Part shown: positions 1 through 58,202 of the stretch, one piece after another | Layout of the letters: each line of letters starts with the position of its first letter | Numbering within the stretch: the first letter of the stretch is position 1 | Assembly: GCA_903904755.1 (NCBI GenBank) | Contig: CAIVDV010000041.1 | Coordinates: 1-58,202 of the forward strand | From: an uncultured Acidobacteriaceae bacterium | Lineage (GTDB): Bacteria > Acidobacteriota > Terriglobia > Terriglobales > Acidobacteriaceae | DNA length: 58,202 nucleotides | Direction of reading: 5' to 3' | Translations under genes and position numbers: made by a program | The notes under the pieces: generated by a model | Seen by the model: the letters and a program-made list of their open reading frames with translations, nothing else | The model's database searches: none | Told to the model about the DNA's origin: nothing

Positions 1-235
1 GCTTACCGGCCGGAATCGGCCTCACTGAAAGCTTGAACCCCGCACACCCACGGGTCTCAACTCAAACGGCGACGATCATCGCATCAAGTCCCGATGCCGG
101 AACTTCTGGAATTCAGCTACTTGCACCACGGGCTGTTAGGGTGCAGTTTGCGCTGCGCGGCTGTTGTCTCAAGGTTTTACGAACAAAAACACCAAGGCTA
201 GTATGGAGTATTTTCGATGAGAGAGGACTTTCACA

Positions 236-2065
236 ATGAGAACGCGGTTTATCGTCGCAGCCCTTGCGGTATTTTCGTCCGTCTTTTTAGCCGGGACTAG
301 CTCGACCCCCTCAGCCTTCGCCGCCGAGAATTCTGCTCTAAAGGCAGAGATTTCGAGTTCGCTAAATGGGACTGTGCTGGTCTCCAAGGTCACGTTGGGA
401 GGTCGGGCAATTGCCAGCGGGTATCAGACTGACTGGCCGGTAATCACGATTGTCAATGCCGAAACTGGCGCTGTTACCTATCGGGTCGAATCGGGCTTCG
501 TGAGATTCGATGTGGGACAAAGGGAAATGCGCCAACACTTCGCGCCGGGTAGCAGGTTCCACGTATCAGGTATTGACCTGAAAGACGACCGGCTAGAACT
601 CATGCTGGACGGTGGAAACGGCATCTCTGCGAAAGTGAGGCTGGTGCTCGGTCAAGGCTGGCAATCGAGCATGAACGCTGACGCCGTGGTGCACAGTTTG
701 CAGAAGGTGCTTGCCACTGGCCAACAACCGCAGGATACAGACACTCAGACTGGCAACGTTAGGACTCCAGTCATTTCCCCTCCTGCGAGGAGCGATATAT
801 CCGCCGACGATGTAGGTCTGATAGTGATTAACGCGGTTTCAGCACGGCCCATCGAGAATGCTGAAATTCAATTATGCCAGCCGGTTTGTCAGACCGTGAC
901 ACGAACAAATCAAGAAGGGAAAGCAGTGCTCAAGTCCATCCCCGATGGCACGGTCAGCCTAGCAGTTGTGAAGGAAGGCTTTCAGAGTTTTTCGGCCACG
1001 CCGAATGTAGCCACTAATCAGCGTTTATTCTCAATAAAATTAGAAGAGAAACACGAACCAAAACCATGTAACTCCGCTACGACACCTGAAGAGCGACAGC
1101 AATGGGCAGCACAACATGGAAACAACAACATGTATATGTCTTGTAGGCAGAAGGCCTACGGGGTTGAAAATAAATCTCTTACCATCGTGTGTGACGCGCA
1201 AGGATTCGCCTTGATGGGCACCATTCTAAAAGAAACTGCCAAAGAACTATGTGCTGCTGGGTTCAAACATGTTCACCTTTCAGATGGCCAGTGGGCTGAG
1301 TGGGATTACGTGACCACTAGCGAAGGCATAAAGCCAGCTACGCTCGAAAACATCCCGATAGATGCAACTCCCGGTGGGAGAGGCGAGTTCGCAGAAATGA
1401 TGTTCGCGCAATACTTCAATCGTGGATGCCGTTGGGCAACTATTGGAAATGAAGGCACAGTTCTGTACTTTGGATGTCCAGAAATGACATGGGAGAAGGT
1501 CAAGGAAACATATTCAAATGTGGCTGTGGCGAAGAACTTTCGAGCCCGTGGATTCGCATCGGTAGTGTATAGCGATGCCGGGAATAACAACTGGGTTGCC
1601 GGACTAAGTGATTCAGGATTTCTGCTCACAGGTGCAATTACCGCCGATACTCTGTTGGAGAAATATGGCTTCAAGAATCAACTAATCGTGGCACGGGAGG
1701 AGGCAGAGGTACAAAAATATCACGATTATCTCTACGCTCTCACCGGAAGCCTGATTAAATATGCAGAAGTTAAACGTGAAAAGGCAAGACGTGCTTTCAC
1801 TGCGACCGAGTTGGCTGAATATCGGCTGATGCTTTCAGAGGAAAACACATTTGTTGCGAATCTCAAAATCAATGCCTATGCTCAGAGACCAACGTTTTGG
1901 CTGGACTTGAGGCAATACTCTGCTTCGCTTCTGGGTGGTGGCGTTCATGAGGGATTCGCGACATTTAGATATTCCTCTGCATCGCCAGAATATGATGCGA
2001 TTATGAAAATTGAACTGTCTCGTGAGGTTGACTATATCGAAAGCAGAGTAGCGAAAACCAACTGA
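236..2065 (+). CDS. Exported protein with a carboxypeptidase-regulatory-like domain
   Basis: 609 aa. The N-terminus is a clear signal peptide (charged MRTR, hydrophobic core, cleavage probably after AFA near residue 29), so the protein is exported. Residues about 195-275 look like a small beta-sandwich of the CarboxypepD_reg/PEGA kind (alternating strands, the pattern NQEGKAVLKSIPDG, then VVKEGFQSF). The C-terminal 330 residues have scattered cysteines and match no family I recognise. A purine-rich GAGAGAGGA lies just upstream of the ATG. Codon use is relaxed (many A/T third positions), unlike the NNC-rich genes after 5285, which supports foreign origin. It sits next to another exported gene and a recombinase. 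Function unknown. Confidence 0.75.
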   Translation: MRTRFIVAALAVFSSVFLAGTSSTPSAFAAENSALKAEISSSLNGTVLVSKVTLGGRAIASGYQTDWPVITIVNAETGAVTYRVESGFVRFDVGQREMRQHFAPGSRFHVSGIDLKDDRLELMLDGGNGISAKVRLVLGQGWQSSMNADAVVHSLQKVLATGQQPQDTDTQTGNVRTPVISPPARSDISADDVGLIVINAVSARPIENAEIQLCQPVCQTVTRTNQEGKAVLKSIPDGTVSLAVVKEGFQSFSATPNVATNQRLFSIKLEEKHEPKPCNSATTPEERQQWAAQHGNNNMYMSCRQKAYGVENKSLTIVCDAQGFALMGTILKETAKELCAAGFKHVHLSDGQWAEWDYVTTSEGIKPATLENIPIDATPGGRGEFAEMMFAQYFNRGCRWATIGNEGTVLYFGCPEMTWEKVKETYSNVAVAKNFRARGFASVVYSDAGNNNWVAGLSDSGFLLTGAITADTLLEKYGFKNQLIVAREEAEVQKYHDYLYALTGSLIKYAEVKREKARRAFTATELAEYRLMLSEENTFVANLKINAYAQRPTFWLDLRQYSASLLGGGVHEGFATFRYSSASPEYDAIMKIELSREVDYIESRVAKTN

Positions 2066-2097
2066 AGGGGGTAATGACGCGACACTGCCGTAGCGGC

Positions 2098-2139
2098 GTG
2101 GTTCACAAACCCCAATTCCCAGCACTTCTGCTGAGAATT
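2098..2139. repeat. 28-nt repeat copy 1 with adjoining hairpin
   Basis: 2098-2125 begins GTGGTTCACA and matches 3410-3437 at 23 of 28 positions. It starts 33 nt after the stop codon of the preceding gene. It runs into a hairpin with arms 2114-2124 and 2129-2139 (one mismatch, loop CTTC). No T-run follows, so it is a poor intrinsic terminator. It may be a shared 3' module of the two island genes. Confidence 0.5.
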
Positions 2140-2182
2140 GCTACTGAGAAACGATTTGTGAAAGCTGTTTGAGGATTGAACG

Positions 2183-3379
2183 ATGCGAAAGTCAGATACT
2201 ATGTTGTTCACGATGCTGTTCATCATTGCTACGGTGTGCATTGCAACCAAGGCAGTTTCACAGGTGTCATCGAATGCTGCTTCTCAAGCGGTGGAGGTGA
2301 CTGACCCACAAGCACAGTACAACCTCGCATTGGAATATCACAACGGTACCAACGGGCATCCGAAAGACATTGCACAAGCAGTCTCTTGGTGGCGCAAAGC
2401 TGCTGAGAGTGGATTTGCAAAGGCTCAGTACAGTCTTGGTGTTGCGTACGAGCGCGGTGATGGCGGGTTAACGAAAGACGCTGCACAAGCGGTCTCTTGG
2501 TACCAGAAATCCGCCGAGCAAGGAAATGCAGACGCTCAGGACAGTCTTGGCGGGAGCTACGCGTTCGGGACAGGTGGCTTGGCGAAAGATTACACCGAAG
2601 CTGTTCGCTGGTGGAGCAAAGCTGCTGAGCAAGGAAATGCAGACGCTCAGCATAATCTCGGTGTGATGTACTCGAATGGCGGCGGTGGGCTTCTAAAAGA
2701 TGAGTCTAAAGCTGTTTACTGGTGGCAAAAGGCCGCCGAACAAGGGAAAAGTGAGAGCCAGTACAACCTTGGCCGCTGGTATGAGAATGGTCACGGTGGC
2801 CTTAGTATAGACTCGGCGAAAGCTCTCTACTGGTATCAAAAGGCAGCGGCACAAGGCCACAAGGGCGCATCATGGCATATCAGAATTCTAGCCGCACATC
2901 CTCAAGAGCAGTTTGCAGAAGAACTGACAAAGCGCATGTCGGGCGAGATTATGTGGTGCGCTGGAGGGCGAGACGGTCAACTTCTGGCGGGCTACGCAAC
3001 TACGAGCTACCTATCGCCCAACACGTCAAAACTGATTGAGACAGGTTCGCAAATGTACATTGAGGCTTTTCGCAAAGGTTTCCGGTTCCTCGGAATGTTC
3101 GACCGTGACCAAGACACCAAGACTGCTCAACTAACCGCTCATGGAGCAGCGCCCGCCTCGCTCTACAACATTTCTGACGAGAACAGACGGTATCTGGAAC
3201 AGGCCACCGACATTCTAATGCGTGTCGCCAATAACGTTAACGGTGCTTCCCAATATCGGATTGAGCAAGAAGGCCAAGTGATTACTGTGTGCATTCCTGT
3301 TAATGTTCCAGCCGCCTGTCCCGCTGGCCAGATTCGACAATTCATGCCGGGGCAAGGAGAGATTTGCACCCCAAGGTGA
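2183..3379 (+). CDS. Exported Sel1-repeat protein
   Basis: 398 aa. A signal peptide (residues 1-27, ending near AVSQ) is followed by five Sel1-type repeats, a TPR-like alpha/alpha solenoid. The repeats share the pattern AQYNLGxxYxxGxGGLxKDxxxAxxWWxKAAEQG between residues 42 and 225. Such solenoids usually bind proteins; Sel1 proteins often act in envelope or signalling complexes. The C-terminal 170 residues are not repeats and end in a Cys-containing stretch I do not recognise. GAGGA precedes the ATG by 9 nt. Codon use is like the neighbouring 236-2065 gene and unlike the chromosome to the right. The two genes are probably co-inherited on the island. The partner is unknown. Confidence 0.85.
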   Translation: MRKSDTMLFTMLFIIATVCIATKAVSQVSSNAASQAVEVTDPQAQYNLALEYHNGTNGHPKDIAQAVSWWRKAAESGFAKAQYSLGVAYERGDGGLTKDAAQAVSWYQKSAEQGNADAQDSLGGSYAFGTGGLAKDYTEAVRWWSKAAEQGNADAQHNLGVMYSNGGGGLLKDESKAVYWWQKAAEQGKSESQYNLGRWYENGHGGLSIDSAKALYWYQKAAAQGHKGASWHIRILAAHPQEQFAEELTKRMSGEIMWCAGGRDGQLLAGYATTSYLSPNTSKLIETGSQMYIEAFRKGFRFLGMFDRDQDTKTAQLTAHGAAPASLYNISDENRRYLEQATDILMRVANNVNGASQYRIEQEGQVITVCIPVNVPAACPAGQIRQFMPGQGEICTPR

Positions 3380-3409
3380 TTTTCTGCATTGTCGAAAGCT
3401 CTAAAGCCG

Positions 3410-3451
3410 GTGGTTCACACGCCGCCATTCCCGGCACCCGATTTCGGATGC
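3410..3451. repeat. 28-nt repeat copy 2 with adjoining hairpin
   Basis: 3410-3437 begins GTGGTTCACA and matches 2098-2125 (23/28). It starts 31 nt after the stop codon of the Sel1 gene. The hairpin at 3434-3451 (GCA-C-CCGA, TT loop, TCGG-A-TGC) differs in sequence from copy 1 but has the same position and shape. Confidence 0.5.
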
Positions 3452-3621
3452 TTTCTACGTGTACGCCGCGCTTACGAGGAGCCAGTCAATGCTCTTGACC
3501 GCTACGCTAGGGTGTAGCATCCCGACCGTTTGCAGCCTACTCAAGTCTGCGGTTCGCAAATTGGGGCAAGTTGGGGTGACCCGGCCTCGCACTCATACGC
3601 GGGTGTGGGGCCGGGGTTAGG

Positions 3622-3798
3622 TTATGACTGTGCATTTGCTGGTACACAGCCGCATTCACCGATGGGCTTCTCGTGTTCGTTGCACTCCAAAACGAGCGTC
3701 CATTCCTTTATCGTGCCTGTCATGATGTACCGCTTTTTCCATGTCGCCAATCCACCATTCGTCAATTGAACGAGTTCACCCTCATAGTGTTCTGCCAT
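3622..3798 (-). CDS. Small conserved-looking protein downstream of the recombinase
   Basis: 58 aa from the chosen ATG at 3798, preceded by a good ribosome site (AAGAAGG, 4 nt before ATG). An in-frame ATG at 3840 would give 72 aa but has no better site. The product is soluble, with two short Cys/His clusters near the C-terminus (ECNEH, ECGCV) that could bind a metal. It lies 121 nt after the recombinase stop on the same strand, so it may be co-transcribed and might be a directionality factor or cargo. No family recognised. Confidence 0.4.
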   Translation of the reverse strand: MAEHYEGELVQLTNGGLATWKKRYIMTGTIKEWTLVLECNEHEKPIGECGCVPANAQS

Positions 3799-3919
3799 GC
3801 TACCTTCTTTCCGCCCCTGATGAGGGGGCTGTGTTGTCATCTTTGAGCACGATTGCCCGGTACATCAACCGCCCCTTCCGCGATTCCTCATGTGCGAGTA
3901 TACTCGCGGTCACCGCTGA

Positions 3920-5131
3920 CTACGCCGCTATAGCTGAGAACGTGGCGTCAACACGCGACCGCATTGCATCCGTGTTGTCATCGCTGCCAGCAAGATACTT
4001 GAGCGTCGTCTCAAGACTGCTGTGCCTCAACCAACGTTGGATAGTGCGGACGGGAACTCCATTTTCAGAATGCAAAGTGGCGAAAGCCTTACGGAATTTG
4101 TGAGTCTTGTACCGCTTGCAAATGGGGGCGGTTGCACAGCAGCGACCGTGAGGATATGCCTTGCCGGGTTTGCACTGGCACTCGCCACAATTCAAGCCAG
4201 CTTTGAATGCCAGCCGTTTGATGATGTGGAGTATCTCCTTTTCCGGGTTACATACTGTCATGGGAAAAATGCGGCTACCTTTGGAGTTGGCTTTCCGTGC
4301 CTTGAGGCGGTCAACCAGTACGGCGGGAATCTTTATGCCACCCTCCTCCTTGTCCTTGGGTGTCCAGCCATCCTTTTCGCTGACATTGAATGTGCCATGA
4401 GCAAAGTCAACATCTGACCAAGTGGCATTCAAAGACTCTGCTTTTCTCGCCCCGGTCCCCAGCAAGAACCAAAGCAAATCCTTCTCATCCTCACTGCCGA
4501 CCGAGAGCATAGCTGAGATTTCCTCTTTGCTGTATGCTTTCACCAGTTTCTTGGTTGGCTTCATCCTGTCTGTCTTTTTGAGAGGCCAAGGCTGGTCATA
4601 GTAGGTGAGGAAAGTACGCAGATTGGTTAGATGGTGCGAAATAGTATAGTTTGAGTTTCCCTTGCCAATAAAGTAGTCTCTGAGGTTAAGTACATCCTCA
4701 CGAGTGATGCCCTCAAGAGTCCGCTTGGTGCAAACCTGTTTGAATATCCGCAACGCATACTCATACTGTACATACGTGTTGGCGGAGCGGGCGACTGAGA
4801 CACCAGCAAGGTAAGAGTCAATCGAAGCGCCAAGGTCGCGCCCCGTGGTGATAGGCTCCACAACCTGCACCCCGGCTTTTTGGCCGTCTAGGATTAGCTC
4901 CCGCTGGTGCTGACGAAGTAAAGCCTCCTGAGCGTCAGCCCCCACGGACTCCCAAACCCGCTTCTCGCCCCGGAGGTAGCGGAGATGGTAAACTCCCTCT
5001 TGGTGGTGTTCCGGCTTGCCCTTGACGACGGCGTACCCCGGCTTCAACTTCCGATTGGCGCTGTAGACTGGTTCGCAGAATGGGCGGCTCCCGTCCTGCA
5101 TTTTGATTCTGATGTACAGATGTGCTTTCAT
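3920..5131 (-). CDS. Tyrosine recombinase (phage-type integrase)
   Basis: 403 aa from the ATG at 5131, which has GGGAGAGGGAG just upstream; the longer 439-aa reading lacks such a site. Order: an N-terminal basic arm, a SAM-like core-binding domain (about 95-190) and the catalytic domain. Visible active-site residues are Arg229 (GTGARKAE), His344 and Arg347 (HKFR), His370 (LRHSS) and the nucleophile Tyr379 (LKYLA). An unusual Cys-rich insert (Cys315, 318, 320, 331, 332, 338) sits just before the HxxR box and could hold a zinc. It cuts and joins DNA by a 3'-phosphotyrosyl intermediate and probably moves the low-GC island at whose right edge it lies. No xis or att core could be identified. Confidence 0.9.
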   Translation of the reverse strand: MKAHLYIRIKMQDGSRPFCEPVYSANRKLKPGYAVVKGKPEHHQEGVYHLRYLRGEKRVWESVGADAQEALLRQHQRELILDGQKAGVQVVEPITTGRDLGASIDSYLAGVSVARSANTYVQYEYALRIFKQVCTKRTLEGITREDVLNLRDYFIGKGNSNYTISHHLTNLRTFLTYYDQPWPLKKTDRMKPTKKLVKAYSKEEISAMLSVGSEDEKDLLWFLLGTGARKAESLNATWSDVDFAHGTFNVSEKDGWTPKDKEEGGIKIPAVLVDRLKARKANSKGSRIFPMTVCNPEKEILHIIKRLAFKAGLNCGECQCKPGKAYPHGRCCATAPICKRYKTHKFRKAFATLHSENGVPVRTIQRWLRHSSLETTLKYLAGSDDNTDAMRSRVDATFSAIAA

Positions 5132-5279
5132 TGTCTCCCTCTCCCTCAAATACTGGGTTTTGGGAGCGGAAAACAGGCAAATCGAAGAAAAATGTAACAG
5201 CAGGTGTAACCATGCTGCCAAATCCTTTGTTTTCAACACATACTTTTAGTCGTGCCGGAAATGCCAGGGAGAAAAGCGT

Positions 5280-5291
5280 GGGCTTCAGCCC
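5280..5291. repeat. Half of the twin-palindrome repeat (GGGC-TTCA-GCCC)
   Basis: This is the GGGCTTYAGCCC palindrome seen as the second half of the repeats at 11223 and 47135, again followed by CTGAGG. The first palindrome is missing and the low-GC island begins in its place. The GNAT stop codon lies inside the repeat. Confidence 0.6.
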
Positions 5292-5761
5292 CTGAGGCCC
5301 TCACAACCCTTCCGCATCACAATCTCCTCACACACCGCATCCACCGCCATCGTCCGGTTCGGTGCCATCGCCTGCCGCCCCACCACCCGGAAACCATACC
5401 GCTCATACGGCCCCACCAGCTCCGGCCGCAGGCTCAATACGCTGATCTCAATCGCCGCGCACCCCGCCGACCGCAAATGCTCCTCGGCCGCCCGCATCAT
5501 CCGCCGCCCCAGCGTCCCTGTCTGTCGCCCCGGCTCCACCGCCAGCATCCCCACATACCCGGTTTCGGCGCGCACCTCGGCAAAAATACACGCCACCGGC
5601 AAACCTCCGGCCTCGGCCAGCAGCACCGCTCCCCGCCCCAGCATCCCCGCCAGCCGCTCCGGGTCGGTCCTCGTCCCTTCCAGAAATCGCTCAATCGCAA
5701 ACGCGCGATTCACCAGCCCGCACAGCGCCGGAATATCCCCCGCCTCCGCCAGCCGTATCAT
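5285..5761 (-). CDS. GNAT family N-acetyltransferase
   Basis: 158 aa, a single GNAT fold. Motif A, the acetyl-CoA pyrophosphate loop, is visible as VEPGRQTGTLG at about residues 76-86, and the C-terminal motif as YERYGF near 118-123. The acceptor substrate cannot be told from sequence. It starts 3 nt after the stop of the ymdB-like gene, so it is the last gene of the lysS unit. Its final residues (CEGLRG) are encoded by the half-REP palindrome at 5280-5291, which also supplies the TGA. The native C-terminus may therefore have been altered by the repeat. Confidence 0.85.
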   Translation of the reverse strand: MIRLAEAGDIPALCGLVNRAFAIERFLEGTRTDPERLAGMLGRGAVLLAEAGGLPVACIFAEVRAETGYVGMLAVEPGRQTGTLGRRMMRAAEEHLRSAGCAAIEISVLSLRPELVGPYERYGFRVVGRQAMAPNRTMAVDAVCEEIVMRKGCEGLRG

Positions 5762-5764
5762 CGC

Positions 5765-6574
5765 CTACTCGCCCAGCATCAGCCGCTGTATCCGGTACGC
5801 ACGGCCCGTCCGCGGATCCACGGAAATCACCGCCGCGCACATCTTCGGGTTCCCCGTGGCTGCCTCAAACTTCCCCGGCATCCCGGTCAGGAACCGGTTC
5901 AGCACCAGATCCTTCTCCACGCCAATCACTGAGTCATACGGCCCGCTCATTCCCACATCCGTCTGGTACGCCGTTCCCCCCGGCAGCACCCGCTCATCCG
6001 CCGTGGGAATATGCGTATGCGTGCCCAGCACCGCGCTCACACGCCCGTCCAGGTGCCAGCCCATCGCCACCTTTTCGCTCGTCGCCTCAGCGTGGAAGTC
6101 CACCAGAATCGTCTTCGCCGTCACCGTTGCCAGCGCGTCATTCGCAGCATGGAAGGGGTCGTTCGTGCCGTTCAAAAACACCCGCCCCATCAGGTTGATC
6201 ACGGCATACGGCTCGCCCGCGTTCGGCCCCCGCGCCACCGTGCCCTGGTACACCCCGTAGCCTGGCAAGCCGCGCTGCAAGTTCACCGGCCGCAGCACCC
6301 GCCGTGCCCGCTCGTGAGAGTCCGCCGGGACTGACTTCATGTACTCAATCAGCTCCCGCTTGTCCCACACATGGTTGCCCGTCGTGATTACATCCGCACC
6401 CAGCTCAAACAGCTCCTCGGCCAACCCCGGCGTAATCCCGAAGCCGCCTGCCGCGTTCTCGCCGTTGATCACCGTCAGGTCAATCTCGTGGCTCTCGCGC
6501 ACGTGCCCCAGGTGTTCACGCACAATCTTCCGCCCAGCCGAGCCAAATACATCGCCTACAAACAGAATCTTCAC
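5765..6574 (-). CDS. ymdB: YmdB-like metallophosphoesterase (TIGR00282 family)
   Basis: 269 aa, the usual length. All dinuclear-metal ligands of the YmdB family can be placed: Asp8, Glu39, Asn40, Asn67, His68, His161, His186 and His188 (motifs FVGDVFG, NGEN, TGNHVW, GTHTH). YmdB proteins hydrolyse 2',3'-cyclic nucleotides and affect RNase-dependent mRNA turnover in Bacillus; the role here is inferred from the family. The GTG start at 6574 overlaps the stop of the upstream four-helix-bundle gene (GTGA), so translation is probably coupled. The next gene follows after 3 nt. Confidence 0.9.
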   Translation of the reverse strand: MKILFVGDVFGSAGRKIVREHLGHVRESHEIDLTVINGENAAGGFGITPGLAEELFELGADVITTGNHVWDKRELIEYMKSVPADSHERARRVLRPVNLQRGLPGYGVYQGTVARGPNAGEPYAVINLMGRVFLNGTNDPFHAANDALATVTAKTILVDFHAEATSEKVAMGWHLDGRVSAVLGTHTHIPTADERVLPGGTAYQTDVGMSGPYDSVIGVEKDLVLNRFLTGMPGKFEAATGNPKMCAAVISVDPRTGRAYRIQRLMLGE

Positions 6575-6978
6575 AAAAGCTCCGGGGACTGAGGGACTGA
6601 GGGACTAAGGGACTTGCCTTTTCTTGCACGCAGAGATTTCATCAGGGCGCCAAGCAAACGACCAACATCACTGCAGAGATTTTCAGATGACTCCAGGGTC
6701 GCTGAATTGACAATCCCGAGTGCCTTTGCAATCACCATCTGTGTCTCCAACTCCGAGCAGGAACCGCGAGCGTGACCGACGAACTGCAGATACTCTCCCA
6801 TCGTCGCCCTGCCATAGCCCTCGGAAATGTTACTTGCGACTGAAACTGCGGCACGCCGCATTTGCGCCGTTAGGCCAAACTTCTCGGCTTCTGGGAATTT
6901 AGCGGTCAGCTTGTAGACTTCCACCGTCAATTGAATCGCCTTTTGCCAAACGACAAGGTCTTTGAATGATTGTCCCAT
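6571..6978 (-). CDS. Four-helix-bundle protein (S23/IVP-Avd family)
   Basis: 135 aa. The start FKDLVVWQKAIQL, the core LTAQMRRAAVSVASNISEG and the helix GEYLQFVGHARGSCSELETQ are hallmarks of the family found in 23S rRNA intervening sequences and, as Avd, in diversity-generating retroelements. It is a small basic helical bundle thought to bind nucleic acid. GGAGG lies 4 nt before the ATG. The last residues (SLSPSVPQSPELL) are encoded by the short octamer array at 6585-6614, and the stop overlaps the next gene. The gene sits inside two oppositely oriented octamer arrays between lysS and ymdB, as if the whole unit had been inserted. The family call is firm; its job here is not known. Confidence 0.88.
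   Translation of the reverse strand: MGQSFKDLVVWQKAIQLTVEVYKLTAKFPEAEKFGLTAQMRRAAVSVASNISEGYGRATMGEYLQFVGHARGSCSELETQMVIAKALGIVNSATLESSENLCSDVGRLLGALMKSLRARKGKSLSPSVPQSPELL
6585..6614. repeat. Short octamer array (GGGACTRA on plus), about 3.75 units
   Basis: Units at 6585, 6593, 6601 and a partial one at 6609. The plus strand reads GGGACTRA, whereas the long array at 7013-7304 reads CCCTYAGT on plus. The two are inverted copies flanking the four-helix-bundle gene. This copy is read as the C-terminus of that protein. Confidence 0.9.
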
Positions 6979-7012
6979 CGGTCCTCCAACAAACTTCCAA
7001 GATGCAGAACCA

Positions 7013-7304
7013 CCTCAGTCCCTTAGTCCCTTAGTCCCTTAGTCCCTCAGTCCCTCAGTCCCTTAGTCCCTCAGTCCCTCAGTCCCTTAGTCCCTCAGTC
7101 CCTTAGTCCCTTAGTCCCTCAGTCCCTCAGTCCCTCAGTCCCTTAGTCCCTCAGTCCCTTAGTCCCTCAGTCCCTTAGTCCCTTAGTCCCTTAGTCCCTC
7201 AGTCCCTTAGTCCCTTAGTCCCTTAGTCCCTCAGTCCCTTAGTCCCTCAGTCCCTCAGTCCCTTAGTCCCTAAGTCCCTCAGTCCCTTAGTCCCTCAGTC
7301 CCTT
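7013..7304. repeat. Long octamer array (CCCTYAGT), about 36.5 units
   Basis: 292 bp of uninterrupted 8-bp tandem units. Every unit is CCCTTAGT or CCCTCAGT except one CCCTAAGT near 7265-7272; only the fifth base varies. There are no spacers, so it is a minisatellite, not a CRISPR. Its right end forms the last seven codons and the stop of lysS. Its left end stops 34 nt before the four-helix-bundle start codon. Confidence 0.95.
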
Positions 7305-8910
7305 GCACTTCTCTGCGCATCAGCGGAAACAGAATCACATCCCGAATCGAGTTCGACCCGGTCAGCAGCATCGTCAGCCGGTCAATCCCGATGCCTTCTC
7401 CCGCCGTCGGCGGCAGCCCATACGCCAGCGCCCGCACATAGTCCTCATCCATCTGGTGCGCTTCGTCGTCGCCGCCCGCGCGCTGCGCCAGTTGGTCTTC
7501 AAACCGCTTCTTCTGCTCCAGCGGATCGTTCAGCTCGCTGAAGGCATTGCCCACCTCAAACCCGCCAATGAAGAACTCAAACCGCTCCACATGCGCCGGG
7601 TCATCCGGCTTCGCCTTCGACAGCGGCGAAACCTCCGTCGGGTAGTCGTAAATAATCGTCGGCTGGAACAGGTACGGCTCCACCACAGTCTCAAACAGGT
7701 GATAGATCGTCTTCCCCAGCGGCGTGCCCTTCGCTGCCTCAAACAGAATCTCCGTCAGGCTCCTCTGTATCTGCCCCTTGCCCGCCGCGCTCTCACTCGC
7801 GTCGCCTTCCGTGCCCGGCTCATCCAGCGTTGCCAGCGCCCGCTGCAAGAAAAGCTGCAGCGCCCCGGCATCCTCAAAGTGGTGCTTGTCCGGCCGCACT
7901 CCCGCCGCCTCCGGCCAGTGCGCCGCAATCGCCTCAGTCATCGTCAGCCGCTGCCACTTCGCCAGGTCAATGGTGTGCCCGTTGAACTCCACCACCGTCC
8001 CGCCATTCACTTCCCTGGCCACATACGTAATCAGCTCTTCGGTCAAGGTCATCAGGTCGTGATAATTCGAGTACGCCTGGTAGAACTCCAGCATGGTGAA
8101 CTCGGGATTGTGCTGCGTGCTCACACCCTCATTCCGGAAGTTCCGGTTGATCTCATACACCCGGTCCAGCCCACCTACCACCAGCCGCTTCAGGAACAGC
8201 TCCGGCGCAATCCGCAGATACAAATCCATGTCCAGCGTGTTGTGATGCGTCTTGAACGGCCGTGCCGCCGCGCCGCCGGCAATCGACTGCATCATCGGCG
8301 TTTCCACTTCCAGGTATCCGCGCCCGTCAAAAAACTGCCGCAGCGCCTTCAAAATCCGCGACCGCTTCACGAACACCGCCCGCGCATCCAGATTGCTGAA
8401 CAAATCCACATACCGCTGCCGATAGCGAATCTCCACATCCGCCAGCCCATGGAACTTCTCCGGCATCGCCAGCATCGCCTTCGCCAAAAACGTCAGCGTC
8501 TCCACATGCACCGTAAGCTCGCCGGTCCGCGTCCGGAACAGGTATCCGCTCACCCCAATGTGGTCGCCCAGGTCCAGCAGCTTGTACAGCGCAAAACCCG
8601 CCTCGCCCACCGCATCCAGCCGGACGTAAATCTGCAGCCGCTCGCCCTGCTGCTGAAGCACCGCAAAGCCCGCCTTGCCCTGCTGCCTGATTGCCATCAG
8701 CCGCCCGGCCACCGCCACCCGCGGCCGCACCTCATCCGCCAGCTCATTCAGCGTCTCCGCCGGCGTCTCGCCCCACTCCGCCCGTACCTGCGGCACAGTA
8801 TGGCTGGCAGGGAAGTGGTTCGGGTAAGCCGACTGGCCCAGCTCGGTAATCGACTGCAGCTTCTCCTGCCGCAGTGCAAACAGATTCCGCTCAAACTCTG
8901 AATCAAACAC
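7279..8910 (-). CDS. lysS: Lysyl-tRNA synthetase, class II
   Basis: 543 aa. It charges tRNA-Lys. The N-terminal OB-fold anticodon domain covers about residues 60-165. The class II catalytic domain shows motif 2 in the FRNEG/HNPEFTMLEFYQAY region and motif 3 as GIGIDRLTMLL near the end. It is longer than the usual roughly 500 aa because of a loop insertion around residues 345-395 (acidic, then Gly/Ser-rich). The chosen GTG at 8910 has AAGGA 9 nt upstream. The C-terminal GTEGLRD is read from the octamer array, which also provides the stop codon. LysRS normally ends shortly after the FPLMR-type motif, so this tail was probably added by the repeat. First gene of the minus-strand unit with the four-helix-bundle, ymdB and GNAT genes. 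Confidence 0.97.
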   Translation of the reverse strand: MFDSEFERNLFALRQEKLQSITELGQSAYPNHFPASHTVPQVRAEWGETPAETLNELADEVRPRVAVAGRLMAIRQQGKAGFAVLQQQGERLQIYVRLDAVGEAGFALYKLLDLGDHIGVSGYLFRTRTGELTVHVETLTFLAKAMLAMPEKFHGLADVEIRYRQRYVDLFSNLDARAVFVKRSRILKALRQFFDGRGYLEVETPMMQSIAGGAAARPFKTHHNTLDMDLYLRIAPELFLKRLVVGGLDRVYEINRNFRNEGVSTQHNPEFTMLEFYQAYSNYHDLMTLTEELITYVAREVNGGTVVEFNGHTIDLAKWQRLTMTEAIAAHWPEAAGVRPDKHHFEDAGALQLFLQRALATLDEPGTEGDASESAAGKGQIQRSLTEILFEAAKGTPLGKTIYHLFETVVEPYLFQPTIIYDYPTEVSPLSKAKPDDPAHVERFEFFIGGFEVGNAFSELNDPLEQKKRFEDQLAQRAGGDDEAHQMDEDYVRALAYGLPPTAGEGIGIDRLTMLLTGSNSIRDVILFPLMRREVQGTEGLRD

Positions 8911-9059
8911 GGTCGCTCATCCTTGGTGCGGCAATGGCCGCTTTTCCATCACTCCTGAGTATATCGGTTTGCGCCTCCTGCTATCCTTATCCCGATTTTC
9001 CGTACCCCATTTCCCCCGCCATCCGTCCAACTCCTCAGCCCATCACGGAGACCCGCTTC

Positions 9060-9653
9060 ATGAACCCCTCATACAAAACCCTCCTCGCTCTCATCTGCTG
9101 CCTCCTCTTCGCCTCCACCGCCCACGCCAAAACCGTCCTCCCCGACTCCTGCGGCGACGACTCCGTCAAATTCGAAGTCCACGGCGAAAAGAACCAGCCG
9201 CCTCCCGCCCCTCCCGCCGCCGACAAGGCCCTCTTCGTCTTCACCAATACTGACCGCCACTACACCGCCCGCTACGGCATCGACGGCACCTGGGTCGGCG
9301 CCAATCAAGACAACTCCTGGTTCGCCGTCACCGTCACACCCGGCCCCCACCACCTCTGCATGAGCTACCAAATCTCCTTCGGGGCCACCGAGCGCATCCG
9401 CGAAGCCGCCACCAAACTCCTCTCGCTCACCGTCGAAGCCGGCAAGACCTACTACTTCGAATCCGCCCTGGGAGCAATCGGCGCAAGCCCCGGCGTCATG
9501 GTCCCCGGCGCTGCCACAGGCGGCGGCATGGCCGCTCCAACCCAGGTTGGCGGCAGCCCCGGCGTTCCCGTCTTCAGCTTCGTGCCAATCGACGAAGACA
9601 CCGGCAAATACCACGTCAAGGCCTACAAACTCTCCACCTGGAAAACCAAATAG
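9060..9653 (+). CDS. Exported DUF2846-like protein
   Basis: 197 aa from the ATG at 9060, which has GGAGA 8 nt upstream; the open frame extends further 5' but overlaps lysS. A signal peptide ends at AHA-KT (about residue 23). The body resembles the DUF2846 beta-rich domain: ALFVFTNT, then the YGIDGTWVGANQDNSWF segment and GKTYYFE. Such proteins are predicted periplasmic or lipoprotein-like with no fixed function. A Gly/Pro/Ala linker lies near residue 150. It is divergent from lysS with a short gap. The following atp genes begin 26 nt downstream, so read-through is possible. Confidence 0.7.
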   Translation: MNPSYKTLLALICCLLFASTAHAKTVLPDSCGDDSVKFEVHGEKNQPPPAPPAADKALFVFTNTDRHYTARYGIDGTWVGANQDNSWFAVTVTPGPHHLCMSYQISFGATERIREAATKLLSLTVEAGKTYYFESALGAIGASPGVMVPGAATGGGMAAPTQVGGSPGVPVFSFVPIDEDTGKYHVKAYKLSTWKTK

Positions 9654-9679
9654 GGCAGGGAAGACCCCACCCGGCTAAA

Positions 9680-9976
9680 ATGGTGAGGATGGCCTTCCAT
9701 CCTCCCATCCCGCCGGAGCATCTGCCTCCGCCCCGCCCGGCCAAGGGCGCCGTCAATGCCCTCGTGCAGGCGGAAAGCCTCATGCAGATCGCCTTCATCC
9801 TCCCCTCAGCCACCCTCATCGGCTGGGGCGGCGGCTGGTGGATTGGCTCCAAGCTCCACGCCCCCTGGATTGGCATCGTCGGCCTTGTCCTCGGCATGGT
9901 CGCCGGCATGGTCTCCGTCATCCGAATGGCTCTCGCCGCCGGCAACACTCCCTCCAAAAAGGATTCCTCCCGGTGA
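9680..9976 (+). CDS. AtpZ/AtpI-type small membrane protein
   Basis: 98 aa with two membrane helices (about 36-55 and 62-85) separated by a short GSKLHAPW turn. Small two-helix proteins of this kind precede F-type ATP synthase operons and help c-ring assembly or Mg/Ca transport; the assignment rests on size, topology and position. A Pro-rich cytoplasmic N-terminus precedes helix 1. The stop overlaps the GTG start of the next gene (GTGA), implying coupled translation. An internal ATG at 9689 is an alternative start. Confidence 0.75.
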   Translation: MVRMAFHPPIPPEHLPPPRPAKGAVNALVQAESLMQIAFILPSATLIGWGGGWWIGSKLHAPWIGIVGLVLGMVAGMVSVIRMALAAGNTPSKKDSSR

Positions 9977-10410
9977 CCGATTCCGCCCAGCCCAATCCGG
10001 CCAATCCCGAGCACCCCATCGCCCAGCTCACCGACGCTGACCTCGAAGGCCTCTTCCGCCGCGCCATCCGCGTCACGCTTGGCCTCGGACTCTTCCTCGC
10101 CCTCATCACCCTCGCCTCCTCCGGCTGGCGCAACGCCGTCCTCCTCGCCGTCGGCGCAGCCATCTCCGCCGCCAGCCTCCTCGAATGGCAGCGCCTCATC
10201 CGACTCTTCAATGCCAGACTGGACCAGCAGAAGTCCCCCCGTGGCGCAGCACTGGTCGTAACCTTCTTTCTCCTCCGTCTCATCCTCTTCGGGGCGGTCA
10301 TTTATGGTAGCCTAAAGTGTTTCCAGGGCTCTCCAATCCTGCTGGTCGCTGGCCTCAGTCTCGCCGTCGCCGGACTCGTCTGGGAAGCTCTTCGCCTGTT
10401 GCGCGGATAA
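9973..10410 (+). CDS. ATP synthase subunit I-like membrane protein (AtpI/UncI type)
   Basis: 145 aa from the GTG at 9973, which overlaps the stop of the upstream gene; the longer frame from 9838 runs through that gene. Four membrane helices are visible (about 35-50, 52-70, 88-108, 115-135). Size, topology and place directly before atpB fit the AtpI family, which assists assembly of the c-ring. Sequence conservation in this family is weak, so the call leans on context. 39 nt separate it from atpB. Confidence 0.7.
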   Translation: MTDSAQPNPANPEHPIAQLTDADLEGLFRRAIRVTLGLGLFLALITLASSGWRNAVLLAVGAAISAASLLEWQRLIRLFNARLDQQKSPRGAALVVTFFLLRLILFGAVIYGSLKCFQGSPILLVAGLSLAVAGLVWEALRLLRG

Positions 10411-10449
10411 TGCAAACTCCACCGGCAAAACCGGGACAAGAAGATCAAA

Positions 10450-11184
10450 ATGCCTGAATCGCTAGTACTTACCAAAATCCTGAATGCCATCTTTGGCGGA
10501 CTCGCCACATCTCTCTTCCACTTGGTCGGCGTCACCCCCGCCAACCCCGCCGCCCCCATTCCAGACTTTTTCGCACTGGAGTTGCTGGTCGCGGCTGTCC
10601 TCGTAGCCTTCTTCCTCGCTGTCCGCCTCACCCTCAGCGTGGAAAAGCCCGCCCCCATCCAGCAGTTTGCTGAGCTCATCCACGAGTTTGTCGGCGGTCA
10701 GGCTGAGCAAATCATCGGCCACGGCTCGGAAAAGTTCCAGGCTTTCACCACCATCATTTTCCTCTTCGTCCTCAGTTGCAACCTGCTCGGCCTCATCCCC
10801 GGCATTGACGCGCCAACCAAGTTCCCCGTCGTGCCCCTCGGCCTCGCCGTCGCCACCTTCGTTTACTACAACTTCCACGGCTTCCGCGCCCAGGGCATCA
10901 AGGGCTACCTCGGCCACTTCGCCGGCCCCATCTGGTGGATTGCCCCGCTCCTCTTCCCCATCGAAATCATCTCCCACTGCGCCCGCATGATGTCGCTCAC
11001 CATCCGTCTTTACGCCAACATGTTCGCCGGCGACCTCGTCACCCTCGTCTTCTTCTCGCTGGTGCCCATCGGCATTCCGGTCATCTTCCTTGGCCTGCAC
11101 GTGATGGTCTCGGTCATTCAGGCCTTCGTCTTCATGCTCCTCTCCATGATTTACCTCTCCCAGGCCGTCTCGCACGAGCACTAG
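10450..11184 (+). CDS. atpB: F-type ATP synthase subunit a
   Basis: 244 aa. Integral membrane stator subunit that forms the proton half-channels beside the c-ring. The essential arginine lies in the TM4-like segment LTIRLYANMFAGDLV; the C-terminal helix VMVSVIQAFVFMLLSMIYLS carries the conserved Gln. An N-terminal helix about 40-60 and the GLIPGIDAPTKFPVVPLGLA loop are also typical. It is the third gene of the atpZ-atpI-atpB-atpE run. A 230-bp gap with a twin-palindrome repeat separates it from atpE. Confidence 0.97.
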   Translation: MPESLVLTKILNAIFGGLATSLFHLVGVTPANPAAPIPDFFALELLVAAVLVAFFLAVRLTLSVEKPAPIQQFAELIHEFVGGQAEQIIGHGSEKFQAFTTIIFLFVLSCNLLGLIPGIDAPTKFPVVPLGLAVATFVYYNFHGFRAQGIKGYLGHFAGPIWWIAPLLFPIEIISHCARMMSLTIRLYANMFAGDLVTLVFFSLVPIGIPVIFLGLHVMVSVIQAFVFMLLSMIYLSQAVSHEH

Positions 11185-11222
11185 AGAGCCGGGCCATCGC
11201 GCCCACAACAGGTTTTTGAAAG

Positions 11223-11277
11223 GGCACGGCTTGAGCCGTGCCACCTGCATCCCTAAGTATGCCGGGGCTTTAGCCCC
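11223..11277. repeat. Twin-palindrome REP-like element
   Basis: First palindrome GGCACGGC-TTGA-GCCGTGCC at 11223-11242; second GGGGC-TTTA-GCCCC at 11264-11277, followed by TGAGGGG. The same two-part layout recurs at 47135-47189 with a different first palindrome, and the second half recurs at 5280. It lies between atpB and atpE, where it could act as an mRNA stabiliser or attenuator. Confidence 0.8.
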
Positions 11278-11414
11278 TGAGGGGTGTCTCCAGAATTCCG
11301 CCGGGGCCTCGCTTCCTCCCCGGACCAACGGTACCGCCGCTCAGCGTGAGGGGGCCAGCTCGGTGAGCCTCAACCACCCACTGGCGGCGAATTTCAAGGA
11401 AGCCGGAGAACAAA

Positions 11415-11714
11415 ATGCGCAAGCTTCAGTATTTCCTCATGGCAATCGCCACCCTTTGCTTCGCCATCCCGGCCATGGCCGCTGGCGATTCCGCCGCCAT
11501 TGACCTCGCCCCCATCGGCGCCGGTCTCGGCATCGCCCTCGCAGCCGGCCTCTGCGGCCTCGGCCAGGGCAAGGCAACCGGCTCCGCCGTCGAAGCCCTC
11601 GCCCGCAACCCCGGCGCACGCGCCGGCATCCAGCTCCTGCTGGTTCTCGGTCTGGCCTTCATCGAGTCCCTCACCCTCTTCACCCTGGTCATCATCTTCG
11701 CCAAGATCAAGTAA
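11415..11714 (+). CDS. atpE: F-type ATP synthase subunit c
   Basis: 99 aa. Forms the rotating membrane ring. Two transmembrane helices with the GLGQGKATGSAVEALARNP loop between them; the ion-binding Glu is in the second helix (LAFIESLTL). The first 22 residues (MRKLQYFLMAIATLCFAIPAMAA) look like a signal peptide that precedes the usual roughly 75-aa subunit. AGCCGGAGAAC lies upstream of the ATG. A strong terminator follows at 11750-11786, so the operon ends here. The atpF, H, A, G, D and C genes are not in the window, so the ATP synthase genes are split. Confidence 0.97.
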   Translation: MRKLQYFLMAIATLCFAIPAMAAGDSAAIDLAPIGAGLGIALAAGLCGLGQGKATGSAVEALARNPGARAGIQLLLVLGLAFIESLTLFTLVIIFAKIK

Positions 11715-11749
11715 TCTTCGGCGATCCAGGCAAGCCCCGCAACACCGCC

Positions 11750-11786
11750 AAAAGCCCTGCGCCGGGGAGACCGGAGCAGGGCTTTT
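11750..11786 (+). terminator. Intrinsic terminator of the atp operon
   Basis: Perfect 11-bp stem AAAAGCCCTGC / GCAGGGCTTTT (11750-11760 and 11776-11786) with a 15-nt loop. The arm itself ends in TTTT and lies 36 nt after the atpE stop. Confidence 0.85.
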
Positions 11787-11862
11787 CGCATCTCCCCCAG
11801 CCCATTCCTCCTGCACCCGCTAACCCCGGCGTTTCCTCTCCAGATCTTTTTCCATTTCTTCC

Positions 11863-11868
11863 TTGACA
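11863..11868 (+). promoter_or_regulatory. Possible -35 element upstream of the sugar transferase
   Basis: TTGACA stands in an AT-richer patch (11835-11925) of the otherwise GC-rich gap between atpE and the sugar transferase. No good -10 hexamer sits at 16-18 nt, so this is tentative. Confidence 0.25.
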
Positions 11869-11990
11869 TCGTTTTCAATACGGTGTTTCCTGTTCGTACT
11901 GACTCCATTTTTCCCACAGGTTAAGGTAACGGTGCCTTTTCTGCGTTTGCAATAGGGTTCCTTCAGCTCGATTCAGGGCAATACTCCGAG

Positions 11991-12866
11991 ATGCGGCAAC
12001 CAGCCCGCCCGCATCCAGCCCGCCGCTCCAGCGTCCGGCAGGCCCTCTTCCCGCTGAATCCTCCCGACCGGCCCGGCAGTTGCCTGCCCGCCGGAATCCC
12101 GCTGCTCCCTGGGGGATTTGTGCTCAAACGTGGTCTCGATATCCTGCTCTCGTCCGGGCTCCTTGTTCTCGTCGCTCCTGTCCTTCTCACCGCCGCCCTC
12201 GCCATCCGCCTTACCTCGCCCGGCCCTGTCCTCTTCCGCCAGCAACGCGCCGGCCGTCGCTTCCGGAGCTTCCACATCCTCAAGCTCCGCACCATGCGCG
12301 TCGATCTCCCCGGCCACCCCTTCACCCTCGGCCCGGACCCCCGCATCACCCCCGTCGGCGCATTCCTCCGCTGCACCAAAATCGACGAACTTCCACAACT
12401 CCTCAACGTCCTCCGCGGCGACATGTCTCTCGTTGGCCCCCGCCCTGTTCGCCCCGAACTCGCCCGCGAGTTCCGGCCCCAGTACTCCCGCCTCCTCCGC
12501 GTCCGCCCCGGCCTCACTGACCCCGCCAGCGTCATGTACTTCCGCGAAACCGACATCCTCGCCCAGCACCCTGATCCCCTCGGCTACTTCAAATCCGTCG
12601 TCACTCCCGACAAAATCCGCATCTCCCTCGACTACCTCGACCGCTCCACCCCGCTCCACGACCTCAAATGGGTCGGCCACACCGCCGTCATCTGCATCTT
12701 CGCTGGCTTCTTCCGCCTCACCAACTCCATTCCCCAGGCCATCGCTCGCCGCCGTTCCTGGCATCCCGCCCCCTACACTCCCTCGCTCACCTTCACCGCC
12801 CGCTTCTCCCCAGATACTCTCGCATCTGCTTACACACTCTCCGCTCGCCATCGCGGTTTGTCGTGA
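11991..12866 (+). CDS. Polyprenyl-phosphate sugar-1-phosphate transferase (bacterial sugar transferase family)
   Basis: 291 aa. The family moves a sugar phosphate onto undecaprenyl phosphate to start exopolysaccharide or O-chain synthesis at the inner membrane. Visible features are KRGLDILL plus one hydrophobic helix (about 45-65 of the long form), KLRTMR, then the catalytic region DELPQLLNVLRGDMSLVGPRP and RPGLTDPAS. The first 42 residues are Pro/Arg-rich and not part of the family. A GTG at 12118, right before LKRGLD and preceded by GGGGGA, would give a standard 249-aa protein and may be the real start. The C-terminal 50 residues are also extra. No other polysaccharide genes are adjacent, so it may feed a pathway elsewhere. 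Confidence 0.88.
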   Translation: MRQPARPHPARRSSVRQALFPLNPPDRPGSCLPAGIPLLPGGFVLKRGLDILLSSGLLVLVAPVLLTAALAIRLTSPGPVLFRQQRAGRRFRSFHILKLRTMRVDLPGHPFTLGPDPRITPVGAFLRCTKIDELPQLLNVLRGDMSLVGPRPVRPELAREFRPQYSRLLRVRPGLTDPASVMYFRETDILAQHPDPLGYFKSVVTPDKIRISLDYLDRSTPLHDLKWVGHTAVICIFAGFFRLTNSIPQAIARRRSWHPAPYTPSLTFTARFSPDTLASAYTLSARHRGLS

Positions 12867-12984
12867 ATTCCTCTGAGATTGTCCGACAGCGAAGTGGATT
12901 CCCCGAAAAATCCCGCCCCTGACCGCGCATTCTCCCTTCAGTACACCCTCGCCCAGCGATACCATCAGGTGCAGAGGGAAAGCC

Positions 12985-14385
12985 GTGTCCAGACTCACCG
13001 TCTATCTCCCGGAAATGCTCTACGCCGCCGGCCAGGCCCACACCGATTCCGGCCTCGTCGTCGACGAATCAGGCCACGTCACCGGCATCGTCCCCGCCGC
13101 AGCCCTCCCGCGCGGTGCCGCGGTTGTCCGACTCCCCGGCAAAGCCCTCTTCCCCGGCCTCGCCAACGCCCACTCCCACACCTTCCAGCGCCTCTTCCGC
13201 GGCCGCGCGGAAGGCCGCATCTCCGGCGGAGACACCTTCTGGACCTGGCGCGAGCAAATGTACCGCGCCGCCGCCTTCTGCTCCCCGGAAGATCTCTATG
13301 ACATCGCCCGCGTCACCTTCCTCGAAATGCTCCAGGCCGGCATCACCGTCGTGGGCGAGTTCCACTACCTCCACCGCGACCCCGCGGGCAACTCCTACTC
13401 CGACCCCAACCTCCTCGCAGCAAAGGTCATCGCCGCAGCCCAATCCGTCGGCATCCGCATCTGCCTTCTCCGTACTGCCTACTTCCGCGCCGGCTTCAAC
13501 CTCGCCCCCCATCCCGGCCAGCGCCGCTTCTACGAGACCCCCGACGAATACCTCGCCAACCTGACCGACCTCACCAACGCAGCCGGCCCTGGCGTCACCA
13601 TCGGCGCAGCCCCCCACAGCATTCGCGCCGTCCCCCTGGCTCAAATCCAGTCCATCGCTGCCGAAGCCCGCCACCTCTCCCTGCCCATCCACCTCCACGT
13701 CTCCGAGCAGCCCGCAGAAAATACCGCCTGCCAGGCCGAATACGGCCCCACCCCCGTCACCCTCCTTGACGCCCACGGCCTGCTCACCCCCGCCACCACC
13801 CTCGTCCACGCCATCCACCTCAACGACTTCGAATTCACCCGCGTCGCAGCCGCCCAAACCACCATCTGCAGTTGCCCCACCACCGAGCGCAATCTCGGCG
13901 ACGGCATCTTCCCCGCCGACTCCGCCTTCCGCCTCGGCGTCTCCGTCGCCTTCGGCACCGACAGCCAGGCACAGATTGACCTCCTCGAAGACGCTCGCCA
14001 GCTCGAATACCACCTCCGCCTCCAGGACCGCGAACGCGGCATCCTCGATGGCTCCGCCCGCGATTCCTGGGCCAACCGCGACGCAATCGGCCCCGCGCTG
14101 CTCCACTCCGCCACCGCCGCCGGCTACCGCGCCCTCGGCCTCCCCGGCGGCTCACTCGCTCCCGGCGACCCCGCCGATTTCTTCACCATCGACCTTTCTG
14201 ACACCTCCATCCTCGGCCTCACTCCCGCCGAGCTCCCCACCCAGGCCGTCTTCGCCCTCAACCGCGCCGCCGTCCGCGATGTCGCCGTCCAGGGCCGCAT
14301 CCTTCTGCACGACTGCCAGCACCCCGAAGCCGATTCCATCCGCGACCGCTACCTCGCCGTACAGCGCCGATTTCTTAACCACTAG
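12985..14385 (+). CDS. hutF: Formimidoylglutamate deiminase
   Basis: 466 aa of the amidohydrolase superfamily. It removes ammonia from N-formimidoyl-glutamate to give N-formylglutamate in the five-step histidine pathway. The metal site begins with NAHSHTFQRLFRG (about residues 61-73); further ligands are the His of LPIHLHVSEQ and the Asp in FGTDSQAQIDLLED. WTWREQMY and EFHYLH are typical of HutF rather than guanine deaminases. The GTG start at 12985 has GAGGGA 7 nt upstream. It heads a run of four co-oriented genes; hutU follows after 12 nt. Confidence 0.93.
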   Translation: MSRLTVYLPEMLYAAGQAHTDSGLVVDESGHVTGIVPAAALPRGAAVVRLPGKALFPGLANAHSHTFQRLFRGRAEGRISGGDTFWTWREQMYRAAAFCSPEDLYDIARVTFLEMLQAGITVVGEFHYLHRDPAGNSYSDPNLLAAKVIAAAQSVGIRICLLRTAYFRAGFNLAPHPGQRRFYETPDEYLANLTDLTNAAGPGVTIGAAPHSIRAVPLAQIQSIAAEARHLSLPIHLHVSEQPAENTACQAEYGPTPVTLLDAHGLLTPATTLVHAIHLNDFEFTRVAAAQTTICSCPTTERNLGDGIFPADSAFRLGVSVAFGTDSQAQIDLLEDARQLEYHLRLQDRERGILDGSARDSWANRDAIGPALLHSATAAGYRALGLPGGSLAPGDPADFFTIDLSDTSILGLTPAELPTQAVFALNRAAVRDVAVQGRILLHDCQHPEADSIRDRYLAVQRRFLNH

Positions 14386-14397
14386 GAGCCCGCCATC

Positions 14398-16059
14398 ATG
14401 TCCACCGCTGCACCCGTCATCCGCGCCCCCCGTGGCAACACCCTCAACTGCAAGGGATGGAACCAGGAAGGCGCCCTCCGCTGCCTGATGAACAACCTCG
14501 ACCCCGAAGTCGCCGAGCGTCCCAGTGACCTCGTCGTCTACGGCGGCATCGGCAAGGCAGCCCGCAACTGGGAAAGCTTCCACGCCATCGTCCGCGAGCT
14601 CCAGCAGCTCGGCAACGAGGAAACCCTCCTCGTCCAGTCCGGCAAGCCCGTCGCCGTCTTCCCCACCCACGACATGGCCCCCCGCGTCATCATCGCCAAC
14701 TCCAACCTCGTTGGCCACTGGGCAAACTGGGATCACTTCCACGAGCTCGACCGCAAAGGCCTCATGATGTACGGCCAGATGACCGCCGGCAGTTGGATCT
14801 ACATCGGCACCCAGGGTATCGTTCAGGGTACCTTCCAAACCTTCGCCGCCCTCGCTGACCAGCACTTCGGCGGCTCTCTCAAAGGCCGTCTCGTCGTCAC
14901 CGGCGGCGTCGGCGGCATGGGGGGCGCGCAGCCCCTCTCCGTCACCCTCAACGGTGGCGTCGTCCTCGCCATTGACGTGGACCGCTCCCGCATCGAACGC
15001 CGCGTCCACGATCGCTACTGCGACACCCTCACCGAAAGCCTCGACCACGCCCTCTCGCTCTGCGAAGCCGCCCGCCTTGAAGGCCGCGCCCTCTCTGTCG
15101 GCCTCGTCGGCAACTGCGCAGAAGTCCTCCCCGAGCTCGTCACCCGCGGCGTCGTCGTCGACGCCGTCACCGACCAGACCAGTGCCCACGACCCCCTCAA
15201 CGGCTACGTCCCTGCCGGCTTCTCTCTCGATCAAGCCGCCCATCTCCGCCAATCCGATCCCGAACGCTATGTCCGTCTCTCCACCGCCTCCATGGCTGTC
15301 CACGTCAATGCCATGCTCGCCATGCAGGCCAACGGTGCAGTCGCCTTCGACTACGGCAACAACATCCGCCGCTTTGCCGCCGATGCCGGCTGCACTGAGG
15401 CCTTCCGCATCCCCGGCTTCGTCCCCGAGTACATCCGCCCCCTCTTCTGCACCGGCACCGGCCCCTTCCGCTGGGTTGCCCTCTCCGGCGACCCCCGCGA
15501 CATCGAGCGCACCGACCGGCTCGCCCTCGAACTCTTCCCCCACAACGAAGTCCTCACCCGCTGGATGCGCCTCTCCCGCAACCGCTTCGCCTACCAGGGC
15601 CTCCCCGCTCGCATCTGCTGGCTCGGCTACGGCGAACGCGCCCAAATGGGCCTCGCCATCAACGAACTCGTCCGCAATGGCGGGCTCTCCGCCCCCGTCG
15701 CCATCGGCCGCGACCACCTCGACACCGGCTCCGTCGCCAGCCCCTACCGCGAAACCGAGCGCATGATGGATGGCTCCGACGCCGTTGCCGACTGGCCCAT
15801 CCTCAACGCGCTGCTCAACACCGCCTCCGGTGCCAGTTGGGTCAGCTTCCACCACGGTGGCGGCGTCGGAATGGGCTACAGCCTCCACGCCGGCCAGGTC
15901 ACCGTCGCCGACGGCTCTGACAACGCCCGCCGCCGCATCGAGCGCGTCCTCAACAACGACCCCGGCCTCGGCGTCGTGCGCCACGCCGACGCCGGCTACC
16001 CCCTCGCCCAACAAACCGCCCGCGAAAAGGGAATTCAAATGCCCATGCTCGACAAGTAA
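14398..16059 (+). CDS. hutU: Urocanate hydratase (urocanase)
   Basis: 553 aa, the usual length. Converts urocanate to imidazolonepropionate with tightly bound NAD+ acting as an electrophile. The family start [20 protein letters not shown], the NAD region [11 protein letters not shown], the active-site Cys in [13 protein letters not shown] and the end motif [18 protein letters not shown] are all present. It lies 12 nt after hutF and 9 nt before hutI. The histidine ammonia-lyase (hutH) that makes its substrate is not in the window. Confidence 0.98.
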
Positions 16060-16068
16060 GCTAAACTC

Positions 16069-17325
16069 GTGACCCCACCGCGCCAACTCGCCATCGTCAA
16101 CATCGGCCAGCTCGCCACGCTGGCCGGCCCCGCACGCCCCCGCGTCGGCACGGAACTCCGCGATCTTGGCCTCGTCTCCAATGCCGCCCTGCTCCTCGAG
16201 GACGGCCGCATCACCGCCGCCGGCCCCTGGGCACAAATCAAGCCCCTCATCCCGCCCCACGCGCACATCATCGACGCCGCCGGCGCACTCGTCACCCCCG
16301 GCTTCGTCGACCCCCACACCCACCTCGTCTTCGCCGGCAACCGTGCGGCAGAGTATGAACAGCGCATCGCCGGCGCAACCTACCAGCAAATCGCGGCCTC
16401 CGGCGGCGGCATCCAGTCCACCGTTGCCCAAACCCGCGCTGCCTCCGAAGACGAACTCCTCGCCCAGGCCCGCCGCCATCGCGACTGGCTCCTCTTGGGA
16501 GGCACCACTACCATCGAAGCCAAATCCGGCTACGGCCTCGACCACCCCACCGAGCTCCGCATCCTCCGCGTACTCCAGCGCCTCGCCGCCGAGGGCCCCT
16601 GCCGCATCATCCCCACTCTCCTCGCAGCCCACACCATCCCCGCAGAATTCGCCGCCAACCGCGCCGAATACGTCCGCTGGGTCGCAGAAGACCTCATCCC
16701 CGAGGTCGCCCAACTCGGCCTCGCCCGCTACTGCGACGCCTTCTGCGACGACCACGCCTTCACCGTCCCGGAAACCCGCCAGGTACTCACCTCCGCCCGC
16801 GCCCACCGCCTCGGCCTCCGCATCCACGCCGAGCAGTTCCGCCCCGGCACCGGCGCAGACCTCGCCGCCGAGTTGGGCGCAGCCACCGCCGACCACCTGG
16901 AAACCGTCACCGACACCACCCTCCTCGCCCTCAAAGCCGCCGCCGTCCAGCCCGTCCTCCTCCCCGCCAGCGTCTTCTGCCTCAGCCGCACCCAGTACCC
17001 GCCCGCCCGCCGAATCATTGACCTCGGCCTCCCCCTCGTCCTCGCCACCGACTTCAACCCCGGCTCTGCCCCCGCCCCCTCCATGGCCTTCACCCTCTCC
17101 CTCGCCTCCCTCCAGATGGGCCTGCTCCCCTCGGAATCCCTCACCGCCGCCACCATCAACGCCGCATACTCCCTCAACCTCGGCCACGAAATCGGCTCTC
17201 TGGAACCCGGCAAATCCGCCGACCTCCTCCTCCACGACTGCCGCGACTACCGCGAGCTCGCCTACTACGCCGCCGCCCCCTTCCGCCCCCGCGTCTTCAT
17301 CCGCGGCCAGGAGGTCACCCCGTGA
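16069..17325 (+). CDS. hutI: Imidazolonepropionase
   Basis: 418 aa of the amidohydrolase superfamily. Opens the imidazolone ring to give N-formimidoylglutamate, the substrate of HutF. The metal motif is DPHTHLVFAGNR (about residues 83-94); the substrate motif EAKSGYGLD and the late metal Asp in LATDFNPGSAP are also visible. GTG start at 16069, 9 nt after hutU. The stop codon overlaps the GTG start of the next gene (GTGA), so the M20 gene is probably translated with it. Confidence 0.96.
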   Translation: MTPPRQLAIVNIGQLATLAGPARPRVGTELRDLGLVSNAALLLEDGRITAAGPWAQIKPLIPPHAHIIDAAGALVTPGFVDPHTHLVFAGNRAAEYEQRIAGATYQQIAASGGGIQSTVAQTRAASEDELLAQARRHRDWLLLGGTTTIEAKSGYGLDHPTELRILRVLQRLAAEGPCRIIPTLLAAHTIPAEFAANRAEYVRWVAEDLIPEVAQLGLARYCDAFCDDHAFTVPETRQVLTSARAHRLGLRIHAEQFRPGTGADLAAELGAATADHLETVTDTTLLALKAAAVQPVLLPASVFCLSRTQYPPARRIIDLGLPLVLATDFNPGSAPAPSMAFTLSLASLQMGLLPSESLTAATINAAYSLNLGHEIGSLEPGKSADLLLHDCRDYRELAYYAAAPFRPRVFIRGQEVTP

Positions 17326-18467
17326 CCCTCCCCGCAACCACCCCCGCCACCGTCTCTAGCATCCTCCGCGACCTCGTCGCCATCCCCACCCCTTCTCCCG
17401 TCTCCAATCTCCCCCTCCTCCAATACGTCAGCAATTTCCTCGCCCCCCTCGGCTGGCACATCACCCTCCACCCCTACACAGACGATTCCGGCACCCCCAA
17501 ATCCAACCTCATTGCCCGCCCCACGGCCAAGCCCCTTTCCGCTCCCATCACCCTCGCCTTCATCTGCCACACTGACACCGTCCCGTACTCCCCCGACTGG
17601 CCCGCCGCCCTCACCCTCACCCAGCGCAACACCTGCCTCCACGGCTGCGGCTCCTGCGACGTCAAAGGCGCACTCGCCTGCTTCCTCGCCGCCGCCCAGA
17701 CCATCACGCCCGCTCCCGGCATCGCCCTCCTCCTCACCGCCGACGAAGAAATCGGCTGCCGCGGCATGGACCGCCTCCTCGCCGCCCACCCGCTCCAAAT
17801 CGCCTCCGCCATCGTCAGTGAACCCACCAGCCTCCGCCCCGGCATCGCCGGCAAGGGCTACGGCCTCGCCCGCGTCACCGTCCGGGGCAGGGAAGCACAC
17901 TCCGCCTACCCCCACATGGGCACCAGTGCCATCTCCATCGCCGCCCGCCTCATCACCACCATCGAAGACGCCTTCACCCCGGAAAACCCCGCCGCCCCGC
18001 AGGACCCTCTCTTCCTCCCGCCCCGCACCACCGTCAACATCGGCACCATCCAGGGCGGCAGCGCAAAAAACATCCTCGCCGGCCTCTGCACCTTCCTGGT
18101 CGAGTGGCGGCCCATCCCCGCCCACGCCCCGGCCACCATCGTCTCCCAGCTTGAATCCCTCGTCTCCCGTGCCCGCGCCGCCAACCCCACCGCCCAAATC
18201 AACCTCGAAATCCTCCGCGCCGAACCCGGATTCGCCCCCGCCCCCTCCGGCCAGCTCCAGCACCGCCTCGCGCAACTCCTCCCCACCCAGCCCACCGGCA
18301 TCAGCTTCGGGTCTGAGGCATCCCGCATCGCCCGCGTCGCCCAGGAAGTCATCGTCATCGGCCCCGGAGACATGACCACCGCCCACTCCAGCCGAGAATG
18401 CGTCCCCATCGACGAGCTAAGCACCTGGACTGCAACCCTCGCCCAACTGCTCTCCTCGCCTCTCTGA
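17322..18467 (+). CDS. M20 family amidohydrolase, ArgE-like
   Basis: 381 aa. Dinuclear-zinc hydrolase of the ArgE/DapE/carboxypeptidase G group. Ligands visible: His in CHTDTVP, the bridging Asp in CGSCDVKG, the general base and ligand Glu pair in TADEEIG, Glu in SEPTS, and the last His in TTAHSSRE. A dimerisation domain lies between about 175 and 280. The closest recognisable type is acetylornithine deacetylase. It overlaps hutI by 4 nt and ends the hut cluster in the place where hutG (N-formylglutamate amidohydrolase, an unrelated fold) would be expected. It could deformylate formylglutamate or be the missing argE; the sequence alone does not decide. Confidence 0.85.
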   Translation: MTLPATTPATVSSILRDLVAIPTPSPVSNLPLLQYVSNFLAPLGWHITLHPYTDDSGTPKSNLIARPTAKPLSAPITLAFICHTDTVPYSPDWPAALTLTQRNTCLHGCGSCDVKGALACFLAAAQTITPAPGIALLLTADEEIGCRGMDRLLAAHPLQIASAIVSEPTSLRPGIAGKGYGLARVTVRGREAHSAYPHMGTSAISIAARLITTIEDAFTPENPAAPQDPLFLPPRTTVNIGTIQGGSAKNILAGLCTFLVEWRPIPAHAPATIVSQLESLVSRARAANPTAQINLEILRAEPGFAPAPSGQLQHRLAQLLPTQPTGISFGSEASRIARVAQEVIVIGPGDMTTAHSSRECVPIDELSTWTATLAQLLSSPL

Positions 18468-18519
18468 TTGCCCCCGTCACCTCTGGAATTCAGCCTTTTT
18501 CCCCACTCCGGTCTGCTGC

Positions 18520-18525
18520 TATACT
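18520..18525 (+). promoter_or_regulatory. -10 element TATACT just before a start codon
   Basis: TATACT ends 9 nt before the ATG at 18535, so transcription would begin at or within a base or two of the start codon. The -35 region is weak (a CTTTTT run). It suggests a leaderless mRNA for the SHOCT protein. Confidence 0.4.
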
Positions 18526-18534
18526 CCACCCACC

Positions 18535-19728
18535 ATGTCCGTTTCCCCTGCTTTCAAGCACCTCTTCCGCCTCGCTCTCTGCCCCGTTCTCCTCGCTGCC
18601 TTCGCCGCCACCCCCCTCCACGCGCAGTTCTGGGACTCCCTCACCAAGCCCAAGGTCAACATCACCCTCACCCACGCTCCCGGCATCGGCCTCGTCATAC
18701 ATCATGTCGCCTTTGGCCCCATCGCTACCTCCTGCGCCGGCGAGGTGGTTGGCCATCTCACGCCTATCCTCCTGCAGAGTGGCGTTCAGGTCATGGACTG
18801 GCCCTCCCTGCAGGTCGCGCTGGCCCGCCAGCATATCTCGTTCTCCGGCAGCATCACCCAGGCCTCGACCCTTCGCCTCGGCAACGCCATCCCTCCCACT
18901 GTGCTCATCATGGTCAACGTCGACAGTTGCGAGCAGGAAAAACACGCAGACTACACCGACTCCAAAGTCGATGACAAAGACGTCCGCACCTACAACTCCA
19001 CCCTCATTACCCACGTGCGCGGCACCCTCCAGGCCGAGGAACTCTCCACCGGGCGCGTCTTCTCCGCATTCCCCCTTGACATGGATCCCGCCCTCGCCAC
19101 CCACTCCACTGAGAAGCAGCCGGAGTACCCTTCATCCGCTGATGCCCGCGATGACGCCGTCGTCCAGGTCGCTCAGGTCGCATCCCAGGCCCTGCTGCCC
19201 TGGACAGAGTCCCGCTCGGTCTATTTCTTCAACGACAAGGAATGCAACCTCGGCGACGCCTACAAGCTCTTCAAATCCGGAGACATCGCCGGCGCGCTCA
19301 AGCTCTCCCAGAACAACGTGGAACCCTGCAAAACCTGGCCCAAGGCCAAGGACACCAACCAGGCCCACGCTTTGTTCAACGTCGGCATCGCCCAACTCGC
19401 GCTCAATCAACCCCAGGCCGCCCTCGACACACTCCAGCAGTCCCAGCAAATCAAGGGTGGCTTCATGGTGAAGGAAGCGATCACCGCTGCCCAGGATGCT
19501 TTGCGCATCTCCGCGGAATACCAGCAGGCCGTCGCCGACTCAGCCCAGTTTGACCAGCAGCAGAGCGCTCAGGCCCCGACCCAGCCCGCCCCGCCCATCC
19601 CCGGACGAACCGCTGCACCCACCTCCGTCGAAGACCGCCTCAAACGTCTCGACGCCCTCTACAAACAGGGCCTCATTTCCAAGGAAGACTACGACGCCAA
19701 AAAGGCCGAAATCCTGAAGGATCTCTAG
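18535..19728 (+). CDS. Exported protein with a C-terminal SHOCT domain
   Basis: 397 aa. A signal peptide ends near residue 33 (PLHAQ). The middle has no recognised family; residues about 235-330 resemble a short TPR-like stretch (LFNVGIAQLALNQPQAALDTL). The last 35 residues are a SHOCT helix-turn-helix (EDRLKRLDALYKQGLISKEDYDAKKAEIL), a short oligomerisation motif. A Pro-rich linker precedes it. No ribosome site is seen upstream; a TATACT box 9 nt before the ATG fits a leaderless message. The gene stands alone and converges on the MBL-fold gene at 19739. Confidence 0.8.
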   Translation: MSVSPAFKHLFRLALCPVLLAAFAATPLHAQFWDSLTKPKVNITLTHAPGIGLVIHHVAFGPIATSCAGEVVGHLTPILLQSGVQVMDWPSLQVALARQHISFSGSITQASTLRLGNAIPPTVLIMVNVDSCEQEKHADYTDSKVDDKDVRTYNSTLITHVRGTLQAEELSTGRVFSAFPLDMDPALATHSTEKQPEYPSSADARDDAVVQVAQVASQALLPWTESRSVYFFNDKECNLGDAYKLFKSGDIAGALKLSQNNVEPCKTWPKAKDTNQAHALFNVGIAQLALNQPQAALDTLQQSQQIKGGFMVKEAITAAQDALRISAEYQQAVADSAQFDQQQSAQAPTQPAPPIPGRTAAPTSVEDRLKRLDALYKQGLISKEDYDAKKAEILKDL

Positions 19729-19738
19729 CCAAATCGCC

Positions 19739-20692
19739 TCAGAACCGCCGCGCCTCGCCCTCCGGCAGCAGCACAAAGGGCGTCGCCGGCGGTGCCTCTT
19801 CCATCGCCCGCCGCAACCCCTCCACCGGCTCCGTCTCCCCATCATCGGCCAGCGAAAACGACCCGTAGTGGATCCCTACACTCGCCTGCGGCTGCAGAAT
19901 CCCATGCACCCGCAGCGCCTCCCACGGCGTCATGTGGATCGGCCCCATAAACCACTCCGGCCGGTACGCCCCAATCGGCAGCAACGCCAGCCGCAGCGCA
20001 GGAAACGCCGCCGCCAGCTCACGGAACCACTCCCCATACCCCGTGTCCCCGGCAAAATACACATCTCCTCCCGCAAACCCCGCCACCCACCCGCACCACA
20101 GCGTCCGGTTCCGGTCAAACGGCGTCCGCGCCGAAAAGTGCTGCGCCCGCGTGCAGTGCATCGTCATGTGCTTCCACTTCTTCGCCTGCCCCCAGTCCAG
20201 CTCGTGAACATCCCCGAACCCCAGCCGCTGCACCATCTTTCGCATCCCCAGCGGGCAAAACACCGCCGGATTGTGCCGCTTCCGTATCTGCTTCAGCGTG
20301 GCAATATCAAAGTGGTCATAGTGGCTGTGGCTCAGCAGCAGCGCGTCAATCGGCGGCAAATCCGAAAACCGCAACCCCGGCTGCCGGTGCCGCTTCGGCC
20401 CCGCCCAGCTCATCGGGCTCACCCGCTGGCTCCAAACCGGGTCCGTCAGCAGATTCAGCCCCTCGCTCTGCAGCAGTACCGTCGCATGCCCCACAAAGGT
20501 CACCCGCAGCTCCGGCCCTTCCACGCGCTCCACCGGCTTCGGCCCCGGCACGCTGGGAATCCCCTTCCGCCACGCCCCCCGCTCCCGGTTTGTCACCCAG
20601 CGCAGCAGGTCTCCGGGGCCGTGTTCCTTCACCCCAGGGTTGAAAAAACGCCCATTCGCATAGTGGTCCGTAGCAGGGAACTGGTCTCTCAT
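19739..20692 (-). CDS. MBL-fold hydrolase, NAPE-PLD/UlaG-like
   Basis: 317 aa from the ATG at 20692; an upstream in-frame ATG at 20743 would lengthen it by 17 aa and overlap the preceding gene by 38 nt. The metallo-beta-lactamase signature SHSHYDH (His122, His124, Asp126, His127) is clear, with further metal residues in the TRAQHFSARTPFD and FAGDTGY segments. FFNPG near the start and LPIGAYRPEWFMGPIHMTP are typical of the bacterial NAPE-phospholipase D-like group, which cuts phosphodiesters in lipids; the real substrate is unknown. It is the last gene of the minus-strand cytochrome operon, 13 nt after the transporter-cytochrome fusion. Confidence 0.88.
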   Translation of the reverse strand: MRDQFPATDHYANGRFFNPGVKEHGPGDLLRWVTNRERGAWRKGIPSVPGPKPVERVEGPELRVTFVGHATVLLQSEGLNLLTDPVWSQRVSPMSWAGPKRHRQPGLRFSDLPPIDALLLSHSHYDHFDIATLKQIRKRHNPAVFCPLGMRKMVQRLGFGDVHELDWGQAKKWKHMTMHCTRAQHFSARTPFDRNRTLWCGWVAGFAGGDVYFAGDTGYGEWFRELAAAFPALRLALLPIGAYRPEWFMGPIHMTPWEALRVHGILQPQASVGIHYGSFSLADDGETEPVEGLRRAMEEAPPATPFVLLPEGEARRF

Positions 20693-20705
20693 CTCTCCAA
20701 CCAGC

Positions 20706-22685
20706 TTAACGGCTCGCCGCGGCCCGCCCCGCCAGCGTCTCACTTCGCTTTCGCGTCACCCAATCCGCAATCGCTTCCACCTCGCCATCCGGCAAATACT
20801 CAAGCCCCGGCATATCCGTCCCCGGCAGGCCATACTTCACCACCCGCCCCACCGCCACCCGCTCCTGGCTCTCCGTCAACCCCGGCGCAATCCGAAACCA
20901 CGCATCCCCGAACAGATTCGGCGGCATCCGCTTGAATCCGCCGCCAGCCATGCTCCGTCCCATCCCGCGCGCCTGCCCCCCCGCCAAATGGCACGTCCCG
21001 CAATGCTCCGTAAACAACCGCTCCCCATCCTCGTCCCGCCGAGTCACGTCGAAATCCTCATCACTCGGCTTCCACGCCGCCGTCACCGCCGCGTAATGCT
21101 CCCCCGCCTCCGCACTCGTCAGGCTCGCCAAATACGCCACCAGCTCCTCGCCCCGCCCATCCCCCCGCGCCCACAAATACCCATACCCCGGCATAATCGA
21201 CCTCGCCGAAACCGCCCGCGGATCCATCGTATGCAGCCGCAGCCACAGCACACTCCTCCGGCTCCCCACCTGGCTCAAATCCGGCCCCTGCCTGCGATTC
21301 CCAATCAGCGGCGGCTCCTCCGCCTTCACCTCGGCCAGCGGCCGCACCGGCCCCCACATCGCCACATCCCTCGTCCCCGGCCGCACATACTGCGAGTGGC
21401 AATGGATACAACCTTCCGCGATATACACCCGCCGCCCCGCCTCCACCGTCGTCTCCGCACTTGCCGGCGCGGCCTGCGGCAACTGCCGCTGCAACCCCCA
21501 CGCCACTGCGCACACCAGCGCCACCGCAATCGCCTGCCTGCGCCCGCCCGGGCTCAACCGCCAAACCCACGGCACCACAAACAGCACCGCTGCAGCCGCC
21601 ACAAACGCCATTGGCACCGCATGCAGGTTCTGCCCCATTCCAATTCCCAGTGCCGACCCCGTCCACCCCGCCACCGCATACAGCAGCCCCGCCCGCCGTC
21701 CCCGCTCATCCCACCCCCGGCTCATAATCAGGTAGGCCGGGCACGCCACCAGCGCCACCGAGTACAGCGACACCCCCACCGGATACAGCAGCGCCGCACC
21801 CGCAATCCCACCCGGCGTCCCCAGCAGCCAGCACGAGCCCGCCAGAAATCCAAACGCCAGCCCCAGGCACGTCCTCACCCGCCCCCGCGCCAGCAGCAAC
21901 CCCGCCGTCAGGGTGCCCACCAGGTGCAGCGCCCCGGTCCGCCACAGGTGCATATCCCCCTGCCACGTCCCCGCCTTCAGCTCCGGCGAGTTCTGGATAA
22001 TAAAAAACGCAGCAGAATCCAGCCAAACCAGCGCCGTAAACCACCCCAGCCCCAGCCCAAACGGGACCGTCCCCGTCTCCAGCGCCGCATCTTCCACCGG
22101 CAGCATCGGCGCACGGTTCGCCACCGCCGTTGCCAGCAGGCAAACCCCCAGCGCCACCCACGCAATCCCGCGCGCCCCGGCATCAAACAGCCACGGCACA
22201 TTGCACGCCGCATATCCCAACCCGGTTCCCAGCGCAATCTTCATCAGCGGCCGCCGCGTCCCAATCCAGTGCGGCAGGTTCGCCACCAGCGTCACCGTCA
22301 GCAGCCCCAGGCTCAGCCCAATTCCCGCAGCCACCGCCATCGCCAGCATCGGCGTCAGCGTCAGCAGCGTCATCGCCGCCATCACCGCGCAGCCCAGCAG
22401 TCCCGTCTGCACCCGGCACTTCGGGCAGGTCCAGAAGCGCGCCCGCGGCGCACCCAAACTCATCAATATCCCGCCCACCGCCATCGCGCCCATCACAGGC
22501 TTCAGTTGCGCATCCTCAAGGCCCAGCTCACCCAGCCGCTTCAGGAACCCAAACTGCGCAAAAATCAGGAAATACACATACGTCGCCGCCAGCAGCACCA
22601 CCCCCGGCCACCCGTTCGCCGGGCTCCACGCGCTCCTCCCGCTCCGTATTCGGGTCACATCCACCCGCTCATTCGCCATCGCCAA
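20706..22685 (-). CDS. Polytopic transporter-like domain fused to two cytochrome c domains
   Basis: 659 aa. Residues about 25-400 hold around 12 hydrophobic helices with an MFS-like layout and a CPKC motif at 87-90. Residues 412-530 form a cytochrome c domain resembling CcoO/FixO (haem site C426-C429-H430, SQYVRPGTRDVAMWGP, likely Met498 in MPGYGYL). Residues 552-645 form a second one resembling the C-terminal part of CcoP (C562-C565-H566, Met625 in DMPGLEYLPDGEVEAIADWV). The cytochromes should face the periplasm after the last helix. I know of no standard family with this order. The start overlaps the 4-TM gene by 17 nt; an ATG at 22679 is also possible. It probably passes electrons to or from the oxidase-like protein at 23082. 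Confidence 0.85.
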   Translation of the reverse strand: MAMANERVDVTRIRSGRSAWSPANGWPGVVLLAATYVYFLIFAQFGFLKRLGELGLEDAQLKPVMGAMAVGGILMSLGAPRARFWTCPKCRVQTGLLGCAVMAAMTLLTLTPMLAMAVAAGIGLSLGLLTVTLVANLPHWIGTRRPLMKIALGTGLGYAACNVPWLFDAGARGIAWVALGVCLLATAVANRAPMLPVEDAALETGTVPFGLGLGWFTALVWLDSAAFFIIQNSPELKAGTWQGDMHLWRTGALHLVGTLTAGLLLARGRVRTCLGLAFGFLAGSCWLLGTPGGIAGAALLYPVGVSLYSVALVACPAYLIMSRGWDERGRRAGLLYAVAGWTGSALGIGMGQNLHAVPMAFVAAAAVLFVVPWVWRLSPGGRRQAIAVALVCAVAWGLQRQLPQAAPASAETTVEAGRRVYIAEGCIHCHSQYVRPGTRDVAMWGPVRPLAEVKAEEPPLIGNRRQGPDLSQVGSRRSVLWLRLHTMDPRAVSARSIMPGYGYLWARGDGRGEELVAYLASLTSAEAGEHYAAVTAAWKPSDEDFDVTRRDEDGERLFTEHCGTCHLAGGQARGMGRSMAGGGFKRMPPNLFGDAWFRIAPGLTESQERVAVGRVVKYGLPGTDMPGLEYLPDGEVEAIADWVTRKRSETLAGRAAASR

Positions 22686-23082
22686 ACCATCCCCGGCTCA
22701 GCCCCAGCCACTGCACCGCGGCAAAGGTCGCATCCGTCGCCGCCACGCTCAGCCACCGCGCCTCCAGCCCGCCCACAGCCACCTGCCAGCTCACAAACAG
22801 GGCCACCAGCGTCCGCACCAGCGCCGTTATCTGCCACTGCGTCCGCCACCGATCCCCCGACACTGCAGGCCCTTCCGCAGCCAGCCAAAGGTAGCTCAGC
22901 CCCACCGCCAGCACAAACACGCCCACATACCGCACCAGCGCCAACGGCTCCGGCTTCACCGTCAGCCCCATCAGCCCCAGCGTCATCGTCGGCGCAGCCA
23001 CCAGCAGCAGGCCCGTCGCCGCATCGCAGCCGCCCGCCGCCACCTGATACCACCAAATCCAGCGCCGCACCGTCGCATCCAT
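22669..23082 (-). CDS. Four-helix membrane protein of unknown function
   Basis: 137 aa from the ATG at 23082, whose A is the last base of the upstream stop (TGATG). The longer 182-aa frame runs into the oxidase gene and its first 45 residues look non-coding. Four hydrophobic helices (about 10-30, 42-62, 75-95, 105-128), with short polar loops, no His pair and no Cys motif. It is wedged between the oxidase subunit I-like gene and the transporter-cytochrome fusion with overlaps on both sides, so it is likely a small subunit or assembly factor of the same complex. No family recognised. Confidence 0.65.
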   Translation of the reverse strand: MDATVRRWIWWYQVAAGGCDAATGLLLVAAPTMTLGLMGLTVKPEPLALVRYVGVFVLAVGLSYLWLAAEGPAVSGDRWRTQWQITALVRTLVALFVSWQVAVGGLEARWLSVAATDATFAAVQWLGLSRGWFGDGE

Positions 23083-24443
23083 CACGCCAGGCTCCCTTCC
23101 GCCACGTCTTCCATCTCCGCAATCTCCACTGGCGCACGCTTCGGTACCCTTGCCAGCCGTACCAGCCAGTTCCCGCTCGCCGCAGTCATCGCCAGCCCCT
23201 GCGCCAGCCGTATCCAATAGAACGCATTCCGCAGCGGCCCCGGCGTCATCGTAAACGCGGGATTTCCGCCCTCAATCCACCCCGCCGCCAGAAACAGCAA
23301 AATATACGCCAGCGCCGCCCCATTCCACAGCCAGAACGACCACGCAGAATCCAGCCGCTCCCCGTCCTCCTCCAGCAGCACCACCAGCACCAGCAGCAGC
23401 AAGCTCGTCGCAAACCCCGCCATCGCCAGCAGCGAGTGGCTCACCAGCCCGTCCGTAAACTTCAGCCGGTCCAGCACCCCCGGCAAAAACAGCCAGCTCC
23501 CCAGCACCACCAGCAGCGCCCACCACGCCACGCTTGCCTTCAGCCACGGCCACGCATATGCCGGCCACTCAAAGCCCCGCCAATACTGTGGAATCAGCAC
23601 CACCCACACCACCATCGTCGCAAGTGCCATCCACTGCGCCGGCTCATGGTGGCTCGCATCCCCCCGCCCCAAACTCGCGCACAGCAGCCCCTCGGCCGCC
23701 ACTGTCCCCCAGCACACCCATGCCCAAATATTTTTGCAGGCCTTCGCCTTTACCAGCCCATACGGCAGCACCAGCAACATCACCACCACAATCAGCGACG
23801 ACTCCAACTGGCTCGCCCCCGTCGGCCCTCCCGTGCTCGGATTCACCGCCGGGTAAATGTGCGTATCCGGCGCCAGATACAGCAGCACCGGCACCGGCAA
23901 CAGCAGCAACAGCCCCACCGCCTTCGCCGCCTTCACCAATCCCGCATCCGGCCGTTCGCTCCACCACCCTCGCAGATACGCCAGCGCCACCACGCACCAC
24001 AAAAACACAATCGCCGCCGGGAACAGCACCCGAGGGTATCCCGTCCAGTCCAGAAACAGCTTTCCGCTCGCCCCGCCCGCCAGCCAGCTCACCCCGCCCA
24101 GCCCCAGCGCCAGTGACCACAGCCACAGCGCCGCCCGCCCCCACTCCGCAGTCCAGCTCTCATCCGCCCGGTACAGCTTCAGCAGCCACGCCACCAGCGG
24201 CAACGCCGTCCACCCATACAGTTGCAGATTCATGTGTACCGGCATCCACCGCCCGTAGCTCAGCGGCCCCAGCCACTCCCCGGCTTTGGGGAACAGCAGC
24301 AACACCGCCAGCCAGTCCCCGATCAGGTTGGCCACCAGCAGCCATGCCAGGCCATGCAGCGCCGCTGCGCGAAGCACTCCCCGATCCGGCACAGGAAGCA
24401 ACGCTTCCCACCCCATCTCGCGGCCTCGCACACGGTCAGCCAC
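23082..24443 (-). CDS. Divergent cbb3-type haem-copper oxidase subunit I-like protein
   Basis: 453 aa with about 12 transmembrane helices. The segment GRWMPVHMNLQLYGWTALP (His70) matches the first haem-b ligand helix of CcoN. His265-His266 (DASHHEPAQ) sit where CcoN has its CuB His pair. TDGLVSH (His336) matches the haem b3 ligand helix, but CcoN's second His two residues later is Leu338 here. NPSTGGPTGAS precedes the central helices. Six His exist in all (30, 70, 195, 265, 266, 336), so the metal set is incomplete or rearranged. It overlaps the ABC ATPase by 8 nt and the 4-TM gene by 1 nt. It may be a redox-active relative of CcoN rather than a standard O2 reductase. Confidence 0.75.
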   Translation of the reverse strand: MADRVRGREMGWEALLPVPDRGVLRAAALHGLAWLLVANLIGDWLAVLLLFPKAGEWLGPLSYGRWMPVHMNLQLYGWTALPLVAWLLKLYRADESWTAEWGRAALWLWSLALGLGGVSWLAGGASGKLFLDWTGYPRVLFPAAIVFLWCVVALAYLRGWWSERPDAGLVKAAKAVGLLLLLPVPVLLYLAPDTHIYPAVNPSTGGPTGASQLESSLIVVVMLLVLPYGLVKAKACKNIWAWVCWGTVAAEGLLCASLGRGDASHHEPAQWMALATMVVWVVLIPQYWRGFEWPAYAWPWLKASVAWWALLVVLGSWLFLPGVLDRLKFTDGLVSHSLLAMAGFATSLLLLVLVVLLEEDGERLDSAWSFWLWNGAALAYILLFLAAGWIEGGNPAFTMTPGPLRNAFYWIRLAQGLAMTAASGNWLVRLARVPKRAPVEIAEMEDVAEGSLA

Positions 24444-25113
24444 AAATCCTCCCGTCCTTCATCTCCACCAGCCGGTCACACCGCGCCGCCAGCCCCCGGT
24501 CGTGCGTCGCCATCACCAGCGTCATCCCTTCGGTCGCTGTCAACTCCAGCAGCAGCTCAAATGTCTGCCGGCTCGTCTTCTCGTCCAGGCTCCCCGTCGG
24601 CTCATCGGCCAGCAAAATCCCCGGCCGGTTCATCAGCGCCCGGCACAGCGCCGTCCGCTGCCGCTCGCCGCCGCTCAGCTTCTGTATACGCTGGCCTACC
24701 CGGTGCTCCAACCCCGTCCGCCGTGTCAGCTCCGCCAGCCGCGCCTGAGCCTCCGCCTTCGGAGTTCCCGCCGCCACCGCCGGAATCATGCAATTCTCCT
24801 CCAGCGTCAGGTCGGCAATCAGGTTGTGCAACTGGAAGACAAATCCCACCTCATGCCGCAGCATCTGCTGCACCATCCGCCCCTGCTTCAGCTCCCGCCC
24901 ATTGACTGAGATCACCCCGCGGTCCGGCACATCCAGCCCACCCAGCAAATGCAGCAGCGTACTCTTTCCGCACCCGCTCGGCCCGCACAGCGCAACCGTC
25001 TCACCCGCTTGGATCAGCAGCTCCACGCCTTGCAGCACGGGAATCGCTCCACTCTCGTAGCTCTTCCACAGTCCCACGGCTACCAGCACCGGCTCATGAA
25101 TTGCATTACTCAA
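24436..25113 (-). CDS. ABC transporter ATP-binding protein (LolD/MacB type)
   Basis: 225 aa. Complete nucleotide-binding domain: Walker A GPSGCGKST at 44-52, Q-loop in FVFQLHN near 94, signature LSGGERQR from 146, Walker B ILLADEPT with Asp170-Glu171, and the switch His in ATHDRGL. The set matches the MacB/LolD/FtsE group, which drives mechanotransmission rather than classical import. Overlaps the permease by 8 nt at its start and the oxidase gene by 8 nt at its end. It pairs with the FtsX-like permease encoded next door. Confidence 0.95.
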   Translation of the reverse strand: MSNAIHEPVLVAVGLWKSYESGAIPVLQGVELLIQAGETVALCGPSGCGKSTLLHLLGGLDVPDRGVISVNGRELKQGRMVQQMLRHEVGFVFQLHNLIADLTLEENCMIPAVAAGTPKAEAQARLAELTRRTGLEHRVGQRIQKLSGGERQRTALCRALMNRPGILLADEPTGSLDEKTSRQTFELLLELTATEGMTLVMATHDRGLAARCDRLVEMKDGRICG

Positions 25114-26218
25114 ACCGCAACGCCTCCACCGCTTTCACCCGCATCGCATACACAGCCGGATACAGCGCGCCGGCAATCCCCGTCAGGCACGCCAGCGCCA
25201 CCACCGCCACCACCACCAGCGGCTCAATCGTCGCGTCCACATACCCATGCAGCGCCGGCAATCCCTTCAGTACCAAAATCGACGACACCCCAATCACCAG
25301 CCCCACCGCCGCCCCCAGCAGCGAAACCACCGCCGACTCCCCAAAAATCATCAACGCAATCTGCGTATTTGAGAACCCGTTCACCCGCAGAATCGCAATC
25401 TCCCGTATCCGCGTAAACACCGACATGATCATCGTGTTTGCCACGCCCAGCCCACCCAGCAGCACCCCGCACGCGCCCACCGCCCACGCCGTCGCCTTCA
25501 ATATCCTGAACTGCGAGTACGACCGGTTAAACTCCTCATCCTCCAGCGCCACCAGGGCAGGGAACTCACGCCTGACCCGCGCCTTGAAGGCCTCAATCTC
25601 CCCCCGGTTCTTCAGCTTCACCGTCAGCACACTGCTGTCTCCGTCCTTGTGGAAGAACTCCTGCGCCGTCTTGAGCGGCATAAACACCCCGCCATCCTCA
25701 AAACCATTCCTGGTCCGCACAATCCCCATCACGGTAAAGTCGCCGTGCCCAATCGTCACCTGGCCGCCCAGCTTCGCGTTCAAAAACTCCGCCGCCCGCT
25801 CGCCCAGCGCCACCGAATCATCCGTCTTCCCAAACGCGCTCTTGTCGCCCGCAATCCACGTTGCCTGGGCCACCCTGGCATCCCGCGGCGTCACTCCAAA
25901 GCACGTAATCAGCGGATGATCCAGGCTCGACACCACGCCAAACAGCACCGCGTTCGCGTGGTCCACCTCCGGCCAGCCCTCCACAGCCTTCACCGCCTTG
26001 TCCGGCACACTCGAAAAGAACAGATCCGATACATTCCGCTCAAAGACAATCAGCTCGCTGTCGGTCGAAAGCAGCCCGCTGAACATCCCCACCGCGCCCT
26101 GCAATATCGTCACCACAGCCAGCATCGCCGCCACGCTGAAGGCGATGCCGGCAATGCTCAGCATCGTCCGCACCTTGTGGCGGCCCAAATTTGTCAGTAT
26201 CAGCCGTAGAAAAATCAT
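25106..26218 (-). CDS. ABC permease, MacB/FtsX type
   Basis: 370 aa. One N-terminal helix (about 18-40), a periplasmic MacB-PCD domain of some 200 residues, then three C-terminal helices in an FtsX fold (about 250-275, 295-325, 335-360). This is the four-helix layout of type VII ABC proteins, which extract lipids or lipoproteins or act as mechanical transducers. It starts at ATGA overlapping the stop of the polyprenyl synthase and overlaps the ATPase gene. Its cargo is unknown; being encoded in the cytochrome operon, it may serve maturation or export of that complex. Confidence 0.93.
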   Translation of the reverse strand: MIFLRLILTNLGRHKVRTMLSIAGIAFSVAAMLAVVTILQGAVGMFSGLLSTDSELIVFERNVSDLFFSSVPDKAVKAVEGWPEVDHANAVLFGVVSSLDHPLITCFGVTPRDARVAQATWIAGDKSAFGKTDDSVALGERAAEFLNAKLGGQVTIGHGDFTVMGIVRTRNGFEDGGVFMPLKTAQEFFHKDGDSSVLTVKLKNRGEIEAFKARVRREFPALVALEDEEFNRSYSQFRILKATAWAVGACGVLLGGLGVANTMIMSVFTRIREIAILRVNGFSNTQIALMIFGESAVVSLLGAAVGLVIGVSSILVLKGLPALHGYVDATIEPLVVVAVVALACLTGIAGALYPAVYAMRVKAVEALRFE

Positions 26219-27192
26219 GACGCCAGCGCCAGCCGGGCTTCCATCTCCTGCGCTTCCCGCAGCCGCGCCAACTCCTTGTCAAACTCCAGCCGCAGCCCCA
26301 TCAGGAAGCTCATCTCCGCCCGCCGCTCCGCCAGCCGCGTCACCGTCTGGTCGCTCAGCCGCATCAGCGTCTCCACTCGGTCAAATGCCGCATCCACACC
26401 CGTCGCCAGCGCCTGGTTCGGCCGCTCCAGGTGCGCATCCCGTGCCGCAGTCTTGCCCGCCGCGCCGCTCTGGTGCAGAACATCCTTCAGGTCGTCCAGC
26501 GTTTGGTATGCCAGCCCCCACAGCATCGCAATCCGCTCCAGCAACTGTGTCTCCCGCCGGCTCGCTCCGCCCAGCATCGCCGGCATCACCAGCGTCAGCC
26601 GGATCAGGGAAACCGTCTTGCCCACCGCCACCTGCTGCGGCGTATACGCGCCGCTGCCCGCACGCCCAAAGTGCAAATCCTGGCTCTGCCCATTCAGCAG
26701 TCCGGCCAGTCCCAGTTGCGCTTCCACATATTCCAGCGTCCGGTCGGCCACTTCATTCGCCGCGCCTGAAACCGCCCGCCACAGCAGACCATACCCCCGG
26801 TTTACCAGTGCCAGCGCTGCCAGTATCGCTGTACCCTCGCCAAACCGCTCATGCACGCATGGCGCGCCCCGCCGCTGCTTGGCATCATCCATGCACGGCA
26901 GGTCGTCAAACAGCAGCGATGCGGTATGGAAATACTCCAGCGCCACCGCCAGCCGCTCTGCCCGCGCCTCTTCCAGCCCGCTCGCTGTCGCTACCCGGTG
27001 CGCCAGCACCGCCCGCACCATGCTGCCCGGCCGTCGCAGTGTCGCACTCAGCGCCGCCGCCAGGTGTGGCTCAGCACCTTCCTGCATCGGCAAACCCGAC
27101 TGGTACGCAAGCTCCAGCTTCTCCCGCAATCGCTCTGCCTGGTCCGCAAGCACGGGATTATTCTTTTCCATTCGCATCTTGGCATTGCCCAT
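26215..27192 (-). CDS. Polyprenyl diphosphate synthase
   Basis: 325 aa from the ATG at 27192 (GGAG 11 nt upstream); in-frame ATGs at 27177 and 27171 are alternatives, and a longer frame starts at 27273. It joins isopentenyl diphosphate to allylic diphosphates. The first Asp-rich motif is DDLPCMDD (Asp96, 97, 102, 103), the second DDLKD in YQTLDDLKDVL. Residues before the first motif (ALEYFHTASLLF) suggest a short to medium chain product, but length cannot be fixed from sequence. First gene of the cytochrome operon, coupled to the permease by ATGA. A role in quinone or haem side-chain supply is conceivable but unproven. Confidence 0.92.
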   Translation of the reverse strand: MGNAKMRMEKNNPVLADQAERLREKLELAYQSGLPMQEGAEPHLAAALSATLRRPGSMVRAVLAHRVATASGLEEARAERLAVALEYFHTASLLFDDLPCMDDAKQRRGAPCVHERFGEGTAILAALALVNRGYGLLWRAVSGAANEVADRTLEYVEAQLGLAGLLNGQSQDLHFGRAGSGAYTPQQVAVGKTVSLIRLTLVMPAMLGGASRRETQLLERIAMLWGLAYQTLDDLKDVLHQSGAAGKTAARDAHLERPNQALATGVDAAFDRVETLMRLSDQTVTRLAERRAEMSFLMGLRLEFDKELARLREAQEMEARLALAS

Positions 27193-27502
27193 GTATCGTT
27201 GGACTCCACCCGGCACTCTTCGAAGCACCAGGCTTCCTGAATTTTTCGTCACATTCCCCAGGCAGCAAAACAAAACCAGAAACAGTTATCCATCATTCAA
27301 GTCTCTCTTTAGTGAATCACGCCCCGGCCCCAATCCATGACACCTCCATGACAAACCGCCTTACTTTCACCATGCAAATGACAATGCGTTCATTCTCACC
27401 CCGCGCGATTGACGCATCCTCTTCTCAACCGTCACAGTGATAGGCATACCGGTTTATCCGGTTTTTCGCCTTATCTTTCCCATAACCCACAGGAGCACCT
27501 CC
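27193..27502. other. Divergent intergenic region
   Basis: 310 bp between the polyprenyl synthase operon (minus) and yceI (plus), clearly less GC-rich than the genes. It holds the direct repeat at 27334-27353. Otherwise no confident promoter pair was found. The AGGAG ribosome site of yceI lies at its right end. Confidence 0.6.
27334..27353 (+). promoter_or_regulatory. Tandem direct repeat, possible OmpR-family binding site
   Basis: TCCATGACA occurs at 27334-27342 and 27345-27353, exactly 11 bp apart. OmpR-family regulators typically bind direct repeats with one helical turn of spacing, and such a regulator is encoded at 28155. Confidence 0.35.
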
Positions 27503-28093
27503 GTGAAGTCGTCTATCTTTTCCCATATCCGGACATCAATTCCCGCCATCGCCATCTTTGCCGCACTCGCAACTCTCCCCGCCCTTGCCCAGTCCCATTA
27601 CCGCCTCGACCCCGCTGCCACCCAAGTCACCTTCTCCCTCGGTGACGCCATGCACGATGTCAAAGGCGCATTCCACCTCACCTCCGGCGACATCGCTTTC
27701 GATGCGGACTCCCACACCGCCAGCGGCCAAATCGTCGTCGACGCCGGTTCCGGCCAGTCCGACTCCAAAGCCCGCGACAAGAAAATGACCGCCGACCAGC
27801 TCAAAGCATCGGTCTTTCCAACCGTCACCTTTGCTCCCACCAAATTCAGCGGTACACTCAATGCTTCCGGGGATTCAACCATTCAGGTCGAAGGAAACTT
27901 CACCCTCATCGGCCAACCGCACATGATTACCGTGCCCATGACCGTTCACATCGACGGCAGCAACTGCACCGCCACCGGCAGCTTCGTCGTACCCTACGTC
28001 TCCTGGGGTGTCAAAGACCCAAGCGTCATGTTTCTCAAAGTTGCCAAAGAAGTCAAAATCGACCTCAAGCTCGTTGGTTCCATCGGAAAATAG
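27503..28093 (+). CDS. YceI family periplasmic protein
   Basis: 196 aa from the GTG at 27503, which has AGGAG about 7 nt upstream and begins a proper signal peptide (cleavage near PALAQ, residue 29). A longer frame starts at 27437 but without a ribosome site. The lipocalin-like beta-barrel is recognisable from YRLDPAATQVTFS, GSGQSDSKARDKKM and VEGNFTLIGQPH. YceI proteins bind polyisoprenoids in a hydrophobic pocket. It is notable that a polyprenyl synthase gene lies divergently across the 310-bp gap. The two-component pair follows 61 nt downstream. Confidence 0.93.
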   Translation: MKSSIFSHIRTSIPAIAIFAALATLPALAQSHYRLDPAATQVTFSLGDAMHDVKGAFHLTSGDIAFDADSHTASGQIVVDAGSGQSDSKARDKKMTADQLKASVFPTVTFAPTKFSGTLNASGDSTIQVEGNFTLIGQPHMITVPMTVHIDGSNCTATGSFVVPYVSWGVKDPSVMFLKVAKEVKIDLKLVGSIGK

Positions 28094-28154
28094 TCAGCCC
28101 TGTGACCGGGCGTACGCCCCACCCCTCGCCCGGCCCTGGTACGGATAGAAAAAG

Positions 28155-28835
28155 ATGCGCCTGCTCGTTGTAGAAGATGATGTACAGAATCGCCGCTTCC
28201 TTGAGAAGACCCTGACGGAAAGCGGTTACGAAGTCTCGCTCGCTCCCACGGCTGCCGCTGCTGAGCGCGTCTTCCGCTCCGCCGTCAACCTCAGTGCCGT
28301 CATCCTCGACCTCGGCCTGCCCGACGAAGACGGCCTCTCCCTCATCACCCGTCTCAAGCAGCAGGGCCTCCGCGCCCCCGTCCTCATCCTCTCCGCTCGC
28401 CGCTCCGTCGACGATCGCGTCCGCGGCCTGGAAACCGGCGGCGACGACTACCTCGTCAAGCCCTTCGCCGCTCCTGAACTCCTCGCCCGCCTCCGCAACC
28501 TCATCCGCCGCAACTCCCCGCCCGTTGACAATGTCACCGTCCTCCAGGTCCTCGATCTCCGCCTCGATCTCCTCCGCCGCGAGGCCACCCGAGGGGACGA
28601 AAAGCTCCAGCTCACCACCCACGAGTTCTCGCTGCTCGAATTCCTCTGCCGCAATGCCGGCCGCATCGTCAGCCGCTCCATGATCCTCGACCAGGTCTGG
28701 GGCATGCGCATCGAGCCTGACACCAACGTCGTCGACGTCCACATCTATCGACTCCGCGGCAAGGTCGAAACCCGCGGCAGTGAACCCCTCATCCGCACCA
28801 TCCGGGGAGTCGGCTATGTCCTCCGCGACAAATAG
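28155..28835 (+). CDS. OmpR/PhoB-family response regulator
   Basis: 226 aa. Receiver domain with acidic pair Glu7-Asp8 and Asp9, phospho-acceptor Asp52 (ILDLGLPDEDG), Ser80 and Lys102 (LVKPF). A winged-helix DNA-binding domain covers about 125-225 (LTTHEFSLLEFLCRNAGRIVSRS, VDVHIYRLRGKV, IRTIRGVGYVL). The histidine kinase gene overlaps its end by 20 nt, so the two are coupled and form a pair. A candidate target is the 11-bp-spaced direct repeat at 27334 upstream of yceI. Confidence 0.97.
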   Translation: MRLLVVEDDVQNRRFLEKTLTESGYEVSLAPTAAAAERVFRSAVNLSAVILDLGLPDEDGLSLITRLKQQGLRAPVLILSARRSVDDRVRGLETGGDDYLVKPFAAPELLARLRNLIRRNSPPVDNVTVLQVLDLRLDLLRREATRGDEKLQLTTHEFSLLEFLCRNAGRIVSRSMILDQVWGMRIEPDTNVVDVHIYRLRGKVETRGSEPLIRTIRGVGYVLRDK

Positions 28836-30243
28836 CCGCCGCGGCATCACCGCCGCCTGGCGCATCTCCGGCTGGAGCACGCTTATCTTCGCCGTCGGCG
28901 CCATCGTCGCCTTCTTCTTCCTCCATCGCTTCGTCTCCCACGAAATCCAGCGCCGATCCGACGCATGGCTCCTCGGCGAGGTCGAAGTCCTCGGCGACGT
29001 AGCCGAGCGCACCCCAAAGGGCATCCTCTACGACCGCATCGTTGACGAAATCGCCGAACTCGCCACCAAGGAAGTCCCTACCGAATCCCAGAACACCCAG
29101 AACCCCAACGATGCCGTCTTCTTCCTCGAACTCGGCCCCGACAACAGCCTCAAACTCTGGGTCGGCAAGGGCAACAGCAGCGACTACCTCACCCCCATTC
29201 GCGCTGCCGCCATCCGTCCCGGCATCCCGGGCAACATCTCCGTCGTCGGCGCTCCCATCCCCTTCCGCATCGTCGCTGACAAAACCGAGGCTGGCGACAC
29301 CATCTACCTCGGCCTCTCGGAGCACAACAACCGCCTCCTCCTCAGACGCATGCGCGTCTACTTCTTCTCCTCCGGCGCAACCATCGTCCTGCTCGGCTTC
29401 ATCCTCGTCTTCGTCACCAGCCGCCGCACCCTCGCCCGTGTCGAGGCCGTCACCGACATCGCCGCCCGCATCGGCCAGAACGACCTCAAAAGCCGAGTCC
29501 CCGAGGTTGACGGAAACGACGAAATCGCCCGCCTCGCCCGCACCGTTAACGGCATGCTCGACCGCATCGAGAAATCCGTAAACCAGCTCCATACCATCAC
29601 CGACTCGCTCGCCCACGACCTCCGCAGCCCCATGACCGCCATCCGCGGCAAGCTCGAAATGGTTCTCCTGGCAGACACCAACGGCCAGTGGAGCGATCCC
29701 CTCGGCTCCGCAGTCGAGGAAATCGACCGCCTCACCGAACTCCTCACCAAATCCCTCGACGTTGCCGAAGCCAACGCCGATGCCCTCCGCCTCCGCCGCC
29801 AGCACCTCGACCTCAACGCACTCCTCCGAACCATCGTCGATCTCTACGAGCCCTCACTCACTGACCGTGGCATCCGTGTCGATCTCTATTCCACAGGCCC
29901 CGCCACTATCTTTGCCGATTCCGCCCTCATGCACCGCATGTTGGCCAACCTCCTCGACAACGCCGGCAAGCATCTCCCCGCCGGCTCCAAAGTCACCTTC
30001 CGCCTCTCCAGCTCCGCCGGCCAAATCCTGCTCATCGTCGACGACGACGGCCCCGGTTTCCCCCCGGAAACCCTCTCCCACCTCTTCGAGCGCTTCGTCA
30101 AAGGCCCCCACTCCAAAGGCACCGGCCTCGGCCTCGCCTTCGTGGAAGCAGTCGTCCGCGCCCACGACGGCCAAATCACCGCCGCCAACCGCACCCCCCA
30201 AGGCGCATCCTTCACCATCACCCTCCCCGCCTCCAGCGTCTGA
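28816..30243 (+). CDS. Sensor histidine kinase
   Basis: 475 aa from the ATG at 28816 (GGGGAG 7 nt upstream), inside the end of the regulator gene. Topology: TM1 about 20-38, a periplasmic sensor of about 145 residues, TM2 about 180-201, HAMP about 203-256, H-box with His267 (SLAHDLRSP), then HATPase with N-box LANLLDNAGKH, G1 DDDGPGF and G2 GTGLGLAF. It autophosphorylates His267 and passes phosphate to Asp52 of the partner. The signal is unknown; the sensor region is acidic and Asn-rich with no known fold. Confidence 0.96.
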   Translation: MSSATNSRRGITAAWRISGWSTLIFAVGAIVAFFFLHRFVSHEIQRRSDAWLLGEVEVLGDVAERTPKGILYDRIVDEIAELATKEVPTESQNTQNPNDAVFFLELGPDNSLKLWVGKGNSSDYLTPIRAAAIRPGIPGNISVVGAPIPFRIVADKTEAGDTIYLGLSEHNNRLLLRRMRVYFFSSGATIVLLGFILVFVTSRRTLARVEAVTDIAARIGQNDLKSRVPEVDGNDEIARLARTVNGMLDRIEKSVNQLHTITDSLAHDLRSPMTAIRGKLEMVLLADTNGQWSDPLGSAVEEIDRLTELLTKSLDVAEANADALRLRRQHLDLNALLRTIVDLYEPSLTDRGIRVDLYSTGPATIFADSALMHRMLANLLDNAGKHLPAGSKVTFRLSSSAGQILLIVDDDGPGFPPETLSHLFERFVKGPHSKGTGLGLAFVEAVVRAHDGQITAANRTPQGASFTITLPASSV

Positions 30244-30401
30244 TCCTTCCCCCGGCCGTCGTTGCCTCCCCCTCAGCTCGCTGGACACACTTTCTGCAAG
30301 CTTGTAATTCCCCCGTCTCACCATCCGGGAGATTTCCACAGTTTTTGCGCAAATCCAAAATCCGGCAAAAGCTCTGTCTCTATTGAAAAAGTCTCCCGGT
30401 T

Positions 30402-30416
30402 GGTCAGGAAATGACC
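30402..30416. promoter_or_regulatory. Inverted repeat GGTCA-N5-TGACC, candidate operator
   Basis: Perfect 5-bp arms around GGAAA, about 270 bp upstream of the TonB-dependent receptor start. The form TGGTCA...TGACC recalls GntR-family operators, but no regulator gene is adjacent. Confidence 0.35.
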
Positions 30417-30534
30417 GCACTTGTAAACCTTATCAGTCCAAAACTAACCACATAAATCGATTAAGCCCCCGTCAGTCCCCGCCCCTCCGCGCTGCCTTTT
30501 TTACGCAAAGAATACCATTACGGAAACACGTTTT

Positions 30535-30547
30535 CCATTGACAATGG
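30535..30547. promoter_or_regulatory. Palindrome CCATTG-A-CAATGG containing TTGACA
   Basis: Perfect 6-bp arms. TTGACA at 30538-30543 could be a -35 box; a weak TAGCCT stands 18 nt later. A repressor bound to the palindrome would then block the promoter. Tentative. Confidence 0.3.
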
Positions 30548-30686
30548 TTTTTCGAAATGGGTAGCCTCGCATCTGCATTGGAAAAGGCCAACCCACAGGA
30601 ATCGAAATCTATCCTCGCTTCCGAACCGTACAAGAGCCAATTCCCGTGAAAAACACTCTGCTTGTCTCTTTCAGGAGGTTTCAAGA

Positions 30687-33600
30687 ATGCGATTGAACCG
30701 TATTTGTTTCGTGCTCGTGCTACTGCTCGCTCTCGGCGGCAAGGCGTTCGCACAGGGCGGCTCCACTGGCACGATTCTCGGTCTGGTGTCAGATTCCACC
30801 GGTGCCGTTATCCCCAACGCCAAGGTCACCATCACCAACACCGCCACCGGGACCGCCACCACAGTCGTTTCCACCGCGGCCGGCGATTTCACCGTTCCCA
30901 ATCTCATTCCCGGTGTCTACCAGGCCACGGCTGAAGCTGCCGGCTTCTCCAAGCAAGTCGTCCACGCCATCACCCTCGTGGTTGCGCAGTCGGCTCGTAT
31001 CAATCTCGTGCTCAAGCCCGGCGCTGCTTCTGAAGTCATTGAAGTCAATGCCACCGCAGTAGAACTGGACACCGACAACGCGGCCATCTCGCAGCTCGTC
31101 AGCGAAAAACAGGTCGAAGATCTTCCCCTCAACGGACGCAACTTCATGGATCTCCTCTTCATCGGCTCCGGCGCCGTCGAAAACGGCAGCGAACAGGGGA
31201 CCATGCGCGCGGGCAAGGGCGAAGGCATCAGCATCGACGGCTCACGTCCTGAGTCCAACTCCTACCTCCTCGACGGTATCCTCAACACCGACCAGGCTCT
31301 CAACACCCCATCGGTCGTCCTCTCCGTCGACGCCATCGAGCAGTTCAAGGTCCTCTCGGAAACATACTCCGCCCAGTACGGACTCGGCGCAAACCAAATC
31401 AGCGTCGTCAGCAAGAGCGGCACCAACTCTCTCCACGGCTCGGTCTTTGAGTTCAACCGCAACGACGCATTCGACGCCAAAAACTACTTCCAGGGAACCA
31501 GCGCAAATCCCAAGCTCCGCCAGAACCAGTTCGGCTTTGTTGCCGATGGCCCAGTCTGGCTCCCCAAAATCTATAACGGCAAAGACAAAAGCTTCTGGAT
31601 GGCCAACTACGAAGGCTGGCGCATCACCCAGGGTCTCGCAGCCAGCTTCCTCAACGTGCCCACCACCGACAACCTGGCCGGTAACTTCGCTACTGCGGTC
31701 ATCGACCCCGAAACCGGCGAACCCTTCGCTGGAGGCAACGGTTTCACTTCCATCATCCCGGCGGCCCGCTTCTCTCGCCTTGCCAAGGTCACCATCGGGC
31801 TACCCGGCGTCATCCCGGCACCCAACTGCACCTCCGGTTGCCAGGGCTACAACTACCGCGTGGCCTCTTCCCAAACCCTCACCACCAACCAGCAGACATA
31901 CCGCGTTGACCAGAACCTCGGCAAATACGGCCGTCTCTTTGGCCGTGGAACCTACGCCAAGTACATCTCGTCCACCATCAACTCGCCCTCCGGCGCAGTC
32001 GGTGCAAACAACTTCCAGGAAGTCGATGCAAACTGGGCCGTAGGCCACACCATCAGCATTGGTGAGCACATCGTCAACCAGTTCACACTCGGAAACCTTG
32101 ACGCATTCTCCGTGCAGTACGGTGGCTCAGTCTCGCAGGCAACCCAGGACTCGCTCGGCTTCACCGGCGTCTTCACCGATCAGTCCGCTCTGCAGCGCAA
32201 CTACGCTACGGTCTCCTTTGCCAACTCCAATGGAGAAGCTCTCGGCAACTTCGGCGCAGCCGGCAATGCATACACCTACAGCGACAACCCGATGTGGCAG
32301 TACAGCGATGCACTCACCTACATCCACGGCGCGCACACCCTCACAATCGGTGCCGACTACAAGAAGTGGTCGCTCTACCGCGACCTCGCCGATAACTTCC
32401 TCGGCCAGTACACCTTCGCTGATTCCCGTGCCACCGGAAACCAGGTTGCCGATTTCCTCCTCGGGACCTACTCCGGCGCTTCCGCATTCGTGCCCGGCCC
32501 CTTCAGCGTCGCTGGCAAAGCCGGCAACCTCCACAACTACCAGTTCAGCTACTTTGCCGGATACCTCCAGGACGACTGGAAAGTCGACAGCAAGCTCACC
32601 CTCAACCTCGGCCTCCGCTGGGACCTCCGTCCCGTCCCGACCGAAGCTGCCAACCACATGGGCTGGCTCGATTCCTCCAACCCCCTCGGTGGCATGTGCA
32701 TCGCTGACCAAAAGCTCACCACCGACGGCATTGCGCCCGCCGGCAATGGCTTCTATCGATACTGCGGCACCAACCACCCCGGAAAGTCCGAGCTCTCTGA
32801 CTTCGCTCCCCGTGTTGGCGGCGCCTATCGTATCAACTCCAAAACCGTCGCTCGCGCCGGTTTCGGTGTCTTTTGGGACGGGGTCGAAGGTCGCGAAATT
32901 GACGACTCCGGCGACATTTACCCCTACGTCAGCCGTCAGAACCTCAGCCAGAATGGCGGGCAGGTTTCTTACGCTTCCACTGACAGCCTCTGGCCCGCAC
33001 TCGACACTGTTTCCCCCATCACCGGTGGCCCGTCCGGCCCCAACAGCTTCATCGCTGTCATCATCTCGGATAAGCCCAAAAACCCGTACGTCGAGCAGTG
33101 GTCGCTCTCCCTCGAGCGCGAATTCACTCCCGGCACCACTCTTGAAATCAACTACGTCGGCAACCTTGGCAATCGTCTCCTCGCTCGCCAGAACATCAAT
33201 CAGGCTCTGCCCATGAGCGATCCTACCGCTTGCTCGGTTACCCCCACTCCGGCTCAGTGCACTGCCGTCGCGCGACGCCCCTACCAGAACTTCTCCACAT
33301 ACCTCAACAGCTCCTGGATCGGCTACTCAAACTACAACGGCCTCAACCTCAAGTTTGAGCACCGCGCCAAGGACCTCGCCATCACCACCGTCTACACCTT
33401 TGCCAAGAGCCTCGACAGCAAGTCCACCGCTGCCGGCGCCGGCTCTGAAGCTGCCGGATGGCAGGGCTTCCTCAACAATCACAACCCCGCGGCCGACTAC
33501 GGACGCTCCGACTTCAACGTCGGCCAGCGTTTCGTCACCAGCTTCCTCTATGACCTGCCCTTTGGACATGGCAAGAAGTTCGTGAACACCAGCAGCAAGG

Positions 33601-34103
33601 TCCTCGACGAAGTCGTCGGCGGGTGGGAAGCTACCGGCATCGTCACCTTCCAGCAGGGCTTCCCGCTCACTATCCAGGCCAACGACAAACTTGGTCTCCT
33701 CGACAGCTTCGGCGTCAATCGCGCCGACCAGGTTGGGTCGCCCAAGAACCTCAAGTGGTCCACCACAACCAAGTACATCGCCTCCAACGCCGCGCTCTTT
33801 GCCGATCCCTCAGTCAACACCTTCGGCAACTCCGCACGCAACATTGCCAACATGCCGGGCATCGAGAACTTCAACCTCGGCTTCTACAAAAACTTCACCT
33901 TCACCGAGCGCGCTAAATTCCAGATGCGCTTTGAGTCCTTCAACACCTTCAACCACGCACAGTTCAACCCCGACCCCTCCACCCCAGCCTTTGCCGGTGG
34001 CGGATCGACGGTCCAGAACAACGTCGACAGCTCGAACTTCGGACAAATCACCGCCGCGGCTCCTGGACGTATCCTCCAGATCTCCGGCAAGTTCAGCTTC
34101 TAA
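30687..34103 (+). CDS. TonB-dependent receptor, Oar-like, with carboxypeptidase-regulatory-like domain
   Basis: 1138 aa. A signal peptide (cleavage after AFAQ, about 23) precedes a CarboxypepD_reg-like beta-sandwich (about 28-110: GLVSDSTGAVIPNAKVTITN, FTVPNLIPGVYQATAEAAGF). A plug domain follows (about 120-245: EDLPLNGRNFMDLL, SYLLDGILNTD), then a large beta-barrel ending in the aromatic outer-membrane signal GKFSF. This architecture is typical of Acidobacteriota, where such receptors are abundant and likely import plant or microbial oligosaccharides or peptides; the ligand cannot be told here. AGGAGG 9 nt before the ATG. A strong terminator follows at 34115-34148. It stands as a single gene behind a 443-bp regulatory gap. 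Confidence 0.96.
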   Translation: MRLNRICFVLVLLLALGGKAFAQGGSTGTILGLVSDSTGAVIPNAKVTITNTATGTATTVVSTAAGDFTVPNLIPGVYQATAEAAGFSKQVVHAITLVVAQSARINLVLKPGAASEVIEVNATAVELDTDNAAISQLVSEKQVEDLPLNGRNFMDLLFIGSGAVENGSEQGTMRAGKGEGISIDGSRPESNSYLLDGILNTDQALNTPSVVLSVDAIEQFKVLSETYSAQYGLGANQISVVSKSGTNSLHGSVFEFNRNDAFDAKNYFQGTSANPKLRQNQFGFVADGPVWLPKIYNGKDKSFWMANYEGWRITQGLAASFLNVPTTDNLAGNFATAVIDPETGEPFAGGNGFTSIIPAARFSRLAKVTIGLPGVIPAPNCTSGCQGYNYRVASSQTLTTNQQTYRVDQNLGKYGRLFGRGTYAKYISSTINSPSGAVGANNFQEVDANWAVGHTISIGEHIVNQFTLGNLDAFSVQYGGSVSQATQDSLGFTGVFTDQSALQRNYATVSFANSNGEALGNFGAAGNAYTYSDNPMWQYSDALTYIHGAHTLTIGADYKKWSLYRDLADNFLGQYTFADSRATGNQVADFLLGTYSGASAFVPGPFSVAGKAGNLHNYQFSYFAGYLQDDWKVDSKLTLNLGLRWDLRPVPTEAANHMGWLDSSNPLGGMCIADQKLTTDGIAPAGNGFYRYCGTNHPGKSELSDFAPRVGGAYRINSKTVARAGFGVFWDGVEGREIDDSGDIYPYVSRQNLSQNGGQVSYASTDSLWPALDTVSPITGGPSGPNSFIAVIISDKPKNPYVEQWSLSLEREFTPGTTLEINYVGNLGNRLLARQNINQALPMSDPTACSVTPTPAQCTAVARRPYQNFSTYLNSSWIGYSNYNGLNLKFEHRAKDLAITTVYTFAKSLDSKSTAAGAGSEAAGWQGFLNNHNPAADYGRSDFNVGQRFVTSFLYDLPFGHGKKFVNTSSKVLDEVVGGWEATGIVTFQQGFPLTIQANDKLGLLDSFGVNRADQVGSPKNLKWSTTTKYIASNAALFADPSVNTFGNSARNIANMPGIENFNLGFYKNFTFTERAKFQMRFESFNTFNHAQFNPDPSTPAFAGGGSTVQNNVDSSNFGQITAAAPGRILQISGKFSF

Positions 34104-34114
34104 CCCCAATCATT

Positions 34115-34148
34115 CAGCCCGCCACCTCATTGCTGAGCTGGCGGGCTG
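34115..34148 (+). terminator. Intrinsic terminator of the TonB-dependent receptor gene
   Basis: Perfect 10-bp stem CAGCCCGCCA / TGGCGGGCTG with a 14-nt loop, followed by CTTTATTCTTGT, 11 nt after the stop codon. Confidence 0.85.
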
Positions 34149-34165
34149 CTTTATTCTTGTCTCCT

Positions 34166-35368
34166 ATGCCATACTTCAAACGCATCTTCCCCGCAATCCT
34201 CATCGCCGTTGGCCTCGGCTGCTTCCACGCTCCGGCTGCGGCACAGCAATCCTCTCAGGCTGACGAACTCGCCCAGCAGGGCCAGCAGGCCATGCAATCC
34301 GGCCAACTCGACAAAGCTGAAGCCGCATTTACCCAACTCGCCAAACTCCAGCCCACCATCGCAGAAATCCCCGCCACCCTCGGCGTCGTCTACTTTCAAG
34401 CCAACAAACTCGACCTCGCCATCGAGTCCCTCCGCCACGCCCTCCGCCTCAAACCCAGCCTCGCCAAGGCCCGCACCCTCCTCGCCATCTGCCTCTCTGA
34501 GACCGGCAAAACCGCTGAGGCCCTCCCCGGCCTCGACCAGTGCTTCCACTCCCCCGCCGACCCCGAACAGCGCCGCGTCTGCGGCCTCGAACTCCTCCGC
34601 GCCTACACCGCCCTCCATCGCGACCCCGAGGCCGTCGCTACCGGCCTCGCCCTGCAAAAGCTCTACCCCGACGACCCCGAAATCCTCTACCAATCCGGCC
34701 GCGTCTACGCCAACTTCGCCTACCTCGCCCTCCAGAAACTCCAGGACAAGGCCCCTGACTCCGTCTGGGCCATCCAGTCCGCCGCTGAAGCCGACGAGAG
34801 CCGCAAGAACTACAACGCCGCCCTTCAGGACTACAACCACGTCCTCGCCATTGAGCCCCACCGCCCCGGCATACACTACCGCATCGGCCGCGTATACCTC
34901 GCCCGATTTGAAGATCTCGGCACCGTCGCCGACCGTGATTCCGCAAAAACCGAATTCGCATCCGAACTCGACATCGACCCCGGAAACGCCAACGCCGCCT
35001 ACGAACTCGCGAACATCCTCACCGCCTCAGGCGACCTCGACAACGCCCGCAAACTCCTTCAGCAAGTCACCGCCCGCTTCCCAGACTTCGAGGAAGCCCT
35101 CGTCGCCCTCGGCGGCATCTACCTCGACTCCGCAAAGCCCGAGCTCGCCATCCCCGCCCTCGACCATGCCACCCGCATCCGCCCTGCCGATGAAGTCGCC
35201 TGGTACCGCCTCGCCCACGCCCAACACGCCCTCGGCAACTCCCAGGCCCAGGCCGCCGCCCTCGCTCAGTACAAGCGCATCCACACCGCAGCCAACGCCG
35301 CCGTCACAAAATCCAATCCCTCCGACACCGTCTCCCCCCAAACCCTCCGCCCAGACGAAACACCCTAG
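34166..35368 (+). CDS. Exported tetratricopeptide-repeat protein
   Basis: 400 aa from the ATG at 34166; the open frame begins earlier but within the terminator. A signal peptide (about 1-25, ending AAAQQ) and then some eight TPR units, for example around residues 35-68 (LAQQGQQAMQSGQLDKAEAAF), 70-102, 230-262 and 285-345. TPR solenoids mediate protein contacts. A periplasmic TPR protein next to a large TonB-dependent receptor is a common arrangement, but nothing shows they interact. Its expression is probably separate because a terminator lies between. A strong terminator follows at 35400. Confidence 0.9.
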   Translation: MPYFKRIFPAILIAVGLGCFHAPAAAQQSSQADELAQQGQQAMQSGQLDKAEAAFTQLAKLQPTIAEIPATLGVVYFQANKLDLAIESLRHALRLKPSLAKARTLLAICLSETGKTAEALPGLDQCFHSPADPEQRRVCGLELLRAYTALHRDPEAVATGLALQKLYPDDPEILYQSGRVYANFAYLALQKLQDKAPDSVWAIQSAAEADESRKNYNAALQDYNHVLAIEPHRPGIHYRIGRVYLARFEDLGTVADRDSAKTEFASELDIDPGNANAAYELANILTASGDLDNARKLLQQVTARFPDFEEALVALGGIYLDSAKPELAIPALDHATRIRPADEVAWYRLAHAQHALGNSQAQAAALAQYKRIHTAANAAVTKSNPSDTVSPQTLRPDETP

Positions 35369-35399
35369 CCCCGCCAGCATTCGCCCACTCACAACGCAG

Positions 35400-35426
35400 A
35401 AAAGGCCACCTTCGCGGTGGCCTTTT
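35400..35426 (+). terminator. Intrinsic terminator after the TPR gene
   Basis: Perfect 11-bp stem AAAAGGCCACC / GGTGGCCTTTT with loop TTCGC, followed by CCTTTG. It may serve both strands, since tRNA-Ser comes from the right on the minus strand. Confidence 0.9.
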
Positions 35427-35469
35427 CCTTTGTTCCCCGGACTCTCAAGTCCATTTCACAGTAAATGTC

Positions 35470-35559
35470 TGGCGGAGAGGGAGGGATTTGAACCCCCGGT
35501 ACCCTTGCGAGTACGTCTGATTTCGAGTCAGGTGCATTCAACCACTCTGCCACCTCTCC
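35470..35559 (-). tRNA. tRNA-Ser (anticodon CGA)
   Basis: 90 nt including an encoded CCA. The acceptor stem pairs GGAGAGG with CCTCTCC. The D-arm is GTGGCAGAGTGGTTGAATGCAC, the anticodon loop CTCGAAA gives CGA (35523-35525), and a long class II variable arm ACGTACTCGCAAGGGTACCG and T-arm GGGTTCAAATCCC follow. It reads UCG codons. Confidence 0.96.
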
Positions 35560-35635
35560 GCGGTGCAACCTGGTTGGCTACATCTGAAAGTCTACCATCC
35601 CCTCCGCTCTCTCTCCAAACACCTCCCCACCCGCT

Positions 35636-37138
35636 TCACCGCACGCTTGTAAACGGCGAAGCAGGCAGCCCCGCCCCGTTGTACAGATGGCATTCCGGGC
35701 TGTTTGCCCACCCATACCGCGCCGCCACCGGCCGTGCCACCGCCGCGCTCGTCAGCACCACGGTCTGCCCTTCAATCTTCGCCTCAGCAGGCGCAAACAC
35801 CCCATCCGAACCGGCCACTTCAAACCCGGTCAGCGCACCCTTCGCCGTCAGCCCGGCCGCGTGCTCCAGCCACACCCGCACCGCTCCCGCTTCCGTCGTC
35901 ACCTGCCGGAAGATCGGCCCACTGCCCTCCACCTTCGCCCCATAGCTCACCACCTCGGCCGCCAGCGCCAGTCGGTGTCCCACCGTCACCTTGTCCGTCG
36001 GATGCACATCGTCCGGGTTGCCCACATCCACCGTCACCGCCATCCCCGTATTCCTCACCTTCAGCGTCTCCAGTTGCGCTTCGCGAATCTCCGCCCAATT
36101 CTCCTGCGGTGTCGACTTGAAATTCGCCAACTGCACATACAGGAAAGGGAAGTCGCCCACCCCCCATTGCCGTCGCCAGTCGTCAATCAGCGCCGGAAAC
36201 AGCTTCCCATACAGCCCCGCCCGCTCCAGCGCGCTGTTGCTCTCCCCCTGGTACCAGATCACGCCCCGAATTGGAAATCCCGTCAGCGGCGCTATCATCC
36301 CATTCCACAGCATCGAGGGCGCCCAAGTCGGCAGCCACGGATGCCACGGAAACTGTGGCTCAGGCCGTCCCGCAGCCTTCGCCTCGGCCCGCAGCCGCTC
36401 ATGCTCCTTGTCCTCCAGTTGCGCCGTCACCTCCCGCGCCGTCATACGGCCCCGCGCCAGGAACACCCCGGCCAACCCCGCATCTCCGCCCAGGGCCGTC
36501 AGGCTCGTCCAGCTTTCCGCCAGCGTCCCGCCAAAAGTCGAATCAATCACCCCCACCGGAACCTTCTCCTCCGCCCCAATCTCCCGGGCAAAATACCACG
36601 CCACCGCCGAAAACTCCTTCGCCGTCTCCGGTGTGGAAGCAGCCCACTCCGCCTGCGCCTCCACATCCGGCAGCGGGTACTCCGACACTTTCTTCCCCAC
36701 AATCATCAGCCGCAGCCGCGGATTGTCAGCCTTCGGCAAATCCACCCCCGCCGTCGCCGCCTTGCGCATCTCAAACTCCATATTCGACTGCCCGCCGGCC
36801 ACCCACACATCGCCAACCAGCACGTCCTCCAGCGTCAGCGTGTTTGTCCCCTTCACCTCCAGCACAAACGGCCCGCCCGCCGCTCCCGGCTGCAGATACA
36901 CACTCCACCGTCCCAGCTCGTCGGCCGCCGTCGCCCGCGTCTCTCCGCGAAAGCTCACCGCCACCGCCTCACCCGCCGCCGCCCAGCCCCACACATGCAC
37001 CGGCAACTCCCGCTGCACCACCATGTGGCTCGCCAGCACCTTCGGCAGCTTCACCTCCGCCCCGGCCATCCGCCCGCCGCTCAGCAGGCAAACCATCATC
37101 GCAACAGCACCAGCAATTCTCCGGCAACCAACCATCAC
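35636..37138 (-). CDS. Sialate O-acetylesterase-like protein (SASA domain)
   Basis: 500 aa. Signal peptide about 1-27 (GRMAGAE). An SGNH-type hydrolase: nucleophile Ser118 in GGQSNMEFEM, oxyanion-region motif GVIWYQGESN, and the Asp/His pair in DDVHPTDK. The family removes O-acetyl groups from sialic acids or plant glycans such as xylan; the substrate here is not determined. N- and C-terminal beta-sandwich segments flank the catalytic domain, as usual for the roughly 500-aa forms. It stands alone, upstream of tRNA-Ser and divergent from the DUF6526 gene. Confidence 0.92.
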   Translation of the reverse strand: MMVGCRRIAGAVAMMVCLLSGGRMAGAEVKLPKVLASHMVVQRELPVHVWGWAAAGEAVAVSFRGETRATAADELGRWSVYLQPGAAGGPFVLEVKGTNTLTLEDVLVGDVWVAGGQSNMEFEMRKAATAGVDLPKADNPRLRLMIVGKKVSEYPLPDVEAQAEWAASTPETAKEFSAVAWYFAREIGAEEKVPVGVIDSTFGGTLAESWTSLTALGGDAGLAGVFLARGRMTAREVTAQLEDKEHERLRAEAKAAGRPEPQFPWHPWLPTWAPSMLWNGMIAPLTGFPIRGVIWYQGESNSALERAGLYGKLFPALIDDWRRQWGVGDFPFLYVQLANFKSTPQENWAEIREAQLETLKVRNTGMAVTVDVGNPDDVHPTDKVTVGHRLALAAEVVSYGAKVEGSGPIFRQVTTEAGAVRVWLEHAAGLTAKGALTGFEVAGSDGVFAPAEAKIEGQTVVLTSAAVARPVAARYGWANSPECHLYNGAGLPASPFTSVR

Positions 37139-37416
37139 AATCCTCGCAATTCCTTCAGAAAATTCGATTTCCTTCAGGGCCCTTCAACTCAATCTGCCCT
37201 CGGAAACATTACCCTAGCACGCACCCTCCGCCCATCGCCACCCATCTCCACCACGCTCGCTCCTGGGCACAAACTCCCCCGCCGCCGACGACTCCGCTTT
37301 GACAACACCCATTCAGGCATCAGACAATCGCCCCGAGTCATCCAATCAGCAGAACGCTGCTGCTTCCTGCAACCAGCAGCAGCCCAACTGACCCAGGCCA
37401 GAAAGCGGGAACCCCC

Positions 37417-37872
37417 ATGAGCGAACAACCCACCCAGAACCTCAAAAACCACGCAAAGTTCGACCCCTCCTATCATTTCGTCGCCTTTGCCCTCCTCCTC
37501 TTCCTCTTCGTCCTCTCCATCGTCATCACCGTCCGCAGCCTCCAGAGCCACCCCGACCTCATCCTCTACGGCCTCTGGACATTCGTCCTCTCCATCACCC
37601 TCTTCCTGCTCACCTTCAAACTCCGCCTTTACCCGCTCAAGGTGCAGGACCGCGTCATCCGCCTTGAAGAGCGCCTCCGCCTCTCCATGCTCCTCGACGA
37701 AACCCTCCGCCATCGCATCCATGAGCTAACCGAAGACCAGCTCATCGCTCTCCGCTTCGCCTCCGACGAGGAAATCCCCAAACTCGTCCACCAGGTCCTC
37801 GAAAAGAACCTCTCCCGCAAGGAAATCAAGGAACGCATCGAAACCTGGCGCCCCGACCACTGGCGCGTCTAG
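37417..37872 (+). CDS. DUF6526-like small membrane protein
   Basis: 151 aa. Two transmembrane helices (about 20-42 and 50-68) are followed by a charged, helical cytoplasmic tail that contains QDRVIRLEERLRL and the end motif KEIKERIETWRPDHWRV. These match the DUF6526 pattern; function unknown. A purine-rich GAAAGCGGGA lies upstream of the ATG. Single gene between the esterase and the ABC-F ATPase. Confidence 0.75.
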   Translation: MSEQPTQNLKNHAKFDPSYHFVAFALLLFLFVLSIVITVRSLQSHPDLILYGLWTFVLSITLFLLTFKLRLYPLKVQDRVIRLEERLRLSMLLDETLRHRIHELTEDQLIALRFASDEEIPKLVHQVLEKNLSRKEIKERIETWRPDHWRV

Positions 37873-37907
37873 GCGCTCCCGAACCCTCCTTCCGTGCAAA
37901 AAACAAA

Positions 37908-37938
37908 ACGGGGTGGCAGCCAACCGGCTCCACCCCGT
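37908..37938 (-). terminator. Intrinsic terminator of the ABC-F gene
   Basis: Stem ACGGGGTGG / CCACCCCGT with a 13-nt loop. Read on the minus strand it is followed by TTTTGTTTTTTG, so it serves the ABC-F gene; it may also stop transcripts from the left. Three 9-bp CTAACYCCG repeats lie nearby at 37972-37998. Confidence 0.8.
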
Positions 37939-38003
37939 CTCACATTTCCCACGACCTGCTCTGCTTCTCTAACTCCGCTAACCCCGCTAACTCCGCTGAA
38001 AGT

Positions 38004-39602
38004 CTACTTCCTCGTCCCAACCCACTCCTCATACGGCCCCTTGTGGTCCTGGATATCTCCGCCCTCAAAGTTCCATATCCGCGTGCCCACCTCTTCCAGC
38101 AAATCCTGGTCATGCGTCACCAGGAACACCGTACCCTCATATCGCTGCAGCGCAATATTCAGCGCGTTGATCGATTCCAGGTCCAGGTGATTCGTCGGCT
38201 CGTCCAGCGCCAGAATATTCGGCTTCAGCAGCATCAGCCGGCAAAACAGCAACCGCGCCGTCTCGCCGCCGCTCAGCGCCTTGGTCGGCTTCATGCCTTC
38301 CTCGCCGCTGAACAGCATCTGCCCCAGCAACCCGCGAATCTCTTCCCGCGTCACCTTCGGGTCCCACTGGTGCAGCCAGTCGCTCACCGTCATGCCCGGC
38401 GCAATCAAGCCCGTCACGTCCTGCGGAAAATACCCGATCTGTGCCTCGTGGCCCCACTTCACGCTGCCCGCGTCCACCACAAAGTCCCGGTCAACCTCGC
38501 CGGAAAACTCCGTCAATATCGACTTCAGCAGCGTCGTTTTGCCCACGCCGTTGCGACCCACCAGGCAAACCTTCTCCCCGCGCATCACCGCCGTCGAAAA
38601 GCCCTTGAACACCCTGTGATCGCCATACGATTTCGCCAGACCCTCAACCTCCAGCACATGCTTGCCGCTCGGCCGCACCTGCTCAAACTTGATAAACGGG
38701 CGCTGGATATTCGACCGCGCCAGCTCAGCGCTTTGCAGCCGCTCCACTTCCTTCTTCCTGCTCGTCACCTGCGTCGATCGCGTACCCGCCGCAAACCGCG
38801 CAATAAACTCGTTCAACTGTGCAACCTTCTTCTCGCGCTGTTCGTTCTGCGCCTCCAACTGACTGCGAATCTGCGTCTTCGCCACCACCATATCGTCATA
38901 CCCACCCGTGTAGGTAATGATCGTCTGGTAGTCGATATCTGCCGTATGCGTCGTCACCGCGTTCAAAAAATGCCGGTCGTGCGAAATCGTAATCAGCGTT
39001 CCCTGGAAGCCCAGCAGAAAATCCACCAGCCAGTGAATCGACTCCAAATCCAGATGGTTCGTCGGTTCGTCCAGCAGCAGCGCGTCCGGCTTGCCAAACA
39101 GCGCCTGCGCCAGCAGCACGCGCACCTTTTGCCCGCCCTGCAGCTCGCTCATCTTGCGCTCGTGCAGCTCGTCGGGAATATCCAGCCCCTGCAGCAGTAC
39201 CGCCGCATCGCTTTCGGCCGTGTAGCCGTCTTCGTCGCCCACCACGCCTTCCAACTCGCCCAGCCGCATCCCGTCTTCGTCGGTCAGCTCCGCCTTCTCG
39301 TAGATGCGGTCCCGCTCTTCCAGCGCTGCCCACAACCCCTTGTTGCCCATAATCACCGTGTCAATCACCCGGTAGGCATCAAACGCAAACTGGTCCTGGC
39401 GCAGCACGCCTAGCTTCCTGGGCCTCACCACCGCGCCCTTCTGCGGCTCCAGCTCGCCCGTCAACACCTTCATAAAGGTGGACTTGCCCGCGCCATTCGG
39501 CCCCGTCAGGCCATAACGCCTGCCCGGGATAAACGAAACGCTTACGTCTTCAAACAAAACCTTCGACCCATACCGCATCGATACACTGCTGACACTGATC
39601 AT
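38004..39602 (-). CDS. ABC-F family ATPase, YbiT-like
   Basis: 532 aa, soluble, with two ABC domains in tandem. Walker A: GPNGAGKST (about 34-42) and GRNGVGKTT (near 354-362); Walker B LLLDEPTNHLDLESI and LALDEPTNHLDLESI; signatures LQGGQKVR and LSGGETAR. The 75-residue inter-domain linker, rich in Lys/Arg/Glu, is the P-site tRNA interaction motif. ABC-F proteins bind ribosomes and relieve stalling; the 530-aa length and first-domain sequence fit YbiT. No transmembrane part is encoded nearby, as expected. Confidence 0.93.
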   Translation of the reverse strand: MISVSSVSMRYGSKVLFEDVSVSFIPGRRYGLTGPNGAGKSTFMKVLTGELEPQKGAVVRPRKLGVLRQDQFAFDAYRVIDTVIMGNKGLWAALEERDRIYEKAELTDEDGMRLGELEGVVGDEDGYTAESDAAVLLQGLDIPDELHERKMSELQGGQKVRVLLAQALFGKPDALLLDEPTNHLDLESIHWLVDFLLGFQGTLITISHDRHFLNAVTTHTADIDYQTIITYTGGYDDMVVAKTQIRSQLEAQNEQREKKVAQLNEFIARFAAGTRSTQVTSRKKEVERLQSAELARSNIQRPFIKFEQVRPSGKHVLEVEGLAKSYGDHRVFKGFSTAVMRGEKVCLVGRNGVGKTTLLKSILTEFSGEVDRDFVVDAGSVKWGHEAQIGYFPQDVTGLIAPGMTVSDWLHQWDPKVTREEIRGLLGQMLFSGEEGMKPTKALSGGETARLLFCRLMLLKPNILALDEPTNHLDLESINALNIALQRYEGTVFLVTHDQDLLEEVGTRIWNFEGGDIQDHKGPYEEWVGTRK

Positions 39603-39790
39603 TTCGCTGGTCTATCCGCTTTTCCCGTGGCACGCCAACCTTGCTGCGGCCAGGCCACAGCAGGTTGTCCCTCCACTAAACTTGTCGCAAGGTTTTCGGG
39701 GCGCAACACGTCCACCGCCCCAGAGACTTCTGCTCTTCTAGTCTCTCACAGCTCTTCCTCATTCGCGCCGTGCCACTCGTCCCATAACTG

Positions 39791-39804
39791 TGATAACGTT
39801 TCCA
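39791..39804 (+). promoter_or_regulatory. Candidate LacI-family operator
   Basis: TGATAACGTTTCCA differs at one position from the LacI/GalR pattern TGNAANCGNTTNCA. It lies 64 bp upstream of the glycosidase-like gene, a plausible place for sugar-responsive control. No LacI-type gene is in the window. Confidence 0.35.
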
Positions 39805-39867
39805 CGAAGTTTCCGCGAGCCCCACCGCTCGCCCAAACCTCAACATCTCACTCCCGGCAGGCCCGCC

Positions 39868-41538
39868 ATGCAGTCTCGTCTCCTCCCGCTCCTCCTCCTC
39901 GCAGCCACCGCCTTCACCCCGGCCACCCTGTCAGCCCAGGCCAACTCCGCCCCCCACCTTGAAAAACGCGGTCAGGCCACCCAACTCGTCGTCGACGGAC
40001 AACCCTTCCTCATGCTCGCCGGCGAGCTCAACAACTCCAGCTCCTCCTCGCTCTCCTTCATGCAACCCATCTGGCCCAGGCTCGCAGCCGACCACCTCAA
40101 CACCGTCATCACCCCCCTCACCTGGGAACTCATCGAGCCCACAGAAGGGAACTACGACTTCGCTCTCGTCGACGGCCTCCTCGCACAGGCCCGCGCCAAC
40201 CACGAGAAAATCGTCTTCCTCTGGCTCGCCTCCTGGAAAAACGGCAAGTCCAGCTACCCGCCCCTCTGGGTCAAGCAGGACACCAAACGATTCCCCCGCG
40301 TTGAGCGCGCCGACGGCACCAAGGTCGACATCCTCTCCCCGGCCTCTGACGCACTCCGCGACGCCGATGCACGCGCCTACGCCGCCCTCATGGCCCACAT
40401 TCGCACCGCCGACACCCCGCAGCACACCGTCCTCATGATGCAGGTCGAAAACGAAGTCGGCGTCCTCGGCGACACCCGCGACCACTCCGCCGCCGCCAAC
40501 AAGGCCTTCAACTCCCCCGTCCCCTCCGAACTCACCGCCTACCTCAAGGCCCACAAGTCCGACCTCGAGCACGAGCTCCTCACCCTATGGGTCTCCCACG
40601 GCGAAAAGACCTCCGGCACCTGGCCCGAAATCTTCGGCGAAAGTCCCCGCACCGACGAAATCTTCATGGCCTGGAATTACGCCCGCTTCATCCACGTCGT
40701 CACCGCCAAAGGCAAGGCCGCCTACGACATCCCCATGTACGTCAACACCTGGCTCGGCGGCGGAGAATCCCAGCCCGGCAACTACCCCTCCGGTGGCCCC
40801 CAGCCCCGCGTCATCGACATTTGGAAAGCCGCCGGCTCCGCCCTCGACATCTACTCCCCCGACCTCTACGATGCGGCCTTCGCCTCATGGTGCCAGCGCT
40901 ATCACCGCCCCGACAACCCACTCTTCATGCCGGAGACCAACGGCGGTGCCAACGGCGCAGCCAACGTCTACTACGCCGTCGGCGAACACGCCGCCATCGG
41001 CTTCTCTCCCTTCGCCATCGACTGGCCCTACCAGCCCGGCAACCCGCCTGATGTCTGGTCCGAACCCGCCGCGGCCAGCAAATCCCGCGTCCCCCCACCC
41101 CAGCTCGCCACCAGCTACGGCGTCCTCGCCCAAATCACCCCGCAAATCCTCGACGCCCAAACCCGCGGCCAGGTTCACGGCTTCCTCCTCGACAAAAACC
41201 ACCCCTCCCAGGACTTCACCCTCGGCAACTACATCGCCCACGTCTCGCTCGACGAAATCTTCGGCTTCCACGGCGAGGGCAACGGCTTCGGCCTCATCCT
41301 CTCCACCGGTCCCAACGAATTCCTCGGCGCAGGCCAGGGCTTCCGCGTCAGCTTCTCGCCCATCACCCCTGGCAAAGGGCAGGTCGGTGTAGCCACCGTC
41401 GACGAAGGCTCCTTCGACAACGGCAAGTGGATCCCCGGCCGCCGCCTCAACGGCGACGAAAACGACCAGGGCCTCTTCTGGCGCTTCGACTGGCTCTCCG
41501 AACACATCGAAAAAGCCACTGTCTACCAGTTCCAATAG
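39868..41538 (+). CDS. Exported GH35-like glycoside hydrolase with a DUF5597 domain
   Basis: 556 aa from the ATG at 39868. Signal peptide about 1-23 (TLSAQ). The N-terminal TIM barrel resembles beta-galactosidase-type enzymes: PFLMLAGELNNSS, TWELIEPTEGNYDF, the likely acid/base Glu in MMQVENEVG and the likely nucleophile Glu in FMPETNGG. The C-terminal beta domain from about residue 390 matches the DUF5597 type. It should cut beta-linked sugars outside the cytoplasm; specificity unknown. A LacI-like operator lies upstream. Single gene. Confidence 0.87.
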   Translation: MQSRLLPLLLLAATAFTPATLSAQANSAPHLEKRGQATQLVVDGQPFLMLAGELNNSSSSSLSFMQPIWPRLAADHLNTVITPLTWELIEPTEGNYDFALVDGLLAQARANHEKIVFLWLASWKNGKSSYPPLWVKQDTKRFPRVERADGTKVDILSPASDALRDADARAYAALMAHIRTADTPQHTVLMMQVENEVGVLGDTRDHSAAANKAFNSPVPSELTAYLKAHKSDLEHELLTLWVSHGEKTSGTWPEIFGESPRTDEIFMAWNYARFIHVVTAKGKAAYDIPMYVNTWLGGGESQPGNYPSGGPQPRVIDIWKAAGSALDIYSPDLYDAAFASWCQRYHRPDNPLFMPETNGGANGAANVYYAVGEHAAIGFSPFAIDWPYQPGNPPDVWSEPAAASKSRVPPPQLATSYGVLAQITPQILDAQTRGQVHGFLLDKNHPSQDFTLGNYIAHVSLDEIFGFHGEGNGFGLILSTGPNEFLGAGQGFRVSFSPITPGKGQVGVATVDEGSFDNGKWIPGRRLNGDENDQGLFWRFDWLSEHIEKATVYQFQ

Positions 41539-41548
41539 AAAGTCCGAC

Positions 41549-41613
41549 GCGAATCGCATCAAACATACAAATGATGCGATTCGCACACCTGGCATCAAAA
41601 TCAAAAATGATGC
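41549..41613. promoter_or_regulatory. Duplicated palindromic operator of vapBC
   Basis: Two copies of GCATCA-N10-TGATGC: one at 41556-41577, whose arms extend to 13 perfect bp (41549-41561 and 41572-41584), and one at 41592-41613. Both spacers are 10 nt and A-rich; the centres are 36 bp apart. The second ends 11 bp before the vapB start, so a bound antitoxin complex would block transcription or initiation. Confidence 0.7.
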
Positions 41614-41624
41614 ACAATCTCATT

Positions 41625-41882
41625 ATGCGAACAACTCTCACGCTTGATGACGATGTCTATAACCTGGCCCACCTCTATGCGCGGGGAACCGGGGTCAGCC
41701 TCGGGGCGGCATTGTGTGAACTTGTCCGTAAGGGGCAGCAGGCTCGCGAGATTGAGCACGCCAAAGCCCCAGGACCTCTTACTACCCTTGTTCGTAATCC
41801 CAATGGACTGATGACGTTTGCTCCAAACGGACGAATTTTGACCAGCGAGATGGTTCGTGCTGCGCTTGAGGAAGACGATTGA
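41625..41882 (+). CDS. vapB: VapB-type antitoxin
   Basis: 85 aa from the ATG at 41625 (MRTTLTLDDDVY). The first 45 residues form a ribbon-helix-helix DNA-binding unit (RTTLTLDDDVYNLAHLYARGTGVSLGAALCELV). The C-terminal half (NPNGLMTFAPNGRILTSEMVRAALEEDD) is the flexible toxin-binding tail. It should neutralise the downstream PIN toxin and repress its own promoter through the two palindromes just upstream. The stop overlaps the toxin start. Codon use is less GC-biased than the neighbours, fitting horizontal arrival. The longer open frame reaching back to 41427 is not supported. Confidence 0.85.
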   Translation: MRTTLTLDDDVYNLAHLYARGTGVSLGAALCELVRKGQQAREIEHAKAPGPLTTLVRNPNGLMTFAPNGRILTSEMVRAALEEDD

Positions 41883-42319
41883 GCCATTTCCTTCCATCCG
41901 TCGCGCTGCTCGATGTGAATGTTTTGTGCGCTTTGGCTGACCCGTTGCATACGCACTTCGGCGTTGCATCGAGTTGGTTTTTGCATTGGCAGCATCCCTG
42001 GGCATTGTGCCCGCTCACTGAAGCAGGTTTTCTTCGGGTGGCTTCAAATCCACGTGCGGGGGCGCGCTCCCTTCGCGAATCGCAAGACTTCCTTGAAGTA
42101 ATTTCTTCTCACCCCGGATTTATTTGGATGCCGATGAAAGAAAGGTGGGTTGACTTGGCTGCGCCGCTCAGTCCCCGAATTTTTGGCCACCAGCAAATCA
42201 CCGATGCCTATCTGCTCGGTCTGGCCATCGCCAATCGCGGAACCCTCGTCACGCTGGATCGGGCATTTCTAGCCCTCGCCGGCCCCGAATACCGCCATCA
42301 TGTCCAGGTACTCAGCTAG
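41879..42319 (+). CDS. vapC: VapC-type PIN-domain toxin
   Basis: 146 aa from the TTG at 41879, overlapping the vapB stop (TTGA). PIN-domain acidic residues are all present: Asp12 (LLDVNVL), Glu48 (LTEAGFLR), Asp109 (ITDAYLLGLA) and Asp127 (VTLDRAF). PIN toxins are Mg-dependent RNases that cut tRNA or rRNA; the target here is unknown. The TDAYLLGLA form marks the subgroup often annotated as TA system VapC. It forms a two-gene operon with vapB, lower in GC than its surroundings. Confidence 0.9.
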   Translation: MSHFLPSVALLDVNVLCALADPLHTHFGVASSWFLHWQHPWALCPLTEAGFLRVASNPRAGARSLRESQDFLEVISSHPGFIWMPMKERWVDLAAPLSPRIFGHQQITDAYLLGLAIANRGTLVTLDRAFLALAGPEYRHHVQVLS

Positions 42320-42399
42320 GGAAGCCGCCTCCATCCAAACCCCATCGTGCGCACCCCAATAGCGCTAAAAGCTGGAAGCTAAAGGCTAAAAGCTGCCTC

Positions 42400-44313
42400 T
42401 CACCCCCACACCGCCGTTACCACCCAGTTCGCCACCCACGCCCCGCCATACGCCAGCACCAGCATCCACAGGAACTGAATCGCAGGCCACTTCCAACTGT
42501 TCGTCTCCCGCCGCACCACCGCCATCGTGCTCGTGCACTGCATCGCAAACGCAAAAAACACCATCAGCGCCACCGCCCCGCCCAGCGGCAAATCGTGGTG
42601 CAGGGCAGTCTGCAGGCTCTCCGCCTGCGTCTGCGGATCCGCCCCATACAGCGTCCCCATCGTCCCCACCATCACCTCGCGCGCCAGCACGCTCGTCAGC
42701 AGCCCAATCCCAATCTTCCAGTTAAATCCCAGCGGCGCAATCGCCGGCTCAATCACGTGTCCCAGCTTGCCAATCAGGCTCTCCGCCAGCTCCGGCGTCT
42801 TCCCCCCATGGATCGGCAAATGCGCCAGCACCCACAGTGCCAGCGTCACACACAAAATCACCGTACCCGCCTGATACAGAAACACCTGCGCCCGGTCCAC
42901 CAGCCGCAGCCCCATCGACCGCAGCGTCGGCATCCGGTACTGCGGCAGCTCCAGGATGAACGGCGTCTCGCTCGACTTCAAAATCGAGCTCTTCAGCAGC
43001 CACGCCGTCGTCATCGCTGCCACAAATCCCATCAGGTACAGCCCCAGCATCACCAGCGTCCGCAAGCCCACCAGCCCGCCCAAAAACGTCAGGTTCGGGA
43101 TAAACGCCGCAATCAGCAGCATGTACACCGGCAGCCGTGCGGAGCAGGTCATAAACGGCGTCACCAATATCGTCGCCAGCCTATCCCGCTTGTTCTCAAT
43201 CGTCCGCGTCGCCATAATCGCCGGCACCGCGCAGGCGTAAGCCGACAGCAGCGGAATAAACGCCTTCCCGTTCAGCCCAATCGTCCGCATCACCCGGTCG
43301 GCAATCAGCGCCGCCCGCGCCAGGTATCCCGTATCTTCCAAAATCCCGATAAACAAGAACAGCAGCAGAATCTGCGGCAAAAACACCAGCACGGAGCTCA
43401 CGCCCTTCCACGCCCCGTCCAGCAGCAGCGACCGCATCCACCCCTCCGGCACAAACGCCGCCACATAGCCGCCCGCCTTCGCCAGCACATCGCCAAACCC
43501 GTCGCTCAGCGGCTGCCCAATCGAAAACACCACCTCGAACACGCCAAACACCACCGCCAGAAACAGCAGCGGCCCCCACACCCTGTGCAGCAGAATCCCG
43601 TCCACCTTCTGCGTATTCTTCGCAGAAAGCGGCGCCTGGTATCCCGTCTTCGAGCTCACCTGCGCCGCCCACACATGCGTGCTCATCGCGTTGCCCAGCA
43701 CCGGCAGCGTAAACGGATGCGGCACATCGTCTGTATTGCTCACACCCCGGTGCCGGTTCAGAAATATCTGAATCGCATCCAGCCCTGTGCCCTGCGTCGC
43801 GCTCACCCGCGCCACCGGAGCACCCAGCTCCTCAGCCAGCTTCAGCGCATCCACCACACCGCCCCGCGCTTCCATCAGGTCGGTCATGTTCAGCAGCACC
43901 AGCGTCGGCAACCCCAGCCCCAGAATCGGCGCAGCCAGCATCAGTTGCCGCGTCAAATGCAGGCTGTCCATCACCAGCAGCACCGCATCCGGCTTCGGCG
44001 TGCCCGGCATGTTGCCCTTCAGCACATCAATCGAAACCCGCGCGTCCTCGCTGAACGGGTCCAGCGAGTAAATCCCCGGCAAATCAATCAGCACCAGGTC
44101 GTCGCGGTCAATTCCCGCCATCCGCCCCATGCGCTGCTCCACCGTCACTCCCGGATAATTCGCCACCTTCTGGCGAAGCCCGGTCAGCCGGTTGAACAAT
44201 GTCGATTTTCCAGAGTTGGGTGGCCCAATCAGAGCTATCGTCCGGAATTCCCCCAGGGAAGCGGCTGGCAATTCAGGGGGCTGAAAGGCCGCGGGGGTGC
44301 AGCAATCGCTCAT
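42400..44313 (-). CDS. feoB: Ferrous iron transporter FeoB
   Basis: 637 aa, on the short side for FeoB. The N-terminal G-domain shows G1 GPPNSGKST (30-38), G3 DLPGIYSL, and G4 as NMTD rather than NKxD. After the helical linker comes the membrane part with two Gate regions (about 290-420 and 480-620). It imports Fe2+ across the inner membrane, driven or gated by GTP. The start overlaps the feoA stop by 1 nt (TAATG). A short repeated stretch of AAAGCTNNAAGCT type lies just downstream at 42362-42396. Confidence 0.96.
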   Translation of the reverse strand: MSDCCTPAAFQPPELPAASLGEFRTIALIGPPNSGKSTLFNRLTGLRQKVANYPGVTVEQRMGRMAGIDRDDLVLIDLPGIYSLDPFSEDARVSIDVLKGNMPGTPKPDAVLLVMDSLHLTRQLMLAAPILGLGLPTLVLLNMTDLMEARGGVVDALKLAEELGAPVARVSATQGTGLDAIQIFLNRHRGVSNTDDVPHPFTLPVLGNAMSTHVWAAQVSSKTGYQAPLSAKNTQKVDGILLHRVWGPLLFLAVVFGVFEVVFSIGQPLSDGFGDVLAKAGGYVAAFVPEGWMRSLLLDGAWKGVSSVLVFLPQILLLFLFIGILEDTGYLARAALIADRVMRTIGLNGKAFIPLLSAYACAVPAIMATRTIENKRDRLATILVTPFMTCSARLPVYMLLIAAFIPNLTFLGGLVGLRTLVMLGLYLMGFVAAMTTAWLLKSSILKSSETPFILELPQYRMPTLRSMGLRLVDRAQVFLYQAGTVILCVTLALWVLAHLPIHGGKTPELAESLIGKLGHVIEPAIAPLGFNWKIGIGLLTSVLAREVMVGTMGTLYGADPQTQAESLQTALHHDLPLGGAVALMVFFAFAMQCTSTMAVVRRETNSWKWPAIQFLWMLVLAYGGAWVANWVVTAVWG

Positions 44314-44594
44314 TAGACCGCCTCTGCCAGTTCCGCCGCCTGTGCCACTACCGCCTCCGGCGCCGTCACCCGTATCGACCGCGCCGTCTCACGGCGCAGC
44401 GCAATCTCAATTCCGTCTACCCCATACACCGTCGGGTCGCCCGCCGGCGCTCGATGCACCACACGCACCAGCGCATTCGGCACAAATCCCATATGCATCA
44501 GATGGTTCTGCACTCCGGCAGGCAGCGTCAACTCCACCAGTCGCCCGACCTCGCCAACTCGCAAATCGCTCAGCACACGCACCTGCCGGACTCC
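44313..44594 (-). CDS. feoA: FeoA domain protein
   Basis: 93 aa from the GTG at 44594, which has AGGAAG 9 nt upstream. The open frame reaches to an ATG at 44699, but a good promoter (-35 TTGCAA, -10 TATACT) lies inside that extension, so the shorter form is preferred. SH3-like fold: LSDLRVGEVGRLVEL, the LMHMGFVPNALVRVVHRAP strand pair and the GIEIALRRETARSI end. FeoA is a small cytoplasmic partner of FeoB. The two genes overlap by one base. Confidence 0.88.
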   Translation of the reverse strand, partial: GVRQVRVLSDLRVGEVGRLVELTLPAGVQNHLMHMGFVPNALVRVVHRAPAGDPTVYGVDGIEIALRRETARSIRVTAPEAVVAQAAELAEAV

Positions 44595-44661
44595 CACCTG
44601 GGAATGCTTCCTGCTCTTACCAAAGCTCACAATCGAACTGCGACTACTTTGGTCGGACTTC

Positions 44662-44691
44662 AGTATACGACCGAAACGGTCTGGATTGCAA
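44662..44691 (-). promoter_or_regulatory. feoAB promoter with internal inverted repeat
   Basis: On the minus strand: TTGCAA (44691-44686), an 18-nt spacer, then TATACT (44667-44662). The spacer contains the palindrome GACCG-AAA-CGGTC (44669-44681), well placed for a metal-responsive repressor. It does not look like a classic Fur box. Confidence 0.5.
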
Positions 44692-44821
44692 TTTGCCACG
44701 CCGGATGACCTCTCAAGCCTGTTCTAACAAGCCCAAAACGCCAAAAAAGTGACCGGCATCACGTCCCTCTCCGGCTACTTTTCCTGCATCTCTGGTCCAC
44801 TCCGGCGGTACAGTGAAGAGC

Positions 44822-45109
44822 ATGACCCACCAACAGTTTACCGCCTCGCTCTCCGCTCCATCGCCGCCCCAGGGTCTTTCTCCTCAACTGCTTGCACTCT
44901 GGTGGGACGCAAAAGGGAACTGGTCCCAGGCCCACGCCTGCGTCGACGACCTCGAAACCCCCGCAGCCATGGCCGTACACGCCTACCTCCACCGCAAGGA
45001 AGGCGTCCAGTGGAACGCCGACTACTGGTACCGCAGGGCAGGGAAGCAATACCACCGCCCCACCCTCGAAGCAGAACACCAGGCCCTTCTCCAGGCTTTC
45101 CTGTCCTGA
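44822..45109 (+). CDS. Small conserved hypothetical protein
   Basis: 95 aa from the ATG at 44822; a GTG at 44813 is in frame. Soluble, helical, with the recognisable pattern WDAKGNWSQAHACVDDLETPAAMAVHAYLHRKEGVQWNADYWYRRAG. I have seen this pattern in uncharacterised proteins of several phyla. No catalytic motif can be named. Single gene between divergent feoA and the convergent arg operon. Confidence 0.7.
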   Translation: MTHQQFTASLSAPSPPQGLSPQLLALWWDAKGNWSQAHACVDDLETPAAMAVHAYLHRKEGVQWNADYWYRRAGKQYHRPTLEAEHQALLQAFLS

Positions 45110-45125
45110 TCCCTGACCCCTCGAA

Positions 45126-45644
45126 TCAACTCAGCCCCACCAACTGCCGCGCCACCTGCCGCTGTCCCAATATCGACGTCTTGGGAATCTTCCCTCGCAC
45201 CATCGCCACTTCGTCGCATCGGTGCAGCCGCGGGCAGCTCTGGCAATCCTTGAAAATCTTGTCCGGCAGCTCCGCCTTGTCTTCCACCGTCCTGAAGCCG
45301 TACTTGAAAAAGAAATCCGGAATCCTCGTAAACAGGCACACCGACTGGATCCCGTGCTCCTCGGCTTCCTTCAGCAGCGCCTTCAGCACCCGTCCGCCCG
45401 CGCCCTTGCCCTTGGCGCCCGGCTTCATCACAATCGACCGCACCTCCGCCAAATGCGGCCCATACAAATGCAGCGCCCCGCACCCCAGAAAAACCCCGGT
45501 ATCCGACAGCGCAATCGTAAAATCCCTTACGTTCTCGCAAATCTCTGCAAACTGCCGCTTCAGCAGCGTCCCATCGCCACTCAGGCTGTTTACCAGTTCA
45601 AATATCTCCTGCGCATCCTGCAGCCGGGCCTTACGCACCTCCAT
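45126..45644 (-). CDS. argA: N-acetylglutamate synthase-like GNAT (short ArgA)
   Basis: 172 aa GNAT. Motifs GCGALHLYGPHLAEVRSIVM, the acetyl-CoA loop KPGAKGKGAGG and FTRIPDFFFKYGF closely resemble the short, kinase-free NAGS enzymes such as mycobacterial ArgA. It would make N-acetylglutamate, the first step of arginine synthesis. A C-terminal CQSCPRLHRC segment adds three Cys and a His, perhaps a metal site. It overlaps argH by 14 nt and is the last gene of the arg operon, which supports the role. Confidence 0.85.
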   Translation of the reverse strand: MEVRKARLQDAQEIFELVNSLSGDGTLLKRQFAEICENVRDFTIALSDTGVFLGCGALHLYGPHLAEVRSIVMKPGAKGKGAGGRVLKALLKEAEEHGIQSVCLFTRIPDFFFKYGFRTVEDKAELPDKIFKDCQSCPRLHRCDEVAMVRGKIPKTSILGQRQVARQLVGLS

Positions 45645-47037
45645 GGCTTGCCTCCAGCGCGCTCACCTGCGCCTCCACCAGCGCCAGTGCTTCAGCCACC
45701 CGTCCGCGCGCCGTTCCGCCAATCACATCATGGCAGTCCAACGTCGCCTCCAGCGTCACCGCGTCGTAAAAGTCCGGCCCAAATTCCTCGCCAAACTCCT
45801 GCAGCTCAACCAGCGTCAGCGCACCCAGCTCCCGGCCCGTCTCCAGCCCAAACCGCACCGCGTTGCCAATCTTCTCGTGCGCCTTGCGGAAGGGAACTCC
45901 CTTGTGCACCAGGTACGTCGCCGCCGCCATCGCATTCAGATAGCCGGTATCCGCTGCCTCTTCCAGCCGCTCCAGGTTGAAGCCCAGCGCCGTCGTAAAC
46001 CGCGCCAGCAGCCCAATCATCTGCGCCGTGCCGCGCACCGCAAACAGCGGCTCCTGCGTCTCCTGCATGTCCTTGTTGTACGCCAGCGGCAATCCCTTCA
46101 CCTGCAACGTCACCGACGCCGCAGCTCCGTGAATCCGCCCAACCTTGGCCCGCACCAGCTCCGTCAAATCCGGATTCTTCTTCTGCGGCATCGCGCTCGA
46201 CCCCGTCGAGAAAGCCTCCGGCAACCGCACAAAATCAAACTCCGCCGTCGCAAACAGCGTAATCTCCTCCGCAAACCGGCTCGCATGAAGCCCCACAAAG
46301 GTCAGCGCCTGCAGATACTCCAGCACAAAATCCCGGTCGCTCGTCGCGTCCATGCTGTTTGCCGTCGGCCCCGTAAAGCCAAGCTCCGCCGCCGCAATCG
46401 TGCGGTCCAGCTTCAGCGTCGCCCCGGCAATCGCGCCCGAGCCCAGCGGGCAGTAATTCAGCCGCCGCCGGCAATCCTCCAGCCGCGAAATATCCCGCAG
46501 CAGCATCTGCGCATACGCCTGCAGCCAGTGCGCAATCAGCACAGGCTCGGCCCGCTGCAAATGCGTAAAGCTCGGCATCGGCGCATCGCCCGCCGCCTTC
46601 GCCTTCTCCACCAGCGCCCGCACCCACTTCGTCAGCGCGCTAATCGTCACGCCAATCTGCTCCCGCGTATACAACCGCAGGTCGGTCGCAATCTGCTCGT
46701 TCCGGCTCCGCCCCGTGTGCAGCTTCAGCGCCAGCGATCCCAGCTTCTCCGTCAGCGCCAGCTCCACATAGTGGTGAATATCCTCAGCCACCGCGTGGTC
46801 CCGCACCTGCGCCTGCCCGGCCTCGCTCGCGTGCTCCACCACCAGCTCATCCAGCGCCGTGCGAATCTTCGCCAGCTCATCCGCCGTCAAAATCCCCGCC
46901 GCCGCAATCGCCGCAGCATGGGCCTTGCTCGCCGCACACTCCTGCGCCAGCAACTGCCAGTCAAACACTATCGATCTCTGCCACGCCTCAAACTCGGCAT
47001 CAAGCGGCTCGCGAAAGCGGCCGGACCACATCTTCAC
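45631..47037 (-). CDS. argH: Argininosuccinate lyase
   Basis: 468 aa. Splits argininosuccinate into arginine and fumarate, the last step of the pathway. Fumarase/aspartase superfamily: start MWSGRFREPLD, TGRSRNEQIATDLRLY, THLQRAEPVLIAHW, and the catalytic Ser loop GSSAMPQKKNPD. It is separated from argF by 188 bp that contain a twin-palindrome repeat, and overlaps the NAGS gene at its end. Confidence 0.98.
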   Translation of the reverse strand: MKMWSGRFREPLDAEFEAWQRSIVFDWQLLAQECAASKAHAAAIAAAGILTADELAKIRTALDELVVEHASEAGQAQVRDHAVAEDIHHYVELALTEKLGSLALKLHTGRSRNEQIATDLRLYTREQIGVTISALTKWVRALVEKAKAAGDAPMPSFTHLQRAEPVLIAHWLQAYAQMLLRDISRLEDCRRRLNYCPLGSGAIAGATLKLDRTIAAAELGFTGPTANSMDATSDRDFVLEYLQALTFVGLHASRFAEEITLFATAEFDFVRLPEAFSTGSSAMPQKKNPDLTELVRAKVGRIHGAAASVTLQVKGLPLAYNKDMQETQEPLFAVRGTAQMIGLLARFTTALGFNLERLEEAADTGYLNAMAAATYLVHKGVPFRKAHEKIGNAVRFGLETGRELGALTLVELQEFGEEFGPDFYDAVTLEATLDCHDVIGGTARGRVAEALALVEAQVSALEASHGGA

Positions 47038-47134
47038 AATTCACTCCTTAAAGCGTCTCGAAATCCTTCAACGACTTGAACAGTACGGGCTTTCCACGCT
47101 GCTGAAAAAACTCTAATTTCGATGCTTTGTAAAG

Positions 47135-47189
47135 GGGCATGACTTCAGTCATGCCGTAAATGCCTGTTAAAAAAAGATGGGCTTTAGCC
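47135..47189. repeat. Twin-palindrome REP-like element
   Basis: First palindrome GGCATGAC-TTCA-GTCATGCC (47135-47154), second GGGC-TTTA-GCCC (47178-47189), followed by CTGAGGGATG. Same layout as 11223-11277. It lies between argF and argH within the operon. Confidence 0.8.
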
Positions 47190-47225
47190 CCTGAGGGATG
47201 CCCTTCCCGTAGATATCACCAATCC

Positions 47226-48257
47226 CTACCCCGCAAACCGCTCCGCATTCTTCAGCCCGCCCAGCAGCAACAGCAGCAGCGCCTTCTGCGCATGCATCCT
47301 GTTCTCCGCCTGGTCAAACACAATCGACTGCGGCCCATCCAGCACCGCATCCGTCACCTCGGCATTCCGCCGAGCCGGCAGACAGTGCATAAACACCGCA
47401 TTCGCCTGCGCACGCGCCATCAGCGCCTCATTCACCTGGAACGGCCGAAAGATCGGTGCCCTCTTCGTCGACTCATGCTCCATGCCCATGCTCACACACA
47501 CATCCGTGTAAATCGCGTGCGCCCCTTCGGCACCCGCCTGCGGATCCTGCGTCAGCTTCACTTCGCTGCCGTTCTTCGCGGCAATCTCGCGCGCCAGCGT
47601 CACAATCTCAATATCCGGCGAGTATCCGCGCGGCGTCGCCACCGTCACATTCGCGCCCAGTTGCGCACCCGTCAGCATCAGCGAGTGGCACACATTGTTC
47701 CCATCGCCCACATACGTAAAATTCAGTCCTTCGACGGAACCAAAATGCTCTTCCAGCGTCATGAAATCCGCCAGCGCCTGGCACGGATGTTCAAAGTCCG
47801 ACAGCGCATTGATCACCGGCACCCGCGCATTCGCAGCCATCTCCGTAATCGTGTCGTGCGCATACGTCCGCAGCACAATCACATCCACCCAGCGCTCCAC
47901 ATTCTTCGCCACGTCCGCAATCGATTCGCGCTCGCCCAGCGGCGAATTCGTCTGGTCAAAGAAAATCGCATTCCCGCCCAGCGTGTTGATGCCCGCCTCA
48001 AAGCTCAGCCGCGTGCGCAGGCTCGCCTTCTCAAACATCAGCACCATCTGCTTTGCGTCCAGCGCCCGCCGAAACTCCTTCGGATTCGCCTTCACCTCGT
48101 GTCCCAGCTTCAAAATCGCGCGCACTTCCGCGCTCGTCAAATCGCTGATGGAACACAAATCTTCGCCGGCCAGCCGCTCTGCTGCTGCCAGAATATCCAC
48201 GTCTTCATGCGACGGAATCGCTACCGCCTGCCGCTCCAGAAATGCTTTGCTAGCCAC
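47226..48257 (-). CDS. argF: Ornithine carbamoyltransferase
   Basis: 343 aa from the GTG at 48257, preceded by GGAGAAGG; the open frame extends back into argD but without support. Makes citrulline from ornithine and carbamoyl phosphate. Carbamoyl-phosphate motif FEKASLRTRLSFE (Leu replaces the usual Thr of STRT), HPCQALAD, ornithine motif SMG in TDVCVSMG, and MHCLPARRNAEVTD. The SMG motif favours ornithine over acetylornithine as substrate. Its start lies just before the argD stop (overlap 8 nt). Confidence 0.95.
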   Translation of the reverse strand: MASKAFLERQAVAIPSHEDVDILAAAERLAGEDLCSISDLTSAEVRAILKLGHEVKANPKEFRRALDAKQMVLMFEKASLRTRLSFEAGINTLGGNAIFFDQTNSPLGERESIADVAKNVERWVDVIVLRTYAHDTITEMAANARVPVINALSDFEHPCQALADFMTLEEHFGSVEGLNFTYVGDGNNVCHSLMLTGAQLGANVTVATPRGYSPDIEIVTLAREIAAKNGSEVKLTQDPQAGAEGAHAIYTDVCVSMGMEHESTKRAPIFRPFQVNEALMARAQANAVFMHCLPARRNAEVTDAVLDGPQSIVFDQAENRMHAQKALLLLLLGGLKNAERFAG

Positions 48258-49500
48258 TGACCTTCTCCTCACTCTTCGCCGCTGCAACCTGCGCGGCATC
48301 TTCCGTCAAAATCTCATCCAGCGCCGCAATGGCCTGGTCCACATTCGCCTTGCTCAAGATATACGGCGGCAGGAATCGCAGCACCGTCTCGCTCGTGCAG
48401 TTGATCAATATCTTCCGCTCCAGCATCTTGCGCACAATCGTCTTGCCCAGCTCCGCGGTATTCACTTCCGCGGCCACCATCAGGCCCTTGCCGCGCACAT
48501 CCACAATCGCTTCGTGCTTCGTCGCCAGCCCGCGCAGCGCATCCATAAAGTACTCGCCCACCTCGGTCGCGTGCGCCATCAAGCCACTGCGGTCAATCTC
48601 GTCCAGCACCGCAATCGCCACCGCACACGCCAGCGGTCCGCCGCCAAACGTCGTCCCATGCATCCCCGGATGAATCGCGCGCGCCACCTCTTCCGTGCAC
48701 AGAATCGCACCCAGCGGCACGCCTCCCGCCAGCGGCTTCGCCAGCGTTGTAATATCCGGCTGCACATCGTAGTGCTGGTACGCGCAGAATTTGCCCGTGC
48801 GCCCCACACCCGCCTGAATCTCATCCACAATCAGCAGCGCGCCAGTCGCCTGCGTCAGCTCCCGCGCCGCCTGCATAAACTCCGCAGTCGCAGGACGAAT
48901 GCCGCCCTCGCCCTGAATCGCCTCAATCAAAATCGCGCAAACATCGGTTGAAAACTTCGCCTTCAAATCAGCAACATCGTTGAAGCGCACAAACTCCACA
49001 CCCGGCAGCGTCGGTCCAAACGGCTCGCGATACTTCGCCTTGTACGTCGTCGAAACACTGCCGTACGTGCGCCCGTGGAAGCTCTGCTCCATCGCCAGAA
49101 ACTTCGTCCCAATCGTCCGGCCTTCTTCTCTCAGCAGACCCGCATGGGCGCGCGCAAACTTCATCGCGCCTTCCCATGCTTCCGTCCCCGTGTTCGCAAA
49201 AAACACGCGGTCCATTCCACTCTTTTCCGTCAGCCGCAGCGCCAGTTCCGCCTGCCCCGTATGGAAGTAGAGATTCGATGTGTGAATCAGCGCCTTCGAT
49301 TGACGCGCAATCGCATCTTCAATCGACTTGTGTCCATACCCCAGCGCATTCACGCCAATGCCGCTCAGCAAATCCAGGTAGCGGTCGCCCTTTTCGTCAA
49401 TCAAAAACACGCCTTCGCCCCGCTCGAACAGCAGCGGATTCCGGTCATACGTCGGCACCAGCAACTTCGCTTCTGCGGCCCGTGTCGTCTCCAGCTTCAT
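48250..49500 (-). CDS. argD: Acetylornithine aminotransferase
   Basis: 416 aa from the ATG at 49500, which has AGGAG 9 nt upstream; an ATG three codons earlier abuts that site. Class III PLP aminotransferase: NTGTEAWEGAMKFAR, FHGRTYGS, the Asp-containing DEIQAGVGRTG, and the Schiff-base Lys in TLAKPLAGG. Transfers an amino group to N-acetylglutamate semialdehyde. It follows argB by 15 nt and overlaps argF. Confidence 0.96.
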   Translation of the reverse strand: MKLETTRAAEAKLLVPTYDRNPLLFERGEGVFLIDEKGDRYLDLLSGIGVNALGYGHKSIEDAIARQSKALIHTSNLYFHTGQAELALRLTEKSGMDRVFFANTGTEAWEGAMKFARAHAGLLREEGRTIGTKFLAMEQSFHGRTYGSVSTTYKAKYREPFGPTLPGVEFVRFNDVADLKAKFSTDVCAILIEAIQGEGGIRPATAEFMQAARELTQATGALLIVDEIQAGVGRTGKFCAYQHYDVQPDITTLAKPLAGGVPLGAILCTEEVARAIHPGMHGTTFGGGPLACAVAIAVLDEIDRSGLMAHATEVGEYFMDALRGLATKHEAIVDVRGKGLMVAAEVNTAELGKTIVRKMLERKILINCTSETVLRFLPPYILSKANVDQAIAALDEILTEDAAQVAAAKSEEKVSG

Positions 49501-49515
49501 CGTCGTCATCTCCTC

Positions 49516-50298
49516 TTATGCCACCATCACTTCCGTGCCTTCGCTCACGCGCGACGTGCACAGATCCGGCAATACCTTTGCACTCTCCGCAGGCAATATC
49601 CGCACCCGCTTTACACCGCGCAGCAACGCATCCCGGCACGCGCTCAACTTTGGCAGCATCCCTCCGGTAATCACGCCGCTCTTCGCCATCTCCGCAATCT
49701 GGTCAATGGAAAGCCACCGCATCGTCTCGCCATTCGCGCCGCGCACTCCCGGCACATCCGTCAGAAACACCAGCGCATCCGCCTTGCACGCCGCAGCACA
49801 CGCCGCAGCCATCTCATCGGCATTGATGTTGTAGTACTCGCCGTCAAATCCCAGCGCCATGCTGCACAGCACCGGCACCGCATGGATCTTCCAAATCGCT
49901 TCAATCAACCTGGGATCGCTCGCCGCAATCTCGCCCACATACCCCAGGTCCGGCCCGCTCTGTTTCTTCCGCGCGCGGAACTGCAATCCATCGCCGCCGC
50001 ACAATCCCACAGCAGGCTGCCCCACCGCGCCCAGCGCAGCCACCAGGCTCTTGTTCACCTTCCCGGCAAACACCATCAGCGCAGCATCCCGCGTCTCCGC
50101 ATCGGTCACGCGCAGCCCATTCACAAACTCGCTCTTCTTGCCCAGCTTTTCCAGCGTGCGCGTCAACTGGATTCCGCCGCCATGCACCACCGCCACCTGG
50201 TTGCCATCCTTCACCAGCGCCACAATCGCGCGCACACAGGCATCCAGAATTGCGGGACTCTCCAGGCCGGCGCCGCCCAGTTTCACAAGATACTTCAT
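49516..50298 (-). CDS. argB: Acetylglutamate kinase
   Basis: 260 aa from the ATG at 50298, which overlaps the argC stop (ATGA). Amino-acid kinase fold: VKLGGAGLE, VVHGGGIQLTRTLEKLGKKSEFVNGLRVTD, NINADEMAAACA, FLTDVPGV and ITGGMLPKL. It phosphorylates N-acetylglutamate. It lacks the long N-terminal helix of arginine-inhibited hexameric forms, so feedback inhibition may be weak; that is inference from length. Confidence 0.96.
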   Translation of the reverse strand: MKYLVKLGGAGLESPAILDACVRAIVALVKDGNQVAVVHGGGIQLTRTLEKLGKKSEFVNGLRVTDAETRDAALMVFAGKVNKSLVAALGAVGQPAVGLCGGDGLQFRARKKQSGPDLGYVGEIAASDPRLIEAIWKIHAVPVLCSMALGFDGEYYNINADEMAAACAAACKADALVFLTDVPGVRGANGETMRWLSIDQIAEMAKSGVITGGMLPKLSACRDALLRGVKRVRILPAESAKVLPDLCTSRVSEGTEVMVA

Positions 50299-51359
50299 TC
50301 CAGGCCCTCCGCCTCTGCCCACCCATACATCACGTTCAGGTTTTGCACGGCCTGTCCCGCCGCACCCTTCAGCAAATTGTCCAGGCAGCTCACAATCACC
50401 GCACGCCGCCCATCCTTCGCAAGCTGAAATCCGATATCGCAATAGTTCGTCCGCACGCTCTGCTGTATCTGCGGCAAGGTCGTTCCATACAGCCGCACCA
50501 TCGGGCTGTGCGCATAGAACCTCGCATAGCAAGCCTCAATCGCAGCGCTCGTCATCTCCTCGCGGAACCGCACATAAATCGTCGACAAAATTCCCCGCGG
50601 AATCGGCAGCAGATGCGGCGTAAAAATTATCCCGTCCGCAGGCAACTCCAACTGCTCCAGCAACTCGCCCGTATGCCTGTGCCCAAACACGCCGTAGGCT
50701 GACAAATTATCCGCCGCGTACATGTAATGCGTCTTCGCCGTCGGTGCTTTCCCCGCGCCGCTCACGCCGCTTTTGGCATCCGCAATAATCCCGTGCTCCA
50801 CTTCCACCAGGCCGGCCTGCACCAGCGGCTTCAGCGCCAAGATAACGCTCGTCGCATAGCACCCAGGATTTGCCACCAGCCCGGCTCCGTGAATCGCCGC
50901 ACGGTGCAGTTCCGGCATCCCGTACACCGCCTCCGCCTGCATCTGCAGCGCATCGGCACTGCCTTCATCCTCAAACCGGTACACCGCGCGATTCTCGCCC
51001 GCTTCCAGACGCCACGCGCCGCTCAGGTCAATCACCCGTATCCCGCGCTTCCGCGCCTGCGGCACCAGCTCCCGGCTCAGCTCATGCGGAGTCGCCAGAA
51101 ACAGCACCTCAACCCCCAGGTCCTCCATCAGCTCAAAGCTGAACGGCTCCACCGGCAGGTTCCCAGTCCCATGGCTGTCATGGAGATGCGGATGAATCTC
51201 GCCCAGCGTCGGCACTTTCGCGTCCCGGCTTGCCTCCGCCCGGCCCAAAAACACCGGCGTCGCGCCCTTCAACCTCGGATGCCGCACCAGCAGCCGCGCC
51301 AGCTCCGCGCCTGCATATCCGGTCACTCCCATGACCGCCGTCTGTACTGCTTTGCTCAT
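50295..51359 (-). CDS. argC: N-acetyl-gamma-glutamyl-phosphate reductase
   Basis: 354 aa from the ATG at 51359, overlapping the argR stop (ATGA). NADP-binding start VMGVTGYAGAELARLL; catalytic Cys in GLVANPGCYATS; His in the TPHLLPIPRGI segment. Reduces acetylglutamyl phosphate to the semialdehyde. First enzyme gene of the operon, directly behind the repressor. Confidence 0.97.
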   Translation of the reverse strand: MSKAVQTAVMGVTGYAGAELARLLVRHPRLKGATPVFLGRAEASRDAKVPTLGEIHPHLHDSHGTGNLPVEPFSFELMEDLGVEVLFLATPHELSRELVPQARKRGIRVIDLSGAWRLEAGENRAVYRFEDEGSADALQMQAEAVYGMPELHRAAIHGAGLVANPGCYATSVILALKPLVQAGLVEVEHGIIADAKSGVSGAGKAPTAKTHYMYAADNLSAYGVFGHRHTGELLEQLELPADGIIFTPHLLPIPRGILSTIYVRFREEMTSAAIEACYARFYAHSPMVRLYGTTLPQIQQSVRTNYCDIGFQLAKDGRRAVIVSCLDNLLKGAAGQAVQNLNVMYGWAEAEGLE

Positions 51360-51805
51360 TGTCCCAACAGCTTTCGTAGTTTGGTCTGTGTTTCGGCGGC
51401 CTGCGGCACATCGGCGCAAATCACCAGCACGGTATCGTCCCCGGCCAGCGTGCCAAGCACCCCCGGCCAGTTCTCATCATCCAGCGCCGCCGCCACCGGT
51501 TGCGCCCCACCCTTTACTGTACCAATCACCACCTGGTTCATCGCCTGCCGCACCCGTAACCCAAACGATTCCAGCACCTCTCCCAGCCGCGGTGCTCCAT
51601 CCTCCTCAGCCCCGTGCCCGTTTCCGTTGGAAAACACATACCCGCCCCGCCCCTTGAACAGCCCCAGCTCATGCAAATCCCGGCTCAGCGTCGCCTGCGT
51701 CACCCGATACCCGCGCAACCCCAGCCGCCGGCGCAGTTCATCCTGGCTCCCCACCGGCCCCGCCGCCACCAGCTCCCGTATCGCGCTTTGCCGTTCAACC
51801 TTCAT
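51356..51805 (-). CDS. argR: Arginine repressor
   Basis: 149 aa. N-terminal winged helix (about 1-70: SQDELRRRLGLRGYRVTQATLSRDLHELGL) and C-terminal hexamerisation and arginine-binding domain (GTLAGDDTVLVICAD). With arginine bound it should bind the tandem ARG boxes at 52237-52271. First gene of the operon, so it represses itself. The first codons follow directly on the hexamer-type repeat region; no clear ribosome site is left there, which may limit its expression. Confidence 0.96.
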   Translation of the reverse strand: MKVERQSAIRELVAAGPVGSQDELRRRLGLRGYRVTQATLSRDLHELGLFKGRGGYVFSNGNGHGAEEDGAPRLGEVLESFGLRVRQAMNQVVIGTVKGGAQPVAAALDDENWPGVLGTLAGDDTVLVICADVPQAAETQTKLRKLLGQ

Positions 51806-52123
<318 letters not shown>

Positions 52124-52133
52124 GACCAGGTGC

Positions 52134-52162
52134 CCCCGGTCCCTCGCCCTTGGGGACCGGGG
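52134..52162. repeat. Strong GC-rich hairpin
   Basis: Perfect 10-bp stem CCCCGGTCCC / GGGACCGGGG with a 9-nt loop. No T-run follows on either strand. It lies in the argR leader between the composite repeat and the ARG boxes and could attenuate or stabilise the arg transcript. Confidence 0.6.
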
Positions 52163-52236
52163 AATCACCCCTCTCGCCATCCCAATCAGTCCACCAAACA
52201 GCAAATGCGCGGCCCCGTCCTTCTGGTCACCGCGCA

Positions 52237-52271
52237 TGAATAAATATACACATACGGTGTATAAATATGCA
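52237..52271. promoter_or_regulatory. Two tandem ARG boxes (ArgR operator)
   Basis: TGAATAAATATACA at 52237-52250 and TGTATAAATATGCA at 52258-52271, each close to the ARG-box pattern TGNATWWWWATNCA, 21 bp apart start to start as in known double operators. The site is 432 bp upstream of argR. It is also about 155 bp upstream of the divergent acyl-CoA synthetase. Confidence 0.8.
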
Positions 52272-52425
52272 ACAAATCCTGCCCCACCCCCAACTCTCCT
52301 ATCTCACCACCCCATCCATCAGCTACACTTTCTCACTGTTGGACACAAGCGGATACCACCCCGCGCCGAAAACCCCCGGCCCGGCCCCGCTCAGTAAACC
52401 TGTCCAACGGAAGAGACCTCACACG

Positions 52426-54273
<1,848 letters not shown>

Positions 54274-55048
54274 GTTTGGCAATCCGCCGCCGCAGGTTGC
54301 CCCCCTTGGTCCACAGCCGCTGCAGTGCCGCAAAAAATGGCGCGCCCCACGCTGCAATCGAAAGCAGCGCGCCAAACAGCACCACCGCGTCAATGCTGAT
54401 ACGCCCACCCTGCTTCAGCCAGTACGCATCCGGGTCCAGATTCAGCCACAGCGCAAACTCGTCCAGCGTCAGCGCCGCCCCCATGCCAAACCCAATCGCC
54501 ATCACCCGGCTCAGCAGAATCGACGTCGGCGAGTGCGCCCGCCCAACGTCCATCAGCCAGCCATAACCCACCAGCAGCAAAATCAGGATTCCCCACACCA
54601 GGTGGTGGATATGACGACCACCCACCATCACCCACTGGAACGGCCCGTCCCCGTGCACCACAAAGTACACCAGCAGCCGAACCCCCAGAAACGTCACAAA
54701 AAATGCGATGGAAGACAAAAATGCCCGTCGCCTCGGCCGGTCCGGGATCGACGTCCGCACCAGGTAACCCAGTCGCGTCAACTGCATCAGCACCAGCAAA
54801 GCCGCAAAAAGCAGCGCAATAAATAAAAGCAATAAAAATGACCCGGATTGCTCCATCCCTCAATTCAAACACCATTTCCCGCCGCGCTTCCGCCTTTTTC
54901 CGCTCACTCCGGAAAATCCTCCTTTGTGCGCCCCATCACCGTTCGTCGCCTTTCTGACCGATTACACTGGTTGGGATGCCTTCTGTCGCAAATCGCTACA
55001 GAGGGTCAACTATCCCCGCAACACATGGACTGAAGGAGAAACACTGAG

Positions 55049-56083
55049 ATGCGAGTTGCACTTTTGACTGGTGGCGGCGACTGCCCCGGATTGAATGCGG
55101 TGATCTACGCCGCCGTGAAGAAGGGAATCAACAAGTACGGCGATGAGTTCATCGGCTTCCTCAACGGCTGGCGCGGCGTTCTCGACAACAACTGGATTCC
55201 CCTCACCCTCGACCGGGTCGACGGCATCCAGCTCCAGGGCGGAACCATCCTCCACTCCTCACGCACCAACGTCAAAAAGATTCCCGGCGGCATCGAAAAG
55301 GTCGCGGAAGTCCTCAAGGCAAACAAGATTGACGCACTCATCGCCCTCGGCGGCGACGACACCCAGTCCGTCACCCTCGCCCTCACCGATGCCGGCATCC
55401 CCGGCGTAGGCGTTCCCAAGACCATCGACAACGACATCAACGGCACCGATGCCACCTTCGGCTTCGACACCGCCGTCGCCATCGCCACTGAGGCGGTCGA
55501 CCGCATCCGCACCACCGCTGACTCCCACAACCGCGTCGTCGTCATTGAAGTCATGGGCCGCGATGCCGGCTGGATCGCCTATGCCTCCGGTATCGCCGGC
55601 GGGGCTGACGTTGTCCTCGTCCCCGAGCGCGAAATCGACATCGACCACGTCGCCAAGCTCCTCAAGTACAACTACGACAAGGGCAAGGACTACGGCCTCG
55701 TCGTCGTTGCCGAGGGCTGCCACCTCCCCGAGGTCGGCCAGGTCACCGGCTCCAAAAAGCTTGACTCCTTCGGCCACGCCCAGCTCTCCGGCGTCGGCGA
55801 AGAGCTCGCCAACCTCATCGAAGAGAAGACCGGCTTTGAAACCCGTTCCGTCAACCTCGGACACCTCGTCCGTGGCGGTTCGCCCACTGCCTATGACCGT
55901 CTCCTCGGTCAGCGCTACGGCCTCCACGCCATCGACATGGTCCACCAGGCCAAGTGGGGCCGCATCGCCGTCCTCAAGGGCACTGACATCACCGACATCA
56001 CCATCAAGGAAGCCGTGGCCACCAACCGCCGCCTCGACCAGCGCTTCTTTGACGTCATCACCGACCTCGAAGCCAACGTCTAA
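55049..56083 (+). CDS. pfp: 6-phosphofructokinase, diphosphate-dependent type
   Basis: 344 aa. Catalyses the fructose-6-phosphate / fructose-1,6-bisphosphate step. Motifs: LTGGGDCPGLNAVI, GGDDTQS (Asp104), PKTIDNDINGTD (Lys124) and EVMGRDAGWIA. In this superfamily ATP enzymes have Gly at positions equivalent to 104 and 124 (GGDGS, PGTIDND), while Asp plus Lys marks diphosphate users, so PPi is the likely donor and the reaction would be reversible. AGGAG lies 11 nt before the ATG. A strong terminator follows at 56102. Single gene. Confidence 0.93.
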   Translation: MRVALLTGGGDCPGLNAVIYAAVKKGINKYGDEFIGFLNGWRGVLDNNWIPLTLDRVDGIQLQGGTILHSSRTNVKKIPGGIEKVAEVLKANKIDALIALGGDDTQSVTLALTDAGIPGVGVPKTIDNDINGTDATFGFDTAVAIATEAVDRIRTTADSHNRVVVIEVMGRDAGWIAYASGIAGGADVVLVPEREIDIDHVAKLLKYNYDKGKDYGLVVVAEGCHLPEVGQVTGSKKLDSFGHAQLSGVGEELANLIEEKTGFETRSVNLGHLVRGGSPTAYDRLLGQRYGLHAIDMVHQAKWGRIAVLKGTDITDITIKEAVATNRRLDQRFFDVITDLEANV

Positions 56084-56101
56084 CCCGGCTTCCCTCAACC
56101 C

Positions 56102-56130
56102 ACGCCCGGCCTCCTCAAAAGGCCGGGCGT
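56102..56130 (+). terminator. Intrinsic terminator of the phosphofructokinase gene
   Basis: Perfect 11-bp stem ACGCCCGGCCT / AGGCCGGGCGT with a 7-nt loop, 18 nt after the stop, followed by CCTCATTTCC (weak T-run). Confidence 0.75.
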
Positions 56131-56160
56131 CCTCATTTCCCCCGGCAAATTATCTTTGCC

Positions 56161-56266
56161 CTCGCTGTTGTCGTTGCCTTTTTGTTGTCATTCCCGAAGG
56201 GAATCTGCTTTTGTCTTTGCCTTTGTTCTTGCTCGTGGTTGTCTGTCTGTCATCCCAGTAGGGAAT
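56161..56266. repeat. Second copy of the composite hexamer/palindrome repeat
   Basis: Contains the perfect ATTCCCGAAGGGAAT palindrome at 56190-56204 and a degenerate one (ATCCCAGTAGGGAAT) at 56252-56266, surrounded by TTGYYT-type hexamers. It matches the 51806-52123 region and lies just upstream of the RimI-like gene. Confidence 0.8.
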
Positions 56267-56286
56267 CCGCCGTTCCCCAACTCCAC

Positions 56287-56805
56287 ATGCCCCTTCCCCC
56301 CCAACTCGCCTGCCGCCCCTTCCAGCCCGCAGACCTCCCTGAGCTCTACGCCATCGAAGCTGCCTGCTTCCAGCCACCCCTCCGCTTCACCCGCCAGCTC
56401 CTCCGCTCCCTCTGCCTCGACCCCCGCTTTGCTACCTGGGTCGCTCTCTCCTCCAGCGCCATCGTCGGATTCGCCACCGTCTCCCTCATCCCCGAAGTGG
56501 CCCCCCCCGACCCCACCCCCTTCGCCTATCTCTGGACCATCGAACTCCTTCCCGCCTTCCGCGGCCTTGGCCTTGGCAGCCGCCTCCTCGCTCTCGCAGA
56601 ATCCTCCGTCCAGGCCTCCGGCCTCACCCTCCTCGAACTCCACGTCGCCCACGACAACCTATCCGCCCAGGCCATTTACCAACGCGCTGGCTACCAGACC
56701 CTCGGGCTCGAGTCCGACTTCTACGGCCCCGGCCACTCCGCTCTCCGCCTCCGCAAACCCATCCTCCCTGAACCATCCATCATCCCCTCGCCCGAAATGG
56801 CGTAG
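56287..56805 (+). CDS. RimI-like GNAT N-acetyltransferase
   Basis: 172 aa from the ATG at 56287; the open frame continues upstream through the composite repeat and is not expected to be translated there. GNAT fold with the start CRPFQPADLPELYAIEAACF, strand LWTIELLPAFRGLGLGSRLL carrying the acetyl-CoA loop (RGLGLG), and LELHVAHDNLSAQAIYQRAGY. This pattern is that of ribosomal-protein S18 alanine acetyltransferase (RimI) and relatives; a Pro-rich tail is extra. No strong ribosome site is visible. The SulP gene follows after 15 nt. Confidence 0.85.
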   Translation: MPLPPQLACRPFQPADLPELYAIEAACFQPPLRFTRQLLRSLCLDPRFATWVALSSSAIVGFATVSLIPEVAPPDPTPFAYLWTIELLPAFRGLGLGSRLLALAESSVQASGLTLLELHVAHDNLSAQAIYQRAGYQTLGLESDFYGPGHSALRLRKPILPEPSIIPSPEMA

Positions 56806-56820
56806 CCTTATAGGTAAGTT

Positions 56821-58202
56821 ATGTCGCTGCTCAATCCCAATCTGCCCAAGTCCTTCCTGGCCCTCCGCCATTACCAGGCCGCCGATTTCCTCCACGACCT
56901 CATCGCCGGCCTCACCGTCGGCCTCGTCGCCCTGCCCCTCGCCATGGCCTTCGGAATCGCCAGCGGAGTCACTCCCCAGGCCGGCCTCTACACCGCCGTC
57001 GTCGCCGGATTCCTCATCTCTGCACTCGGCGGCTCCCGCACCCAAATCGGCGGCCCCACTGGCGCTTTCGTCGTCATCGTCGCCGGCATCGTCACCCGCT
57101 TCGGCATGGACGGCCTCGCCCTCGTCACCCTCATGGCCGGCGCAATCCTCATCGCCATGGGACTCACCGGCCTCGGCGCAGCCGTCAAATTCATCCCCCG
57201 CATGGTCGTCGTCGGCTTCACCAACGGCATCGCCATCCTCATCGCCTCCACCCAGATCAAGGACTTCTTCGGTCTCCGCACTGGCGCGGTCCCCTCAGAA
57301 TTCCTTCCCCGCATCAAGCTCCTCATCGCCAGCGCCGCCAGCGTCAACCTCGCCGCGCTCGCCCTCGGCGCCGGCACCCTCGCAATCCTCCTCATCCTGC
57401 CTCGCATCACCCGCCGCGTCCCCGCCTCCATCGTCGCCCTCCTCGTCTCTACCGCCATCGCCGCCGCCTTCAAGCTCCCTGTTGAAACCATCGGCACCAA
57501 ATTCGGCGGCATCCCCCAGGGCTTTCCCCACTTCGCCTTTCCCACCCTTCACGGCGAACACATCATCCCCCTCATCCCCCACGCCTTCACCGTCGCCATG
57601 CTCGCCGCGCTCGAATCCATGCTCTCCGCTGTCGTCGCTGACGGCATGACCGGCGACCGTCACAACTCCAACGTCGAGCTCGTCGCCCAGGGCATCGCCA
57701 ACGTCGTCTCCCCAATGTTCGGCGGCATCCCCGCCACCGGAGCCATCGCCCGCACCGCCACCAACATCCGCTCCGGTGCGCGCTCCCCCCTGGCCGGCAT
57801 GATCCACGCCGTCACTCTGCTCGCTATCCTCCTCGTCGCCGCGCCGCTCGCCAGCTACATCCCGCTGGCCACCCTCGCCGCCGTCCTCTTCGTCGTCGCC
57901 TGGAACATGGGCGAGTGGCACGAAATCGGCGGCATCCTCCGCCTCGACGCCACCGCCATCTCCGTCTGGCTCGTCACCTTTGCCCTCACCGTCTTCGCCG
58001 ACCTCACCGTCGCCGTCGCCGTCGGCCTTGGTCTCGCCGCCCTCCTCTACATCCGCCGCGTGGCTGAAACCACCACCGTCGTCCCCGTCGACGATGCCTA
58101 CATCCGCGACGGCCTCGCCCACAACCTCCAAGGCCAAATCATCCCACCCTACGTTTCACTCCTCCGCATCCACGGCCCCTTCCTCTTCGGCACCACCGAA
58201 AA
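56821..58202 (+). CDS. SulP-family anion transporter (cut by the window end)
   Basis: 460 aa visible, no stop before the window ends. ATG at 56821 with AGGTAAG just upstream. Membrane core of 14 helices: DLIAGLTVGLVALPLAMAFGIASGVTPQAGLYTA, GPTGAFVVIVAGI, and GGIPATGAIARTATNIRSGARSPLAGM, the last two being the anion-site regions. The last residues begin the linker and first strand of a cytoplasmic STAS domain (LLRIHGPFLFG). SulP proteins move sulfate, bicarbonate or dicarboxylates with protons or sodium; the substrate is not clear here. It may be co-transcribed with the GNAT gene. Confidence 0.94.
   Translation, partial: MSLLNPNLPKSFLALRHYQAADFLHDLIAGLTVGLVALPLAMAFGIASGVTPQAGLYTAVVAGFLISALGGSRTQIGGPTGAFVVIVAGIVTRFGMDGLALVTLMAGAILIAMGLTGLGAAVKFIPRMVVVGFTNGIAILIASTQIKDFFGLRTGAVPSEFLPRIKLLIASAASVNLAALALGAGTLAILLILPRITRRVPASIVALLVSTAIAAAFKLPVETIGTKFGGIPQGFPHFAFPTLHGEHIIPLIPHAFTVAMLAALESMLSAVVADGMTGDRHNSNVELVAQGIANVVSPMFGGIPATGAIARTATNIRSGARSPLAGMIHAVTLLAILLVAAPLASYIPLATLAAVLFVVAWNMGEWHEIGGILRLDATAISVWLVTFALTVFADLTVAVAVGLGLAALLYIRRVAETTTVVPVDDAYIRDGLAHNLQGQIIPPYVSLLRIHGPFLFGTTE

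Follow-up and report, generated by a model that had tools for sequence, protein, structure and literature searches.

The locus between lysS and ymdB raises the question of what a gene of the S23/IVP family, the protein family of 23S rRNA intervening sequences (IVSs), is doing in a protein operon, enclosed by inverted octamer arrays. The window (the whole stretch of 58,202 nucleotides that was analysed) carries this block outside 23S rRNA. The initial annotation had read it as one inserted piece with the plan of an rRNA IVS. Our reading is that the block is probably a member of a widespread group of IVS-kind mobile units outside rRNA, in which an S23 gene sits within matched inverted arrays of 7- or 8-nt units.

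The block between lysS and ymdB

On the minus strand, the order is lysS, a 292-bp GGGACTRA array, an S23/IVP gene (PF05635), a 30-bp inverted array, and ymdB. The first gene (7279..8910, minus strand; a class II tRNA synthetase match, read as lysS) has its stop and last codons in the long array, and its C-terminal tail GTEGLRD is array-coded. This 5' arm (7013..7304, minus strand) was resolved by TRF as 36.5 copies of an octamer that reads GGGACTRA on the minus (sense) strand. A GGAGG found by eye (6983..6987, minus strand) is the likely ribosome binding site of the S23 gene (6571..6978, minus strand), a four-helix-bundle gene that matches 23S_rRNA_IVP with an E value of 3.5e-36. The 3' arm (6585..6614, minus strand; TRF, 3.8 copies of the inverted octamer) lies within the end of this gene and encodes its C-terminal SLSPSVPQSP. 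The start of ymdB (5765..6574, minus strand; YmdB match) overlaps the S23 stop. The arrays and the family match bear out what had been claimed from the letters, namely an S23 gene between inverted octamer arrays that separate lysS from ymdB and supply 3' codons of both lysS and the S23 gene.

All 30 bp of the 3' arm have an exact complement in the 5' array (7033..7062, minus strand); other parts of that array may pair out of register. The RNA fold of the block is a continuous stem with S23 in the loop, and its MFE is −285.6, compared to −249.1 (sd 6.1) for 20 shuffled sequences (z −6.0). GGGACT occurs 64 times in the window, against a mean of 31.1 in 100 shuffles (sd 5.3, maximum 49). Three successive copies of GGGACTRA are present in two of 41 genomes, including the genome of the window (G000), where they are found at the lysS-ymdB locus and at three solo sites. 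The unit is 8 nt long, unlike the 7-nt units of STRR-type heptamer repeats.

In several relatives without a block, the lysS stop overlaps the ymdB start; in the window, the S23 stop does so. A GGAGC ahead of the ymdB start (6579..6583, minus strand; by eye) resembles the same stretch in the empty-site relatives G003 and G005, and the block therefore seems to be placed within the last lysS codons. A tyrosine-integrase-like gene (PF00589, window 3920-5239) is observed a few hundred bases past the ymdB-acetyltransferase genes, and the window also has a degenerate 6/18/30-bp tandem repeat region at 51894-52123.

The genome carries three S23 genes in total. The other two lie between ilvB and ilvN and between pheS and pheT (names as read from the translations), and their inverted arms have units of CAGAGAT and of an AGC-RRG-TT type; S23 copies within one genome thus carry differing units. 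All three genes read as co-directional with their neighbours. Matches to two successive CAGAGAT copies number 20 in G000, eight in G001, and zero in four relatives. Seven CAGAGAT solo arrays of G000 (L338, L344, L353, L354, L355, L356, L357) are followed by a common imperfect palindrome like CAGTTGGATCGAGCTGCGCTCGAT, which is a further dispersed repeat in this genome.

Inverted arms around S23 genes in other genomes

The S23 loci compared here come from three sources: relatives and the wider phylum (some of the listed matches), named GTDB records (the best 80 of 578), and viral contigs. Each was scored by the best ungapped inverted match between the 300 nt on either side of the gene. Of the 181 S23 genes taken from cellular genomes (with the best 80 of 578 named records among them), 147 are flanked by matched inverted arms of short tandem units. 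The remaining 34 have no arms by this score, a few of them because a flank was too short. Armed loci include those of Clostridia, a cyanobacterium, CPR, and archaea. The IVS plan of an S23 gene within inverted repeats, proposed for the window, holds here and is general, and the opposite case, that genes of this type elsewhere never accompany inverted arrays, did not arise.

In the own-phylum set (part of the matches listed), from which ten of 111 domain rows were dropped (partial matches and the duplicate L097), inverted arms score at least 14 at 88 of 101 loci and at least 16 at 84. Direct matches of at least 14 were found at 22 of the 101, and inverted pairs of at least 14 formed across loci in 28 of 600 cases. 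The named GTDB set (best 80 of 578; one locus dropped for a short flank) gave inverted arms of at least 14 at 60 of 79 loci (16 of 20 acidobacterial and 44 of 59 other), with direct matches at 14 of 79 and cross-locus inverted pairs of at least 14 in 20 of 600. For non-S23 genes of 240-700 nt located at least 900 nt from S23, 13 of 170 reach 14 and one reaches 16. Arms are also present at 36 of 43 viral-contig loci tested; seven of the 51 loci had been excluded as near-duplicates and one more for a short flank, and these IMG/VR contigs possibly include host DNA. S23 genes share the direction of their neighbours in 113 of 141 cases against a background of 317 of 480, moderately above and a rough figure, as the neighbours were called with gene-finding code of our own, which recovered 62 of 189 S23 genes. 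None of five short 23S motifs was found near any of the 181 S23 loci.

Arm units match within a locus and differ between loci. A search elsewhere for S23 genes with octamer arrays had been suggested; inverted arrays do recur, but the octamer itself is not general, each locus having its own 7- or 8-mer. The arm periods (n=138) are 7 in 65, 14 in 36, 8 in 20, 9 in three, 15 in three, and none in 11. A survey of 206 loci (1.73 Mb) gave 84 tandem arrays of period 7 near S23 and 59 far from it, and 20 and seven of period 8. The near and far counts for the comparison periods are 0 and 2 (period 10), 0 and 0 (11), 1 and 1 (13), and 1 and 1 (17), so that periods 7 and 8 stand out. We considered period 8 as the trait of one S23 clade and rejected this: the 20 period-8 rows require 16 changes on the tree (a count made without a shuffle comparison), and orthologous S23 genes differ, with 8 in the window and 7 in its G022 counterpart L047.

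The 5' arm is richer in G than in C (G-first) in 125 of 147 S23 elements, and the units most often keep AG as an invariant dinucleotide (41 of 88). S23-less paired arrays are divided into 12 G-first and nine C-first. The idea that the unit strand is always sense was dropped, because solo arrays flanked on both sides by genes of one strand are mixed (six sense-G, five sense-C, two neutral). The orientation of S23-less hairpins relative to transcription was abandoned as a measure since an inverted pair reads alike on both strands. By eye, several heptamer arrays in L228 (Candidatus Chloroploca) and L189 (Thiodictyon) are apparently inside reading frames.

Gene, arms and sites

The arms tend to travel with the gene. 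Units are shared in six of seven pairs at S23 tree distances below 0.3, in 52% of 21 pairs at 0.3-0.6, in 18% of 148 at 0.6-1.0, and in 2.3% of 6623 at 1.5-2.5. Among 75 close pairs (distance below 0.8), those at the same site comprise 13 with shared and 15 with changed units, those at different sites 14 and 29, and those with one homologous side one and three. The proposal that gene and arms form one block agrees with this decay of sharing with tree distance, and with the units that related S23 genes often share at different sites too.

Where units have changed at the same site (15 pairs), the arms have changed together. The mean pairing of an arm is 22.0 with its own partner and 13.2 when crossed (30 values each; the pairs are not independent, and some crossed values reach 30). 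For the window and its G022 counterpart, the own values are 30 and 27, and the crossed values are 8 and 10. The 5' arm of L047 is composite: five GGGACTA units are followed by a GGCATTA type, and the second kind alone matches the 3' arm. This may be a unit replacement in progress.

The S23 gene is kept by selection. Of 15 same-site pairs tested for dN/dS, eight were saturated at synonymous sites. Six of the seven measurable pairs gave values of 0.055-0.18 (two with dS above 2.7, near saturation), and the seventh, a very close pair (dS 0.02), gave 2.1. This conservation, together with arms that remain complementary while their units change, would suit a host regulatory device, in which S23 would bind the arms of its own element, the hairpin would set the ratio between the genes on either side, and the dispersed arrays would be additional targets. 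Against this, the sites vary widely, close relatives frequently have them empty, and a single genome can carry S23 copies with different units; we regard such a device as unlikely.

We inspected 26 lysS-ymdB loci by eye. Two have the S23 block, two an inverted pair without S23 (G001, G009), and one the 3' array alone (G002); one is ambiguous (G010), ten are empty, and ten have another upstream gene (among them G023, with a hairpin). No relative with the gene at this site and without repeats was seen. The suggested comparison with block-less loci thus yielded empty sites, but G000, G022, and L166 show occupation in at least three lineages, and the empty state is therefore not necessarily ancestral. 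At ilvB-ilvN, 14 same-genus loci comprise two with the S23 block, three with an S23-less hairpin (G009, G010, G011), and nine that are empty. The arms, which had been taken as part of the S23 block, are so at S23 loci but also occur without the gene.

The units follow the genome and not the site. AGCTTCT is present at both lysS-ymdB and ilvB-ilvN in G009, and CAGAGAT is present at both in G001, where the two 3' arms have 29 identical nucleotides. The unit of the G011 hairpin, AGTGTGA, is that of its S23 element elsewhere. Gene-less copies of the window unit are solo arrays (three sites); other units form hairpins in G001, G009, and G011. Of the arrays distant from S23, 41 are paired with an inverted copy and 23 are unpaired. 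Similarity of a far array to the S23 arm at its own locus was seen in 20 of 42 cases (nine of the 20 from one locus), against 23 of 630 comparisons with other loci. The arrays may be mere relics of S23 elements. In the lysS-ymdB hairpin of G001 (L148), a CACTGTT-type heptamer array is located in the loop of the CAGAGAT hairpin, as if it were a nested insertion.

Genome by genome, arrays and S23 show a strong association. Random S23-free stretches gave 15 arrays of period 7 or 8 in 610,091 bases from S23-positive genomes (nine of 40 genomes) and none in 637,968 bases from 39 S23-negative genomes (p 2e-5 by arrays, 0.0024 by genomes); 13 of the 15 came from the first 20 S23-positive stretches, which are from S23-rich genomes. 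Random same-genus stretches contained no arrays in either group. The G010 stretch, moved from the S23-negative phylum group to the genus group, is array-free, though this genome has arrays elsewhere. Among 396 acidobacterial genomes, three successive copies of TAGNGRC occur in 23, of which 21 have S23. CRGNGAT, the same motif read backward, was meant as a control; it is itself a heptamer motif and was used as a second one (31 genomes, 29 with S23). The two motifs combined mark 48 genomes, of which 44 have S23, compared to 143 of the 348 others (p 1e-11, uncorrected for kinship).

These distributions bear on whether the arrays are ordinary simple-sequence repeats, formed by polymerase slippage at operon junctions with S23 genes as passengers. 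A preference for heptamers due to the polymerase footprint was proposed in work cited in passages of PMC4692102. Heptamer arrays do exist with no S23 nearby and in some S23-less genomes: four of the 48 motif-bearing genomes lack S23, and G010 has heptamer hairpins and no PF05635 match, so arrays can exist without the gene. Slippage alone gives neither matched inverted arms around one gene family, with concerted change, nor the strong restriction of arrays to S23-positive genomes, and we consider this origin quite improbable.

An alternative is retroelement-like, with S23 as the Avd-type partner of a reverse transcriptase (RT) that is encoded elsewhere and copies hairpin RNAs into new sites. 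Avd of diversity-generating retroelements is a related four-helix-bundle protein, which PF05635 resembles (in passages of PMC10053308); the match of the window protein to bAvd is weak, at 29.6 bits against a cut-off of 40. RT (PF00078) is found in 29 of 58 S23-positive and 10 of 61 S23-negative genomes (p 1.7e-4), a correlation that the load of mobile genes could explain. G000 has two PF00078 matches, on other contigs. Half of the S23-positive genomes sampled have no PF00078 match, including G022, which has its own lysS-S23-ymdB block. An obligatory RT is therefore unsupported, and the retroelement-like scheme has a small chance of being right.

Relation to rRNA IVSs and heptameric repeats

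The probable reading, that of mobile IVS-kind units, has to be weighed against the 34 of 181 S23 genes without arms, the array-free same-genus stretches, the arrays of G010 and of the four motif-bearing genomes that lack S23, a co-directionality just moderately above background, and the 29 of 43 close different-site pairs without shared units, all of which count against it. According to passages of PMC4990558, the rRNA IVS of Coxiella burnetii has the heptamer GACAGAT two or three times in tandem ahead of its S23 ORF, and RNase III cuts within its stem. It shares with the operon S23 elements an ORF of the S23 family, a stem formed by terminal inverted repeats, tandem heptamers just ahead of the ORF, and the sense orientation with respect to the host transcript. 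Of these details, the tandem GACAGAT provides the best connection between the rRNA form and the operon form. The window block differs in that it lies in a protein operon, its arms are long arrays, S23-less copies are dispersed, and cutting is only proposed. The function and origin of the rRNA IVS and its S23 protein are described in part of PMC4990558 as still unclear more than 25 years after discovery.

For the operon form, we propose that units insert where an insert is tolerated, for example in gene tails or at operon junctions. Pairing of the arms in the transcript would give a hairpin whose loop contains S23. RNase III could cut this hairpin in the manner of rRNA IVSs, and the lysS and ymdB messages would stay usable. 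An insert cut out at an operon junction would harm neither message, much as rRNA works in pieces; operon insertions are probably tolerated because the hairpin can be cut from the transcript. S23, as a relative of Avd, would act in trans to spread or maintain arrays, in which case the S23-less hairpins would be non-autonomous copies.

REP/REPIN sequences and their RAYT genes offer a comparable organization, with a gene flanked by inverted repeats and dispersed gene-less copies of genome-specific sequence. The ends of S23 elements differ in being tandem arrays of a variable unit. We know of no transposase activity and no catalytic domain in S23.

According to passages of PMC4692102, the heptameric repeats described so far have no known role; they include GGGAATC in Xanthomonas, with 70 and 75 inverted heptamer pairs in two genomes of this genus, and GGGGA(C/T)T in Nostoc. 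STRR are located in hairpins of filamentous cyanobacteria (part of PMC2670836), and 7-nt repeats are located in the P6b stem of the trnL intron (part of PMC4476775). In the portions examined, these repeats resemble the S23 arms in being heptamer arrays, mostly intergenic and often in inverted pairs; they differ in that S23 is unmentioned there, and a search of the PMC4692102 text for 'S23' and 'four helix' returned zero hits. We found no link between S23 genes outside rRNA and inverted heptad arms in the open-licence PMC literature, and an earlier description elsewhere is possible. Heptamer arrays and rRNA IVSs are treated separately in the open-licence literature searched, and their link outside rRNA is apparently new. 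The inverted heptad arms at operon S23 genes tie rRNA IVSs to heptameric repeats and give the IVS a home outside rRNA, thus making questions on both testable in harmless cultured bacteria. Granulicella mallensis X5P3 is a cultured acidobacterium with an armed locus (L238).

A bolder and more tentative idea, which we hold to be possible but well short of probable, is that S23 is the missing agent of the heptameric repeats. The PDB relatives 2gsc and 2rld have five chains each; S23 would be a sequence-tolerant pentamer that measures out about 7 nt with each subunit, creates heptad arrays as well as spreading them, and keeps its own arms matched. The presence of arrays in some S23-less genomes counts slightly against this idea. 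If it is true, a single system present in bacteria, archaea, and phages would have produced heptamer repeats, the STRR hairpins of cyanobacteria, the P6b repeats of trnL, and rRNA IVSs. A figure on CRISPR-associated genes (in the portion of PMC10910872 seen) also lists '23S rRNA IVP' among its abbreviations, and tandem arrays beside S23 genes may explain its presence there.
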